Shown piece by piece: positions 1 to 64,000 of a DNA stretch of 64,000 bases (the stretch's first letter is position 1; the number at the start of each line of letters is the position of its first letter). The position numbers and the translations under genes are program-made. The notes beneath the pieces were generated by a model. That model was given only the letters and a program-made list of their open reading frames with translations. It made no database searches and was not told where the DNA came from. Where the stretch lies: positions 248,001-312,000 of the forward strand of contig CAMZGS010000001.1 in the NCBI GenBank assembly GCA_947306475.1, written 5' to 3'. This stretch comes from an uncultured Comamonas sp. (GTDB lineage: Bacteria; Pseudomonadota; Gammaproteobacteria; Burkholderiales; Burkholderiaceae_C).

Positions 1-3000
1 GGTGCCGATCTCTGGCTTGCGCTCAATCGAATCACCCGCCAGTAATGGCGGGTGTGGATTGAAACATCACATGATCGTTATTTACGGCAAGCCTGCCGAT
101 GAATCACCCGCCAGTAATGGCGGGTGTGGATTGAAACCCGTGCGCTTCGAGCGTGACGGCGGCAAGGCCGCGAATCACCCGCCAGTAATGGCGGGTGTGG
201 ATTGAAACGTCCTCCAGCGCGAACAGGCTTCGGTCGGTCGCGGAATCACCCGCCAGTAATGGCGGGTGTGGATTGAAACTACGGGCTGCAAGTAAAGGCA
301 GAGCGTGCCCGAGGAATCACCCGCCAGTAATGGCGGGTGTGGATTGAAACACCGTCGTGTGCTGCGTGACAGCCAGGTCAAACCAGGAATCACCCGCCAG
401 TAATGGCGGGTGTGGATTGAAACCTTTTTCCCCAAGCATTGGCGACAGGGTTGCACAAGAATCACCCGCCAGTAATGGCGGGTGTGGATTGAAACATCAC
501 ATGATCGTGATTTACGGAAAGCCCGACGAGAATCACCCGCCAGTAATGGCGGGTGTGGATTGAAACCGGCTGGGTGGAAGCTGGTGCCGGTTGAGCCGAC
601 GAATCACCCGCCAGTAATGGCGGGTGTGGATTGAAACCCTCTATGGCCATTACCCCAATGCGGTGCGTCGTGAATCACCCGCCAGTAATGGCGGGTGTGG
701 ATTGAAACACGTTGCACGAATCGTGGTCAACCCTCAAACGCTGAATCACCCGCCAGTAATGGCGGGTGTGGATTGAAACACCGACGATCAGGTGGTTATT
801 TCGCGCGATGGCACTGAATCACCCGCCAGTAATGGCGGGTGTGGATTGAAACGTGGCTGGGCGACTGCTCGACGGCCACGTAAGTGGAATCACCCGCCAG
901 TAATGGCGGGTGTGGATTGAAACAGGCCGGGGAGGAAAGGAGCGCAGCCGACAGGCTGAATCACCCGCCAGTAATGGCGGGTGTGGATTGAAACATGTGC
1001 TTGACCCGCACGCCGCCGTCCATCATTGAGGAATCACCCGCCAGTAATGGCGGGTGTGGATTGAAACCTGGGTTGCAAGCTGAAGGTTGCAAGTTGCATG
1101 CGAATCACCCGCCAGTAATGGCGGGTGTGGATTGAAACGATAGCAGGAAGATGTACTCATGCGCCTTGGTGCGAATCACCCGCCAGTAATGGCGGGTGTG
1201 GATTGAAACCTCCCAGACCTGCTCGGCTTGTGGCGCATTGCCCGGAATCACCCGCCAGTAATGGCGGGTGTGGATTGAAACATTTAGCTATCGGCTGGCC
1301 ACAGGGATCGTTCGCAGGGAATCACCCGCCAGTAATGGCGGGTGTGGATTGAAACCAGTCGCGCGATGTCTTGCGCCCGCGTGGCAAAGGAATCACCCGC
1401 CAGTAATGGCGGGTGTGGATTGAAACGCCATCAGTGCCGATCTCTGGCTTGCGCTCAATCTGAATCACCCGCCAGTAATGGCGGGTGTGGATTGAAACCA
1501 AATCTGGGCACGCCGTGCCAGCAACTTGCAGGAGAATCACCCGCCAGTAATGGCGGGTGTGGATTGAAACTGTGCGGGCAGTAATGGTGCTGCCTTCGCC
1601 CTCGAATCACCCGCCAGTAATGGCGGGTGTGGATTGAAACACGATCAGTGACGCCAGCCGGGACGTGCTGTATCGAATCACCCGCCAGTAATGGCGGGTG
1701 TGGATTGAAACAATCGCCACCAGCATGGTTTAGCCGCCCGAAGCTGAATCACCCGCCAGTAATGGCGGGTGTGGATTGAAACACCACCGGCGAAAGCAAG
1801 GTGGAGACCCACTACAGAATCACCCGCCAGTAATGGCGGGTGTGGATTGAAACCAGCGCGGCCTCTGCTTCTTCCAGCGCAGCACGTAGAATCACCCGCC
1901 AGTAATGGCGGGTGTGGATTGAAACTCCTTGGCGTTGATAACAATCTGGAGAGGTTTGAAGAATCACCCGCCAGTAATGGCGGGTGTGGATTGAAACCTT
2001 TGTGCCCGTGCCTGCCGATCCCGGCGCAGGCAGAATCACCCGCCAGTAATGGCGGGTGTGGATTGAAACCAGCTGGGCATCCTGGACTTCATGTCTGACG
2101 ACCGAATCACCCGCCAGTAATGGCGGGTGTGGATTGAAACTTCCAGCGCAGCACGTAGCGCGCTGGTGTCGGCGCGAATCACCCGCCAGTAATGGCGGGT
2201 GTGGATTGAAACATCGCATGATCGTTATTTACGGCAAGCCTGCCGATGAATCACCCGCCAGTAATGGCGGGTGTGGATTGAAACAAAAATCTGACCCTTT
2301 ACCGCATCGACGCCGCTTGAATCACCCGCCAGTAATGGCGGGTGTGGATTGAAACGAGCAGGGCCAGGCTGTGATGTGGGATGCCAGCGGAATCACCCGC
2401 CAGTAATGGCGGGTGTGGATTGAAACATTTGTGCCCGTGCCGGCAGACCCCGGTGCAGGTGAATCACCCGCCAGTAATGGCGGGTGTGGATTGAAACCAC
2501 TCTGCCCATGGCAACCTGGGCAGTGCCGCACGAATCACCCGCCAGTAATGGCGGGTGTGGATTGAAACACCGGCTGGGCTGTGCGTGAGGGCAGTCAAGA
2601 CGTGAATCACCCGCCAGTAATGGCGGGTGTGGATTGAAACAAGTGGGAAAAAGGCAAGCCCGAAACCGTGCGCCGAATCACCCGCCAGTAATGGCGGGTG
2701 TGGATTGAAACATGATGCGCGCTCTGCTGTTGAGAGACGCGCGTCGAATCACCCGCCAGTAATGGCGGGTGTGGATTGAAACGCCGACAAGCGCATACCG
2801 CACAGCTACAAAACCGCAGAATCACCCGCCAGTAATGGCGGGTGTGGATTGAAACCTCTCAATCCATGCCACGGCTGTAGCGCTGCTGCGAATCACCCGC
2901 CAGTAATGGCGGGTGTGGATTGAAACTCGTATGCCCTGGTGCGCGATGCTGCGCGCGCAGGAATCACCCGCCAGTAATGGCGGGTGTGGATTGAAACTTG

Positions 3001-5791
3001 GGGATGCGCTCGATGAACGCACGCAGCGCAGGAATCACCCGCCAGTAATGGCGGGTGTGGATTGAAACGGTGTGAATCTCAGCACAACACAGCACAACGA
3101 AAAGAATCACCCGCCAGTAATGGCGGGTGTGGATTGAAACCTGGCTCTCTCCCGACAGCAGCACGTCAATGTCGAATCACCCGCCAGTAATGGCGGGTGT
3201 GGATTGAAACACCTCGGACAGGTCGCCCGTCATCAGCTCATAGGGGAATCACCCGCCAGTAATGGCGGGTGTGGATTGAAACATCCGCAAGCACATCCAG
3301 AAGATGGGCGGCGTGGGAATCACCCGCCAGTAATGGCGGGTGTGGATTGAAACAAAGCGGTGGCCGTCATCGAAGCGGCGCTGCGTGGAATCACCCGCCA
3401 GTAATGGCGGGTGTGGATTGAAACGTCGAGGGCGGTATAGCCTTCCAGGATCCGCAGGGAATCACCCGCCAGTAATGGCGGGTGTGGATTGAAACATCTG
3501 CCCCCGAACCTGTCAAAGCCTCGGTAGGCGAATCACCCGCCAGTAATGGCGGGTGTGGATTGAAACAGTGCTGCAATGTGCTGGTCCAGCTGGGCCTGGG
3601 GAATCACCCGCCAGTAATGGCGGGTGTGGATTGAAACCGCCGTGCTGAACCTGCCTGTGCCTTGCAACCGCGAATCACCCGCCAGTAATGGCGGGTGTGG
3701 ATTGAAACCATCCTGGCGGTGAGGTATGCCATGCTGCGTCAGGAATCACCCGCCAGTAATGGCGGGTGTGGATTGAAACTACGACTTCGCGCGCCATGTC
3801 CAGCAGCGTCAGGCGAATCACCCGCCAGTAATGGCGGGTGTGGATTGAAACTTTTGCGCCAACGAATCAGCGCACTGGCTTCACGGGAATCACCCGCCAG
3901 TAATGGCGGGTGTGGATTGAAACGTCTAGCTTGGTGGGGATCAGCTCCACAAGAGCTAGAATCACCCGCCAGTAATGGCGGGTGTGGATTGAAACAATCC
4001 CGAAGCGCTCTGCATCATGAAAGCGCTTTGAATCACCCGCCAGTAATGGCGGGTGTGGATTGAAACACCATCAGATCGCCTGCACGCTTCGCAAGAGCCT
4101 GGAATCACCCGCCAGTAATGGCGGGTGTGGATTGAAACATTTGTGCTGCGGCTGGTGCTGATGCGATGCAGCGAATCACCCGCCAGTAATGGCGGGTGTG
4201 GATTGAAACGCCTTGCTGACCTGCGGGCTGGCTGCGCGTGCCTGGAATCACCCGCCAGTAATGGCGGGTGTGGATTGAAACGGGTTTGAGATTGAGATGC
4301 TGCTGCGGCGGTGCTGAATCACCCGCCAGTAATGGCGGGTGTGGATTGAAACGCACGCTCGGGCAGGCTGATGATGCGGCGGTACAAGGAATCACCCGCC
4401 AGTAATGGCGGGTGTGGATTGAAACAGCGCGTACTGGTTGGCCACCACCATTAGCGCTGGAATCACCCGCCAGTAATGGCGGGTGTGGATTGAAACGTGC
4501 TTGAAGACCTTGAAGGTCACTTCGTTGCTGTGAATCACCCGCCAGTAATGGCGGGTGTGGATTGAAACTCGTAGCGGTCACTCATCGCCCCGGCCCTCCT
4601 TGCGCGAATCACCCGCCAGTAATGGCGGGTGTGGATTGAAACTCGTGCTCGTCCACGATGCTGGCCCATGTGCGCTGGAATCACCCGCCAGTAATGGCGG
4701 GTGTGGATTGAAACCATGTAACCGATCCATACGAAAAAGGGATTGCGGCGAATCACCCGCCAGTAATGGCGGGTGTGGATTGAAACAAGTCCTGCGCCTC
4801 ACGCTGCGAGCGTGCCAGCGCGAATCACCCGCCAGTAATGGTGGGTGTGGATTGAAACTCTCCAGATGGGGCGGTGGCTTATCGGGGGGCCTGAATCACC
4901 CGCCAGTAATGGCGGGTGTGGATTGAAACGTCCCACTTGGCGCGGCGCTGGGCAGTAGCAATCGAATCACCCGCCAGTAATGGCGGGTGTGGATTGAAAC
5001 TCGTATGACGACAGCCACAAGCATGACGACCAAACGAATCACCCGCCAGTAATGGCGGGTGTGGATTGAAACTTGGCGAATCTCTGGCTCGTCCTGTGCA
5101 TCCGCCATGAATCACCCGCCAGTAATGGCGGGTGTGGATTGAAACTAAAAAAGAGGAGCCGAAGTCTTCCGGCCTCGTGGAATCACCCGCCAGTAATGGC
5201 GGGTGTGGATTGAAACTGCCAGCTGCGCAGATTGGCGTGCACAAGTGCCGCGAATCACCCGCCAGTAATGGCGGGTGTGGATTGAAACTCGTAGCGGTCA
5301 GTCATTGCTCGCCCTCCCGCCCGGAATCACCCGCCAGTAATGGCGGGTGTGGATTGAAACACCGCAGAACAGGGCGCATTTGCGGCGTTTAACCGAATCA
5401 CCCGCCAGTAATGGCGGGTGTGGATTGAAACAACAAAACCCACGCTGCCACCGCTTGAAACGCAAAGAATCACCCGCCAGTAATGGCGGGTGTGGATTGA
5501 AACAGGATGGCTGCATGCCAATCGGAAGCGCCGCCAAAGAATCACCCGCCAGTAATGGCGGGTGTGGATTGAAACGCAGCCATGCGTGCTGCAGCGGAAC
5601 AAGCCAAAGCCGAATCACCCGCCAGTAATGGCGGGTGTGGATTGAAACGATCGCTGCGCGATGCCATCCCCAGCAAGCCCCGCGAATCACCCGCCAGTAA
5701 TGGCGGGTGTGATTGAAACAACAGCAATGCGCAGATCATGCGTGTGGTGGGCGAGAATCACCTGCCAGTAACGGAGGGTGTGTGGAAATGA
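1..5791 (+). CRISPR. CRISPR array, 80 intact repeats plus one decayed terminal repeat
   Basis: The 37-nt repeat recurs every 70-74 bases from 29 to 5720. It reads GAAT, an 8-bp stem CACCCGCC/GGCGGGTG around the loop AGTAAT, then the 3' handle TGGATTGAAAC. I count 80 canonical copies, an 81st degenerate copy at 5755, 80 complete spacers of 33-37 nt, and a truncated spacer at 1-28. Repeats are almost invariant: the one starting at 4822 has a C-to-T change in the stem, and the one at 5684 lacks one G of the handle. Decay towards the right and the ATTGAAAC end put the leader, the newest spacers and probably the cas genes left of base 1. An 11-nt handle ending GTGGATTGAAAC is usual in subtype I-C, but 37 nt is long for I-C (32-33 nt), so the subtype is unresolved; type III systems also use ATTGAAAC-ending repeats. 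Confidence 0.99.
5755..5791 (+). repeat. degenerate terminal CRISPR repeat (trailer end)
   Basis: The last repeat-like unit keeps GAATCACC and CCAGTAA but has several substitutions (T for C in the left stem arm, C for T in the loop, A for C in the right arm) and a rearranged 3' end. Terminal-repeat decay marks the leader-distal end of an array, so this sets the array polarity. The next 116 bases before the first gene contain no further repeat or recognisable feature. Confidence 0.85.
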
Positions 5792-5907
5792 AGGGTGCAG
5801 CTGGCGCATGTGAAAGGTGCGAAGCATCGGTAAGAATAGGCAGAGTGAAAAGTTTGAAGTCAGACCGCATGCTGACAACGGTGATGCGGATTCAGGAAAC
5901 GTAAGTC

Positions 5908-7074
5908 ATGCCCATCAATCAACCGCGCATTGCCTTGCTCATCGACGCCGACAATGCGCCGGCGGACAAGGTGGATGCCATCCTCACCGAGCTGTCCACG
6001 CTGGGGGAGATCAGCATCCGCCGCATTTACGGCAACTGGACCAAGCCGCACCTGAGCAGTTGGCAGGGCAAGCTGCTCGATTACGCACTGCGGCCCATGC
6101 AGCAGTTCGATTACGCCAAGGGCAAGAACGCTACCGACATGGCCATGACGGTGGACGCTATGGAGCTGCTCTACACCGAGCGCCCGGATGCTTATGGCAT
6201 CGTCTCCTCGGATGCGGATTTCACGCCGCTGGTCATGCATCTGCGTGGCAAAGGGGCGCAGGTCTATGGCTTTGGTGCGGCGCAGACGCCCAAGGCGTTT
6301 GTCAATGCGTGCTCGCGCTTTTTGTATCTGGAGTCGCTGGGGGAGACGGAGGAGTCGGCGCCCGTAGTAGATGAAGATACAAATTTTGAAGCATCTTCCG
6401 CGCGTCTGTACTCGGTTTCAGTTGGAAATCATGATGAAAAGACCGATAGCAAAGCGGAAGCAGCTATCAAATCTGTGAATTCCGTACGTGTGCCCACGCC
6501 CCAGCTGCGTCAGGACACGCGGCTGATGAATTTGCTGCGCTCTGCGGTGCAGGCCTTGCAGGATGACGATGGTTGGGTGCCGGTGAGCGTGTTGCGCACG
6601 CAGATTGGCAACAAGGCCTCGTTCGACCCGCGCAACTATGGCTACCCCACCTTGACCAAGCTGCTGGTGGCCGTGGAGGACTTTGATTTCAAGAACGAAG
6701 GCACGCCTCTGGTGGCCGTGCGTGCCAGAAAGCAGCTGGCGGCGGCCAAGGTGGCAGGCCCCGGTGCGGTGACTTCCTGGCCGATTGCCCAGCAGAGGCA
6801 GCAGGTGAAATGGCTGCCGCCGCAGATCTTTGCGTTGCGCTCGGTGCTGCTGCAGGTGGCGGTTTCGCGCGTGCCCCTTGAGGATGTGTTGCAGGCGGTG
6901 CCTGAGCTGGCCCAGGGGCAGGCTTGCGCCCTGGGCGCTGTGGCGGGGCGTCTGCGCGAGCGTGGTTTGCTGCTGCCTTCGCAATCGGCACTGCGGATTC
7001 TGGAGCGCTTTCCGCGTGCTTTTGTGGTGGACCTGAAGACGACGCCCCAGTCGGTGCGTTACGTGGCGTCATGA
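5908..7074 (+). CDS. NYN-domain ribonuclease-like protein with OST-HTH/LOTUS domain
   Basis: A 388-residue protein. Residues 1-150 form a NYN (PIN-like, LabA/DUF88) domain: LLIDADNAP near the N-terminus, KNATDMAMTVDAME in the middle and VSSDADFTPL carry the acidic residues expected of a metal-dependent RNase. Residues about 200-265 (LMNLLRSAVQAL to DFKNEG) fit an OST-HTH/LOTUS RNA-binding domain. The C-terminal ~100 residues are helix-rich and may be a second degenerate OST-HTH. The linker at 6364-6490 is AT-rich and low-complexity, unlike the rest. The start has an AGGAAA ribosome site 7-12 bases upstream. It overlaps the next gene by ATGA. The substrate is unknown; proximity to the CRISPR trailer end is probably incidental. 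Confidence 0.88.
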   Translation: MPINQPRIALLIDADNAPADKVDAILTELSTLGEISIRRIYGNWTKPHLSSWQGKLLDYALRPMQQFDYAKGKNATDMAMTVDAMELLYTERPDAYGIVSSDADFTPLVMHLRGKGAQVYGFGAAQTPKAFVNACSRFLYLESLGETEESAPVVDEDTNFEASSARLYSVSVGNHDEKTDSKAEAAIKSVNSVRVPTPQLRQDTRLMNLLRSAVQALQDDDGWVPVSVLRTQIGNKASFDPRNYGYPTLTKLLVAVEDFDFKNEGTPLVAVRARKQLAAAKVAGPGAVTSWPIAQQRQQVKWLPPQIFALRSVLLQVAVSRVPLEDVLQAVPELAQGQACALGAVAGRLRERGLLLPSQSALRILERFPRAFVVDLKTTPQSVRYVAS

Positions 7075-7853
7075 GCGCAGATATTGTGGCCATCCACTGG
7101 CAGGCTCCCTGGCTGGCGCGCTATGCCACGCTGGGCCAGCAGGCGGCGCAGCAGGTGCTGGCGGGCGCCACGGTGGCGCAGGCCTTCAATGGCCTGATCG
7201 CCCAGGGCGTGGCGCCTGATCCCGGGGTGCGCTTTGTGGCGCAGCAGGATTTGCCTGTGGGAATGGCGTATGAGTCCTTCATCCTGGAGCGCGCCCAGGT
7301 GCCCACGCGCGACAACCTGCACGATTTTCTTAACGCTCTGATGTGGCTGTACTGGCCGCAGGCCAAGCGGCGCATGAATCGGTTGCATGGTGCGGTGGTG
7401 CACGAGCAGGGCGTGGGCGCGCGTCGCGGGCCGCTGCGCGATGCGTTGACGGTGCTGGATGAAAACGGCGCCCTGCTGCTGGCGCCGCAGGCACTGCGTG
7501 CTGCCTTGCAGGCGCGCCAATGGCAGCAGGCATTCGTGCATTTGCGCCCCCTGTGGCAGCAGGCGCAGGTGCTGGTTGTGGGGCATGCGCTGCTGGAAAA
7601 GCTGGTGCAGCCGCGCAAGGCCATCACCGCCCACATCCTGGTGCTGCCGCCCGAGCAGGAGGAGGTGCTGCACACCGACGGCGAGCCGGTGGCCGATGCA
7701 GCCCTGGCGGCAGCATTGCAGCCAGCGCATCTGTGCAGCAAGCCGTTCTTTCCGCTGCCGGTGCTGGGGGTTCCCGGCTGGTGCGCGGAAAATGTGAACT
7801 TTTGCTTCTACGACGACTCCTCCGTCTTCCGCCCGCCTCGGGCCACGTCTTGA
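7071..7853 (+). CDS. DUF3025 family protein
   Basis: A 260-residue soluble protein whose start codon overlaps the nyn stop (ATGA), so the two genes are probably translationally coupled. The block HDFLNALMWLYWPQAKRR, followed by a region rich in Leu/Ala helices and a C-terminal NVNFCFYDD segment, matches the DUF3025 family of proteobacterial proteins. No catalytic motif or membrane segment is evident. The function of the family is unknown. An upstream in-frame start exists, but it would lie inside nyn, so the ATGA start is preferred. Confidence 0.8.
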   Translation: MSADIVAIHWQAPWLARYATLGQQAAQQVLAGATVAQAFNGLIAQGVAPDPGVRFVAQQDLPVGMAYESFILERAQVPTRDNLHDFLNALMWLYWPQAKRRMNRLHGAVVHEQGVGARRGPLRDALTVLDENGALLLAPQALRAALQARQWQQAFVHLRPLWQQAQVLVVGHALLEKLVQPRKAITAHILVLPPEQEEVLHTDGEPVADAALAAALQPAHLCSKPFFPLPVLGVPGWCAENVNFCFYDDSSVFRPPRATS

Positions 7854-7907
7854 AGTTGCGCGGGGATCCCTTACGTAGCGTCGAAAACCATTCTCTTTTC
7901 CAGCACT

Positions 7908-8780
7908 ATGAAACGTATCGCTTTATTCCTGTTGACCAACATCGCCGTGGTGGCGGTGCTCGGCATCACGGCCAGCCTGCTGGGCGTGAACCGCTTTCTG
8001 ACGGCCAATGGCCTGAACCTGGGGGCATTGCTGGGCTTTGCCTTCATCATGGGTTTTGGCGGCGCGATCATTTCGCTCCTGATGAGCAAGCCCATGGCCA
8101 AGATGAGCATGGGCGTGCGCATCATCAATCAGCCCAGCAATGCGGATGAGGCCTGGATCGTTGGCGTGGTGCAGCGCTTTGCCCAGCAGGCCGGTATCGG
8201 CATGCCGGAAGTGGGCATCTACGAAGGCGAGCCCAACGCCTTTGCCACTGGCGCCTTCAAGAACTCCGCGCTGGTGGCGGTCTCGACCGGACTGTTGCAG
8301 GGCATGACGCGCGAAGAGGTGGAGGCCGTGATCGGCCACGAAGTGGCCCACGTCGCCAACGGTGACATGGTGACCATGACCCTGATCCAGGGTGTGATGA
8401 ATACCTTTGTGGTGTTCCTCTCGCGCGTCATCGGCTACGCCGTGGACAGCTTCCTGCGCCGAGGAGATTCCGAAAGCTCCGGCCCGGGCATTGGCTACTA
8501 CGTGACCACCATCGTGCTGGACATCCTGCTGGGCTTTGTGGCCGCCATCATCGTGGCCTGGTTCTCGCGCCAGCGCGAGTTTCGCGCCGATGCGGGCGCT
8601 GCGCAGCTGATGGGCTCCAGCGTGCCCATGCAGCATGCCCTGGCCCGTCTGGGCGGCATGCACCCCGGCGAGATGCCCAAGGAAATGGCCGCCATGGGCA
8701 TTGCCGGCGGCATTGGCAAGCTGTTCTCCACCCACCCGCCCATTGAAGAGCGCATCGCCGCCTTGCAGGCGCGCGGCTGA
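7908..8780 (+). CDS. htpX: membrane-bound zinc metalloprotease HtpX
   Basis: At 290 residues the length matches E. coli HtpX (293). Two N-terminal membrane segments (about residues 4-24 and 38-58) precede the M48 zinc site HEVAH at residues 144-148, and a second hydrophobic pair ([20 protein letters not shown]) follows. The third ligand lies in the [12 protein letters not shown] region. HtpX degrades misfolded inner-membrane proteins together with FtsH. It is preceded by 54 non-coding bases and followed by a hairpin, so it is probably monocistronic. Confidence 0.96.
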
Positions 8781-8849
8781 GCCGGGTAACACGGCGCGGT
8801 CGTTTACCGGCAGTTCACAAAGCTTTACCCGCGCTTGGTGGCGCAGACA

Positions 8850-8880
8850 AACAGCCCAGTCAGCATTTGACTGGGCTGTT
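8850..8880 (+). terminator. strong hairpin after htpX
   Basis: A perfect 13-bp inverted repeat (arms AACAGCCCAGTCA and TGACTGGGCTGTT, 5-nt loop) lies 70 bases after htpX. The T-tract is short, so termination efficiency is uncertain, but the position between two same-strand genes fits a terminator. Confidence 0.7.
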
Positions 8881-8941
8881 TCGTTATGGGACAAAGTCCA
8901 ACCTTTCCACCCATCCACCGACAAACCGAAGGAGCTTTGCC

Positions 8942-9487
8942 ATGTTGCGTTTTTCTGCCGTTTTTTCTGCCCGCCTGGGCATTGCGCTGGCAACAGGGGC
9001 AGTGCTTGCCGGTTGTGTGGTGGCGCCGGAGGATGGGGGCTACTACCGCGGTGGCCATGAAACGACGATCTACACCCGCTATGGCTATCCGCCGCCACCG
9101 CGCGCGGAGCACCGCCCGCGTGCGCCGGGGCCGGACCATGTCTGGGAGCAGGGCCGCTGGGTCTGGAATGGCCAGCGCTACCACTGGCAGCCGGGGCGCT
9201 GGCAGCATGTGCGTCCAGTGCCGCCACCGCACAGCCACAAGCCGCCGCCACCGCCTGCGCATAAACCGCCGCCGCCGGCCCACAAGCCCGGGCTGCCGCC
9301 CCACGTACGCCCACCGGGGCAGCAGCTGCGTCCGCCGCCGCCACCTTCAGCCCACAAGCCCCCACGGCCACCTGAGCACGCCAGACCGCATCCTCCGAAG
9401 GGTGAGCCCCCCAAGAAAGGGATGCACCGCTTCCCCGTGGAGCCGCCCCCGCCGCCCTACCGCGACCGTGGCCCGGGCGGTGCCTGA
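8942..9487 (+). CDS. proline/histidine-rich putative lipoprotein
   Basis: A 181-residue protein starting after a good ribosome site (GAAGGAGC, 7 bases upstream). The N-terminus is a lipoprotein signal with lipobox LAGC (Cys about residue 23). Next comes a WEQGRWVWNGQRYHWQPGRW block, the YXWXPGRW-type repeat common in small betaproteobacterial envelope proteins. The C-terminal ~100 residues are a disordered Pro/His/Lys-rich tail with repeated HKPPPP units. Probably an outer-membrane-anchored lipoprotein with a periplasmic extended tail; its role is unknown. Overlapping frames on both strands stay open because of the GC-rich repeats and are not real genes. Confidence 0.75.
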   Translation: MLRFSAVFSARLGIALATGAVLAGCVVAPEDGGYYRGGHETTIYTRYGYPPPPRAEHRPRAPGPDHVWEQGRWVWNGQRYHWQPGRWQHVRPVPPPHSHKPPPPPAHKPPPPAHKPGLPPHVRPPGQQLRPPPPPSAHKPPRPPEHARPHPPKGEPPKKGMHRFPVEPPPPPYRDRGPGGA

Positions 9488-9505
9488 GGACTGAGCGGGG
9501 GGAGA

Positions 9506-10483
9506 TCACATCAGAATGTGCTCGGCATCGTTGCCGCCGCCCAGGATCACGTAGTTGACCTTGCGGATGTCCATCAGCTGCGTGCCCCCGGCGTAGCTGA
9601 TGGAGCTTTGCACGTCCTGTTCCATCTCGATCAGGGTGTCGCGCAGTGTGCCCTTGATGGGCTCCAGAATGCGCTTGCCCTCGACGTGCTTGTATTCGCC
9701 CTTGTTGAAGTCGCTGGCCGAGCCGTAGTACTCCTTGAAGCGCTGGCCGTCGATTTCCACCGTCTGGCCAGGTGACTCTTCATGGCCGGCAAAGAGGGCG
9801 CCGATCATCACCATCGTGGCGCCAAAGCGCACGCTCTTGGCAATGTCGCCGTGGCTGCGGATGCCGCCATCGGCAATGATCGGTCTGGTGGCCACACGCG
9901 CGCACCACTTGAGCGCCGACAGTTGCCAGCCGCCGGTGCCAAAGCCGGTCTTCAGGCGCGTGATGCACACCTTGCCCGGGCCGATGCCCACCTTGGTGGC
10001 GTCTGCGCCCCAGTTCTCCAGATCGATCACGGCCTCGGGCGTGCCCACGTTGCCGGCAATCACAAAGGCCTGCGGCAGTTTGTCCTTGAGGTAGGCCAGC
10101 ATCAGGCGCACGCTCTCGGCGTGGCCGTGGGCAATGTCGATGGTGATGTATTCGGGGCACAGGCCTTGGGCCACAAAGGCATCCACCGTGGCGTAATCGG
10201 GCGCCTTCACTCCCAGGGAGATCGAGGCAAACAGCCCGCGCTGCTGCATCTCGCGCGTAAAGGCCAGCGCATCGACATCGAAGCGGTGCATGACGTAGAA
10301 GTAGCCGTTTTCTGCCAGAAAGCGGCAGATGTCTGCATCGACCACGGTCTTCATGTTGGCGGGCACCACCGGCAGCTTAAAGCGCCGCGCCCCCAGCTGC
10401 ACGCTGGTGTCGCACTCCGAGCGGCTTTGCACACGGCACTTGCGCGGCAGCAGCAGGATGTTGTCGTAGTCGAAGATTTCCAT
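9506..10483 (-). CDS. guaC: GMP reductase
   Basis: A 325-residue protein of the IMPDH/GMP reductase TIM-barrel family. It shows the catalytic loop [11 protein letters not shown], with the Cys that attacks the purine C2, the phosphate-binding [14 protein letters not shown] segment and the C-terminal [14 protein letters not shown]. It lacks the CBS pair of IMP dehydrogenase. The length and the start at [16 protein letters not shown] fit the short GuaC2 class; an upstream in-frame extension is low-complexity and is rejected. The enzyme converts GMP to IMP with NADPH and ammonia release, recycling guanine nucleotides. It is divergent from the uvrD-type helicase gene, with 214 bases between the starts. 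Confidence 0.95.
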
Positions 10484-10633
10484 AGGTTCCAAGCTCCAGA
10501 AGAGAAGTGGGCCACGGGGGCATGCCGGTGGACAAATGGGCGCTTGGCTTGGAAGGCTCGGGCAGCGGTGCAGCAGCAGGGGAGCGTGCAGGCATGAAAA
10601 ACCGAGCCGCAAGAAACTTGGGCCCGGTGCCTG

Positions 10634-10639
10634 ATTGTA
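10634..10639 (-). promoter_or_regulatory. candidate -10 element for guaC
   Basis: TACAAT read on the minus strand lies about 150 bases before the guaC start. No convincing -35 hexamer can be seen, so this is only a candidate. Confidence 0.3.
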
Positions 10640-10685
10640 CCGACCGGGCTTGGCCAGGGCGTGGGGGGTGTCTTGCATGCGTTCT

Positions 10686-10697
10686 TACAATCCCCGC

Positions 10698-10698
<1 letters not shown>
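10686..10698 (+). promoter_or_regulatory. -10 element immediately before helicase start (possible leaderless mRNA)
   Basis: TACAAT at 10686-10691 is followed six bases later by the ATG at 10698. A transcript starting at the usual distance from a -10 box would begin at the start codon itself, and no Shine-Dalgarno sequence is present. Confidence 0.45.
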
Positions 10699-13520
<2,822 letters not shown>

Positions 13521-13610
13521 CCGCAGCAGCGCGTGCGGGCTTGACAGCTCGTGTATGTTTTTCCCAGGGGTTGCCCGGTGGCTTGCGCCGCTGGGCGACA
13601 ATTGCCGACT

Positions 13611-13634
13611 TTTTTGGGCCGCGGCCCTTTTTTT
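13611..13634 (+). terminator. terminator after helicase gene
   Basis: GGGCCGCGGCCC flanked by T-runs on both sides (TTTTTT before, TTTTTTT after) forms a compact GC hairpin with a U-tract, 90 bases past the helicase stop and just before the ZIP gene. Confidence 0.6.
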
Positions 13635-13651
13635 GCGGGTGCAACATTGTC

Positions 13652-14647
13652 ATGACTTTGGGAGCGATTCTTCTGGCCACCCTGGCCGCAGGTATTGGCA
13701 GCGTCTGGGTGGCCGATGTCTTGCTGCGCGTGGGGTTTGGCCACGGCAGTGCGGGGCGGGCGCAGCAGGGGCTGCTCAGTCTGGCCGCCGGGGCCCTGCT
13801 GTCCACCGCGTTCCTGCACCTGCTGCCCGAGGCCTTTGCCAGCAGCATCGCGCCGCAGCACCTGTTCACCACCTTGCTGGTGGGGATCGTGTTTTTCTTC
13901 CTGCTCACCAAGGCCGAGCTGTGGCACCACGGTCATGAGCACGCACAGCCGCCGCAGGTGCAGAGCCTGCACCCGGTGCACCATGCCGATGAGCATGAGG
14001 CGCACGACCATGCACACGCTCACGGGCATGCACATCACCACCACCATCCCGGCACGGGCTGGTCGCTGCTCACCGGCGACAGCGTGCACTGCTTTGGCGA
14101 TGGGGTGCTGATTGCCTCGGCCTTTCTGGCGGATATCCGTCTGGGCCTGATTGCGGCAGTGTCGGTGCTGGCGCACGAGGTGCCGCATCACATGGGCGAC
14201 CTGGTGGTGATGGGCCAGGGGCGCCATCGGCGGGTGGCCATGCTCAAGGTATCGCTGGCTGGTGCCGTTACTGCCCTGGGCGGCGTGGCGGGCTACTTTC
14301 TGGTGGGCCAGTTGCAGCAGTGGCTGCCGTTCTTCCTGGTGGTGGCCTGCAGCAGCTTCATCTACGTAGCGCTGTCGGACCTGATCCCGCAATTGCAAAA
14401 GCGCCTCTCGCCGTCGCAGACCCTGGTGCAGGTGCTGTGGCTGGTGCTGGGCATTGTGCTGGTGGCCGTGGTCAGCAGCCTGGCCCACAGCGGCCACGAC
14501 CACGATCATGACCACGCTGGCCATACGCACGTGGAGCATGCACCTGCGCACGAGCACGAGCATGAGCATGAGCATGAGCATGAGCATGAGCATGATGAGC
14601 ATGGCGATGACCACGAACACGCACATGGAGCCACAGATGCGCACTGA
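13652..14647 (+). CDS. ZIP-family divalent metal (zinc) transporter, histidine-rich
   Basis: A 331-residue membrane protein with about eight hydrophobic segments. The conserved ZIP metal-site helices are HCFGDGVLIASAFL and VLAHEVPHHMGDLVVM. A His-rich cytoplasmic loop (about residues 90-130) and a His/Glu-rich C-terminal tail both look like metal-buffering segments. The tail is coded by an imperfect 6-bp GAGCAT/GAGCAC tandem repeat at about 14547-14600, a likely site of length variation. The start at MTLGAILLATLAAG is chosen because upstream in-frame codons run through the terminator region. The next gene overlaps its 3' end. Probably zinc uptake into the cytoplasm; manganese or iron cannot be excluded. 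Confidence 0.88.
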   Translation: MTLGAILLATLAAGIGSVWVADVLLRVGFGHGSAGRAQQGLLSLAAGALLSTAFLHLLPEAFASSIAPQHLFTTLLVGIVFFFLLTKAELWHHGHEHAQPPQVQSLHPVHHADEHEAHDHAHAHGHAHHHHHPGTGWSLLTGDSVHCFGDGVLIASAFLADIRLGLIAAVSVLAHEVPHHMGDLVVMGQGRHRRVAMLKVSLAGAVTALGGVAGYFLVGQLQQWLPFFLVVACSSFIYVALSDLIPQLQKRLSPSQTLVQVLWLVLGIVLVAVVSSLAHSGHDHDHDHAGHTHVEHAPAHEHEHEHEHEHEHEHDEHGDDHEHAHGATDAH

Positions 14648-15686
14648 GGCTGCTGTGGGGCGCAGGAAAGGGATTGCCGGCGTGGGGTTGGCCCTGCTGG
14701 TCTGGGCCGGGCTGGTGGCTGGCGCCTGGTACTGGGTGCAACGCAGCCAGGAGGAAGCGCCCGTGCCGCTGCACCATCTGCATGTGGAAGGCGCTGCGCA
14801 GAACGAGAACCAGGCTGGGCAGGAAGAGGCAGGCACCGCCACGACCAGCGTGGCTGCTGCACCTGAGGTGCCGGTCATCCCCCTGCCCGAGGATGCGGCC
14901 GTGCCGGCCAGCGTGTGCGCGCCGTGGCTGCAGCGCTGGGCCGCCCTGAGTCGCACGCTGTGCGAGCAGGCGCAGCTTGCCCCCAGCGGGGCCCATTCGG
15001 TGCGCGGCCAGCCCATAGCCTGGCGCGATGTGGCCCCGCCTGCCGGGCAGGCAGCCGATCTGCGGGTGCTGGTGGTGGGCGCCATCCATGGGGATGAGCT
15101 GACTTCGGCCGTTCTGGCCATGCACTGGGTGCCGATGGCCCAGGCCGCTGTGGCGCAGGACGGGCGTGCCGTGCACTGGCGCTTCATTCCGGTGCTCAAC
15201 CCCGATGGCCTGCTGGCGCGCCCGGCCACGCGCACCAATGCTTCGGGCGTGGATCTGAACCGCAACTTCCCGACCACCGACTGGGAGCGCGATGCCCCGC
15301 TGTACTGGGAAAAGCGCACGCGCCGCGACCCCCGGCGCTGGCCCGGCCCGGCGCCACTGTCCGAGCCGGAATCGCAGTTCCTGCACGCACAGATGCAGGC
15401 CTTCGCCCCCGATCTGGTGGTCAGCATCCACGCTCCCTATGGCGTGCTGGACTTCGACGGCCCGCAAACGCCACCCCAGAAGCTGGGCCAGCTGCACCTG
15501 GATCGGCTGGGGGTGTTTCCCGGCTCCCTGGGCAACTATGGTGGCCTGCACCTGAACGTGCCGGTGGTGACGATCGAGCTGCACCACGCCTTGCGCATGC
15601 CGGCGCGCGCCGAGATCAACGCCATGTGGCGCGATCTGCTGGCGTGGATGGACAAGCATCTGCAGCCCGGTGGCGGCGTCTTGTGA
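14625..15686 (+). CDS. M14-family zinc carboxypeptidase (murein tripeptide amidase MpaA-like)
   Basis: About 353 residues, with an N-terminal membrane anchor (IAGVGLALLVWAGLVAGAWYW) and a low-complexity linker. The M14 catalytic core shows the zinc ligands in GAIHGDELTS, the substrate Arg/Asn pair in RTNASGVDLNRNFPT, a third ligand in VVSIHAPYG and the catalytic Glu in VTIELHHAL. The HGDE variant, NPDG motif and small size fit bacterial MpaA-type enzymes that cut gamma-D-Glu-meso-DAP bonds. The anchor suggests periplasmic action on peptidoglycan peptides. The start is uncertain (14625 or 14637); both lie inside the 3' end of the ZIP gene, in another frame. Confidence 0.8.
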   Translation: MEPQMRTEAAVGRRKGIAGVGLALLVWAGLVAGAWYWVQRSQEEAPVPLHHLHVEGAAQNENQAGQEEAGTATTSVAAAPEVPVIPLPEDAAVPASVCAPWLQRWAALSRTLCEQAQLAPSGAHSVRGQPIAWRDVAPPAGQAADLRVLVVGAIHGDELTSAVLAMHWVPMAQAAVAQDGRAVHWRFIPVLNPDGLLARPATRTNASGVDLNRNFPTTDWERDAPLYWEKRTRRDPRRWPGPAPLSEPESQFLHAQMQAFAPDLVVSIHAPYGVLDFDGPQTPPQKLGQLHLDRLGVFPGSLGNYGGLHLNVPVVTIELHHALRMPARAEINAMWRDLLAWMDKHLQPGGGVL

Positions 15687-15942
15687 CTGCGTGGTGAGCC
15701 CCGGCGCGGGAGCGAATTCCGGTTTTCGACTGCCTTGAAAAACATGGTCTTGCATTGACCACTATCAAGATTGATGCGTGGAAATGGCGGGCAGGAATAT
15801 TTGTTTACAAACTTGTCGGTTGTTTTCGGTAGGAAATAATTGCTCCCCCTCTGTTCGGCCTAGGGGAAGGCCTAGGTTGACAAGCTGCCCGGCATTCCAG
15901 GGTAGCTTGTGGCGTTGCCGCGTTGGTTGCTTTCATTCCTCT

Positions 15943-17913
15943 ATGTCTTACCGAAAACTCACCCTACGCAGCCAGTTGTCGCTGGTTGTGTCCTGCATCG
16001 TGTTGGCCGGATTTGTGCTGACGCTCTCCGTGCTCACCCATCGTGCCGCAAACCTGCAGCAAAACACGGCGATCAAGCACGTGGAGGAGCTGGCAAACAA
16101 GCTCAGCAGCCAGGCATCGGCGCTGGTGCTGGATGCGCTGGAAACATCGAACACCATGGCCAATGCGATGTTGGCCATGCAGCACACGGGGCATGCCGAC
16201 CGAGAACTGGTCACGCGGATGATGCGTGAGGTGCTGCAGCACAACCCCGGCTATATCTCGGTGTGGACCGTCTGGGAGCCCGACGCGTTCGATGGCCGCG
16301 ACCAGGAATTTGCCGGCACAGAAGGGCACGACGCCACCGGCCGCTACGTGACGGCGGTGATGCGCGGAGCGGACGGCCAGTTCGCGCTGGGCCCCGTGGC
16401 AGGCTACGACACCGAGGCCTACTACCAGACACCCAGGACCAGTGGCAAGGCAGCGCTGATGGAGCCCTTCAAGTACAACCTGGCGGGCCGGGAGATTCTG
16501 CAGACTGCCGTGGCAGTGCCCATCCATGTCAATGGCCGGTTTGTCGGCGTTGCCGGCGTTGGCCTGGCCCTGGCGGCATTGCAGGAGATGGCACAGAGCA
16601 TCACCGTGTACGAGACCGGCTATGCCAGCATCCTGTCCAACACCGGCATCATCCTGGGCGACAAGGATCCGAGCAATGTCGGCCAGAAGCTGGCTCCCGG
16701 GATGGGCTTCGAGCCGGGTATGGTCGAGGCGCTGCTGACCAGTATCCGCACTGGTCAGCGCCATGAGACGGTGTTCAACGATCCGCTGCTGGACAACGCG
16801 CAGGCCACGGTGGTGCAGGTGCCCATGGTCTTCAAGGGGCTGGATGTTCCCTGGTCCCTCCTGGCCATCGTGCCCACCAGCAAGATTCAGGAGGAAATCC
16901 GCACACTGCAATGGCTGGCCGCGGGCCTGGGCTTGCTCAGCATTGTGCTGACTTCGCTGGGCCTTTCCGTGGCGGTGGACCGCCTGGTGCTGCGTCCCAT
17001 TGGCGGTGAGCCCAGCGATGCCGTTGCTCTGGCCAAGCATGTGGCGCAGGGTGACCTGACGCACCAGATTGCCCTGCGCCGCGGCGACAACTCCAGCCTG
17101 ATGTACCAGCTGCAGCGCATGCAGGAGAGCCTGCGCCAGCTGGTGGCCAAGGTGCGCGAGGGCGCGCAGAACGTGGCATCGGCCAGCGCGCAGATTTCCT
17201 CGGGCAACCAGGATCTGTCCAGCCGCACGGAATCGCAGGCCAGCGCCCTGGAGGAAACCGCTGCCTCGATGGAGGAGCTGGGCGCCACCGTGCGCCAGAA
17301 CGCTGACAACGCTGCGGATGCCAACCAGCTGGCGCAGGAAGCGGCCGAAGTTGCACAGCAGGGCGGCGATTCGGTGGGCAGGGTCATTCAGACCATGCAG
17401 GGCATCGACGAGAGCAGCCGCCGCATTGCCGACATCATTGGCGTGATCGATGGCATTGCCTTCCAGACCAACATCCTGGCGCTCAACGCGGCCGTGGAGG
17501 CCGCGCGTGCCGGCGAGCAGGGGCGTGGCTTTGCCGTGGTGGCTGGTGAAGTGCGCGGTCTGGCGCAGCGCAGCGCCGAGGCGGCCAAGGAAATCAAGCT
17601 GCTCATCAACGACAGCGTGCAGCGCGTCACAGTGGGTAGCGATCAGGTCAACGAGGCCGGCGCGATGATGGAGCGCGTGGTGGCTGCCATCCACCGCGTG
17701 AGCACCATCTTCCAGGAGATCAGCGCAGCCAGCCGCGAGCAGACCTCGGGCGTCATGCAGGTGGGCGAGGCCATCACCAACATGGACCAGGCCACGCAGC
17801 AGAACGCAGCACTGGTCGAGGAGATGGCCGCTGCAGCGCAAAGCCTGAATCAGCAGGCACAGGCGCTGGTGGATACGGTGGAGGTGTTCCGCATCAACAG
17901 GACGGACGCCTGA
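15943..17913 (+). CDS. methyl-accepting chemotaxis protein with dCache-type sensor
   Basis: A 656-residue receptor. TM1 is at about residues 12-31 and TM2 at about 323-346. Between them lies a periplasmic double-Cache-like sensor ([39 protein letters not shown] and [17 protein letters not shown] are typical Cache blocks). A HAMP region follows, then a signalling domain with the invariant tip [18 protein letters not shown] and [14 protein letters not shown]. No C-terminal CheR-binding pentapeptide is visible (it ends NRTDA). The ligand is probably a small organic acid or amino acid, but this cannot be told from sequence. The 256 bases upstream contain no recognisable gene. It is likely monocistronic. 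Confidence 0.93.
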
Positions 17914-18014
17914 GCACGCAAAGCGTCGCAAGGGAAGGAGTGGCGCTGTGCGTCGCTCCTTTTTTTGTATCCGGGCAGCCAGCGTCGGCTGGCCAGCCGG
18001 CGGGGGTTGCTGGA

Positions 18015-19265
18015 TCAGCCGATCACGCCCTCGAAAAAGATTTTCCAGCCTTGCGCGCCTTCATGGCGCCAGTACTGGCGCTTGATGGGGCCGCTGCGTG
18101 CGCCTTGCAGTACCTCACCAAAGGTGACCACCATGGTGTTGTCGCTGTCCTGCCAGTGCAGCAGCGACAGGTTCTTGAGCTGTAGCGTGCGCCCCTGCTG
18201 GCGCGGCAGCTCGGCCTGCAGCTGGCGGCGCCAGTCGGCCAGGGTGGTTTTCTTCAGGCCGCGAAAGTCGGATGTGTAAAAGCGTAGCAACTGCTCCAGT
18301 TGGCCGCTGGTCTTGGCTGCCTGCCAGGCCTGCAGTGTGGCGTTGAATTCCTGGCGCACAGGCTCCAGCGCCTGGGGCTGCACCCAGCGCAGCTGCGGGG
18401 CAATCACCACCGGGGTGGTGCGGGGCTCCACGGTGCGCAGCAGCCGTTCCAGGTCGGGGTTGGCCAGGGCCACGCAGCCGTCGGTGGCCTGGGGTGCGCG
18501 GGCAAACTGGTCGGGTGGGGTGCCGTGCAGCCAGATGCCGCTGCCCGTCTTACCGCGCAGCACATCCAGCGGATTGGGATAGTTCAGTGGCAGGGCACCA
18601 GCACCGTAGAACTTGTCCAGGGCCTTGCCATCGAGCCGGCTGGTGATGAAGTACACCCCCAGCGGCGTGCGCTGGTCGCCTTCGATGGTCTTGTCGATGC
18701 CCAGCTTGCCGACCGAGGCGTAGTAATCGGCCACCAGACGCACGCCCTGGGCACTGTTTTCCAGCAGGTACAGGCGTGAGAGCGAGGCATCCACCGCTAT
18801 CGCGTGACGGAAATTCCCCGACAGCTGCAAAAGCTGCGCCGGGATGCTGCCCGGTGCGGGCTGGTGCCGCGCCTTTTGTGCTGCCACGCGGCGCTGGGAT
18901 TCGGCGCGCAGCTCCTGCAGCACGGCACGGGCACTGCCTTCGGGGGGCTGGATGTTGCCCAGTGTGGCGATGGGGCTGGTGCGCGCCAGCAGCAGATCGC
19001 CCAGGGCCAGCTGGGCCAGCTGGAAGTTGGGGTGCTCGCGCACCAGCTGCTCGGCCAGCGTTAGCGCTTGCCTGGTCTGCCCCGCGCTGGCCAGGGTCAG
19101 CACCTGCAGCAGGCGTTCTTCGGCCTGACCATCGCGCAACGGCGCTGGGGCGGATGGTTGCGCGGCAGTCGTGCGGGCCTTGGGGGGTGCGCCATGCGCC
19201 TGGGGGAGCAGCAGGGCAGCAGCCAGGGCTGCCGCAGGAACGATCACATCAGACAACACGCGCAC
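18015..19265 (-). CDS. L,D-transpeptidase (YkuD domain) with C-terminal NTF2-like domain
   Basis: A 416-residue exported protein: signal peptide (AALAAALLLPQAHGA), a short TPR-like helical region (residues 45-100), the YkuD catalytic domain with WLHGTPPDQFARAP and the active-site Cys in ATDGCVALAN, and then a C-terminal NTF2-like fold (about 310-416, LLRFYTSDFRG to GWKIFFEGVIG). This layout matches YafK-like L,D-transpeptidases with a Cds6-type C-terminal domain. It should form or edit 3-3 crosslinks or attach proteins to peptidoglycan in the periplasm. It lies 94 bases downstream of the TPR gene on the same strand and probably shares its transcript. Confidence 0.88.
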   Translation of the reverse strand: MRVLSDVIVPAAALAAALLLPQAHGAPPKARTTAAQPSAPAPLRDGQAEERLLQVLTLASAGQTRQALTLAEQLVREHPNFQLAQLALGDLLLARTSPIATLGNIQPPEGSARAVLQELRAESQRRVAAQKARHQPAPGSIPAQLLQLSGNFRHAIAVDASLSRLYLLENSAQGVRLVADYYASVGKLGIDKTIEGDQRTPLGVYFITSRLDGKALDKFYGAGALPLNYPNPLDVLRGKTGSGIWLHGTPPDQFARAPQATDGCVALANPDLERLLRTVEPRTTPVVIAPQLRWVQPQALEPVRQEFNATLQAWQAAKTSGQLEQLLRFYTSDFRGLKKTTLADWRRQLQAELPRQQGRTLQLKNLSLLHWQDSDNTMVVTFGEVLQGARSGPIKRQYWRHEGAQGWKIFFEGVIG

Positions 19266-19359
19266 GGGGTGGGGTACTCACGCTCGGGGAAATGACAGGG
19301 GCCAAAAAAGCTGCAGCGCTGACGGGCAGCGCTGCAAGGTGGTGGGGGCAGAGATTACA

Positions 19360-20508
19360 TCAACCGCCGACGGCTTCGCGCAAGATCAGCCATTTGCCCT
19401 GATGTTGTTCCAGCACCAGGGTCTTGCGGCTGTTGGACTGGAAGTCGTTGGCCTTGTAGGCCTGCTGGAAACGCACGGTGGCGCGGCCAGGCTCATCAAC
19501 GTTGACGCTCAGGTCAGACAGCTGCACGTCGATGTGCTTCTTGCCCACGATGCGCGAGCGGCGCTCCTTCTCCCACGCAGCGCGGCTTTGCTTGCCGGGA
19601 GGGTGGAAGTTGGGGCTGTAGGCGCCCAGGTAGGCGGCCATGTCCCGTGCGGCCCAGGCCTTGGCCCATGCCTGCACGGCGGCCTGCACATCCTGATCCA
19701 CCTGCGCGGTTTGTGTGGTGGTGGCGCTGTCGCTGGCGGCGGCAGCCGGGGCGCTGCCGGCCTGGCTGGCAGCAGCAGGAGCGGTGGCCACGGTGGGCGC
19801 AGCAGCGGGGGCAGCAGGTGTTGCGCTGGCGGGCGTTGCGGCGGGCTGGACCTGTGCCTTGGGCTGTGCGGCGCTGGGAGCTGCTGCAGTGGTGCTGGGT
19901 GCAGGGGTCTTGGGCAGGGCGGTCACGATCTGCGTGCCCGCCGGTTTGCCGGCTGCAGCCTGTGCCAGGGCGATGGTGCGGCTGGTGGTGAACAGGTCGT
20001 GGATCAGCGCCAGCTTGGGCTGCACCGACTCGGCGTGGCTGGCGTTGAGCTGCAGCGCGTTGTTGTAGGCCTGGGCAGCCAGCTTGGCGTAGATGTCGCC
20101 CAGGTTCTCATGCGCGGTGGAATAGCTGGGGTTGGTGCGGATGGCGCGTTCCAGCGCCTCGCGCGACTTGTCCAGCTGGTTCTGGTTGGCGTAGAGCACG
20201 GCCAGATTGTTGTAGGGCTCGGGCAGGTTCGGGTATTCCTCGGTCAGCTGGGTGAAGGTGGCGATGGCTTCCTTGTTCTTGTTGGCCATGGCCTGGGCCA
20301 CGCCCTGCAGAAACCGCAGCTGTGGGTCCTTGGGATTCTTGGCCAGCTGCTGGTCCAGCAACGTCAGGGCCTGGACAGGCTCGTTGGCTTTGAGCAGCTC
20401 GGTGACTTCGGTGGTGTTGGCCTGTGCGTACCAGCTGCAGGTGCCCAGCAGCACGGTGGCGCACAGCGAACGCAGAAACGAGGGCAAAGGGCGTGACAAA
20501 GTGGTCAT
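19360..20508 (-). CDS. periplasmic TPR protein with C-terminal NTF2-like domain
   Basis: 382 residues. The signal peptide ends at YAQA. Tetratricopeptide repeats cover about residues 30-165 (PVQALTLLDQQLAKNPKDPQ and YNNLAVLYANQNQLDKSREA). A long Ala/Pro/Thr-rich linker (about 180-275) leads to a C-terminal ~110-residue domain (WAKAWAARDMAAYLGAYSPNF to WLILREAVGG), an NTF2/SnoaL-like fold like that ending the adjacent L,D-transpeptidase. The start at MTTLSRPL is preferred to an upstream ATG because the signal peptide begins there. It is probably a partner of the transpeptidase in envelope maintenance; no enzymatic motif is present. Confidence 0.8.
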   Translation of the reverse strand: MTTLSRPLPSFLRSLCATVLLGTCSWYAQANTTEVTELLKANEPVQALTLLDQQLAKNPKDPQLRFLQGVAQAMANKNKEAIATFTQLTEEYPNLPEPYNNLAVLYANQNQLDKSREALERAIRTNPSYSTAHENLGDIYAKLAAQAYNNALQLNASHAESVQPKLALIHDLFTTSRTIALAQAAAGKPAGTQIVTALPKTPAPSTTAAAPSAAQPKAQVQPAATPASATPAAPAAAPTVATAPAAASQAGSAPAAAASDSATTTQTAQVDQDVQAAVQAWAKAWAARDMAAYLGAYSPNFHPPGKQSRAAWEKERRSRIVGKKHIDVQLSDLSVNVDEPGRATVRFQQAYKANDFQSNSRKTLVLEQHQGKWLILREAVGG

Positions 20509-20642
20509 GGCAGGGCTGTGGCAGTGGGGAAGATCATCAGGCGTGGGGCGACCCCCCACGGTCGGGCGATTGTATCGAGCACATTGTTACGCCTTGGCAC
20601 CACATTGCGGAACATTAGAGTGACGCAAAGTGACAACGTTTA

Positions 20643-21401
20643 ATGCTGGCGCGCGGGGTGGGTTTGTGCTATGGCCGCCCGCACCACGGGCAGCTGGCGG
20701 CGCGAAACGGGCAATGCCTGGGGCAGGCTGTGCAGGCGCAGCACCCAGGCCTCGCCTTCCTCGGGGGTATGCACTTTTTCCAGGGTACGTACATGCTGGG
20801 GGTTGACCAGATAGCTGCGGTGACAGCGCAGCAGCTGCCCGCCAAAGCGCTGCTCCAGCTCCTGCAGACTGCCATCAATGAGCAGGCTGCGTGTGAGGGT
20901 GTGCACCGTCAGGGTCTTGAGCTCGGCATGGATGTAGGCCACCTGGGCCAGGGCAATGCGCTCGGTATGGCCGGCGCAGGGCGCGGTGAGCAGCGCATCG
21001 GGATCGCTGGTGCTGTGCCTTGCCAGCAGTTGCAGTTGCTGGCGTGCCTTGTGCAGAGCCTGTTGCAGGCGCTCCAAGCGCACCGGCTTGGTCAGGTAGT
21101 CGCAGGCCTGCACATCAAAGGCCTGGGCCGCGTACTGGCTGTGTGCCGTGACGAAGATGAGCAACGGCGGCTGCGCCTGCTGCTGCAGGGTGTGCGCCAG
21201 GCTCATGCCACTGGTGCCAGGCATCTGGATGTCCAGCAGCACCACGTCCACCGGACCGGCCTGCTGCAGCGCCTGCATGGCCTGGCTGGCGCTGGCCGCT
21301 TCGCTCAGGACGAACGGGTCGGTCGGGTCTTCGCAATCGCCCAGCAGCAGACGCAAACGACTGCGGGCCAGGGGTTCGTCGTCAACGATAAGCACATGCA
21401 T
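20643..21401 (-). CDS. algR: LytTR-family response regulator AlgR
   Basis: 252 residues: a receiver domain with the acidic pair IVDDEP, phosphoacceptor Asp57 in LLDIQMPG and the switch residues VTAHSQY and LTKPV, followed by a LytTR DNA-binding domain (IHAELKTLTVHT, QLLRCHRSYLVNPQHV). It lies 25 bases downstream of the AlgZ-type kinase gene, with the same order and the same divergent argH as in Pseudomonas. There AlgZ/AlgR controls alginate and type IV pilus genes; the target set here is unknown. The start at MHVLIVDDEP is clear from the receiver fold. Confidence 0.9.
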
Positions 21402-21426
21402 GGCGGGGTACGGAATGCAAGAGTGG

Positions 21427-22509
21427 TCATGGGGGGCTGCTGCCGGGCATTGCACCGGCAGCGGGCGCTGGCGGCAGGGGCAATCTTAGGCGCACCTGGA
21501 AGGCATGCGTCTTGCGACGCAGGTGGAACTGGCAGTCCATGTCGTAGAGCAGGTGCAGGCGGTGGCGCACATTGGCCAGCGCGATGCCCAGACCGGCTGG
21601 CGCGCGCGGTGCGCCGTCGCTGGGTGGCGGCAGGGTGTTGGTGACGGTGATCAGGGCGTAGCTGCTGCCGTGGCGGCGCACGCTGATGCGGATGGCCCCG
21701 CCCGTCTCGGACGGCTCCACGCCGTGCTTGACGGCGTTTTCGGCCAGCGGCTGCAGCAGCAGCGGCGGCACCGGCAGGTGCAGGGCACTGGGGTCGATTT
21801 CCCAGCGCACCTGCATGCGTTCGCCAAAGCGGATCTGCTCAATGTCCAGATAGCGCCGTGCCAGCGCCACCTCTTCAGACAGAGGGATGGTGCTGCGCGG
21901 CTCGTGCAGGGCCGCGCGAAACAGATCGCTCAAATCCTGCAACAGTTGCTCGGCCAGTGCCGGATCGACACGCACTAGGGCGATGGCGCTGTTGAGTGCA
22001 TTGAACAGGAAGTGGGGCCGGATGCGTGCCTGCAGCAGGGCCAGTTGCGCCGTGGTGGCCGCCGGCGTGCGCGCGCTGGCGCGCAGCAGCAGCCAGCCCA
22101 TCAGGATGCTGGCCAGCACCCCGCCCAGCACGGCATTGGCCCACCAGTGCACGATGGGCAACTGCCCCGTGAAATGCAGCACCGCACTGGCGTAACAGCC
22201 GCACAGCACCCCCAGGGCCACACCCGCGGCGTATTGCAGCCAGGGGGCATGCCGCCGCAGCCAGCGCTTGCTGGCGCAGGTCAGCACCAGCCAGGCCAGC
22301 GTGCCGGACAGCCCACCGCTGGTCAGCCAGGCGGTGTGCAGCAGCCAGTCCATCACGCCGGTGCTGGTGTAGGCCGCCGCCAACCCCAGCACCAGCTGCA
22401 CCGCCAGCACGGCGCGCAGTACCACCCCCAATTGACAGGCATCGAGCATCCACGCAGTCGGCGCAGCATGGGGCAGAGGTGGGCTGGGTAGAATTTCGCT
22501 CTTGTGCAT
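21427..22509 (-). CDS. algZ: LytS/AlgZ-type membrane sensor histidine kinase
   Basis: 360 residues with four predicted membrane helices (about 25-140). The His_kinase family block ARIRPHFLFNALNS has the phospho-acceptor His at residue 166, and the ATPase N-box is LLQPLAENAVKHGVEP. The G-box is the shortened AGLGIALANVRHRL form usual for LytS/AlgZ kinases. It is the partner of the downstream algR. Its start lies 63 bases from the divergent argH start, so both promoters share this short region. Confidence 0.88.
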   Translation of the reverse strand: MHKSEILPSPPLPHAAPTAWMLDACQLGVVLRAVLAVQLVLGLAAAYTSTGVMDWLLHTAWLTSGGLSGTLAWLVLTCASKRWLRRHAPWLQYAAGVALGVLCGCYASAVLHFTGQLPIVHWWANAVLGGVLASILMGWLLLRASARTPAATTAQLALLQARIRPHFLFNALNSAIALVRVDPALAEQLLQDLSDLFRAALHEPRSTIPLSEEVALARRYLDIEQIRFGERMQVRWEIDPSALHLPVPPLLLQPLAENAVKHGVEPSETGGAIRISVRRHGSSYALITVTNTLPPPSDGAPRAPAGLGIALANVRHRLHLLYDMDCQFHLRRKTHAFQVRLRLPLPPAPAAGAMPGSSPP

Positions 22510-22572
22510 AAGGCATCCGGGTGGCGGGTGTCGCGCCCCCACTAGCTGGGATTTGTCTGGAATTATTGCCCC

Positions 22573-24033
22573 ATGTCTTCTGATACCTCTTCTCAACCGT
22601 CTGCCAACCAGCTCGCCACCAAGGCCCAGGCCTGGTCGGCCCTGTTTTCCGAGCCCATGAGCGACCTGGTCAAGCGCTACACCTCCAGCGTGTTCTTTGA
22701 CAAGCGCCTGTGGCAGGCCGATATCGCAGGCAGCCTGGCCCATGCTGAAATGCTGGCCGCGCAAAACATCATCAGCCAGGCCGACTATGCCGCCATCCAG
22801 AAGGGCATGGCGCAAATCACCCAGGAGATCGAAGCCGGTCAGTTCGACTGGCAGCTGGACCTGGAAGACGTGCACCTGAACATCGAAGCGCGCCTTACCG
22901 CCCTGGTGGGCGATGCGGGCAAGCGTCTGCACACTGGCCGCAGCCGCAACGACCAGGTGGCCACCGACGTGCGCCTGTGGCTGCGTGGCGAAATCGACCT
23001 GATCGTCGAGCTGCTGCGCGCGCTGCAACTGTCATTGGTGGAAGTGGCAGAAAGGAACGTCGATGTCATCCTGCCCGGCTTCACCCATTTGCAGGTGGCC
23101 CAGCCCGTGAGCTTTGCCCACCACCTGCTGGCCTACGTGGAAATGTTCGAGCGTGATGCCCAGCGCATGCAGGACGTGCGCAAGCGCGTCAACGTGCTGC
23201 CCCTGGGCAGCGCCGCACTGGCCGGCACCACCTACCCGCTGGACCGCGAGCGCGTGGCCCGCACCCTGGGCATGGAAGGCGTGTGCCAGAACAGCCTGGA
23301 TGGCGTGAGCGACCGCGACTTTGCCATTGAGTTCTCTGCTGCGGCCAGTCTGGTGATGGTGCACATCTCGCGCCTGTCGGAAGAGCTGATCGTCTGGATG
23401 AGCCAGAACTTTGGCTTCATCAGGATTGCCGACCGCTTCACCACCGGCTCGTCCATCATGCCCCAGAAGAAGAACCCCGACGTGCCCGAACTGGCACGCG
23501 GCAAGACGGGGCGTGTGGTCGGTCACCTGATGGGCCTGATCACCCTGATGAAGGGCCAGCCGCTGGCCTACAACAAGGACAACCAGGAAGACAAGGAGCC
23601 GCTGTTCGACACCGTCGATACGCTCAAGGACACCCTGCGCATCTTTGCCGAGATGGTCGGCGGTCAGGTCAACCCGCACACCGGTTGCAAGGAAGGTGGC
23701 ATCACCGTCAACGCCGCCGCCATGCGCGCTGCCGCGCAAAAGGGCTACGCCACTGCCACCGACCTGGCCGATTACCTGGTCAAGAAGGGCCTGCCCTTCC
23801 GCGACGCGCACGAGACCGTGGCCCATGCCGTCAAGCTGGCCTCGCAAAAGGGCGTGGACCTGAGCGAACTGCCGTTGGAAGAGCTGCAATCGTTCAACTC
23901 CAACGTGCAGGCCGACGTGTTCGAGGTGCTGAGCCTGGAAGGCTCGCTCAACGCCCGCAACACCCTGGGCGGCACCGCACCGGCCCAGGTGCGGGCACAA
24001 CTGCAACGCCACCGCGCCCGACTGGGCCAGTGA
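22573..24033 (+). CDS. argH: argininosuccinate lyase
   Basis: 486 residues, slightly longer than the ~460 norm because of an N-terminal Ser/Gln-rich extension. The fumarase/aspartase superfamily signature [15 protein letters not shown] carries the mobile catalytic Ser loop, with [13 protein letters not shown] and the [16 protein letters not shown] catalytic His region upstream. It cleaves argininosuccinate to arginine and fumarate, the last step of arginine biosynthesis, as a cytosolic tetramer. It is divergent from algZ-algR, an arrangement also known in Pseudomonas. Confidence 0.97.
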
Positions 24034-24193
24034 TGGTGCGCTGAGGGCCCCGTGCGGGCCTGGCGAGGGCCGCACGCACCACACACCCTCAGGCACCCAC
24101 CCGGCGTCCCGGCCGGGGGCGCGGCATACACAAACAGGACGCGCATGTGCCACGTGCGCATGCGATGGCAGGGGTAGCCTTCAGGAGCGCACC

Positions 24194-27100
24194 ATGGCAT
24201 TCAAGAAAGTAACGGCACTACTGACCGCAGCGGTATCGGTGGTATGTATGGCGCCCGCCTGGGCGTTGCAGGTTCAAAAGCTCACTCCCCAGGGCACGGT
24301 CGATGGCGTGCGCCAGGTGGTGCTGCAAACCGATCAGGACGCCGTGCGCTTTGGCGATCCGCAGGCGCCGGCACCAGCGCAAGTCACCTGCACCACTGCC
24401 CGCAATGCCGAAGGCACGGGCCGCTGGAACAGCGCGCGCGAATGGGTCTGGCAGTTTGCTCGCCCGGTGCCCGGTGGCGAGCGCTGCCAGGTGCAACTCA
24501 ATAAGTCATTCAAATCGCCTTCAAACGAAGTACTGGCGGGCGCTTCCAGCTACAGTTTTGAAGTCCAAGGTCCACGCATTACCCGCATTTGGCCGCAGAC
24601 TTACCTGCCCATCGACGAAGAACAGGTGTTTGTGTTGCGCCTGAACGCCCCCGTCACACGCGACAGCCTGTTGCAGCACAGCCACTGCCGCAGCCCCGAG
24701 GTGGGCGAGCGCATCCCCCTGCGCTGGGTGGATGGGACAGAGGCCAGCAGCATTTTGCAGGGTCTGAATCTGGCCAGGCAGGCGGACAAGGAGCCCGGCC
24801 AATGGGTGCTGGTGAGCTGCAACCGACGCCTGACGCCCGGCAGCGACGTGCAGCTGATCTATGGCGCCGGTGTGCAGACCCCCACGGGCGTGACCAACCG
24901 CAAGCGTGAGGTGCTGGACTTCTCCGTGCGCCAGGCCTTTACCGCCGAAATGAGCTGCGAACGTGAACGCGCCAATGCCGGTTGCCTGCCCGTGCGCCCG
25001 GTGCGCCTGAGCTTCAGCGCCCCGGTGGACAAGAAGCTGGCCGCGCAAGCGCGTCTGGTGGGGGCCGGTGGCAGCATCAGCCCCAGCTTGCAGGGCGATG
25101 AGAGCACCACCGACACGCTGGAGTTCGCCCCGCCCCTGCAGCCGTCCAGCAGCTACCGCCTGGAGCTGCCCGCCGATCTGGTGGATGAGCTGGGTCGCCC
25201 GCTGACCAATGCCGCCAGCTTCCCCCTCACCATCCAGACTGGCGATGCGCCTGCCTTGGCCAAATTTGCCAGCGACAGCTTTGGCGTGCTGGAGCGCTAT
25301 GCCCAGGGCCGGGACAGTGAAGGCGCTGTGCTGCCGCTGACCGTGCGCCACATCGAAGGCATGGATCAGCGCGATGGCGCTGCCCAGCTGCGTGACCTGC
25401 ACCTGACGCAGGATGCCGACATCATCGCCTGGTGGAACAAGCTGCAGCGCTACCGCTGGGGCAGCGTGTCGCGCAGCCGGGCCGCGCAGGATGTGCGTGG
25501 CCCGCTGCCCGCGGCCCTGCCTGCCCCCACCGATGAGGACGAGCCCGACCTGCGCGAAGTCGATGAGCACTCCATCTCCACGCGCAGCATCTCCCTGCTG
25601 AACGGCCAGCCGGGCGTGCAGCAGGTGCTGCTGCCCGCGCCCAAGGAGGGTGATCCGCGCCCCTTTGAAGTGATTGGCGTGCCCCTGCCGCAGCCCGGCT
25701 TTCACGTGCTGGAGCTGGACTCTCCCCGTCTGGGCGCCGCCCTGATGGATGAACGCCTGGGCGCGCAGCGGCGCATGTATGTGCGCACCTCGGCACTGGT
25801 GACCAATCTGGCCGTGCACGGCAAGCTGGGCAAGGAAGGCTCTGCCGTGTGGGTCACGCGCCTGGACAACGGCCAGCCTGTGGCCGGGGCACAGGTGCGC
25901 GTCTCCGATTGCTCCGCCACCGTCCATGCCCAGGGCGTGACCAACGAACAGGGCGTGCTGTTGCTGCCCGAGCTGGTGCGCGATGCCCCACGGTGTAGCA
26001 ACCACAGCCAAAGCGGCAACTGGTTCATCAGCGCCCGTCAGGGCGACGACCTGGCCTTTGTCTGGAGCGACTGGCAGCGCGGCATCGAGCCGTGGCGTTT
26101 CAACCTGCCCACCGGCTGGGGCCAGGAGCCCGAGCTGGTGGCGCACAGCGTGCTGGATCGCAACCTGGTGCGCGCGGGCGAAACCGTCTCCATGAAGCAC
26201 TTTGTGCGCAAGCAAAGCCTGCACGGTCTGGAGCAGCCGACGCAGTGGCCCAACGTGGCACGCATCACCCATGTGGGCAGCGGCCAGGAGTACCGCCTGC
26301 CGCTGCAATGGAGTGCCAACGCAGCCGGGGCCCGACATGCGCTGAGCACCTTCACCGTGCCGCCCGGCGCCAAGCTGGGCCAGTACCGTATCGAGCTGCT
26401 CTGGGAAGAACAGGGCGGCAAGGCCAGTGCCGCGCGGGACGAGGATGCCAACGGCTACACCAGCAGCCTGCCCTCGGGCCAGTTCCGCGTGGAAGCCTTC
26501 CGCCTGCCGGTGCTGGAAGGCAGCGTGCAGCCCATGGACAAGGCCCCACTGGTGCAGCCCCAGGCGCTGCCCGTGGCGGTGAGCCTGCAGTACCTCAACG
26601 GCGGCTCGGCCAAGGGCCAGCCGGTGCAGGTCAGTGCCCTGTTGCGCGACCACGATGTGCAGTTCGAGCGCTGGCGCAAATTCAGCTTTTCTGCCCCCAG
26701 CACCGACACCGGCGACGAGCGCGCCAGCGATCTGGAGGAAGAAGCCGCTACTGCCGAGAACAGCACCCTGCTGGCCGACAGACTGCCCGTCACCCTGGAC
26801 GCCCAGGGCCAAGGTCAGGTGCAACTGCCGGCCGTGGGCCAACTGCAGCGCCCGCGCCAGTTGCTGCTGGAAGCCAGCTTTGCCGACCCCAATGGCGAGG
26901 TCCAGACCCTGCGCAGCACCCACACCCTGTGGCCCGCCGCCGTGCTGCCCGGCATCACGGTGGAGAACTGGGCCTCGGTGCAGCGCAAGCTCAAGCTCCA
27001 GGCCGTGGCCGTGGACACCCAGGGTCGCCCGCAGGCCGGGGTGGCCATGCAGGTGGATGCCGTCCTGACCACCACCACCAGCACGCGCAAGCGCCTGGTG

Positions 27101-30100
27101 GGGGGCTTCTACAGCTACGACAACCACACTCAGCGCACCCCGCTGGGCAAGCTGTGCAGCGGCAAGAGCGACAGCAGCGGCCTGCTGCACTGTGAAGTCA
27201 GCCTGACCCAGCCAGGGCAGGTGGAGCTGATCGTCAGCACCCAGGACAAGAACGGCCACCGGGCCCAGGCCAGCGATACCGTCTGGGTCACCGGCCAGGG
27301 TGAGCTGTGGTTTGGTGGCCAGGACCACGACCGCATGGACCTGCTGCCCGAGCAGCCCAGCTACGCCGTGGGCGACACCGCACGCCTGCAGGTGCGCATG
27401 CCCTTCCGCGAAGCCACCGCCCTGGTCAGCGTGGAGCGCGAAGGCGTGCTGCACACCGAAGTGGTGCAGCTCAAGGGCACCGACCCCGTGCTGCAACTGC
27501 CCGTGCAGGCCGGCTGGGGGCCGAATGTGTATGTCAGCGTGCTGGCGCTGCGTGGGCGTCTGTACGAAGTGCCGTGGTACAGCTTCTTCACCTGGGGGTA
27601 CAAGGCGCCCCTGCAGTGGTGGAACGCCTACTGGCACGGCGGCAAGGAATACGTGGCGCCCACCGCCATGGTCGATTTGAGCAAGCCCAGCTTCCGTTTG
27701 GGCGTGGCCGAACTCAAGGTACAGGACCCCAGCCAGCGCCTGCAGGTGCAGGTGCAGGCCGACAAGCCGCGCTACCAGGTGCGTGAGCGCGCCCAGGTCA
27801 GCATCCAGGTGCTGCGTGGCGATGGCCAGCCCGCGGCCAACGCCCAGGTGGCCGTGGCTGCTGTGGACAAGGCCCTGCTGGAGCTGATGCCCAACACCAG
27901 CTGGAACCTGGCCGACGGCCTGTGGCGCCGCCGCGACTGGAACGTCGATACCGCCACCGCACAGATGGAAGTGGTGGGCCGCCGCCACTATGGCCGCAAG
28001 GCCGCAGCCCCCGGCGGCGGTGGCGGGCGCAGCAACACGCGCGAGCTGTTCGACACCCTGCTGCTGTGGCAGCCGGAAGTGCAGCTTGACGCCCAGGGCC
28101 GCGCCCAGGTGCAGGTGCCACTGAACGACTCGCTCACCAGCTTCGAGATCGTCGCCATTGCCGACGAAGATGCCGGCCACTTTGGCACCGGCAGCACCAC
28201 CATCGCCACCACGCAGGATCTGCAACTCATCAGCGGCCTGCCGCCGGTGGTGCGTGAGGGCGACACCTTCACTGCCATGTTCACCGTGCGCAACACCACC
28301 GGGCAGGACATGCAGGTGCGCCTCAAGCCCCAGGCCATCAACCTGGAGCTGCCCGCGCAGAAAGTGCATGTGCCCGCTGGAGACGCTGCCACCGTGCAAT
28401 GGCAGGTACAGGTGCCCATCGCCCTGGCGCAAGCCAGCGAAGGGCAGTTGCACTGGAGCGTGCAGGCCCAGGACAGCGTCAGCGGCACCAGCGACACCAT
28501 GGAAGTGCGCCAGCGTCTGTTGCCGGCCGTGCCCCTGAGCGTGCAGCAGGCCACCTTGCAGCAGATCCAGGGTCGCCTGGAAGTGCCCGTGCAATGGCCC
28601 GCCCAGGCCGAGCCCGGCAAGGGCGGCCTGCGCCTGACCTTCAGCGATCGCCTGGCCGATCCCGAGGAGGGCGTCCCCGGCCTGCGCGACTGGTGGCAAA
28701 GCTACCCCTACAGCTGCCTGGAGCAAACCACCAGCCGCGCCGTGGGTCTGAACGACGCGCGCCTGTGGACCGAGCAGATGGAGCGCCTGCCCACCTATCT
28801 GGATGAGGACGGACTGGCGCTGTACTTCCCCGCCCAGGCCGGTCGCAGCCCCGAGGGCAGCGACACCCTGACCGCGCACCTGCTGACCCTGTCGCACCAC
28901 ATGCGCCAGATGGATGCACGCTTCACCCTGCCGGATGTGGAGCGCGAGCGCATGCAGCAGGCGCTGATCGCCTTTGTCACCGGCAAGCTGCAGCGCAAGT
29001 TCTGGAGCCCGCGCCCCGACCTGACGCAGCGCAAGCTCGCCGCCATTGCCGCCCTGGCACTGGATGGCAAGGCCACGCCCGCCATGCTCGACAGCCTGGA
29101 CATCGACCCCACTGCCTGGCCCACGCACAGCGTGCTCGACTGGTTGCAGGTGCTCGAACGCGTGCAGGTGCCGGGCCGCGAGCAATTGCAACAACAGGCC
29201 TGGCAGCTGCTGCGCAATCGTCTCTCCTACCAGGGCACGCAGCTGGTGTTCTCCACCGAAGCGCAGGACCGCTGGTGGTGGTTGATGCAAGGCCCGGAAG
29301 TCAACGCCGCGCGCCTGCTGCTGGCCACCATCGGCCACAGCGACTGGGACAGCGAGCGCGCGCGCATCGTCACCGGCCTGCTGGCACGCCAGCGCAACGG
29401 CCACTGGGGCACCACCACTGCCAACCTGTGGGTCGGGCTGGCGCTGCGCCAGTTCAGCCAGCGCTATGAAAGCGAGCCGGTCAATGGCGACACCACCGCC
29501 CTGCTCAACGCCAGCACGCAAACCCTGCACTGGGCTGCGCTGCACGACAAGGCCAGAGCCTCCAAGGCCGCTGCCGCACAGGCGCAGACCCAGCCCAGCC
29601 GCCTGCTGCCCACCGGCAGCAGCGCTCTGGATGCCCCCTTGCCGCCCAACACCCTGTTCCTGCCCTGGGGCGAGCACGGTCGCAGCCAGCTGAGCGTCCA
29701 GCACCGAGGCACCGGCCAGCCCTGGGTGGCGCTGCAATCCATTGCTGCCGTGCCGCGCACCCAGGCCTTTGATGCGGGCTACCGCCTGCGCAAGACCGTC
29801 ACCGCCCTGCAAGGCGCCAGGCTCGACGCCCTGCAACGTGGCGACATGGTGCGCGTGCGCCTGGAGGTTGAAGCCAGTGCCGACATGACCTGGGTGGCCC
29901 TGACCGATCCCATCCCCGCCGGCGCCACCATCCTGGGCAGCGGCCTGGGCCGTGATTCGACCGTCGCCACCGCCAGCGAAAACCAGGGCGATACCTGGAG
30001 CGGCCCCAGCTTCGTCGAACGCGGCCAGGACAGCTACCGCGCCTACTGGAGCTACCTGGGCCAGGGCAGCGCCAGCGTGGAATACACCCTGCGCCTGAAC

Positions 30101-30229
30101 AACCCAGGCAACTTCGCCCTGCCGCCCTCGCGCGTGGAAGCGCTCTACGCGCCGGAAATGTTTGGCGAGCTGCCCAACACCCCATGGAACATCGGTGGCG
30201 GCGACCCAGTCAGCACGGCCACCGAATGA
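24194..30229 (+). CDS. giant bacterial alpha-2-macroglobulin (YfhM-like)
   Basis: 2011 residues. The signal peptide ends at AWA; the Cys in it has no good lipobox, so unlike E. coli YfhM the protein is probably not lipid-anchored. A series of MG-type beta domains is followed by a bait-like segment and the thioester motif CLEQ (Cys at residue 1508) in a helical thioester domain (about 1490-1760), then a C-terminal receptor-like domain. A Gly-rich stretch around residue 1275 (PGGGGGRSNTRELF) precedes the MG7-like region. Bacterial A2Ms trap proteases in the periplasm and usually sit beside pbpC (PBP1C). Here pbpC is about 4.8 kb downstream on the same strand, with accessory genes in between. 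A ribosome site (AGGAG) precedes the ATG. Confidence 0.93.
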   Translation: MAFKKVTALLTAAVSVVCMAPAWALQVQKLTPQGTVDGVRQVVLQTDQDAVRFGDPQAPAPAQVTCTTARNAEGTGRWNSAREWVWQFARPVPGGERCQVQLNKSFKSPSNEVLAGASSYSFEVQGPRITRIWPQTYLPIDEEQVFVLRLNAPVTRDSLLQHSHCRSPEVGERIPLRWVDGTEASSILQGLNLARQADKEPGQWVLVSCNRRLTPGSDVQLIYGAGVQTPTGVTNRKREVLDFSVRQAFTAEMSCERERANAGCLPVRPVRLSFSAPVDKKLAAQARLVGAGGSISPSLQGDESTTDTLEFAPPLQPSSSYRLELPADLVDELGRPLTNAASFPLTIQTGDAPALAKFASDSFGVLERYAQGRDSEGAVLPLTVRHIEGMDQRDGAAQLRDLHLTQDADIIAWWNKLQRYRWGSVSRSRAAQDVRGPLPAALPAPTDEDEPDLREVDEHSISTRSISLLNGQPGVQQVLLPAPKEGDPRPFEVIGVPLPQPGFHVLELDSPRLGAALMDERLGAQRRMYVRTSALVTNLAVHGKLGKEGSAVWVTRLDNGQPVAGAQVRVSDCSATVHAQGVTNEQGVLLLPELVRDAPRCSNHSQSGNWFISARQGDDLAFVWSDWQRGIEPWRFNLPTGWGQEPELVAHSVLDRNLVRAGETVSMKHFVRKQSLHGLEQPTQWPNVARITHVGSGQEYRLPLQWSANAAGARHALSTFTVPPGAKLGQYRIELLWEEQGGKASAARDEDANGYTSSLPSGQFRVEAFRLPVLEGSVQPMDKAPLVQPQALPVAVSLQYLNGGSAKGQPVQVSALLRDHDVQFERWRKFSFSAPSTDTGDERASDLEEEAATAENSTLLADRLPVTLDAQGQGQVQLPAVGQLQRPRQLLLEASFADPNGEVQTLRSTHTLWPAAVLPGITVENWASVQRKLKLQAVAVDTQGRPQAGVAMQVDAVLTTTTSTRKRLVGGFYSYDNHTQRTPLGKLCSGKSDSSGLLHCEVSLTQPGQVELIVSTQDKNGHRAQASDTVWVTGQGELWFGGQDHDRMDLLPEQPSYAVGDTARLQVRMPFREATALVSVEREGVLHTEVVQLKGTDPVLQLPVQAGWGPNVYVSVLALRGRLYEVPWYSFFTWGYKAPLQWWNAYWHGGKEYVAPTAMVDLSKPSFRLGVAELKVQDPSQRLQVQVQADKPRYQVRERAQVSIQVLRGDGQPAANAQVAVAAVDKALLELMPNTSWNLADGLWRRRDWNVDTATAQMEVVGRRHYGRKAAAPGGGGGRSNTRELFDTLLLWQPEVQLDAQGRAQVQVPLNDSLTSFEIVAIADEDAGHFGTGSTTIATTQDLQLISGLPPVVREGDTFTAMFTVRNTTGQDMQVRLKPQAINLELPAQKVHVPAGDAATVQWQVQVPIALAQASEGQLHWSVQAQDSVSGTSDTMEVRQRLLPAVPLSVQQATLQQIQGRLEVPVQWPAQAEPGKGGLRLTFSDRLADPEEGVPGLRDWWQSYPYSCLEQTTSRAVGLNDARLWTEQMERLPTYLDEDGLALYFPAQAGRSPEGSDTLTAHLLTLSHHMRQMDARFTLPDVERERMQQALIAFVTGKLQRKFWSPRPDLTQRKLAAIAALALDGKATPAMLDSLDIDPTAWPTHSVLDWLQVLERVQVPGREQLQQQAWQLLRNRLSYQGTQLVFSTEAQDRWWWLMQGPEVNAARLLLATIGHSDWDSERARIVTGLLARQRNGHWGTTTANLWVGLALRQFSQRYESEPVNGDTTALLNASTQTLHWAALHDKARASKAAAAQAQTQPSRLLPTGSSALDAPLPPNTLFLPWGEHGRSQLSVQHRGTGQPWVALQSIAAVPRTQAFDAGYRLRKTVTALQGARLDALQRGDMVRVRLEVEASADMTWVALTDPIPAGATILGSGLGRDSTVATASENQGDTWSGPSFVERGQDSYRAYWSYLGQGSASVEYTLRLNNPGNFALPPSRVEALYAPEMFGELPNTPWNIGGGDPVSTATE

Positions 30230-30258
30230 TTTGCAACCCCCCTGTTTGAGGAAACCCC

Positions 30259-30567
30259 ATGCACTACCTGCTCACCTACTACTACACAGCCGACTACCTG
30301 GAGCGCCGTGGCCCGTTCCGCGATGAACACCTCGCTGGCGCCTGGGCCGCGCAGGAACGCGGCGAAATGGTGCTCGGTGGCACCGCCGGAGACCCGCCCG
30401 ACCGCGCCGTCTTCGTGTTCGACTGCGAGAGCGAAAAGCCCATCCAGGCCTTCGTCATGGCCGACCCCTATGTGCGCAACGGCCTGGTCGATAGCTTCAC
30501 CATCCAGCAATGGAACACCGTGATTGGCGACCTGGCCAAAACGCCCGTGCGCCCGCAAAAGGCGTAG
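30259..30567 (+). CDS. YciI-family protein
   Basis: 102 residues with the YciI/YCII ferredoxin-like fold: HYLLTYYYTADYLERRGPFRDEHL at the start, with the conserved Asp-His in RDEHLAGAW, then GEMVLGGTAGDPPDRAVFVF and ADPYVRNGLVDSFTIQQW. The start has a GAGGAAAC ribosome site. The family resembles the active half of muconolactone isomerase, but the physiological substrate is unknown. It lies 29 bases after the alpha-2-macroglobulin gene and is probably co-transcribed. Confidence 0.88.
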   Translation: MHYLLTYYYTADYLERRGPFRDEHLAGAWAAQERGEMVLGGTAGDPPDRAVFVFDCESEKPIQAFVMADPYVRNGLVDSFTIQQWNTVIGDLAKTPVRPQKA

Positions 30568-30593
30568 GTGCCGCTGGGGAGGTCTGCTCCCAT

Positions 30594-30678
30594 AAAAAGA
30601 GCTTCTACCGCTTGCCAGGTAGAGATTTCAGAGGGTTTTCATCCTGAAATCTTTGTTTGGTGGGCGGTAGAAGCTTTT
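30594..30678. repeat. nested palindromic repeat element (copy A) between convergent genes
   Basis: The outer arms AGCTTCTACCGC and GCGGTAGAAGCTTTT enclose inner arms AGATTTCAG and CTGAAATCT, giving a two-storey cruciform of about 85 bases. It separates the convergent yciI and GIY-YIG genes and could act as a bidirectional terminator. A related sequence lies inside the helicase gene at 13252-13305. Confidence 0.75.
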
Positions 30679-30695
30679 GTTTTCGTAGTACAGGA

Positions 30696-31340
30696 TCAGG
30701 CAGTGGGCGCTTTCTCAAACTGCTGCGCCTCCAGCCGAATGCGGCGCTCGTCCAGCAGCTCACCTTCAAACATCCAATAGTCCGAGCCGCTGACCGACGT
30801 GGACCGGTAGCCCATCTCCTGCAGCGCTTTGAGGGCCGCTGCCGAGAGGCTCAAAATTTCGCCCTGGTAGCTGATTTTGTTGCCATCTAGCACAACGGCT
30901 TTGATGTTTTCGTCGCGAGACAGCACCAGTTCATCGCCCACCTGGATGCCCAGTGCCGCCAGATTGATGCGTGCGCGGCGCTGTTCCTTGACCTTTTCCA
31001 TGGCTTTGACCTCGACGGGGTCAATGTCGGCTCTGCCGGGGGTGACTTCTTTAAAGCTGCCAATGCTTAAAGCCAGCACCACTTTTTCGGGTTCGACCTT
31101 GAAGAACTCGCGCCGGGGGTTGATGCGGTGTTCGGCAAAGAGTTGGTGCAAGGTTTTTTCAATTTTTTCTAGGTTCACACCTTCGGGTATCTCAGCGGCA
31201 AAGTGGCACTCAAAAGGCAGTGGTACGCCGGTGCTGGCACTGAGGTTGGCAATGCGCGATTCCACGCTGTCGGAGGTCAGACCAATCTTGACAAGGCCGG
31301 GCATGGCCTCATTGGTCAGGACATAAATAATTCTTGGCAT
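30696..31340 (-). CDS. GIY-YIG nuclease-family protein (T5orf172-like) with C-terminal RAMA-like domain
   Basis: 214 residues. The N-terminal ~100 residues match T5orf172-type GIY-YIG domains: IIYVLTNEAMPGLVKIGLT contains the modified YIG strand, the Arg in SRIANLSASTGVPLP is the expected catalytic residue and the Glu in NPRREFFKV is at the expected spacing. The C-terminal part (GNKISYQGEILSLSAAALKA, GSDYWMFEG, LLDERRIRL) resembles small modules found attached to restriction-modification proteins (RAMA or DUF4357 type); this is tentative. GC is lower than in the flanking core genes. It could be a stand-alone nuclease or a relic of a defence locus. Confidence 0.75.
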   Translation of the reverse strand: MPRIIYVLTNEAMPGLVKIGLTSDSVESRIANLSASTGVPLPFECHFAAEIPEGVNLEKIEKTLHQLFAEHRINPRREFFKVEPEKVVLALSIGSFKEVTPGRADIDPVEVKAMEKVKEQRRARINLAALGIQVGDELVLSRDENIKAVVLDGNKISYQGEILSLSAAALKALQEMGYRSTSVSGSDYWMFEGELLDERRIRLEAQQFEKAPTA

Positions 31341-31365
31341 GTAAAAGTGGCGCGCTCAAGGCGGC

Positions 31366-31719
31366 TTATACAGAAGAAGGCAGAAAAGGTGTGACTTTGC
31401 GCTGCAGCAACTGCACCAACGCAGGCTCCATAAATCGGTAGTTGTCGGGAATATTCAGGCAGACCACCTTCTTGCCCAAAAGCTGGGGCTGGTATTGGGC
31501 AGAGAGCCTGGTTTTATGCCGTTTTTCCATCACAAAAATCAAGTCCGCCCATTCCACCAGATCGGCCGAAAGCGGCACTTGCGCATCGCGGCTCAGGCCT
31601 GCGGACAGGCATTCGATACCGGGATGGCTGCAAAACATTTCCTCTGCTGTGGGACTGCGCCATTGGTTTTTGCCGCAGATAAAAAGCACTTTACGCGTGG
31701 CGCTATGGTTGGGGGGCAT
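31366..31719 (-). CDS. small low-molecular-weight protein tyrosine phosphatase-like protein
   Basis: 117 residues. The P-loop CGKNQWRS (CX5RS) follows KVLFI near the N-terminus, as in LMW-PTP proteins, and VEWADLIFVMEKRHKTRL matches the segment after the P-loop. The protein is shorter than classical LMW-PTPs (~150) and lacks an obvious C-terminal DPY general-acid motif, though NIPDNYRFM is a candidate. Such ~110-residue proteins are widespread and unassigned. Its ATG overlaps the divergent antitoxin ATG on the other strand within one CATG. Confidence 0.78.
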   Translation of the reverse strand: MPPNHSATRKVLFICGKNQWRSPTAEEMFCSHPGIECLSAGLSRDAQVPLSADLVEWADLIFVMEKRHKTRLSAQYQPQLLGKKVVCLNIPDNYRFMEPALVQLLQRKVTPFLPSSV

Positions 31720-32047
31720 GGTCCGGTTTCGCATGGATGAGGTGTTGAAGCAGCAGACCGAGAAAACGCTGGAGCAGATGGGGCTGTCCATGGCCAGCGT
31801 GGTGACCATGCTGGTGCGGCGCATCGTGGCTGAGGGTAAGTTGCCGTTTGAGATGTGCGCCGTCAGCACGCCCCAGGAGCTGACCCGTGCAGCAATGGCC
31901 GAAAGTCGGGCCATTCTTAGAGCATGTTATGAACTTTGCCGAATGATGGTGTGTGTTTTCGGTAGAGATTCGAGCAAGCTCAAAAAGCTTAGGTTAGTGT
32001 CAATGGAACCGGCAGCAGCCCACCTGGTTCAGACGTTTGTCTCGTGA
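31718..32047 (+). pseudogene. RelB/DinJ-type antitoxin, C-terminus disrupted
   Basis: The first ~65 residues (MVRFRMDEVLKQQTEKTLEQ, then MGLSMASVVTMLVRRIVAEG and KLPFEM) fit the ribbon-helix-helix and linker of RelB/DinJ antitoxins. After AAMAESRAIL the frame runs straight into the inverted repeat of an IS-like remnant at 31920 and continues to a stop at 32047 through sequence with no antitoxin similarity. The toxin-binding C-terminus is therefore lost or replaced. No cognate RelE/YafQ toxin gene is present on either side. The DNA-binding half could still be made. Confidence 0.7.
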
Positions 32048-32160
32048 TCACGAGCGACTGCCAGACGTGCTGGGGGGATTGCATTTCGTGGTCTTTGTCA
32101 TTCTCATGCTGCCCAACGCTATGCCTTTGATTCAGTTGGCACAAAGTTCATAACACGCTC
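31920..32160 (+). mobile_element. internally deleted IS5-family-like remnant
   Basis: The terminal inverted repeats GAGCATGTTATGAACTTTGC (left, 31920) and GCACAAAGTTCATAACACGC (right, ending 32159) bracket 241 bases. Upstream of the right end, 32043-32153 encodes RDHERLPDVLGGLHFVVFVI and LMLP to a stop inside the right repeat, which resembles the C-terminus of IS5-group DDE transposases. The rest of the transposase is gone, so this is a non-autonomous deletion derivative. No clear target-site duplication is visible. Confidence 0.6.
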
Positions 32161-32184
32161 CAGGTCGCTTGAAAAGCTAATTGC

Positions 32185-32904
32185 TCAGGGTGAATTCAAT
32201 AATGGCTCCAATTTTCTTGCCAAGTATTTTGCATAAATTCTTCTATTGTAGTGATGGTCAAATCGGTCATGATTTAACCATACTCGCTTGACAAGCCCGT
32301 CATGGCCGAGGCTTTCGTAGCGATCGTCTAAATAGGGGATTCCCTGTGATGAACAGAGCCGTGCCATCGCATCATTGAAGGCGAGTGTGAGTTCAGTACG
32401 ATTGAGCTGGCTGACTGGAATTGATTTACGTCTCGTTAAAATTTCTTTGCCTGATGAGAAGGTGTCGGGAAGAGTAGGTAGCGGAGCACTTAAAACGATG
32501 AGTTTATGATGCGCTGCTAACTCTTGAATGAAACGACTGTAATTCTTAGTAGCGCGATCCAATAAATCTTCTGGAGGCTTATTTTCACGTTCAGCCCTGA
32601 ACCAGACGTTGTAACCAGCATCAACTTCGCCAAGACAGAGTACTACTTGCTCAGCGCTTATTTCATTTAGGCCTTGTATGAAACGGGAGTATGTTTGTGT
32701 GATTGATTTTGGGTTATACAGTCCGGTTGCTGTGCCTCCGGGGACATAAATTATGTGCCAGCGAATTTGTGGTAGACGCCACATGAACCACCAGTGTTCG
32801 AATACGCGCACATGGGAATCACCCAAAACTAAAACCGTTTTTTTGGCATGGTCATCACAGTAAGTGCGCCAGCACTGAAGACCTTTTTTTAATAATCGAA
32901 CCAT
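32185..32904 (-). CDS. SGNH/GDSL-like hydrolase, AT-rich
   Basis: 239 residues with SGNH-type blocks: VLVLGDSHVRVFE (block I, nucleophile Ser in GDSH), CLGEVDAGYN in the block III position and DRFDHHYN (Asp-x-x-His) near the C-terminus. No signal peptide or membrane segment is seen, so it is probably cytosolic. Base composition is markedly more AT-rich than the surrounding genes, which points to horizontal acquisition. Related proteins occur in polysaccharide loci as acyl/acetyl esterases, but no sugar genes are nearby. Function is unassigned beyond the fold. Confidence 0.7.
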   Translation of the reverse strand: MVRLLKKGLQCWRTYCDDHAKKTVLVLGDSHVRVFEHWWFMWRLPQIRWHIIYVPGGTATGLYNPKSITQTYSRFIQGLNEISAEQVVLCLGEVDAGYNVWFRAERENKPPEDLLDRATKNYSRFIQELAAHHKLIVLSAPLPTLPDTFSSGKEILTRRKSIPVSQLNRTELTLAFNDAMARLCSSQGIPYLDDRYESLGHDGLVKRVWLNHDRFDHHYNRRIYAKYLARKLEPLLNSP

Positions 32905-33098
32905 CAGCTTTTTTTTGATATTATTTCCAGTATTTCGTTGAGATTATTGTATTAAAATAGTTCCTACAGCGAATTTATTTTCGTTGTAAAGGAAGTCAAC
33001 AGGTTGCAGAAATGTGAAAATCAAACCACTTGAATAAATGAATCAAGCGGCGTATTTGATATTTTCTTTCTGGAAGAGCTGTCTGACCTTGGCAGGTG

Positions 33099-33167
33099 TC
33101 GCAGGTGGATGACCTGACGCCACCGTTCCTTTCGTGCCTCAGGAGCGAGTTTCCTCATATCAACCAT
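33099..33167 (-). pseudogene. 5' fragment of IS630-like transposase
   Basis: Reading down from 33167, the minus strand encodes MVDMRKLAPEARKERWRQVI and HLR, which resembles the N-terminus of IS630-group transposases. The similarity then stops and no further transposase sequence is present. The surrounding stretch 32905-33233 is AT-rich (about 330 bases) and otherwise holds no gene I can support. Confidence 0.45.
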
Positions 33168-33233
33168 TTCCGGACGATTATCTGGTGGCTTGGTAAATTA
33201 TTTCAGGATGATTTATTTCCAATCAATAAACCC

Positions 33234-33899
33234 TCAGCACGGCCACGCGCCCAAACGATAGGCGCTGTCCCAGAACATCCACTCCAGGCGCGCGGCGTCG
33301 GTGTAGGCCTGGTGCATGGCAGCCAGGGTGCGCGCATCGGCCTCTTGGGCCACGGTGTCGATGGTGGCGCGTACCTCGCGCACCAGGGTGTGGAAGTCTT
33401 CCCCGGCGTAGGTGTCGATCCAGCTCTGGTAGGGGTTGTTCGGTGCGGCCTGGGCCAGGATGGCGCGGCCCACTTCGGCGTAGATCCAGAAGCACGGCAG
33501 CAGCGCGGCCAGGGCGATGGGGTAGGGCTGGCTCCAGGCCACCGATTGCAGAAAGTGGCAGTAGTGGTGGCAGACGGGCGACAGCGGCGTGCTGGCAAAT
33601 TCTTCGGCGCTGATGGCGTATTCGCGCATGAAGCCGTCGTGCAGCTGGCGCTCGACCACCACGGCCTCGTGCGCGCAGTTGGCAAACTGCACCACACCTT
33701 CGGCGTCGTGTGCCTTGGCAGCGGCGGCGGCCAGGGCGCGGCCAAAGGCCACCAGGTAGTGCGCGTCCTGAATCATGTAGTGGCGAAAAGCCGCCTGCGA
33801 CAGGGTTCCGGCGGCCAGTTCCTGGTTGAAGGGCAGGGCCAGCGTGGCGTTGAACAGGGGCAGGTTGCGCTGCCAGGCGTCGTCGGTGAAACGGGACAT
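33234..33899 (-). CDS. tenA: TenA-family aminopyrimidine aminohydrolase (thiaminase II)
   Basis: 221 all-helical residues. The catalytic set of TenA_C enzymes is recognisable: Asp45 in MIQDAHYL, the Cys in LLPCFWIYAEVG, the Tyr in SWIDTYAGEDF and the Glu in RLEWMFWDSAYR. The enzyme hydrolyses 4-amino-5-aminomethyl-2-methylpyrimidine to HMP, salvaging degraded thiamine. It belongs with the upstream cupin and deaminase genes on the same strand but is separated from them by 188 bases holding a repeat, so it may have its own promoter. No other thiamine gene is in the window. Confidence 0.92.
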   Translation of the reverse strand: MSRFTDDAWQRNLPLFNATLALPFNQELAAGTLSQAAFRHYMIQDAHYLVAFGRALAAAAAKAHDAEGVVQFANCAHEAVVVERQLHDGFMREYAISAEEFASTPLSPVCHHYCHFLQSVAWSQPYPIALAALLPCFWIYAEVGRAILAQAAPNNPYQSWIDTYAGEDFHTLVREVRATIDTVAQEADARTLAAMHQAYTDAARLEWMFWDSAYRLGAWPC

Positions 33900-33941
33900 G
33901 GGTGGACTCTCTCCAGCAAAAGATCAGAACAAACCAAGCGT

Positions 33942-34040
33942 GGCATTGTCGGCCATTCGGGGTGTGGGGCTGGAGAAGGCGTTTTTCAGATAAAAATACC
34001 GCTCAAACCCTTTATGGGCAAGCGATGACAGCTATTAAAA
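33942..34040. repeat. diverged direct repeat, copy 1 (partner at 34961-35069)
   Basis: Shared blocks with the partner, in order: GGCATTGTCGGCCA, GGGGCTGG, ATAAAAA, ACCGCT, ACCCTT, TGGG, AAGCG and CAGCTAT followed by an A-run. It lies between tenA and the cupin gene. The partner covers the pbpC start, so one copy probably arose when the cupin-deaminase block was inserted or when the region was duplicated. Confidence 0.6.
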
Positions 34041-34087
34041 GAGTTCTTTTCTGGCAGTGCTGAGGGCAGCTTTGGTCCTGCTGCGCC

Positions 34088-34429
34088 TCAGGGCTGCTCG
34101 AGGTGCAGGTGGACGGCCAGCCAGAGGGTGCCATCGGCAGTGTGCCGCACCACGTGGTGCGTACCGGCGGGCAGGAACAGGTGGTCGCCGCTGCGCAGGT
34201 GGACGGGCTGACCAGCCACTTCCAGCGTGGCTTCGCCCCGCAGCAGCAGCACCCATTCGTCCTGGGGCTGCACGTAGTCGGTGGGCTGAATGTCGGCAGA
34301 GCTGACGATGCGCTCAATCACCAGATTGCGGTGCGCCAGCAGGGTGTCGAAGCGCTCGCCCTGCGCCGGGGCGTGGGCGTCGTCAAACAGGTTGGGCATG
34401 GGTATCGCTTGAGGGACGGAGGACGTCAT
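34088..34429 (-). CDS. cupin-domain protein
   Basis: 113 residues forming one small cupin barrel: QDEWVLLLRGEATLEVAG and GDHLFLPAGTHHVVRHT are the two cupin motifs, with His/Glu metal ligands reduced in motif 1 and two His in motif 2. The start at 34429 overlaps the stop of the upstream deaminase gene (ATGA), so translation is probably coupled; a second ATG at 34399 begins closer to the fold. The ligand is unknown. Context with tenA and a cytosine-deaminase-like enzyme suggests pyrimidine or thiamine-fragment salvage. Confidence 0.8.
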   Translation of the reverse strand: MTSSVPQAIPMPNLFDDAHAPAQGERFDTLLAHRNLVIERIVSSADIQPTDYVQPQDEWVLLLRGEATLEVAGQPVHLRSGDHLFLPAGTHHVVRHTADGTLWLAVHLHLEQP

Positions 34430-34863
34430 TTGCCAATGTCTTCGCTCCACAGCTCGGGGCTTTGGCGGATGAAGGTTTGCATGAGCTCGCGGCAGGTGGC
34501 GTCGTCAACGACCTCCACTTCCACGCCGCGCGACCGGACGTAGTCTTCCGGCCCACGGAAGGTACGGTTCTCGCCAATCACCAGTTTGGGAATGCCGTAC
34601 AGCAGCAGGGCGCCGCTGCACATGTCGCAGGGGGAGAGGGTGGAATACAGCGTGGCCCGGCGGTAATCGGCGGCCTTGAGGCGTCCGGAGTTTTCCAGGC
34701 AATCCATTTCGGCGTGCAGTGTCGCGCTGCCCTTTTGCACCCGCTGGTTGTGGCCGCGCCCGACGATCTGGCCGTCGATCACCAGTATCGATCCGATGGG
34801 GATGCCCCCCTCGGCCATGCCTTGGCGTGCTTCTTCGATGGCAGCCTGCAAGAATGGGTCCAT
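34426..34863 (-). CDS. cytosine deaminase-like nucleoside/base deaminase
   Basis: 145 residues of the zinc CDA fold: TLHAEMDCLENSGRL (zinc His and catalytic Glu) and TLSPCDMCSGALLLYGIPK (two zinc Cys). The DCLENSGRL and GIPKLVIGENRTF segments are particularly close to fungal-type cytosine deaminases (Fcy1), more than to TadA or guanine deaminase. The start at MDPFLQAAIEEARQ is chosen because upstream codons are Pro-rich and unlike the fold. It is first in the deaminase-cupin pair, with tenA downstream. It probably deaminates cytosine or a related aminopyrimidine. Confidence 0.82.
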   Translation of the reverse strand: MDPFLQAAIEEARQGMAEGGIPIGSILVIDGQIVGRGHNQRVQKGSATLHAEMDCLENSGRLKAADYRRATLYSTLSPCDMCSGALLLYGIPKLVIGENRTFRGPEDYVRSRGVEVEVVDDATCRELMQTFIRQSPELWSEDIGK

Positions 34864-34960
34864 GGTTGTTTCTCCGTATTGAGGGTACTTCCGGGATGGA
34901 TGAGGGGGGATTGGGGGTGGCGGGGCCGCCGGGTTGCGCACAATCCGTGTCCGTACGTGG

Positions 34961-35069
34961 GGCATTGTCGGCCAATCCGGGGCTGGATGGTGATGGATTT
35001 CGGGAAGATGAATTTTGAATAAAAAACCGCTTGAACCCTTGCTGGGAAAGCGCTGGCAGCTATGGAAAA
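34961..35069. repeat. diverged direct repeat, copy 2, overlapping the pbpC start
   Basis: Partner of the copy at 33942-34040, with the same ordered blocks. Its right half (35017-35069) is translated as the first 18 residues of PBP1C if the TTG start is used, so a repeat sequence appears to supply the cytoplasmic leader of that protein. Confidence 0.6.
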
Positions 35070-37327
35070 CCATGTTCCTGCCGTGTCTGCTGTCCCTGCC
35101 GCTGGTGGCGCAGGCCCTGCCCAGCTACCGCGAGGTGGTGCAGGCCTATCGCCCTTCAGAGACGCTGATCCTGGCGCGCGATGGGCAGGAGCTGCAGCGT
35201 GTGCGCACCAACCCCCTGGTGCGTCAGGGGCAGTGGGTGGCGCTGGCGGACGTGTCGGCAGCGCTGCGCCTGGCGCTGCTTGCCAGCGAGGATCAGCGCT
35301 TCTACGCGCACAGCGGCGTGGACTGGCAGGCGGTGTCGGCGGCGGCCTGGGGCAATCTGTGGCACCAGAAGACGCGCGGGGCCAGCACCATCACCATGCA
35401 GCTGGCCGGTCTGCTGGATGCGGACTGGCGCATGCCCACCGGCGGGCGCAGTCTGGGGCAGAAGCTGGGCCAGGCGGTTGCAGCCACGCGTCTGGAGCGC
35501 AGCTGGCGCAAGGACGAGATTCTGGAGGCGTACCTGAATCTGGTGCCGTTTCGCGGTGAGCTGGTCGGACTGGATGCCTTGAGCCGCACGCTGTTCGGCA
35601 AGGCGCCGCACGGGCTGGATGCGCAGGAGGCGGCGATTGCCACGGCGCTGATCCGGGGGCCCAATGCCTCGGCCAGCGTGGTGGGACAGCGCGCCTGTGG
35701 GGTGTTGCAGGCGGTGACCCGTCTGCAAAAGCACCCCCAGCCCGATTGCACGGCGGTGCGCTGGCGCACCGAACAGGTGCTCAGCGCCCGCCTGTGGCCC
35801 GCCAGCGCCGGCATCGCACCGCACTGGGCGCGGCGCGTGCTGGCGCAGTGGCAGCCAACGGGACAAGGGGCCGTACCTGAACGCATCACCACCACGCTGC
35901 GTGCCGACGTGCAGCGCGTGGCACTGGAGAGCTTGCAGCGCCACCTGCTGGAGTTGCAGGGCCGCAATGTGGAGGACGGCGCGGTGCTGGTGCTGGACAA
36001 CGCCAGCGGGCAGGTGCTGGCGTGGGTCGGCTCCTCGGGGCGACTGAGTCAGGCGCAGGAGGTGGATGGCGTGCTGGCCCAGCGGCAGGCCGGTTCCACG
36101 CTGAAACCGTTCCTCTACGCCCAGGCATTGCAGCAACGGCGTTTGACGGCGGCGTCGCTGATTGAGGACTCGGCGGCGCACATCAGCACCAGCTCGGGCT
36201 TGTACATCCCGCAGAACTACGACCGGCGCTTCAAGGGCTGGGTGTCGGTGCGGGTGGCGCTGGCCTCATCGCTCAACGTACCGGCGGTGCGCACGCTGGT
36301 GATGGTGGGGCCGGAGGATTTCCATCAGCAACTGGCGCAGCTGGGGGTGCAACTGCCCCAGCCCGCAGGTTTTTACGGCTACAGCCTGGCGCTGGGCAGC
36401 AGCGAGGTGGATTTGCTGCGCCTGTCCAATGCCTTTCGGGCGCTGGCCAATGGCGGGCGGTGGCAACCGGTGGCCGCGCCGGTGCTGGCTGGGGCTGGCG
36501 GTCCAGTGGGTGAATCTGCGGTTCCCGCCGAGTCCCGGCAGGCGGTGAGCGCGCAGGCGGCGTTTATCGTGGGCGACATTCTGGCCGACCGTCTGGCGCG
36601 TGCCCCCACGTTCGGGCTGGACAGTGTGCTGGCCACACGCTTCTGGAGTGCGGTGAAGACCGGCACCAGCAAGGACATGCGCGACAACTGGGCCGTGGGC
36701 TGGTCGCAGCACTACACCGTGGGTGTGTGGGTGGGCAATGCTAGCGGCGCGGCGATGCACGCTGTCAGCGGCAGCAGTGGCGCAGCCCCGATCTGGGCCG
36801 AGGTGATGGCCTATCTGCACCGCGAGCAGCCCAGCCTGCCGCCACAGGCGCCGCCCGGGCTGGTGCGCCAGCCGGTGCGCTTTGCCGGTGTGGGGCTGGA
36901 TGCCGATCGCCAGGAGTGGTTCATCGCAGGCACTGAGCAAGCCGAGTTTGCTCTGGAAAGTGAAGCTGCTGGCGCAGGTGGGATAAAGGGAAATGCCCAA
37001 AATCCTGCAAAGAATTTTGCAGCGCGTATCGTGAGCCCCGTCTCGGGCAGCATTGTGGCGCTGGACCCGGACATTCCCCCGGCGCAGCAGCGCCTGTGGC
37101 TGCGCGCCAGTGGGGTGGGCCAGCAGCCGGTACGCTGGCGCAGTGGTGAGCTGATCCTGGGGCAGGGCGCCGAGCTGCCCTGGCTGCCTGTGCCGGGGCA
37201 GCATCTGCTGGAGCTGATCGACGCGCAGGGCCGGGTGCTGGACAGCGTGCGCCTGCAGGTGCGCGGCGCCGGGTTGCAGAGCACGCAAGGTGCGCAGAAA
37301 TCCCGTACCTCACTCGGGAAACCCTAG
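35015..37327 (+). CDS. pbpC: penicillin-binding protein 1C (bifunctional transglycosylase/transpeptidase)
   Basis: 770 residues from a TTG start, equal to E. coli PBP1C. A hydrophobic leader comes first. The GT51 domain has ASEDQRFYAHSGVDW (catalytic Glu) and RGASTITMQLA. The transpeptidase has AGSTLKPF (SxxK), a SSLN motif and KTGTSKDMRDNWAVG (KTG). The C-terminal BiPBP_C domain begins near RIVSPVSGS. The TTG has a GGAAG ribosome site; an ATG at 35072 would drop 19 residues and leave a weaker site. An AT-rich patch at about 36940-37020 separates the transpeptidase from the C-terminal domain. PBP1C normally pairs with an alpha-2-macroglobulin, which is present upstream but displaced. Confidence 0.93.
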   Translation: MNKKPLEPLLGKRWQLWKTMFLPCLLSLPLVAQALPSYREVVQAYRPSETLILARDGQELQRVRTNPLVRQGQWVALADVSAALRLALLASEDQRFYAHSGVDWQAVSAAAWGNLWHQKTRGASTITMQLAGLLDADWRMPTGGRSLGQKLGQAVAATRLERSWRKDEILEAYLNLVPFRGELVGLDALSRTLFGKAPHGLDAQEAAIATALIRGPNASASVVGQRACGVLQAVTRLQKHPQPDCTAVRWRTEQVLSARLWPASAGIAPHWARRVLAQWQPTGQGAVPERITTTLRADVQRVALESLQRHLLELQGRNVEDGAVLVLDNASGQVLAWVGSSGRLSQAQEVDGVLAQRQAGSTLKPFLYAQALQQRRLTAASLIEDSAAHISTSSGLYIPQNYDRRFKGWVSVRVALASSLNVPAVRTLVMVGPEDFHQQLAQLGVQLPQPAGFYGYSLALGSSEVDLLRLSNAFRALANGGRWQPVAAPVLAGAGGPVGESAVPAESRQAVSAQAAFIVGDILADRLARAPTFGLDSVLATRFWSAVKTGTSKDMRDNWAVGWSQHYTVGVWVGNASGAAMHAVSGSSGAAPIWAEVMAYLHREQPSLPPQAPPGLVRQPVRFAGVGLDADRQEWFIAGTEQAEFALESEAAGAGGIKGNAQNPAKNFAARIVSPVSGSIVALDPDIPPAQQRLWLRASGVGQQPVRWRSGELILGQGAELPWLPVPGQHLLELIDAQGRVLDSVRLQVRGAGLQSTQGAQKSRTSLGKP

Positions 37328-37379
37328 GCATACGAAAGAAACAATTACTTGCAATACTTGCAAGAAGAAAGGGGATCCT

Positions 37380-38867
37380 ATGCGCGGCCGGTTCTTCTTG
37401 CATCGTTTGGTGTGGTTGTCGGTGCTGGTGTCGCTGGGCATCGGTGCCCTGGTGGCGCGCGGCCTGTGGGTGGCGCGTGAGGACGTGCTGCAGAGCAATC
37501 ATGAGGTCAATGGCAGTCTGGCCCACACGCTGGCCGTGGGGCTGGAATGGGCTCTGGGCGATGTGGACCACAAGGTACAGACCATGGCCCTGATGCTGTC
37601 CTACTCCGAGCTGGGCCACGACGTGAATGTGCACGAGGTGCTGCAGCTCATCGACAGCCCGCTGCTGCTGGTCAACCCCCAGGGGCAGGAGGTGCACAGC
37701 CAGGTGCGCAACATTGCCACCCTGGACTACACACAGCGTGATTTCTATCTGGCCTTTGTGCGCGACGGCCACCAGGGCGTGTTTGTGGGCGAGCCCCAGA
37801 GCCTGCGTCCTCTGGGGCCGCCGGTGCTGCCGGTGGCGCGTGCCTGGCGGCGCATCGATGGGCGTCTTGCGGGGCTGGTGGTTGGCTCCATCCCCCTGGA
37901 ACAAATGGAGCGCTGGCTGGCCGGGCTGGCGGTGGGGCCTGCCAGCGCCATTGCGCTGGTGCGCACCGATGGGCGCGTGCTGGTACGTCTGCCGGAGGTA
38001 TCGCCCCAGTCCTCCGGGCAGGCGGCGCCGCACTTCAGCGAGGCCAGTTTGCGGCAGCTTTATGGAGGTGCCACGGGGACGTTCGAGGGCGTGGCCGGTG
38101 TCGATGGCGTGCAGCGCATGCACAACTTCCAGCAGGTGCGCCACATGCCGTTGGTGGTGGATGTGGCCCAGCCGCGTAACGAAATCCTGGCAACCTGGCG
38201 GCACTATGCGCTGGAGTTTGGTGTGTTTGCCGTGCTGCTGATCGGGGCCAACACGGGGCTGGTCTTTCTGTTCGTGCGCGAGCTCAAGCGCCGCCGCCAG
38301 GTGCAGGCGGCACTGCTGCATGAGAAGGAGCGCATGCAGGCCATGGCCCAGCAGGATGCGCTGACCGGTCTGTCCAACCGCCTGCACCTGCAGGAGTGCG
38401 CCGAACAGGTGCTGCGCCAGGCGCAGTCGCGGCATGTGGCGCTGTTGTATCTGGATCTGGATGGCTTCAAGCAGGTCAACGACACCCTGGGACATGAGGC
38501 GGGCGACTACGTGCTGTGCCACTTCGCCCGGCAACTGCGCCAGGTGGCACGCCTGCGCGATACCGTGTGCCGCCTGGGCGGCGACGAGTTCGTGCTGCTG
38601 CTGCCCGAGTTCGACCCGCAGGGCCTGACCGCGCTGGCCGAGCGCGTGCTGCACGCCTGTTCCGAGCCCTGCTGGTGGCAGGGGCAGAACCTGCAGGAGA
38701 GGCTGGGCGTCAGCGGCGGCGTGGCCATGAGCCCGCAGCACGGCAACCATTTTGCGCAGCTGCTGCGCCAGGCCGATGCGGCCATGTACCGCGCCAAGCA
38801 GGGCGGGCGCGGGCGCATCTGCATCTGCTGGTCCGAGGGTGAGTGCCAGGTGCTGGCGCAGCTCTAG
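37380..38867 (+). CDS. membrane diguanylate cyclase with periplasmic sensor
   Basis: 495 residues. TM1 is at about 10-28, a periplasmic Cache-like sensor covers 30-275 (SPLLLVNPQGQEVHSQVRN, YTQRDFYLAFVRDG) and TM2 is at about 278-302. The GGDEF domain has an intact active site (RLGGDEFVLLL) and an RxxD inhibitory site (RLRD) five residues before it, so it should make cyclic di-GMP under product control. The start has an AAGGGG ribosome site. It follows pbpC by 52 bases and may be co-transcribed. The sensed ligand is unknown. Confidence 0.93.
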   Translation: MRGRFFLHRLVWLSVLVSLGIGALVARGLWVAREDVLQSNHEVNGSLAHTLAVGLEWALGDVDHKVQTMALMLSYSELGHDVNVHEVLQLIDSPLLLVNPQGQEVHSQVRNIATLDYTQRDFYLAFVRDGHQGVFVGEPQSLRPLGPPVLPVARAWRRIDGRLAGLVVGSIPLEQMERWLAGLAVGPASAIALVRTDGRVLVRLPEVSPQSSGQAAPHFSEASLRQLYGGATGTFEGVAGVDGVQRMHNFQQVRHMPLVVDVAQPRNEILATWRHYALEFGVFAVLLIGANTGLVFLFVRELKRRRQVQAALLHEKERMQAMAQQDALTGLSNRLHLQECAEQVLRQAQSRHVALLYLDLDGFKQVNDTLGHEAGDYVLCHFARQLRQVARLRDTVCRLGGDEFVLLLPEFDPQGLTALAERVLHACSEPCWWQGQNLQERLGVSGGVAMSPQHGNHFAQLLRQADAAMYRAKQGGRGRICICWSEGECQVLAQL

Positions 38868-38983
38868 GACCAACCCGGGGCTGCACAAATTTCAAGCCCG
38901 GGAAAAAAACCATCACACCGCTGCGCAGCCGCCGCACTACCATCGCCCGCACTGCAACTATTGCCCAGAACAAAGGAAGTGCC

Positions 38984-40153
38984 GTGGCCGATCTTGCCAA
39001 AATGACCTGTATTGAAGACCTGCGCCGCGTGGCCGAAAGCCGCGTGCCACGCATGTTTTACGACTATGCCGACTCGGGCTCGTGGACCGAAGGCACCTAC
39101 CGCGCCAATGAAAGCGAGTTCCAGGCCATCAAGTTCCGCCAGCGCGTGGCGGTGAACATGGAAGGGCGTACCACTGCCACCACCATGGTCGGCCAGCCGG
39201 TCACCATGCCGGTGTGCATCGCGCCGGTGGGCCTGACCGGCATGCAGCACGCCGATGGCGAAATCCACGCCGCACGCGCTGCAGAAAAGTTCGGCATCCC
39301 CTTCACGCTTTCGACGATGAGCATCTGCTCCATCGAGGACATTGCCGAGAACACCGGCAGCAACCTGGTGTTCTGGTTCCAGCTGTACATGATGCGCGAC
39401 CGCGAAGCCATGGCGCGCATGATCCAGCGCGCCAAGGATGCCAAGTGCAGCGCCCTGGTGCTGACGCTGGACCTGCAGGTGATCGGCCAGCGCCACAAGG
39501 ACATCAAGAATGGCCTCACGGCCCCTCCGCGCCCGACGCTGAGGAACATCCTCAACCTGATGACCAAGCCGCGCTGGTGCCTGGGCATGGCGGGCACGCG
39601 TCGCCACACCTTCCGCAATCTGGTCGGGCATGTGAAGGGCGTCTCGGACATGAGCTCGCTGGCGGCGTGGACCAATGAGCAGTTCGACCCGCGCCTGTCC
39701 TGGGCGGATGTGCGCTGGGTCAAGCAGCAGTGGGGCGGCAAGCTGATCCTCAAGGGCATCATGGAGGTGGAAGACGCCATCCTGGCCGCCAACAACGGCG
39801 CCGATGCCATCGTGGTGAGCAACCACGGTGGGCGCCAGCTCGACGGCGCACCCTCATCGATTGCCGCACTGCCGGCGATCGTCGATGCCGTGGGTGACAA
39901 GCTCGAAGTGTGGATGGACGGCGGCATCCGCAGCGGCCAGGACGTGCTGCGGGCCTGGGCCCTGGGCGCGCGCGGCACCATGATTGGCCGGGCCATGGTC
40001 TATGGCCTGGGCGCCTTTGGCGAAGCAGGCGTGACCAAGGCGCTGCAGATCATCCACAAGGAGCTGGATGTGAGCATGGCCTTCTGCGGTCACACCAACA
40101 TCCAGACGGTGGATCGCTCCATCCTGGTGCCGGGCACCTATCCGCTGGCCTGA
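38984..40153 (+). CDS. lldD: FMN-dependent alpha-hydroxyacid dehydrogenase, probably L-lactate dehydrogenase
   Basis: 389 residues from a GTG start with a good AAAGGAAG ribosome site. A TIM-barrel of the FMN alpha-hydroxyacid oxidase family: MFYDYADSGSWTEGTYRAN at the N-terminus, the active-site Tyr in FQLYMM, VLTLDLQVIGQRHKD, the proton-abstracting His in VVSNHGGRQLDGAPSS and the FMN phosphate loop MDGGIRSGQDVLRA. LldD feeds electrons to the quinone pool. Glycolate, mandelate or other 2-hydroxyacids cannot be excluded. The ABC transporter genes immediately downstream suggest it may act on an imported 2-hydroxyacid. Confidence 0.85.
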   Translation: MADLAKMTCIEDLRRVAESRVPRMFYDYADSGSWTEGTYRANESEFQAIKFRQRVAVNMEGRTTATTMVGQPVTMPVCIAPVGLTGMQHADGEIHAARAAEKFGIPFTLSTMSICSIEDIAENTGSNLVFWFQLYMMRDREAMARMIQRAKDAKCSALVLTLDLQVIGQRHKDIKNGLTAPPRPTLRNILNLMTKPRWCLGMAGTRRHTFRNLVGHVKGVSDMSSLAAWTNEQFDPRLSWADVRWVKQQWGGKLILKGIMEVEDAILAANNGADAIVVSNHGGRQLDGAPSSIAALPAIVDAVGDKLEVWMDGGIRSGQDVLRAWALGARGTMIGRAMVYGLGAFGEAGVTKALQIIHKELDVSMAFCGHTNIQTVDRSILVPGTYPLA

Positions 40154-40274
40154 TGCCGGTCGGCGAACATCGGCAAGCCACCTTACCGATGGTTTTACCT
40201 TAGGCATTTGCCCCAGTAACGCGGATGGGAGGCGGGGCCTAGGATGCTCGCTCACATTGTCAATTTTTTTGGAC

Positions 40275-41045
40275 ATGAGCGACACGATTCTGCAAACCTC
40301 CCATCTCACCAAAGAGTTCAAGGGCTTCACTGCCGTCAGCGACGTGAATCTGACGGTGCGCCGGGGCTCGATCCACGCGCTCATTGGTCCCAACGGGGCG
40401 GGCAAGACCACGTGCTTCAACCTGCTGACCAAGTTTCTGGAGCCGACCTCGGGCAGCATCGTGTTCAAGGGGCAGGACATCACGCGTGAGCAGCCCGCCC
40501 AGATCGCCCGCCGGGGGGTGATTCGCTCGTTCCAGATCTCGGCGGTGTTCCCCAATTTCACGCTGCTGGAGAACGTGCGCCTGGCCTTGCAGCGCAAGCT
40601 GGGCACCAGCTACCACTTCTGGCGCAGCGCAAAAAGTCTGCGCCAGCTTGATGACCGGGCGCGCCAGCTGCTGGCGGAGGTGGGCCTGGAGGAACTGGCC
40701 GATGAGGTCACCGTCAACCTGCCCTATGGACGCAAGCGAGCGCTGGAGATCGCCACCACGCTGGCGATGGAACCGGAGCTGATGCTGCTGGACGAGCCCA
40801 CCCAGGGCATGGGCCATGAGGACGTGGACCGCGTCACGCAGCTGATCAAGAAAGTCTCGGCGGGCCGCACCATCCTGATGGTGGAGCACAACATGAAGGT
40901 CATCTCCACCATCGCCGACCGCATCACGGTGTTGCAGCGCGGTGCCGTGCTGGCCGAGGGCAATTACGCTGAAGTCTCAAGCAACCCGCAGGTGATGGAG
41001 GCCTACATGGGCAGCACCGAAGGCGAACTGCAGGGAGCGCACTGA
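40275..41045 (+). CDS. livG: branched-chain amino-acid-type ABC transporter ATP-binding protein (LivG-like)
   Basis: 256 residues: Walker A GPNGAGKTTC, the Q-loop region SFQISAVFPNFTLLENV, a divergent signature LPYGRKRALEIA in place of LSGGQ, Walker B LMLLDEPTQGMG and the switch His in MVEHNMK. The C-terminal extension (EVSSNPQVMEAYMG) is typical of LivG. The start at MSDTILQT is preferred to a TTG six codons upstream. It is followed after one base by livF, so the two are translationally linked and should form the ATPase dimer. Confidence 0.9.
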   Translation: MSDTILQTSHLTKEFKGFTAVSDVNLTVRRGSIHALIGPNGAGKTTCFNLLTKFLEPTSGSIVFKGQDITREQPAQIARRGVIRSFQISAVFPNFTLLENVRLALQRKLGTSYHFWRSAKSLRQLDDRARQLLAEVGLEELADEVTVNLPYGRKRALEIATTLAMEPELMLLDEPTQGMGHEDVDRVTQLIKKVSAGRTILMVEHNMKVISTIADRITVLQRGAVLAEGNYAEVSSNPQVMEAYMGSTEGELQGAH

Positions 41046-41046
41046 C

Positions 41047-41757
41047 ATGACGGCACCTGCACTGGAAATCAAGGATCTGCACGCCTGGTACGGCGAATCG
41101 CATGTGCTGCACGGCGTGGACATGGTGGTGCAGCCCGGCGAGGTGGTCACCCTGCTGGGGCGCAATGGTGCCGGACGCACTTCCACACTGCGCGCCATCA
41201 TGGGACTGACGGGCGCGCGCAAGGGCTCCATCCGGGTGTATGGCACGGAAACCATCCAGCTGCCCACCCACCGCATCGCCCACCTTGGTGTGGGCTATTG
41301 CCCGGAAGAGCGCGGCATTTTTTCCAGCCTGTCGTGCGAGGAAAACCTGCTGCTGCCGCCCTTGCTCAAGACCGGGCATGCGGGCATGTCGATCGATGAG
41401 ATTTACGCCATGTTCCCCAATCTGGCCGAGCGCAAGAACAGCCAGGGCACGCGCCTGTCGGGCGGTGAGCAGCAGATGCTGGCCGTGGCGCGCATCCTGC
41501 GCACGGGCGCCAGGCTGCTGCTGCTTGACGAGATTTCCGAGGGGCTGGCGCCGGTCATCGTGCAGGCGCTGGCGCGCATGATCACCACGCTGCGGCAAAA
41601 GGGCTTCACGGTGGTGATGGTGGAACAGAACTTCCGCTTTGCCGCCCCGCTGGCCGATCGCTTCTACGTGATGGAGCACGGCCGCATGGTGGAGCATTTT
41701 GCCGCCTCCGAGCTACAGGCCAAGATGCCGGTGCTGACCGAGCTGCTGGGCGTCTGA
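41047..41757 (+). CDS. livF: ABC transporter ATP-binding protein (LivF-like) with Walker A Lys-to-Arg change
   Basis: 236 residues. All ABC motifs are present except that Walker A reads GRNGAGRTS: the invariant Lys is Arg (codon CGC at about 41176). The signature RLSGGEQQMLAVARIL, Walker B LLLLDEISEGLAP and switch His region VMVEQNF (Gln at the His position, as common in LivF) follow. The Lys normally contacts ATP phosphates, so this subunit may hydrolyse poorly and leave LivG as the active partner. The frame is intact and conservation elsewhere is high, so it is not a pseudogene. Confidence 0.88.
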   Translation: MTAPALEIKDLHAWYGESHVLHGVDMVVQPGEVVTLLGRNGAGRTSTLRAIMGLTGARKGSIRVYGTETIQLPTHRIAHLGVGYCPEERGIFSSLSCEENLLLPPLLKTGHAGMSIDEIYAMFPNLAERKNSQGTRLSGGEQQMLAVARILRTGARLLLLDEISEGLAPVIVQALARMITTLRQKGFTVVMVEQNFRFAAPLADRFYVMEHGRMVEHFAASELQAKMPVLTELLGV

Positions 41758-41811
41758 GCCGCTGCATCCTTCCTGTCAGGACTTTTCACACCAACCACAA
41801 AGGAGACAACC

Positions 41812-43014
41812 ATGCAACGCAAACTCAAGACTCTGGTGACCGCCCTGGGGGCAGCGGGTCTGGCCCTGTGTGCCGTACAGGCCCAGGCGCAGGACAAGGT
41901 GAAGATCGGCTTCATCACCGACATGTCCAGCCTGTACGCCGATGTGGATGGCAAAAACGGCGCACTGGCCATCCAGATGGCCATCGACGACTTTGGCGGC
42001 AAGGTGCTGGGCAAGCCCGTGGAATTGCTCTCGGCCGACCACCAGAACAAGCCCGACATTGCCGCCAGCAAGGCGCGCGAGTGGATCGACACGCAAAACC
42101 TGACCATGCTGTTTGGCGGCACCAACTCGGGGGCGGCGCTGGCCATGGCCAAGGTGGCCGATGAGAAAAAGCGCGTGTTCTTCGTCAACGGTGCGGGCTC
42201 TTCGGCGCTGACCAACGAGCAGTGCACGCCCTACACCGTGCACTACGCCTACGACACGGTGGCGCTGGCACGCGGCACTGGCTCGGCGGTGGTGAATGAG
42301 GGCGGCAAGAGCTGGTTCTTTCTGACCGCCGACTACGCCTTCGGCCATGCGCTGGAGGCCGACACCGCTGCCGTGGTCAAGGCCAGCGGCGGTGAGGTGC
42401 GCGGCGCCGTGCGCCACCCGCTCAATGCCTCGGACTTCTCGTCCTTCCTGCTGCAGGCACAAAGCTCCAAGGCGCAGATTCTGGGCCTGGCCAACGCCGG
42501 TGGCGACACCATCAACGCCATCAAGGCTGCACGTGAATTCGGTATCAACAAGAGCATGAAGATGGCCGGCCTGCTGGTGTTCCTGACCGACATCCACAGC
42601 CTGGGGCTGCGCAACACCGAAGGCCTGTACCTGACCACCAGCTGGGACTGGAACCTGAACGACCAAAGCCGCGCCTTTGGCAAGAAATTCTTTGCCAAGA
42701 CCAAGCGCATGCCCACCGACGTGCAGGCAGCCAACTACTCGGCCACGATGAACTACCTCAAGGCCGTGGAAGCAGCCGGTACCGTGGATGCCGACAAGGT
42801 GATGGAAAAGCTCAAGTCCACGCCCATCGACGACTTCTACGGCAAGGGCGTGATTCGTCCGGATGGCCGCTTTGCCCACGACATGTACCTGATGCAGGTG
42901 AAAAGCCCCAAGGACTCCAAGGAGCCCTGGGATTACTACCGCGTAGCGGCCACTCTGCCGGCCGACAAGGTCTGGACCACCAAGGAAGAGAGCAAGTGCG
43001 CCCTCTGGAAGTAA
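41812..43014 (+). CDS. livK: periplasmic substrate-binding protein of the Liv-type ABC transporter
   Basis: 400 residues with a Sec signal peptide ending VQAQA and an AAAGGAG ribosome site. A type I periplasmic binding fold (KIGFITDMSSLYADVDGKNG, GGTNSGAALAMAKVADEKK, SWFFLTADYAFG) of the Leu/Ile/Val-binding family, nearer to members that bind non-amino-acid organic anions or amides. The ligand is unknown; the upstream alpha-hydroxyacid dehydrogenase hints at a 2-hydroxyacid. A stable hairpin after the gene may raise its expression over that of the permeases. Confidence 0.85.
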   Translation: MQRKLKTLVTALGAAGLALCAVQAQAQDKVKIGFITDMSSLYADVDGKNGALAIQMAIDDFGGKVLGKPVELLSADHQNKPDIAASKAREWIDTQNLTMLFGGTNSGAALAMAKVADEKKRVFFVNGAGSSALTNEQCTPYTVHYAYDTVALARGTGSAVVNEGGKSWFFLTADYAFGHALEADTAAVVKASGGEVRGAVRHPLNASDFSSFLLQAQSSKAQILGLANAGGDTINAIKAAREFGINKSMKMAGLLVFLTDIHSLGLRNTEGLYLTTSWDWNLNDQSRAFGKKFFAKTKRMPTDVQAANYSATMNYLKAVEAAGTVDADKVMEKLKSTPIDDFYGKGVIRPDGRFAHDMYLMQVKSPKDSKEPWDYYRVAATLPADKVWTTKEESKCALWK

Positions 43015-43025
43015 GCCTGTAAGTG

Positions 43026-43077
43026 CAGTCCGCTGCTGGCGGCACGGCGGGTAGCCGCTGCGGCCAGCAGCGGACTG
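43026..43077 (+). promoter_or_regulatory. long hairpin between binding-protein and permease genes
   Basis: The perfect 15-bp arms CAGTCCGCTGCTGGC and GCCAGCAGCGGACTG enclose a 22-nt loop. There is no T-tract, so it is more likely a 3' mRNA stabiliser or a partial terminator giving more binding protein than permease, as known for other binding-protein operons. Confidence 0.65.
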
Positions 43078-43103
43078 TTGTCTCCCCCTCTGGTACCTAT
43101 CCC

Positions 43104-43988
43104 ATGGAAATTTTTGGCATTTCCCTGCCGGCGCTGCTCAGCCAACTGCTGCTGGGGCTGGTCAATGGCTCGTTCTACGCCATCCTCAGTCTGGGGCTGG
43201 CGGTGATTTTCGGGCTGCTCAACGTCATCAACTTTGCGCATGGCGCCTTGTTCATGCTGGGGGCCTTGCTCACCTGGATGGGCATGAGCTACCTGGAGAT
43301 CAACTACTGGGTGATGCTGGCACTGGCGCCGGTGCTGGTGGGCATTCTGGGGGTGGTGATAGAGCGTCTGCTGCTGCGCTGGATCTACAAGCTCGACCAC
43401 CTGTATGGCCTGCTGCTGACGCTGGGGCTGACCATGGTGATTGAGGGCGTGTTTCGCTCGCTGTACGGCGTCTCCGGCCTGGGCTACGACACGCCCGAGT
43501 TGCTGGAGGGCGCCACCGATCTGGGCTTCATGATCCTGCCCAATTACCGCGTGTGGGTGGTGGTGGCCTCGGTGCTGGTGTGTGTGGCCACGTGGTACGT
43601 GATTGAGCGCACCAAGCTGGGCGCCTACCTGCGTGCCGGCACGGAGAACCCGCGCCTGGTGGAAGCCTTTGGCATCAATGTGCCGGTGATGATCACGCTG
43701 ACCTATGCCTTCGGCGCTGCCCTGGCAGCCTTTGCCGGAGTGCTGGCTGCGCCGGTGTATCAGGTCACGCCGTTGATGGGGCAAAACCTGATCATCGTGG
43801 TGTTTGCCGTGGTGGTGATTGGCGGCATGGGCTCCATCATGGGCTCCATCCTCACCGGCCTGGGGCTGGGCGTGGTCGAGGGGTTGACCAAGGTGTTCTA
43901 TCCCGAGGCCTCGTCCACTGTGGTGTTCGTCATCATGGCCATCGTGCTGCTGCTCCGCCCGGCAGGGCTGTTCGGCAAGGAAAAATGA
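43104..43988 (+). CDS. livH: Liv-type ABC transporter permease (LivH-like)
   Basis: 294 residues, about eight hydrophobic segments. LVNGSFYAILSLGLAVIFGL and NFAHGALFMLGA are LivH hallmarks, and AFGAALAAFAGVLAAPVYQV with GGMGSIMGSILTG near the C-terminus forms the ATPase-coupling loop. It follows the hairpin after the binding-protein gene and precedes livM by 15 bases. It forms a heterodimeric channel with LivM in the inner membrane. Confidence 0.9.
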   Translation: MEIFGISLPALLSQLLLGLVNGSFYAILSLGLAVIFGLLNVINFAHGALFMLGALLTWMGMSYLEINYWVMLALAPVLVGILGVVIERLLLRWIYKLDHLYGLLLTLGLTMVIEGVFRSLYGVSGLGYDTPELLEGATDLGFMILPNYRVWVVVASVLVCVATWYVIERTKLGAYLRAGTENPRLVEAFGINVPVMITLTYAFGAALAAFAGVLAAPVYQVTPLMGQNLIIVVFAVVVIGGMGSIMGSILTGLGLGVVEGLTKVFYPEASSTVVFVIMAIVLLLRPAGLFGKEK

Positions 43989-44003
43989 ACAGGGGCCTGT
44001 GTT

Positions 44004-44990
44004 ATGAAGATTCAGAAAATTGCCCCGATGGGTTACGCCCTGCTGCTGGCGGGCCTGGTGCTGGTGCCCTTTGTTGGGGCGTATCCGATTTTTGTCATGA
44101 AGCTGCTGTGCTTTGCCCTGTTTGCCGCAGCCTTCAATCTGCTGCTGGGCTATACCGGGCTGCTGTCCTTCGGGCACGCAGCGTTTCTGGGTGGGGCAGC
44201 CTATGTGTGCGGCCACGTCGTGAAGGTGTGGGGCGCCACGCCTGAGCTGGGGCTGCTGGCCGGTCTGGGCACAGGTGCCTTGCTGGGGCTGGTGATGGGC
44301 TGGTTCACCATCCGTCGCCAGGGCATCTACGCCACCATGATCACGCTGGCGCTGGCGCAGATGCTGTTCTTTGCCTGTCTGCAAGCGCCTTTTACTGGCG
44401 GTGAAGATGGCCTGCAGGGTGTGCCGCGCGGCAAGCTGTTTGGGCTGCTGGACTTGCAGAACGACCTGGTCATGTACTACGTGGTGCTGGTGATCGTGGT
44501 GGCCGCCTTTTTGCTGATCGTGCGCACCATCCACTCGCCCTTCGGGCAGGTGCTTCGGGGCATCAAGGAGAACGAGGCGCGCGCCACCTCGCTGGGCTAC
44601 GACACCAACCGTTTCAAGCTGCTGGCGTTTGTGATCTCTGCGGCCATTGCCGGCCTGGCTGGGGCACTCAAGACCCTGGTGCTGGGCTTTGCCACCTTGT
44701 CGGATGTGCACTGGAGCATGTCCGGCCACGTGGTGTTGATGACGCTGGTCGGCGGCATGGGCACGCTCAGCGGTCCGCTGGTGGGCGCAGCCGTGGTGGT
44801 GGCGCTGGAAAACAAGATTGGTGACCTGGGCATGTGGCTGGCGCAGCTCACCGGTGTGGAGTGGTTCACCAGCCTGGGTGAGTCGGTGACCATCGTCACC
44901 GGGTTGATCTTCATGGTCTGCGTGCTGGCCTTCCGCCGGGGCATCATGGGCGAGCTGATCGCATGGTTGCAGCGGCGCGGCAAGGGCTGA
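44004..44990 (+). CDS. livM: Liv-type ABC transporter permease (LivM-like)
   Basis: 328 residues, about nine hydrophobic segments. NLLLGYTGLLSFGHAAFLGG is the LivM N-terminal signature, GIYATMITLALAQMLFF follows, and SPFGQVLRGIKENEARATSL is the cytoplasmic coupling loop; GGMGTLSGPLVGA closes the core. It is the last gene of the five-gene transporter cluster and is followed by palindromic sequence at 45010-45175. Confidence 0.9.
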   Translation: MKIQKIAPMGYALLLAGLVLVPFVGAYPIFVMKLLCFALFAAAFNLLLGYTGLLSFGHAAFLGGAAYVCGHVVKVWGATPELGLLAGLGTGALLGLVMGWFTIRRQGIYATMITLALAQMLFFACLQAPFTGGEDGLQGVPRGKLFGLLDLQNDLVMYYVVLVIVVAAFLLIVRTIHSPFGQVLRGIKENEARATSLGYDTNRFKLLAFVISAAIAGLAGALKTLVLGFATLSDVHWSMSGHVVLMTLVGGMGTLSGPLVGAAVVVALENKIGDLGMWLAQLTGVEWFTSLGESVTIVTGLIFMVCVLAFRRGIMGELIAWLQRRGKG

Positions 44991-45083
44991 AGGCGCCTGG
45001 ACCCCCTGGGTATTAGCCCAGGCCTTGGCGTGGTGTCCCATCGTCAGTGGGCACATGGCTCTTGCCTGGGTATGGGATGGTTA

Positions 45084-45175
45084 TAAAAACAAGAGCGCCT
45101 GGCGCTGATCGGTAGCGGGTTTGCATGGGTAAGCTATGCAAAACTCCCTTCCATCGAGCGCTAGGCGCTTTTATT
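45084..45175. repeat. nested palindromic repeat element (copy B)
   Basis: The outer arms AGCGCCTGGCGCT (45094) and AGCGCTAGGCGCT (45157), flanked by A-rich and T-rich runs, enclose inner arms GTTTGCAT and ATGCAAAAC. The layout matches copy A at 30594 although the bases differ. It lies between livM and the exporter gene and ends in TTTTATTTTT, so it can act as a terminator. Confidence 0.7.
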
Positions 45176-45186
45176 TTTGATAAGCC

Positions 45187-46128
45187 ATGTCGGATGTTTC
45201 AGCCAGCCTGCTCTGGCTGTGGGTGCCCATCACCCTGTTTGCTGCGGCCGCCCAGACGGTACGCAATACCGCTCAGCGTACCCTGACCGATGAGGTTGGC
45301 GCGCTGCCCGCCACCCTGGTGCGCTTTATGTTTGGCCTGCCGTTGACGCTGGTCTGGGTCGTGCTGCTGTACCTGTGGCCTTCTGGGACGGCAGGCAGCG
45401 CCATGGCACTGCCCGATTTCAACTGGCCCTATCTCGGCTGGATCGGCATGGGCGCGTTCTTCCAGATCTTTGCCACCGCTGCCCTGCTGCGCGCCATGCA
45501 GGAACGCAACTTTGCCGTGGCCGTCACCCTTGCCAAGACGGAAGTGTTGCAGGTGGCGCTGTTTGGCGTCGTGTTGTTGCAGGAGCTGCCCACACAGATT
45601 GCCATGCTGGCCATGGTGGTCGCCACGCTGGGCGTGCTGATGCTCAGTCTGCCGCGCCAGGGGCAGTTGCTGTCCTGGCGTGCCTGGTGCAGCAAATCGG
45701 CGCTCTACGGGCTGCTGGCGGGCGCCGGTTTTGCCATTTCCACCATCGGTTTTCGCGGCGGCGCGCTGGCGCTGGGGGAGATTGCCCCCTGGGTTTCGGG
45801 TGCCTGGGGCGTGCTGATTGCGCAGAGCCTGCAATCGGTGTTTCTGGGCGGCTGGGTGGCCTGGCGCTCGGGGCTGGCACCGATTTTTCGCGCCTGGCGC
45901 ATCTCGCTGCTGGCCGGCAGCATGGGCGCAGCCGCCTCGCTGGCCTGGTTCACGGCCTACGCCATGCACAGCGTGGCCGATGTGCGCACCCTGGGCATGA
46001 TCGAGGTGGTCTTCAGCTACTTCGTCTCGCGCCGCGTGCTGCACGAAAACCTCTCGCGTGCCGAGCAAATCGGCATGGCGCTGATGCTGCTGGGGCTGGT
46101 GTTGATTTGTTTGCCGCTTGGCACCTAA
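45187..46128 (+). CDS. DMT/EamA-family membrane transporter
   Basis: 313 residues with ten hydrophobic segments in two EamA halves. Recognisable points are the first-helix region SLLWLWVPITLFAAAAQTVR, the conserved Glu-containing end of the first half (AKTEVLQVALFGVVLLQELP) and its counterpart EVVFSYFVSRRVLHENLSRAE in the second. It probably exports a metabolite or amino acid; the substrate cannot be inferred. It ends 26 bases before the dinB start. Confidence 0.85.
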   Translation: MSDVSASLLWLWVPITLFAAAAQTVRNTAQRTLTDEVGALPATLVRFMFGLPLTLVWVVLLYLWPSGTAGSAMALPDFNWPYLGWIGMGAFFQIFATAALLRAMQERNFAVAVTLAKTEVLQVALFGVVLLQELPTQIAMLAMVVATLGVLMLSLPRQGQLLSWRAWCSKSALYGLLAGAGFAISTIGFRGGALALGEIAPWVSGAWGVLIAQSLQSVFLGGWVAWRSGLAPIFRAWRISLLAGSMGAAASLAWFTAYAMHSVADVRTLGMIEVVFSYFVSRRVLHENLSRAEQIGMALMLLGLVLICLPLGT

Positions 46129-46141
46129 GCCCCAGGCTGGC

Positions 46142-46154
46142 GACAATCCAGCGG
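46142..46154 (+). promoter_or_regulatory. -10 element immediately before dinB start
   Basis: GACAAT at 46142-46147 is followed six bases later by the GTG start, with no Shine-Dalgarno sequence. This is the same spacing as at the helicase gene, and it suggests a leaderless or near-leaderless transcript. Confidence 0.4.
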
Positions 46155-47452
46155 TGACGACAACCAGCCCTTCGCATCCACCTTTCCCCCAGCCACCCGC
46201 ACGCCGTATCGCCCATCTGGATATGGATGCGTTCTTCGCGTCTGTGGAGCTGTTGCGCTATCCGCAGTTGCGCGATCTGCCGGTGGTGATTGGTGGCAGT
46301 CGCTTCACGCCGCAGCAGGAGCAGGCCTTGGTGCAGCGCTGGGGCCGCCTGGATCGGGTGCCGCTGCACGCCTTTGCGCGGCTGGGCGGCTATGTGGGGC
46401 GCGGGGTGATCACCACGGCCACCTATGCGGCACGCCAGTTTGGCGTGGGTTCGGCCATGGGGCTGATGAAGGCGGCGCGCCTGTGCCCGCAGGCGATTCT
46501 GTTGCCCATCGACTTTGCCCGCTACCGTGCCTATTCGCGGCGCTTCAAGGAGGTGATCCTGAGCATGGCGCCGGTGATGGAGGACCGGGGCGTGGATGAG
46601 GTGTACATCGATTTCACCCATGCCCCCGGTGGCCAGGAGGCGGGCGGGCGCGTGCTGGCGCAGCGCCTGCAGGAGGCCATTTTTGCCGCCACGGGGCTGA
46701 CCTGCTCCATAGGCGTGGCACCCAACAAGCTGCTGGCCAAGATGGCCAGCGAGTTTCACAAACCGCGCGGCATTGCCATCGTCTGGCCGCAGGATGTGCA
46801 GGAAAAAATCTGGCCGCTGCCCTGCCGCAAGATCAACGGCATCGGCCCCAAGGCCAATGCCAAGCTGCAGCAGCTGGGCATCACCACGATTGGCCAGCTG
46901 GCGGCGTGTCCCGTGCATCTGCTGGTGCAGCACTTTGGCAAGGCCACCGGGTGGTGGTTGCATCAGGCTGCGCAGGGGCTGGACGATCGGCCGGTGCAGA
47001 CGCACAGCGAGCCTGTCAGCATGAGCCGGGAAACCACCTTTGCGCGCGATCTGCATGCCGTGCACGACAAGGCCGAGCTGGGGGCCACCTTCACCTGGCT
47101 GTGCGAGCGTGTGGCCGATGACCTGCAGCGCCAGGGCTATGGTGGGCGCACGGTGGGCATCAAGCTGCGCTTCAGCGACTTTCGCAGCGTCACGCGCGAG
47201 ATGACGGTGGACTACGCGCTGCAGGATGCCGTGACCATCCGCCGCCTGGCCGGACTGTGCCTGCGCCGCGCGCCGCTGCAGCAGCGCATCCGCCTGCTGG
47301 GGGTGCGGGTGGGCAGTCTGCAGCCCTGGGAGCAGGCCGAGACGCCTTGCGCGCAGGCTGCGCAATTGCAACAGATGGACAGCGAATCCACAAAAAAATC
47401 AGGGGTTACCCTAGATTTGTTTCAAAGTTTCTCTGAGACTTCGGGCCTCTGA
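46154..47452 (+). CDS. dinB: DNA polymerase IV (Y-family)
   Basis: 432 residues from a GTG start. The Y-family catalytic acids are in HLDMDAFFASVE and RGVDEVYIDFT; IGVAPNKLLAKMAS and the helix-hairpin-helix INGIGPKANAKLQQLGI follow, then the little-finger domain. It lacks a clear C-terminal beta-clamp QL(S/D)LF-type motif, although TLDLFQSF near the end is a candidate. It performs error-prone translesion synthesis. No LexA box is obvious upstream. A TTG 12 codons earlier lies inside the preceding gene. Confidence 0.92.
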   Translation: MTTTSPSHPPFPQPPARRIAHLDMDAFFASVELLRYPQLRDLPVVIGGSRFTPQQEQALVQRWGRLDRVPLHAFARLGGYVGRGVITTATYAARQFGVGSAMGLMKAARLCPQAILLPIDFARYRAYSRRFKEVILSMAPVMEDRGVDEVYIDFTHAPGGQEAGGRVLAQRLQEAIFAATGLTCSIGVAPNKLLAKMASEFHKPRGIAIVWPQDVQEKIWPLPCRKINGIGPKANAKLQQLGITTIGQLAACPVHLLVQHFGKATGWWLHQAAQGLDDRPVQTHSEPVSMSRETTFARDLHAVHDKAELGATFTWLCERVADDLQRQGYGGRTVGIKLRFSDFRSVTREMTVDYALQDAVTIRRLAGLCLRRAPLQQRIRLLGVRVGSLQPWEQAETPCAQAAQLQQMDSESTKKSGVTLDLFQSFSETSGL

Positions 47453-47554
47453 AATAATGGCCGGCAGTTTGATCGGTAATGAACATCCAGCCAAGTAGAC
47501 GCCGCGGCATGATCGCATTGGTATCTGCTTGGCGTTTTTTTTCTGTGAGGCATT

Positions 47555-49111
47555 ATGCGTTTGAATTTGCCGGTGACCCAGCGCAACTACGACTACCCCG
47601 ATGGCGAGCTGTTGGTTTCCAGCACCAATTTGAAGGGCGAGATCACGCACTGCAATGCGGCGTTTCAGCGTGCCAGTGGTTACGAAGAGCATGAGTTGCT
47701 GGGACAGCCGCACAACCTGATTCGCCATCCGGACATGCCGCCGCAGGCCTTTGCGGACATGTGGCGCACCATCGGCCGGGGGCAGCCCTGGACGGGGGTG
47801 GTGAAAAACCGGCGCAAGAATGGCGATCATTACTGGGTGCGCGCCAACGTGACGCCCATCATGAAGAATGGCAAGCCGGCGCAGTACCTGTCGGTGCGCA
47901 CCAAGCCCACCCAGCAGGAGATCGAGCAGGCCGAAGCCCTGTACGCAGCCATGCGCAAGGCCTCGGAGCAGGGCCGTGTGCATGCGGAGATCGTGCGCGG
48001 CAAGGTGTACCGCCCCGGGCTGCCGGGGCGTGTGCAGCGCTGGCTGGAACTGGGGGTGGCGGTGCGCCTGAGCCTGTGGCTGCTGGTGCTGCTGGTGGCG
48101 GTGCTGCTGCCCGATGTGCTGGGCATGCAGGGCCAGGCCGCGCTGGCGGCGCGTGCCGGACTGTTCATTGCCACGGCGGCGGGGCTACTGGTGCACTTCC
48201 ATCACTTTTGCGTGAAGGGGCTGGAGGAAGCCGAGCGCTACGCGCTGGACATTGCCGGCTGCAACCTCACCACCAAGGTGCACAACCGTTACACCGGCTC
48301 GCTGGGGCGGCTGATGCACCGCATGCAACAGATCCAGATCAACCTGCAGGCCGTGGTGGGGGACGTGCGCACGGAGATTCGTTCCTTCATCAGCGCCACC
48401 GACGACATTGCCAACGGCGCCAACGACCTGGTGGAGCGGGTGGAATCGCAGGCCCAGAGCCTGATGCACACCAGCGCGGCAATGGAGGACATTGCCACCA
48501 CGGTGGAGCACACCGTCGATGTTGCCCGGCGCATGGCCCAGCACAGCCAGCACAGCGCCCAGGTCAGTCGCCAGGGCAGCGAGGAAATTGCCGCCGTGGC
48601 GCAGTCGATGGCGCAGATACGGGCCAGCTCGGCGCGCATGGGCGAGATCACGAACACCATTGAAAGCATCGCCTTCCAGACCAATCTGCTGGCGCTCAAT
48701 GCCGCCGTCGAGGCCGCCCGCGCGGGCGAGCAGGGCCGCGGCTTTGCCGTGGTGGCTGGCGAGGTGCGTGCCCTGGCCGGGCGCAGTGCCGATGCGGCCA
48801 AGGAGATCAACGGCCTGATCCGGCAGACGCTCGATGGCATTCAGGAAGGTCACCGCCGCATGGATCTGGCCAGCCAGACCATCGGAGAGATGGTGCAGGC
48901 CAGCGCCCAGGTGTCGGCCCTGGTCGATGAGGTCAGCCAGAGTGCCGATGCCCAGCACCGTGGCATTGCCCGGGTCAACCAGGCCGTGCTGGAGCTGGAC
49001 CATGCCACGCAGCAAAACGCTGCACTGGCCGAACAGTCGAGCGCGGCCACCAACATCCTGCGTCAGAGCGTGCAGGGGCTGGATCATTCGGTGCGCGTGT
49101 TCACGCTGTAG
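47555..49111 (+). CDS. aer: PAS-containing energy-taxis receptor (Aer-like)
   Basis: 518 residues. An N-terminal PAS domain ([60 protein letters not shown]) matches Aer-type FAD-binding PAS folds. Two adjacent membrane segments (about 170-215) follow without a periplasmic domain, then a HAMP-like region and a chemoreceptor signalling tip ([18 protein letters not shown]). Such receptors sense redox state from inside the cell. The start has a TGTGAGG ribosome site. It is monocistronic. Confidence 0.9.
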
Positions 49112-49199
49112 CTGCGTGGCGGTCGCCAGGGCCTGCTCCCGGGGCTGGGCCTTGTCGTGGCGTCAGCCCTGTGTCCGGTTTTAACAAACATAGAAATAT

Positions 49200-49234
49200 T
49201 TAATTTAAAAATCACTATCGTTAACTTAAATTAA
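49200..49234 (+). promoter_or_regulatory. AT-rich inverted repeat upstream of catalase gene
   Basis: The 9-bp arms TTAATTTAA and TTAAATTAA are separated by 17 bases, within an AT-rich island (about 49180-49245) that contrasts with the GC-rich surroundings. It lies about 90 bases before the catalase start and is a plausible promoter/operator. ATAG and CTAT half-words occur nearby, but not at the spacing I would accept for an OxyR site. Confidence 0.4.
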
Positions 49235-49322
49235 ATAACTTGGTGTTTTTTGGCGGGGACGCGTAAGCTGTGCCTTACTTCAGCACATGTCGTGCTGGGG
49301 CTTCATCACAGGAGGTACCGCC

Positions 49323-50768
49323 ATGAAAACCACCCCCTTGACCACTGCTGCCGGCTGCCCGGTGGTGGACAACCAGAACGTCATGACCGCCGGGCCGTGT
49401 GGGCCGCAACTGTTGCAGGACGTCTGGTTCCTGGAAAAGCTCGCACACTTTGACCGCGAGGTCATCCCCGAGCGGCGCATGCATGCCAAGGGGTCGGGTG
49501 CGTATGGCACTTTCACCGTCACGCACGACATCACGCGCTACACCCGCGCCAAGCTGTTCTCGCAGCTGGGCAAGAAGACCGACATGTTCGTGCGCTTTTC
49601 CACCGTGGCCGGTGAGCGCGGCGCAGCCGATGCCGAGCGCGACATCCGTGGCTTTGCCATGAAGTTCTATACCGAGGAAGGCAACTGGGACCTGGTGGGC
49701 AACAACACCCCGGTGTTCTTCATGCGCGACCCGCTCAAGTTCCCCGACCTGAATCACGCCGTCAAGCGCGATCCGCGCACCAATCTGCGCAGCGCGCGCA
49801 ACAACTGGGACTTCTGGACGCTGCTGCCCGAGGCGCTGCACCAGGTCACCGTGGTGATGTCTGATCGGGGCATTCCGGCCAGCTACCGCCACATGCACGG
49901 CTTTGGCTCGCACACCTTCAGCTTCATCAACGCACAGAACGAGCGCTTCTGGGTCAAGTTCCACTTCAAGACCCAGCAGGGCATCAGGAACTGGACGGAC
50001 GCCGAGGCCGAGGCCGCCATCGCCAAGGACCGCGAAACCCACCAACGCGACCTGTATGAGGCCATTGAGCGCGGAGACTTCCCCAAGTGGACGATGTACG
50101 TGCAAATCATGCCCGAGCTGGATGCCGAGAAGGTGCCTTACCACCCCTTCGACCTGACCAAGGTCTGGCCCAAGGCAGATTACCCGTTGATCGAAGTGGG
50201 TGAGTTCGAGCTCAACCGCAACCCGGACAACTACTTTGCCGAGGTGGAGCAGGCCGCCTTCAACCCCGCCAATGTGGTGCCGGGCATTGGCTTTTCGCCC
50301 GATCGCATGTTGCAGGGGCGCCTGTTCTCCTACGGCGATGCCCAGCGCTACCGCCTGGGGGTGAACCACAGTCTGATTCCTGTGAACGCCGCGCGCTGCC
50401 CGGTGCATAGCTACCACCGCGATGGCGCCATGCGCGTGGACAACAACTACGGCAGCACCCTGGGGTATGAGCCCAACAGCTACGGCCAGTGGAAGGAGCA
50501 GCCGCAGTTTCGCGAGCCGCCGCTCAAGATCAACGGCGCCGCCGACCACTGGAATTTCCGCGATGACGATGACGACTACTTCAGCCAGCCGCGCGCGCTG
50601 TTCCGTCTGATGACGCCCGAGCAGCAACAGGCACTGTTCGACAACACGGCCCGCGCCATGGGCGATGCGCCCGAGGAAATCAAGCGTCGCCACATCCGCA
50701 ACTGCACGCAGTGCGATCCGGCCTACGGCGCTGGCGTGGCCAAGGCCCTGGGTCTGACGGTCGATTAA
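49323..50768 (+). CDS. katA: monofunctional small-subunit catalase
   Basis: 481 residues, the size of clade-3 heme b catalases. It shows [18 protein letters not shown] (distal His), [12 protein letters not shown] (distal Asn) and [14 protein letters not shown] (proximal heme Tyr). A strong AGGAGG ribosome site lies seven bases before the ATG. It decomposes hydrogen peroxide in the cytoplasm. The C-terminal [11 protein letters not shown] is unusual in having a CxxC pair. A strong terminator follows. Confidence 0.96.
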
Positions 50769-50796
50769 AGCCCGTTACACCACCGCACATGCAAAG

Positions 50797-50846
50797 ACAC
50801 CCCGGAGGTCGGGCAGTTGCGCCCGGCCTCCGGGGTGTGGTGTTTT
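50797..50846. terminator. bidirectional terminator after katA
   Basis: An 18-bp stem (arms starting ACACCCCGGAGG and ending CCTCCGGGGTGT, one G-U pair, loop AGTTGC) is followed by GGTGTTTTT. It serves katA on the plus strand and, by position, the convergent small gene on the minus strand. Confidence 0.85.
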
Positions 50847-50860
50847 TGAGGAGGAAGCGC

Positions 50861-51160
50861 TTACGGCTTGGGGCCGATCGGGAAGGGCCAGATGGCTTGC
50901 GAGGCCAAAGTGGTGCGCGCCACCGGCGGGGTGGGGGGGACTATGGATTTAGGAGCTTCTTCCGCAGGAGTAACCTTGGATTTGGTAACCTTTGTTTCCA
51001 ATTTTGTTGTTTTTTCAGCGGAAGCAGCTACGGTTTTTGTAGATTTCCTGGCGGCAGCCTTGGCCGGGGCCTTGGGGGCTGCGGATGCGTCGGCGGTGGA
51101 TTTTTGGGTGCGGGTCTTCTTGGCTGGTGCTGCAGGGGCGGCAGTTTTGGCGGTGGCCAT
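50861..51160 (-). CDS. Lys/Ala/Pro-rich small protein (histone H1-like composition)
   Basis: 99 residues with repeated AAPAKK, APAKAAARKS and KTTKLETKVTKSK runs, strongly basic. The C-terminal PFPIGPKP tail and composition recall betaproteobacterial H1-like or PHA-associated tail proteins, but no fold is recognisable. Part of the gene (about 50940-51030) is AT-rich relative to its ends. A GGAAG ribosome site precedes the ATG. It is last in the minus-strand run after ampD. Coding status is likely; function is unknown. Confidence 0.6.
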   Translation of the reverse strand: MATAKTAAPAAPAKKTRTQKSTADASAAPKAPAKAAARKSTKTVAASAEKTTKLETKVTKSKVTPAEEAPKSIVPPTPPVARTTLASQAIWPFPIGPKP

Positions 51161-51224
51161 GGTCGGGTCTTCCTTTATCGGACAGGCAGTGCGGGCTGCA
51201 GCATAGCGGTGTTGGGGGGCAGAA

Positions 51225-51843
51225 TCAAATCGCGGGCGGCAGGCTCAGGCGCTGGCGCAGCGCTGCTGGCAGCAGCTGCAGCAACCGCTGCCAGTCGAAC
51301 CCGGCGCCGGGATCGTGCTTGCGCCCCGGGGCAATGTGTTCGTGCCCGGCCAGATGCGCCAGTGGGTAGTGCGCTGCCAGTTGTTGCAGCAGCCAGGCCA
51401 GGGACAGGTATTGCGGGGGCTCGAAGGTCCGTCCCTCCAGCCCCTCCAGCTCGATGCCGATGGAGTCGTCGTTGCAGTTGCTGCGCCCGCGCCAGGACGA
51501 GGCCCCCGCGTGCCAGGCACGCTCATCGGCGCTGACGAATTGCCAGATCAGCCCCTGGCGGGTGATGAAGAAGTGCGCCGACACCTCCAGTCCGCGAATG
51601 CTCTGGAAATAGGGGTGCGCATCCCAGTCGAGCTGGTTGGCAAAGAGCTGCTGCACGCAGCCGGTGCCGTACTGGCCGGGCGGCAGGCTGATGGAGTGCA
51701 GCACGGCCAGATCGATGCAGGCCCCCGGCGGTCGAGGTCCGAAGTTGGGCGAGGGCTGGTGCTGCACCGGATAGGCCGCTGCCCGGCTGTGCAGCCAGCC
51801 CTGTTGCCAGTGTGCCTTGGCCGTGGGGCTGCCGGGTGGGGTG

Positions 51844-51869
<26 letters not shown>
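51225..51869 (-). CDS. ampD: 1,6-anhydro-N-acetylmuramyl-L-alanine amidase AmpD
   Basis: 214 residues of the amidase_2 family: the zinc His in LAVLHSISLP, the second in AWHAGASSW, the third ligand region AGHEHIAPGRKHDPG, and NDDSIGIELEG in the core. No signal peptide, consistent with cytosolic AmpD that recycles anhydro-muropeptides and so affects beta-lactamase induction. The start lies within the 3' end of pilR (26-base overlap), so the genes are probably co-transcribed. Confidence 0.94.
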
Positions 51870-53319
<1,450 letters not shown>

Positions 53320-53352
53320 GGCCCAAATGTCTTTCTTCTTCTGTTGGTGTGC

Positions 53353-55122
53353 TCAGTCCTCGAACAGGCTGGCGGTGCCGCCCGGCGTGCTGCCCGAGGA
53401 GGTGTCCAGGTGGTGGGCAAAGTGCACGGTGAAGGCATTGCCCGGCTCCGGGAGTGTGCCATCCGGGCAGGCCTGGCGCCGGTAGCTGATCTGCGCACCA
53501 TGGCGCTGGCACAGCTCGCGGCAGATGAACAGGCCCAGCCCGCTGGAGCGGCTGTGCGAGGAGAAAAACGGCTCAAACAGGTGCTGCTGCATGCTGGCCT
53601 CCACCTCGGGGCCGGCGCTCCAGACCTGCAGCCAGGCCCGGCCATCGGGGGCACGGCGCGTGACCAGTTGCAGGCGTGCGGCGCTGTCGCCCCGGGCGTA
53701 GCGCTGCGCGTTGTCCAGCAGGTTCACCACCACCCGGCGCAGGTGTTCACCATCAAAGGCCACCATGCCGGGGCACTGGGGCAGAAAGCGCCCCAGGCGC
53801 TGGGCGCTGTCCTGCTCCTGCCACTCCTGCCAGATGGTGGCCAGGGTGCTGTCCAGCTCCAGCGCGATGGAGGGGCTGTGCTGCATCTGCTGCTGCACGC
53901 GTGCGATGTCCAGCACATCGTCCACGGTGTGCGCCAGGCGCTGCGCATTCTGCTCGATCATGCTGCACAGGCGCTGCTGGGTGGGCTCGTGCAACTCTTC
54001 CTGCAGCAGGGCATTGGCCTGGGCAATGGCGGCCAGCGGGTTGCGGATTTCATGCGCCACGGCGGCCGAGATGCGTCCCATGGCCGCCATCTTCTCGGTG
54101 CGCAGGCGCGCTTCGAGCTCGCGCAGGTCTTCCAGAAAGACCAGGCACTTGGTGCTCAGGGGGGCGTACTGGGTGTCCTCGGCGCTGTAGGGGTGCTCGC
54201 TGCCGGGCAGGCCGTCATCGTGCAGGTGGTTGCTGGGCCAGACGCGCACGTACAGACCAATCGGAGCCTGCCCGGCGTGCAGCAGGTAGATGCGCGCATC
54301 CTGGGCGTGGTTGTTGGTCAGGCAGTGCATCACCAGCTCGCGCAGCGGTGCCCAGGCTTCCTGTTCATGCAGGCTGCGCGGTCCGGGGCGCACATAGCCC
54401 AGCAGGTGCAGGGCGGCGGGGTTGGCCTGCTGGATGGTCAGGCCGCTGTCCACAACCAGCACCCCCTCGCTGAGGCGGCTGATGATCAGGGCGTTGATCT
54501 CGGCCTGCATGCGTGCCATGCGGTGGTTCTGGCGCGCCAGGCGCTCCTGCAGGGCCAGACGCTGGGCCAGATGGTGTGTGAGGTACACCACCATGAAGTA
54601 ACCGGCACAGACCATGGCCGTCTGCATGGTCAGCTCCCAGCCGCTGGGCAGACCCTCCAGCGCCGCCATGGTGTAGCCGCCCAGCAGCAGCAAGGTGGCG
54701 CTGGCCGTGGCGGCCAGCGCCATGCGCAGGCTGCCCAGGCACGCTGTGGCCAGCAGCGGCAGTGCCAGCAATGGCGAAAAATGCACCACCGAACCCGGCA
54801 GCCACAGCTGCAGCAACTGCATCAGGCTGATGGTGCCGATCTCCACGGCCAGCACCAGCTTCCACGGCAGGCCCCAGTGCTGTGCTGGAGGGCGGTTGCG
54901 CAGCAGCAGCCAGGCCAGGATGGCCAGCGCCAGATAGGCCAGGCCAAGCGCCCAGGAGAAAAACGTCAGCGCAAAGCGCAGGTGCGGCGTCTGCGGCACC
55001 AGCATGGCCAGCAGCACTAGAGCGGAAAAGACCCGTCCCGTGGAAAAGGCCCGCCACAAGCGCCGCGCCATGGCCAGTGGCAGGGCTGTGGCCTGTGCAG
55101 AAGGGGCAGACATCAGGGGCAT
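53353..55122 (-). CDS. pilS: sensor histidine kinase PilS
   Basis: 589 residues with six hydrophobic segments (about 30-200), as in PilS. A PAS-like region (LSEGVLVVDSGLTIQQANPA) precedes the H-box AVAHEIRNPLAAIAQANALL, the N-box VVVNLLDNAQRYA and a G-box in SSGLGLFICRELC. Together with pilR it controls pilin transcription in response to pilin levels in the inner membrane. It starts six bases after the upstream small gene. Confidence 0.92.
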   Translation of the reverse strand: MPLMSAPSAQATALPLAMARRLWRAFSTGRVFSALVLLAMLVPQTPHLRFALTFFSWALGLAYLALAILAWLLLRNRPPAQHWGLPWKLVLAVEIGTISLMQLLQLWLPGSVVHFSPLLALPLLATACLGSLRMALAATASATLLLLGGYTMAALEGLPSGWELTMQTAMVCAGYFMVVYLTHHLAQRLALQERLARQNHRMARMQAEINALIISRLSEGVLVVDSGLTIQQANPAALHLLGYVRPGPRSLHEQEAWAPLRELVMHCLTNNHAQDARIYLLHAGQAPIGLYVRVWPSNHLHDDGLPGSEHPYSAEDTQYAPLSTKCLVFLEDLRELEARLRTEKMAAMGRISAAVAHEIRNPLAAIAQANALLQEELHEPTQQRLCSMIEQNAQRLAHTVDDVLDIARVQQQMQHSPSIALELDSTLATIWQEWQEQDSAQRLGRFLPQCPGMVAFDGEHLRRVVVNLLDNAQRYARGDSAARLQLVTRRAPDGRAWLQVWSAGPEVEASMQQHLFEPFFSSHSRSSGLGLFICRELCQRHGAQISYRRQACPDGTLPEPGNAFTVHFAHHLDTSSGSTPGGTASLFED

Positions 55123-55128
55123 GGGGCG

Positions 55129-55359
55129 TCAGCGCGGTCCCAGCGCGCAGTGCTGCGCACAGCAGTAGTAACGGCCGTGGTGCGCAACGGCATCGGTCTG
55201 CGGCAGATGCACCGCGCAGTGCGCGCAGCGCACCATGGCCACAGGGGTGGGCGGAGTGGCGGGTGTGCGTCTGGCCGGCGCTGCCGGGCGCTGGTGCTTG
55301 TGGCGCCAGATGGCCACGGCCACCAGCAGCACCACCGTCACAAGCAGGTACTTGCTCAT
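55129..55359 (-). CDS. PP0621-type small membrane protein
   Basis: 76 residues: an N-terminal membrane helix (KYLLVTVVLLVAVAIW), a Pro/Ala linker and a C-terminal zinc-ribbon-like segment MVRCAHCAVHLPQTDAV and GRYYCCAQH with two CxxC/CC pairs. This matches the PP0621 family that commonly sits between ypjD and pilS in Betaproteobacteria. The start overlaps the ypjD stop (ATGA). Function is unknown. Confidence 0.85.
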   Translation of the reverse strand: MSKYLLVTVVLLVAVAIWRHKHQRPAAPARRTPATPPTPVAMVRCAHCAVHLPQTDAVAHHGRYYCCAQHCALGPR

Positions 55360-56177
55360 AGGCCGCGCCCCAGGATCACTTCCAGCACAAAGCGCGAGCC
55401 GGCGTAGGCCATCAGCAGCAGGGCCGCGCCCGCATACACCATGCGCACCGCCCGCAGGCCGCGCCAGCCAAAGCGGGCCCGGCCCAGCAGCAGGACGGCA
55501 AAGAGCAACCATGCCAGGATGGAGAACACGCTCTTGTGGTCCCAGCGCCAGGCATGGCCGTACAGGGTTTCACCAAACAGCATGCCCACCAGCAAGGTGG
55601 CGCTGAGCAGGGCAAAGCCCACCTGCACGCAGCGGAACATGATGCGCTCCAGCGTCAGCAGCGGCACGCCTGGGGCGCTGTCGTCGCTGGCCGCTGCCAG
55701 GCGCATGCGCCGCTCGGCGCGCGTCATCAGGCCGGCATGCACCACGGCGGCAGCAAACATGCCGTAGGAAGCCACCCCGAGGGCCAGATGCAGCGGCATC
55801 CAGGCCGACTGCTGGCCAGACAGTGCCTGGCCCGGAAAGACCAGCGCCAGCAACACCGCCAGCGCACCCATGGCCGAGAGGGTGCCTGCTGCGCGCATGC
55901 GCGGGTACAGCTGCTGCTCGACCAGGTACATCGTCAACATCAACCATGCCGTGATGGAAAGCGCCAGCGCAAAGCCGAAGTGCGGGGGCGGCGCCAGCAT
56001 GTCCGCCACCAGGGTCAGTGCGTGCAGGACCCAGGCTGCCACCAGGGCCGTGCGTGCCTGCTGTGGTGCCAGGCGCTGGCCCAGCAGGGTGGGGGCCACG
56101 TATGCCAGCACAGCCAGGGCGGCGGGCACCAGAGTCCACCAGGGGACGTGTGTGAGCAAACGGAAGGGCAATTCCAT
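55356..56177 (-). CDS. ypjD: YpjD-like inner-membrane protein (CcsA/cytochrome c assembly fold)
   Basis: 273 residues with eight hydrophobic segments. HLALGVASYGMFAAAVVHAGLM and LLVGMLFGETLYGHAWRWDHKSVFSILAWLLFA are the CcsA/YpjD haem-handling-like blocks with conserved His and Trp. E. coli ypjD also neighbours ffh. It is divergent from ffh, with 115 bases between the starts. Its precise role is unsettled. Confidence 0.88.
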   Translation of the reverse strand: MELPFRLLTHVPWWTLVPAALAVLAYVAPTLLGQRLAPQQARTALVAAWVLHALTLVADMLAPPPHFGFALALSITAWLMLTMYLVEQQLYPRMRAAGTLSAMGALAVLLALVFPGQALSGQQSAWMPLHLALGVASYGMFAAAVVHAGLMTRAERRMRLAAASDDSAPGVPLLTLERIMFRCVQVGFALLSATLLVGMLFGETLYGHAWRWDHKSVFSILAWLLFAVLLLGRARFGWRGLRAVRMVYAGAALLLMAYAGSRFVLEVILGRGL

Positions 56178-56292
56178 AGCCTGCCATCATATCGCCGGCG
56201 CCATGGCGCCGCGTCCGCCCGGGCGCGGGGCGTCGGGCGGCGAGCGGGTAGAATTTGCGGATTTTGCTGGCTTCTTTCGGGATTTTTTACTT

Positions 56293-57681
56293 ATGGCTTC
56301 CGCACTTACCGACAAACTCTCGCGCCTGATCAAGGAAATGCGTGGCCAGGCGCGTATCACCGAGGCCAACGTGCAGGACATGCTGCGCGAAGTGCGCATG
56401 GCGCTGCTGGAGGCCGACGTGGCCCTGCCCGTGGTGCGCGACTTCATCGCCCGCGTCAAGGAAAAAGCCCTGGGCCAGGAGGTGCTGGGCAGCCTCAAGC
56501 CCGGCCAGGCACTGGTGGGCATCGTGCACGCCGAGCTGGCCGCCACCATGGGCGAGGGCGTGGCCGACATCAACCTGGCTGCGCAGCCACCGGCCGTCAT
56601 CCTGATGGCGGGTCTGCAGGGCGCGGGCAAGACCACCACCACCGCCAAGCTGGCCAAGCACCTGATTGAAAAGCGCAAGAAGAAGGTGCTGACCGTCTCG
56701 GGCGACGTGTATCGCCCGGCGGCCATCGAGCAGCTCAAGACCGTCACTGCCCAGGCCGGGGCCGAGTGGTTCCCCAGCACCCCCGACCAGAAACCCCAGG
56801 ACATTGCCCGTGCGGCACTCGATTACGCCAGGAAGCACTACTTTGACGTGCTGCTGGTGGACACAGCCGGCCGTCTGGCCATCGACGAGCTGCTGATGCA
56901 GGAGATCAAGGACCTGCACGCCCTGCTCAACCCGGTGGAGACCCTGTTCGTCGTCGATGCCATGCAGGGCCAGGACGCAGTCAACACCGCCAAGGCCTTC
57001 AAGGAAGCGCTGCCGCTGACCGGCATTGTGCTGACCAAGCTTGACGGCGACTCGCGCGGCGGTGCGGCGCTGTCGGTGCGCGCCATCACTGGCGCACCCA
57101 TCAAGTTTGCCGGCGTCAGCGAAAAGATCGACGGTCTGGAAGTGTTCGATGCCGAGCGCCACGCGCAGCGCGTGCTGGGCATGGGCGACATCGTGGCCCT
57201 GGTCGAACAGGTGACGCAAAGCGTCGATCTGGAGGCCGCGCAGAAGCTGGCGGAAAAGGTCAAGAGTGGCGACGGCTTTGACCTGAACGACTTCCTGGCT
57301 CAGCTGCAACAGATGAAGCAGATGGGAGGACTCTCCAGCCTGATGGACAAGCTGCCGGCCGAACTGGCAGGCAAGGCCAGCGCCATGGACATGGACAAGG
57401 TCGAGCGCGAAGTGCGCCGCAAGGAAGGCATCATCTGCTCCATGACCCCGCAGGAGCGGCGCCAGCCGGCCATCATCAAGGCCACGCGCAAGAAACGCAT
57501 TGCCCAGGGCGCTGGTGTGCAGGTGCAGGAGGTCAACCGCCTGCTCAAGGAATTCGAGCAGATGCAGGCCGTGATGAAGAAGATGAAGGGCGGCGGCCTG
57601 ATGAAGATGATCCGGAAAATGGGCGGCACCAAGGCCATGAAGGGCATGATGGGTGGCGGCATGCCCAAGTTGCCGTTCTAG
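56293..57681 (+). CDS. ffh: signal recognition particle protein Ffh
   Basis: 462 residues: an N domain (LTDKLSRLIKEMRGQARITE), a G domain with G1 GLQGAGKTTTTAKLA, DTAGR and TKLDGDSRGG, then the Met-rich M domain (KKMKGGGLMKMIRKMGGTKA) that binds 4.5S RNA and signal peptides. It targets inner-membrane proteins co-translationally. A TAGAAT -10-like element lies about 40 bases upstream. Confidence 0.97.
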   Translation: MASALTDKLSRLIKEMRGQARITEANVQDMLREVRMALLEADVALPVVRDFIARVKEKALGQEVLGSLKPGQALVGIVHAELAATMGEGVADINLAAQPPAVILMAGLQGAGKTTTTAKLAKHLIEKRKKKVLTVSGDVYRPAAIEQLKTVTAQAGAEWFPSTPDQKPQDIARAALDYARKHYFDVLLVDTAGRLAIDELLMQEIKDLHALLNPVETLFVVDAMQGQDAVNTAKAFKEALPLTGIVLTKLDGDSRGGAALSVRAITGAPIKFAGVSEKIDGLEVFDAERHAQRVLGMGDIVALVEQVTQSVDLEAAQKLAEKVKSGDGFDLNDFLAQLQQMKQMGGLSSLMDKLPAELAGKASAMDMDKVEREVRRKEGIICSMTPQERRQPAIIKATRKKRIAQGAGVQVQEVNRLLKEFEQMQAVMKKMKGGGLMKMIRKMGGTKAMKGMMGGGMPKLPF

Positions 57682-57727
57682 TTGGTGGTGCTATCAAAAA
57701 ACAATCTGCAGGCGCTTGCCCTGTCTG

Positions 57728-57760
57728 AATTTCAGCCCCTCATGGGGCTGAAATTGTTTT
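57728..57760 (+). terminator. terminator after ffh
   Basis: The arms AATTTCAGCCCC and GGGGCTGAAATT around loop TCAT are followed by GTTTT. The upstream stretch 57689-57720 (GCTATCAAAAAACAATCTG, then GGCGCTTGCC) looks like another member of the dispersed repeat family. Confidence 0.8.
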
Positions 57761-57841
57761 CAGATCAGCGCAACGCGCTCTTCTTTTTTTACTGGCGACG
57801 CCAGGTTGCCGCAGGCCGCGTGGCTTGCCCATAATGCGCCC

Positions 57842-58417
57842 ATGCAGAACCTGGAATGTCCATCGCTTGATCTGCCCCCTTGTTCGCGTCGCCGTGTGGG
57901 TGGCTGGGCCGGGGCATTGCTGCTGACCCTGGCGGGTTGCTCCAGCGCACCGCCCAAGTCCTCCAGGTCGCGCGGCAGCGGCGCGGCCTCTGCCTCTCAG
58001 CCCGCTGCGCCAGCGCAAGGGGTGCTGACCCTGCCCGCCGAGCAGCGCGAAGCCCTGCTGGCGCGAGCCCTGCTGGTCGTCAACACCCCCTACACCTACG
58101 GCGGCAACACGCCCGAGGGAGGCTTTGATTGCAGTGGTCTCATCCAGTACGCCGTGCGCGGCCTCACCCAGCGCGCCCTGCCGCGCACCACGGCACAGTG
58201 GGCCCAGGCCAGCACCCGGGTTGCCGACCGTCGCCTGGAGCGGGGCGACTTTGTGTTCTTCAACACCATGGGTAGTCGCTACTCGCACATGGGGATCTTT
58301 GTGGGCAACGGCCAGTTCGTGCATGCCCCTTCCAGCGGCGGCACCGTACAGCGTGTGCGCATGGACAACCCCTACTTTGCCAAGCGCTTTACCGAAGCGC
58401 GCAGCATCTTTGTGTGA
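57842..58417 (+). CDS. NlpC/P60-family lipoprotein peptidase
   Basis: 191 residues: a lipoprotein signal with lipobox LAGC (Cys about residue 33), a Ser/Ala linker, then the NlpC/P60 core with the catalytic Cys in FDCSGLIQYA, the His in SHMGIFVGNGQF and a polar third residue in VHAPSSGG. It is probably an outer-membrane-anchored gamma-D-glutamyl-DAP endopeptidase acting on cell-wall peptides. The start is chosen so that the basic n-region precedes the hydrophobic segment; an ATG 12 codons upstream is possible. Confidence 0.9.
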   Translation: MQNLECPSLDLPPCSRRRVGGWAGALLLTLAGCSSAPPKSSRSRGSGAASASQPAAPAQGVLTLPAEQREALLARALLVVNTPYTYGGNTPEGGFDCSGLIQYAVRGLTQRALPRTTAQWAQASTRVADRRLERGDFVFFNTMGSRYSHMGIFVGNGQFVHAPSSGGTVQRVRMDNPYFAKRFTEARSIFV

Positions 58418-58437
58418 TGCAGGGAATCATTAATTGG

Positions 58438-58475
58438 GCACTTTTTTCTTTTTGGGTAAAAAAGTGCGTTAGAAT
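58438..58475 (+). promoter_or_regulatory. hairpin and -10-like element before the tRNA cluster
   Basis: GCACTTTTTT and AAAAAAGTGC form a 10-bp stem that may terminate the lipoprotein gene. TAGAAT at 58470-58475 lies 68 bases before tRNA-Ala and is the best -10 candidate for the tRNA operon. No clear -35 is seen. Confidence 0.35.
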
Positions 58476-58542
58476 CTCGGCTTCTGGAGTTCTCCAAGAG
58501 AAGTCAGAGAGCAGCAAAGACCTCGGTTTTTCTGCACCCAAG

Positions 58543-58618
<76 letters not shown>

Positions 58619-58655
58619 AGATGGATCGGAAACGAGAAATCGGTTCTTAGGTTTT

Positions 58656-58731
58656 GACCCTATCGTCTAGAGGCCTAGGACATCACCCTTTCACGGTGAG
58701 TACCGGGGTTCGAATCCCCGTAGGGTCGCCA
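58656..58731 (+). tRNA. tRNA-Glu (TTC)
   Basis: 76 nt with encoded CCA. The acceptor GACCCTA pairs with TAGGGTC, the anticodon loop CTTTCAC gives TTC, and the T-arm is GGGGTTCGAATCCCC. It lies 37 bases after tRNA-Ala, in the same transcript by arrangement. Confidence 0.97.
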
Positions 58732-58777
58732 AGTTTGAAGCACTTGATGCTCGCCAGAGCTGCAAAGCTTCCTGCCA

Positions 58778-58854
58778 GGAGTGGTAGTTCAGTTGGTTAG
58801 AATACCGGCCTGTCACGCCGGGGGTCGCGGGTTCGAGCCCCGTCCACTCCGCCA
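58778..58854 (+). tRNA. tRNA-Asp (GTC)
   Basis: 77 nt with encoded CCA. The acceptor GGAGTGG pairs with CCACTCC, the anticodon loop CTGTCAC gives GTC, and the T-arm GGGTTCGAGCCC is present. It is last of the three-tRNA cluster and is followed by a terminator. Confidence 0.97.
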
Positions 58855-58860
58855 GATAAC

Positions 58861-58890
58861 AAAAGGGGCTGCCCATCGCAGCCCCTTTTT
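58861..58890 (+). terminator. terminator of the tRNA cluster
   Basis: The arms AAAAGGGGCTG and CAGCCCCTTTT with a 7-nt loop are followed by TCTTTTT. This is a textbook rho-independent terminator immediately after tRNA-Asp. Confidence 0.92.
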
Positions 58891-58963
58891 CTTTTTGTGT
58901 CGCATCTGAAATGGCCAGATGCCAGGCCCGATGAAAAAAAGCGGCCCGCAGGCCGCATCGCAT

Positions 58964-59749
58964 CTACGCCTGCTGGGCGTCGGGCGCCGCAAAGCAATCG
59001 CGAAAAGTAAAGACCGTCGAGGTGAAAAACATCGCCGCCAGGGCCATGGCCGTCACCACCAGCAGGATGCCGGCAATTGCCCCCACCACGGTGGAAAGCA
59101 GTGCCGTCAGCAGCGCCAGCAGGGCGCCAGCCAGTATGGATGCGACGGCCCAGCCCAGCCAATAGGCCAGAAATGCCCAGAAATTGCGCAGGCAGGCCAC
59201 CAGGCTGAAGAACATGGCTTTGAGCGGCGGCGTGCCATGCCAGTGGATGAGCGCCGGGGCATGCCAGAACAGCAGGGACAGGGGCAGATAAAGCAGCATG
59301 CTCACCCACATGGCGCTCTGGAAGCTGGGGGTTTGGGCCAGCTCCTGCGTCAGGGGCTGCAGGCCCAGATAGACGCGGGCAAACTCGCCGCCGTCGATCC
59401 AGGTGGAAATCAGCATCAGCAGGCCGAAGCCGACGGCATAGCAGGCGCCCAGCACGGCCAGGCCGCGCAGGCGCTCACGTCCGGAGCGAAATGCCACCAG
59501 CAGCAGTGCCGGCGTGGGCGTGCGCTCGCGCAGCGCCTCGGCAGCGCCCACCATCATCACCAGCGATGCCGTCGGCAGCAGCGCCAGGGCCAGGGCCGTG
59601 CCCACCATGGGCACCATGCTGACCAGCGACATGGCCGCCATGCTCAGGAAGAACAGTGCAGACAGGGCCATGGGTTGCTTCCAGAAGGTCTGGATGCCCA
59701 GCTTGACCCATTCCAGGCCGGTTTTGGGGCGGACAAGTTGTAGCTTCAT
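58964..59749 (-). CDS. BPSS1780-family membrane protein
   Basis: 261 residues with about six hydrophobic segments. The N-terminal KLQLVRPKTGLEWVKLGIQT, followed by FWKQPMALSALFFLSMAAM, is the hallmark of the BPSS1780 family found next to thrB in Betaproteobacteria. Its start overlaps the thrB stop (ATGA). Function is unknown; it is an inner-membrane protein. Confidence 0.9.
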   Translation of the reverse strand: MKLQLVRPKTGLEWVKLGIQTFWKQPMALSALFFLSMAAMSLVSMVPMVGTALALALLPTASLVMMVGAAEALRERTPTPALLLVAFRSGRERLRGLAVLGACYAVGFGLLMLISTWIDGGEFARVYLGLQPLTQELAQTPSFQSAMWVSMLLYLPLSLLFWHAPALIHWHGTPPLKAMFFSLVACLRNFWAFLAYWLGWAVASILAGALLALLTALLSTVVGAIAGILLVVTAMALAAMFFTSTVFTFRDCFAAPDAQQA

Positions 59750-60726
59750 GCAGCGTTTGTACCCGAAGAAGGCGTCAGGGTGAGCGGATGGGCAATGCGC
59801 TGGCGCAGCACACGCTCAAAGTGCGCGGGATCGTGCGGGGTGAGCAGAGCGGCTTCGCGCGGCAGGTGGTAGTCCCACAGGCGCGAGGTCCAGAAGCGCA
59901 GCGCACCGGCGCGCAGCATGTCCGGCAGCAGGGCATGCTCGGCCGGGGTCAGGGGGCGCTCGGCCTGGTAGGCGGCCAGCATGGCATCGGCCAGATCGGC
60001 GCGGTGGCTGCCATCGGCGTGGTGGATGCACCAGTCGTTCAGGGCCACGCACAGATCGAACAGCCAGGTGTCCACGCCGGCAAAGTAAAAGTCGAAAAAG
60101 CCGGTCAGCTGGTGGTCGTCGAACATCACGTTGTCGCGGAACAGGTCGGCATGCACCGGCCCGCGTGGCAGCTGGGCGTACAGGGCGCTGGCAGCCACCT
60201 GATTCTGATGTGCCAGCTCGGCCTGCAGCAACTGCGCCGCATCGGCCGACATGAAGGGCAGCACCTGGGGCACGGTGCTGTTCCACCACTCCAGGCCGCG
60301 CAGATTGGGCTGGTGGCGTGGGTAGTCCTGCCCGGCCAGGTGCATGCGTGCCAGCATCTGGCCCACGGCGGCGCAGTGCCGGGCATCGGGATTGAGCTGG
60401 CTGGCGCCCTGGAGCTTCTGCACCACGGCAGCCGGCTTGCCGCAGACGGTGTGCAGGATGGCGCCGGTTTGCGTGTCGGCCTGCGGGTCCGGGACGGGGA
60501 TGCCCTTGCTGGCCAGGTGGCGCATCAGGTGCAGGTAGAAGGGCAGTTGCTCGGCGCTCAGGCGTTCAAACAGCGTCAGAACCCAATGGCCTTGGGTGGT
60601 ATCCAGAAAGTAGTTGGTGTTTTCGATACCGCCCTGGATGCCGCGTAAACCAGTGAGTTGGCCCAGGGCCAAATGGCGCAGCAGCGCGCGTGCGTCGTCT
60701 TCGCTAACTTGGGTAAAAACAGCCAT
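59746..60726 (-). CDS. thrB: homoserine kinase (ThrB, APH-fold type)
   Basis: 326 residues of the aminoglycoside-phosphotransferase-fold homoserine kinase: GIQGGIENTNYFLDTT nucleotide loop, GPVHADLFRDNVMFD catalytic loop (HxDxxxxN) and TGFFDFYFAGVD metal site. It phosphorylates homoserine for threonine synthesis. An upstream in-frame ATG nine codons earlier is less likely. It is in the run DUF2782-thrB-BPSS1780, but a terminator-like hairpin separates it from the DUF2782 gene. Confidence 0.93.
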   Translation of the reverse strand: MAVFTQVSEDDARALLRHLALGQLTGLRGIQGGIENTNYFLDTTQGHWVLTLFERLSAEQLPFYLHLMRHLASKGIPVPDPQADTQTGAILHTVCGKPAAVVQKLQGASQLNPDARHCAAVGQMLARMHLAGQDYPRHQPNLRGLEWWNSTVPQVLPFMSADAAQLLQAELAHQNQVAASALYAQLPRGPVHADLFRDNVMFDDHQLTGFFDFYFAGVDTWLFDLCVALNDWCIHHADGSHRADLADAMLAAYQAERPLTPAEHALLPDMLRAGALRFWTSRLWDYHLPREAALLTPHDPAHFERVLRQRIAHPLTLTPSSGTNAA

Positions 60727-60754
60727 GGTGGGTCTGCGATAGGCGTGGAACATG

Positions 60755-60788
60755 AAAAAGCCCCGCGCGTCGTGGGTGGCGGCGGGGC
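60755..60788 (-). terminator. terminator of the DUF2782 gene
   Basis: On the minus strand GCCCCGC and GCGGGGC form a stem followed by TTTTT, just after the DUF2782 stop and before the thrB start. Read-through is possible. Confidence 0.6.
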
Positions 60789-60807
60789 AGGGCTGGGGGC
60801 TGCCGGC

Positions 60808-61155
60808 TCAGAACTGCAGGGCTTTCCAGGTGCGGCGGCCATTGGTGCCGTCCTGGGCCGCGTCCCTGCCGGGCCTGGCGGGAGCTACCTCGTAGGCAGG
60901 CATGTTGCCCATCTTGGGCTGGACGGTGATGCTTTTGGTCTCACCGCCGACGCGCAGCTCGTTGATCTGGCTCCCACGGTCTTCGTGCTGGATGCGCTCG
61001 ATGCGCTGGTTGTTGCGGTCATGCGCCGGGGCACCCGAGGCCGCAGGCGGCGCCTCTGCGTCGTCCGGCACGGGAGCTGGCGTCTGGGCCACGACCACAA
61101 AACTGGCCAGCAAGCTGGCACCAACAAGGGGAGTAAGAAAGGCTGCGCGCATCAT
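60808..61155 (-). CDS. DUF2782 family exported protein
   Basis: 115 residues: signal peptide ending VVAQ or VVVA, a Pro/Ala stretch, then RIERIQHEDRGSQINELRVG, GETKSITVQPK and the ending WKALQF, which match DUF2782. It is small, periplasmic and conserved next to polA in Betaproteobacteria; the role is unknown. It is divergent from polA, with 48 bases between the starts. Confidence 0.88.
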   Translation of the reverse strand: MMRAAFLTPLVGASLLASFVVVAQTPAPVPDDAEAPPAASGAPAHDRNNQRIERIQHEDRGSQINELRVGGETKSITVQPKMGNMPAYEVAPARPGRDAAQDGTNGRRTWKALQF

Positions 61156-61189
61156 TACATTGTAGAGGCAGGGACGAAGGCGGCGCAGG

Positions 61190-61204
61190 CACAATCGTGG
61201 CCTA
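61190..61204 (+). promoter_or_regulatory. -10-like element just before polA start
   Basis: CACAAT at 61190-61195 lies eight bases before the polA ATG, with no Shine-Dalgarno sequence between them. This is the same arrangement as at the helicase and dinB genes. Confidence 0.35.
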
Positions 61205-63999
61205 TGAGTACCCCACACACCTTGCTGCTGGTCGATGGCTCCAGCTACCTGTACCGCGCCTACCACGCCATGCCCGATCTGCGCGCCGTGCCGGGCGACC
61301 CCAGCAGCCCGGCCACCGGTGCCATCCGGGGCATGATCAACATGATGCAGTCGCTGCGCCGCGACGTGCCTGCCACCTACGCGGTGTGCGTGTTCGATGC
61401 CCCCGGCCCGACGTTTCGCGACGCCATGTACGCCGAGTACAAGGCCACACGCTCGCCCATGCCCGACGATTTGCGCAGCCAGATCGAACCCATCCACGAA
61501 GTGGTCGATCTGCTGGGCTGGAAGGTGCTGAGCGTGCCTGGCGTGGAGGCCGACGACGTGATTGCCACCCTGGCACATCTGGCCGCCGGGCAGGGCATGG
61601 AGGTCATCGTTTCCAGCGGCGACAAGGACTTGAGCCAGCTGGTCAACGAGCGCATCACCATCATCGACACCATGAGTGGCAAGCGCCGCGACGTGGCCGG
61701 GGTGCTGGCCGAGTTCGGTGTGCCGCCCGAGAAGATGATCGATTACCAGGCCCTGGTGGGCGACAGCATCGACAACGTGCCCGGTGTGACCAAGGTCGGC
61801 CCCAAGACCGCCGCCAAGTGGCTGGAGGAATACGGCACGCTGGACAACCTGATCGCCAACGCCCATGCGATCAAGGGCGTGGCGGGCAACAACCTGCGCG
61901 AGGCCATTGCCTCGGGTCAGCTGGCGCTGAGCCGCCAGCTGGTGACGATGAAGACCGATTGCGCGCTGACGGACTACATCCCCAGCCTGCCCGCATTGGA
62001 CGACATCACGCTGGACGAGCCGGACAACGCCCGCTTGCTGCCGTTTTACGAGCAGTACGGTTTCAAAAGCCTGGCGCGGGCGCTGGGTGGCACGGCCGCA
62101 CCGGAGGCATTGGCCAAGCCTGCCGCCGTGCAGGGCGATATGTTCGACAGCGACGATGCCGCCGCGACCACGGCTGCCGTGCAGGCCCAGCAGCGCGAAG
62201 TGGTGTACACCACCATCCTGACCGAAGACCAGTTCAACAGCTGGCTGGCCAGGATCAACGAGGCTACGCTCACCGCCATCGACACCGAAACCGATTCGCT
62301 CGACGAGATGCGTGCGCAGATCGTCGGCATCAGCTTCAGCGTCCAGGTGGGGGAGGCGGCCTACATCCCGCTGCGTCACGAAGGCATGGATGTGCCCGAG
62401 CAGCTTCCCATGGACTGGGTGCTGGCGCAGCTCAAGCCGTGGCTGGAAGATGCCACCAAGAAAAAGCTCGGCCAGCACGTCAAATACGACCAGCATGTGT
62501 TTGCCAACCACGGCATCACCGTGCGCGGTTATGCGCATGACACCATGCTGCAAAGCTATGTGCTGGAAGTGCACCGCCCGCACAACCTGACCAGTCTTGC
62601 GCTGCGCCACACGGGCCGCACCGGCATCAGCTACGAAGACCTGTGCGGCAAGGGCAAGAACCAGATTCCGTTTGCCCAGGTGCCCGTGGACAAGGCCGCG
62701 GCCTATTCCTGCGAGGACTCGGACCAGACGCTGAACGTGCATGAGGTGCTGTGGCCGCAGATCGAAGCCGACGCCAGGCTGCGCCATATCTATGAACTGG
62801 AAATCGCCACCAGCGAGGCGCTGTTTCGCATTGAGCGCAACGGCGTGGCCATCGACGCGCAGGAGCTGGCGCGACAAAGCAACGACCTGGGCACGCGCAT
62901 CGTGGCGCTGGAGCAGGCCGCCTACGAACTGGCGGGCCAGCCCTTCAACCTGGCGTCTCCGAAGCAGCTGGGCGAAATCTTTTTCGACAAGCTCGGCCTG
63001 CCGGTGGTGAAAAAGACCGCGACCGGCGCGCGCAGCACTGACGAAGAAGTCCTGGAAAAGCTGGCCGAGGATTACCCGCTGCCCGCCAAGATTCTGGAGC
63101 ACCGCAGTCTCTCCAAACTCAAGGGCACCTACACCGACAAGCTGGCGCAGATGGCGCTGCCGCGCACGGGCCGCGTGCACACGCACTACGCGCAGGCCGT
63201 GGCGGTGACGGGGCGCCTGTCGAGCAACGAGCCCAACCTGCAAAACATCCCCGTGCGCACGCCCGAAGGCCGGCGCATCCGCCAGGCCTTTGTGGCCCCG
63301 TCGGGGCGGGTGATTGCCAGCGCCGACTACTCGCAGATCGAGCTGCGCATCATGGCCCACCTGTCGGGCGACGAGGCCCTGCTCAAGGCCTTCCACGAAG
63401 GCCAGGACATCCACCGCGCCACCGCCGCCGAAGTGTTTGGCGTGGCGCTGGATCAGGTCAGCAGCGAGCAGCGCCGCTTTGCCAAGGTGATCAACTTCGG
63501 CCTGATCTACGGCATGAGCAGCTATGGTCTGGCCAAGAACCTGGGCATCGACAACCAGGCGGCAGCGGCCTATATCGACCGCTATTTCCAGCGCTATCCC
63601 GGCGTCAAGCGCTACATGGACGAGACCGTGGCCCTGGCCCACGCCCAGGGGTATGTGGAAACCGTGTTTGGCCGGCGTCTGTACCTGCCCGATATCAACG
63701 GCGGTAGCGGCCCGCGCAAGAAGGCCGCCGAGCGCGCAGCCATCAACGCCCCCATGCAGGGCACGGCGGCCGACCTGATCAAGAAGGCCATGGTGGCCGT
63801 GCAGGCCCGGCTGGACGCCGAGCAGCCCGACATCCTGCTCATCATGCAGGTGCACGATGAACTGGTGTTTGAGCTGCCCGCTGACAAGGCTGACTGGCTG
63901 CGTCAGCAGGTACCGGCCCTGATGGCTGGTGTCGCGCAGTTGCGAGTGCCCTTGCTGGCCGAGGTGGGCGTGGGCGCCAACTGGGAGCAGGCGCATTGA
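61204..63999 (+). CDS. polA: DNA polymerase I
   Basis: 931 residues, complete, with the stop at the window edge. The 5'-3' exonuclease domain (1-300) has VEADDVIATLA and SSGDKDLSQL. The 3'-5' exonuclease domain keeps its acids (AIDTETDSLDEM), so proofreading is likely active. The polymerase domain has SADYSQIELRIMAHLSGD (motif A), RRFAKVINFGLIYGMSSYG (O-helix, motif B) and MQVHDELVFE (motif C). It performs gap filling and RNA primer removal. A long minus-strand frame over the gene is a codon-bias shadow. Confidence 0.98.
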   Translation: MSTPHTLLLVDGSSYLYRAYHAMPDLRAVPGDPSSPATGAIRGMINMMQSLRRDVPATYAVCVFDAPGPTFRDAMYAEYKATRSPMPDDLRSQIEPIHEVVDLLGWKVLSVPGVEADDVIATLAHLAAGQGMEVIVSSGDKDLSQLVNERITIIDTMSGKRRDVAGVLAEFGVPPEKMIDYQALVGDSIDNVPGVTKVGPKTAAKWLEEYGTLDNLIANAHAIKGVAGNNLREAIASGQLALSRQLVTMKTDCALTDYIPSLPALDDITLDEPDNARLLPFYEQYGFKSLARALGGTAAPEALAKPAAVQGDMFDSDDAAATTAAVQAQQREVVYTTILTEDQFNSWLARINEATLTAIDTETDSLDEMRAQIVGISFSVQVGEAAYIPLRHEGMDVPEQLPMDWVLAQLKPWLEDATKKKLGQHVKYDQHVFANHGITVRGYAHDTMLQSYVLEVHRPHNLTSLALRHTGRTGISYEDLCGKGKNQIPFAQVPVDKAAAYSCEDSDQTLNVHEVLWPQIEADARLRHIYELEIATSEALFRIERNGVAIDAQELARQSNDLGTRIVALEQAAYELAGQPFNLASPKQLGEIFFDKLGLPVVKKTATGARSTDEEVLEKLAEDYPLPAKILEHRSLSKLKGTYTDKLAQMALPRTGRVHTHYAQAVAVTGRLSSNEPNLQNIPVRTPEGRRIRQAFVAPSGRVIASADYSQIELRIMAHLSGDEALLKAFHEGQDIHRATAAEVFGVALDQVSSEQRRFAKVINFGLIYGMSSYGLAKNLGIDNQAAAAYIDRYFQRYPGVKRYMDETVALAHAQGYVETVFGRRLYLPDINGGSGPRKKAAERAAINAPMQGTAADLIKKAMVAVQARLDAEQPDILLIMQVHDELVFELPADKADWLRQQVPALMAGVAQLRVPLLAEVGVGANWEQAH

Positions 64000-64000
64000 T

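Follow-up and report, generated by a model that had tools for sequence, protein, structure and literature searches.

Recapture of one site by a single CRISPR array has been described for other systems. In the type I-C array of Legionella pneumophila Toronto-2005, older and newer spacers fall on overlapping sites of LME-1, the older ones being mismatched in the seed or the PAM and the newer ones matching, and its authors offer escape and then primed acquisition as one reading (PMC5071653). That paper writes the PAM as GAA on the downstream side, complementary to the TTC found here, and quotes a Legionella repeat that ends in GTGGATTGAAAC, as does the repeat of the present array. Both systems are type I-C; however, the Legionella case concerns a known target, tested interference and two pairs of spacers, whereas the present one comprises six groups with a third-position bias and comes from sequence analysis alone. 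Spacer position has likewise served as a clock of virus change under CRISPR targeting in Sulfolobus islandicus arrays facing SIRV (PMC6452263), although that study was population-level and had sequenced viruses, and the part of it consulted describes no sibling trio within one array. TTC is regarded as the more canonical type I-C PAM, and in its TTC PAM and subtype cas genes our locus is like the canonical type, with no distinguishing feature found here against the account consulted (PMC8482600). Repeated capture of one site is therefore ordinary, already described behavior, which this array shows several times; in the portion of the open-access literature consulted, no earlier report of this particular array was found.

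We analyzed a 64,000-nucleotide stretch (hereafter, the window) comprising positions 248001-312000 of contig 1. The window opens within a type I-C CRISPR array whose start lies 828 bases before the window, and the part inside the window occupies 1..5789 on the + strand, with the leader end at the left and degenerate terminal repeats at the right. When the window and the upstream stretch were taken together, the array comprised 93 repeats and 92 spacers, the latter numbered here from the leader. Ninety of the 93 repeats are identical; the variants lie at 4822, 5684 and 5755, and the two at 5684 and 5755, which are the last of the array, are degenerate. A neighboring and complete type I-C operon (cas3, cas5, cas8c, cas7, cas4, cas1 and cas2) lies upstream of the array on the same strand. 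The effector genes cas8c, cas7c and cas5c matched TIGR01863 (497.6 bits), TIGR02589 (401.9 bits) and TIGR01876 (191.3 bits), and cas3, cas4, cas1c and cas2 matched TIGR01587 and TIGR01596, TIGR00372, TIGR03640 and TIGR01573, respectively, all above the cut-off. The non-coding stretch between the cas genes and the array was taken as the leader. New spacers enter a CRISPR array at its leader end. Because the cas genes and the putative leader sit upstream of the array, new spacers would enter it from the left, and by this polarity we assumed that a smaller window coordinate means a later acquisition. Just past the trailer end, the + strand encodes a protein with NYN and OST-HTH/LOTUS domains (5908-7074). 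Further along the same strand lies a gene for a bacterial alpha-2-macroglobulin-like protein of 2011 residues (24194-30229), and a 1771-codon open frame on the strand opposite to it (24521-29836) is probably a composition artefact.

The original prediction concerned three spacers said to target the same phage gene start with synonymous differences. Their positions were given exactly, and the three do share their first base and a reading frame: spacer 13 (66..100, 35 nt), spacer 19 (496..529, 34 nt) and spacer 43 (2213..2247, 35 nt), all on the + strand. By leader polarity, spacer 43 is the oldest, spacer 19 the middle one and spacer 13 the newest. Spacers 13 and 43 both read MIVIYGKPAD, as had been proposed; for spacer 19, the proposed MIVIYGKPDE gets its final E by counting in the G that opens the following repeat, and the spacer itself, ending in GA, reads MIVIYGKPD(D/E). 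Counted from the PAM-proximal end, spacers 13 and 19 differ at positions 14, 23, 29 and 31, spacers 19 and 43 at positions 4, 14, 23, 29 and 31, and spacers 13 and 43 at position 4 only. Three of the four changes between spacers 13 and 19 are silent third-position changes, in agreement with the prediction, but the fourth, a non-synonymous GCC/GAC (Ala/Asp) change at position 31, had gone unmentioned. Position 4 lies just upstream of the ATG, so that the MIV peptide is the same in spacers 13 and 43; note that this ATG is a candidate start codon, the five bases before it being too few to decide. Shuffling all 92 spacers 20 times gave a highest score of 15, compared with pairwise local scores of 33, 26 and 24 within the trio, and the resemblance is therefore not due to chance.

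An all-versus-all comparison showed that the trio is one of six sibling groups, which account for 13 of the 92 spacers: 13/19/43, 12/32, 40/46, 1/31, 76/86 and 38/42. Sibling scores ranged from 17 to 33, above the maximum of 15 in the 20 shuffles, and the next real pair scored 13. The 5' boundary is identical in five of the six groups. In the remaining one, the 3' end of spacer 38 (1854..1888, + strand) is common with the start of spacer 42 (2141..2175, + strand); a TTC triplet precedes the common part, so that the overlap reveals TTC immediately ahead of where spacer 42 begins. The five same-boundary pairs that were compared differ at 1-6 positions each over 34-35 nt. Neighbors of sibling spacers are unrelated to one another, with local scores of 4-8 in 13 neighbor comparisons.

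We then asked where in the codon the differences fall, using the best open frame of each pair. In four sibling pairs, 17 of 19 differences occupy third codon positions, whereas randomly placed differences averaged 10.05 with a maximum of 15, and none of 5000 permutations, in each of which the choice of best frame was redone, reached 17. Specifically, besides the three of four in pair 13/19, third positions hold all six differences between spacers 40 (1998..2032) and 46 (2427..2460), both on the + strand, in the frame FVPVPADPGAG. The same is true of five of the six differences between spacer 31 (1356..1389, + strand) and spacer 1, upstream of the window, in the reverse frame FATR(D/A)QDIARL. 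All three differences between spacer 12 (1..28, + strand, beginning at -5 outside the window) and spacer 32 (1427..1461, + strand) are also third-position changes in the reverse frame IERKPEIGTDG; for this pair, forward and reverse frames fit equally, and the source gene may lie on either strand. The count covers neither 13/43, with its single difference, nor 19/43, which is not independent, nor 76/86, nor the offset pair 38/42. The one difference in pair 13/43 would be a second-position change if coding, and its inclusion gives 17 of 20. Pair 76/86 has no third-position bias: its 13 ungapped differences lie mostly upstream of the start codon, and the best frame places 5 of 13 at third positions.

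Protospacers of other spacers in the array show that TTC is the main PAM. For spacer 14 (138..171, + strand), the 100% matches are conjugative plasmids, namely Variovorax sp. PBL-H6 plasmid 3 and pEN1; spacer 15 (209..242, + strand) matches the same Variovorax plasmid at 100%, and the PAM is TTC for both spacers. The two sites lie 2.4 kb apart on the same strand of the one Variovorax plasmid (conjugative, MOBP, MPF_T). Such a pair of adjacent spacers from one plasmid is what would be seen if the first capture had prompted the second. Matches to spacer 15 alone occurred in uncultured-bacterium and Hydrogenophaga plasmids, and a match to spacer 14 alone in pEN1. Among phages, spacer 20 (567..600, + strand) matched Serratia phage Eta with 3 mismatches and TTC, and Pseudomonas phage JBD25 with 2 mismatches and an adjacent TGC. 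Spacer 28 (1139..1172, + strand) matched Bordetella phage vB_BbrM_PHB04 in a DNA methyltransferase gene, with 4 mismatches and TTC, and Salicola phage CGphi29 with 3 mismatches and an adjacent TTG. Spacer 82 matched ACG-M12 with 7 mismatches and TTT at the place of the PAM. In addition, a 21-base site of a Klebsiella phage (PV891801.1, 115651-115671) was matched by 26 pieces of the first 1.8 kb of the array, each at a chance-level E of 7, presumably via the array repeat.

One sibling pair led to viral DNA. Spacer 76 (4569..4605, + strand) matched viral contigs L035 with 1 mismatch and L042 with 3 mismatches; in both, the site has TTC and lies where an open frame M(S/T)DRYEKIRQAL begins, and the frame beginning at the spacer 76 site reads MSDRYEKIRQAL. 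For its sibling, spacer 86 (5289..5323, + strand), only related sites were found in viral contigs, at MTDR-type starts and with 5-9 mismatches. A pattern scan for the pair, in which the pattern itself demanded the GAA corresponding to the PAM, returned 18 viral contigs whose frames open M(S/T)DRYE and differ in their downstream parts. From these matches, the pair appears to map to a single type of gene start found repeatedly among viral contigs, spacer 86 doing so only weakly. A further spacer, 67 (3924..3958, + strand), matched L035 with 2 mismatches and TTC; its site lies on the same strand as that of spacer 76, the two starts being 142 bases apart. In a shuffled-spacer control over 574,699 bases, no match appeared at up to 8 mismatches, although nearly all of these loci had been fetched through a match or a pattern, so that the control is fair only where a match was not itself the reason for fetching its locus, chiefly for spacer 67 in L035. 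When eight open frames of L035 were compared with PHROGs, five corresponded to a repressor, a Sak4-like annealing protein, a single-strand binding protein, a DNA methyltransferase and an integrase, two fell into families of unknown function and one was without a match. Because of the repressor, the integrase and the other PHROGs matches, L035 was taken for a temperate phage fragment. MTDR-type gene starts also repeat within single contigs, in L029 at 1117, 2487 and 3350 and in L034 at 794 and 1657 (reverse strand), possibly as a reused 5' module. These two contigs have two sites in common at an equal spacing and could be nearly identical DNA.

Pattern scans of IMG/VR and of GTDB genomes, searches of GenBank phages and PLSDB plasmids, and a search of 399 genomes of the family at up to 3 mismatches found no protospacer of the trio, the array itself being the sole match in the last. 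The predicted match to one homologous gene in different phages thus did not appear in the IMG/VR pattern scans or among the GenBank phages. Specifically, one trio pattern returned nine IMG/VR contigs with 11-16 mismatches to the spacers, none with TTC, another returned 18 contigs with 13-20 mismatches, and the other trio patterns returned none. Note that these scans used exact degenerate patterns, which a more diverged homologue would escape. Against phages, no record was obtained for spacer 13 at E 1 or for spacer 19 at E 10; against plasmids at E 10, the two gave 4 and 7 records with best E values of 4 and 0.9, which we regarded as chance. Spacer 43 was searched within the array stretch, through patterns and, by script, in fetched loci only, and the 18 viral records with the 76/86 pattern, scanned whole, contained no trio site. 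For the other groups, degenerate-pattern scans of IMG/VR for the 40/46, 12/32 and 1/31 targets returned nothing, and spacers 86, 32 and 46, searched singly against phages, gave 8, 3 and 6 records with best E values of 0.4, 4 and 1, likewise regarded as chance.

The trio peptide had also been likened to the N-terminus of phage thioredoxin/glutaredoxin-like proteins. MIVIYGKP is encoded in nine IMG/VR contigs, six of which continue with CxxC and have Cys at residue 10, and three of which appear to carry it inside a different protein with Trp there. Of the CxxC type, two of the six were tested against Pfam and both matched Glutaredoxin (PF00462); one of the three of the other type was tested and gave nothing at E 0.01. 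Residue 10 in the trio is D (spacers 13 and 43) or D/E (spacer 19) and not the Cys of the six glutaredoxin-like hits, so that the glutaredoxin identity, for which MIVIYGKPxC would be expected, is disfavored. The MIVIYGKP peptide is too short to identify the gene.

Taken together, the trio very probably represents one PAM-defined site that was captured again, in separate events, from diverged relatives of one invader, and we infer such relatives as the source of the trio itself. The Cas4-Cas1-Cas2 proteins choose prespacers beside a PAM and trim them there. Siblings would share their first base because these proteins cut at the PAM, every capture of the site then beginning at the same base. If the source is protein-coding sequence under purifying selection, captures would differ mostly at third codon positions, and the differences would be mainly silent because selection acts on the source gene; older mismatched spacers may moreover have promoted the later captures by priming. 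As for the prediction of repeated capture at one PAM in diverged phages, a PAM-fixed site and diverged coding DNA are supported by the third-position count, the TTC and the gene start under spacer 76. The phage part is unproven, because spacers 14 and 15, which directly follow spacer 13 on its older side, match conjugative plasmids at 100% and no trio protospacer was found. The linear sense of an evolving lineage is not supported, since the sequences line up as 43, 13, 19, whereas the array, read from the oldest of the trio to the newest, has 43, 19, 13. With polarity assumed, this order reads near-A, B (spacer 19), A, and at least two alleles would therefore have alternated instead of changing in a straight line. 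A broader reading, which we consider rather doubtful, is that the array keeps allele-specific copies of a small number of conserved gene sites that bear a PAM, having drawn in turn on two variants of the same element that circulated together, and so forms a time series of alternating invaders and not of one escaping lineage.

Not every observation favors repeated capture. The single base between spacers 13 and 43 could, alone, be a mutation or a sequencing error, TGC, TTG and TTT also stand at the place of the PAM, and spacer 86 is without a close match. In addition, a search of 61 genomes for related arrays matched the own genome and one other genome of the genus only, whose 23-spacer array (G437:C9:119688-121366, L071) has a related repeat in several versions; it contains no siblings and has no spacer in common with the present array, the best score being 15 on the opposite strand. 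Even so, that the siblings arose by chance resemblance or as an assembly artefact is scarcely credible, given sibling scores that all exceed the shuffle maximum and an array lying inside one 467,857-base contig. It is also very improbable that one spacer-repeat unit was duplicated inside the array and the copies then mutated. Spacer duplication in arrays is documented (PMC8047081), and spacers 13 and 43 are one base apart; however, 90 of 93 repeats are unchanged while siblings differ by up to 6 of 34 positions, which makes mutation within the array look too slow, and a mutational origin yields no third-position bias. Block duplication is disfavored because the neighbors of siblings are unrelated.

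Paralogous copies of one gene start on a single element, each captured once, would be an unlikely origin for the siblings as a whole. Such paralogues are a live alternative for pair 76/86 because L029 has three spacer 86-like sites within 2.3 kb, one with TTC, and M(S/T)DRYE starts precede differing downstream parts in the 18 contigs. Against a paralogous origin of the trio, spacers 13 and 43 are nearly identical and yet 30 spacers apart, which a repeated meeting with the element fits better. Repeated capture may itself have proceeded by escape and priming, the element having evaded an older spacer through mutation in the seed and that spacer, now mismatched, having primed capture of the new version; we put this forward tentatively, as a refinement of repeated capture and not as its competitor. 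Seed positions 1-5, 7 and 8 are those of type I-E. Differences fall on them in four of the five pairs, namely 13/43 (position 4), 12/32 (1, 4 and 7), 1/31 (1 and 4) and 40/46 (1). The Legionella type I-C precedent (PMC5071653) and the adjacent same-strand spacers 14 and 15 from one plasmid point in the same direction. However, the seed holds 7 of 20 differences against an expected fraction of 0.205, which is not a significant enrichment (P = 0.096), pair 13/19 has no seed difference, and the differences are mostly synonymous, as under neutral divergence. Escape followed by priming is thus possible and unproven, with seed differences in four of five pairs that are not enriched.

At present, the array is a tidy example of known CRISPR behavior. 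It also constitutes an ordered, codon-resolved set of snapshots of mobile elements that are absent from the matches in the collections searched. If the source of the trio were found, the order of the spacers would show whether one lineage was escaping or variants were alternating, and it would also show whether mismatched old spacers prime their own replacement.
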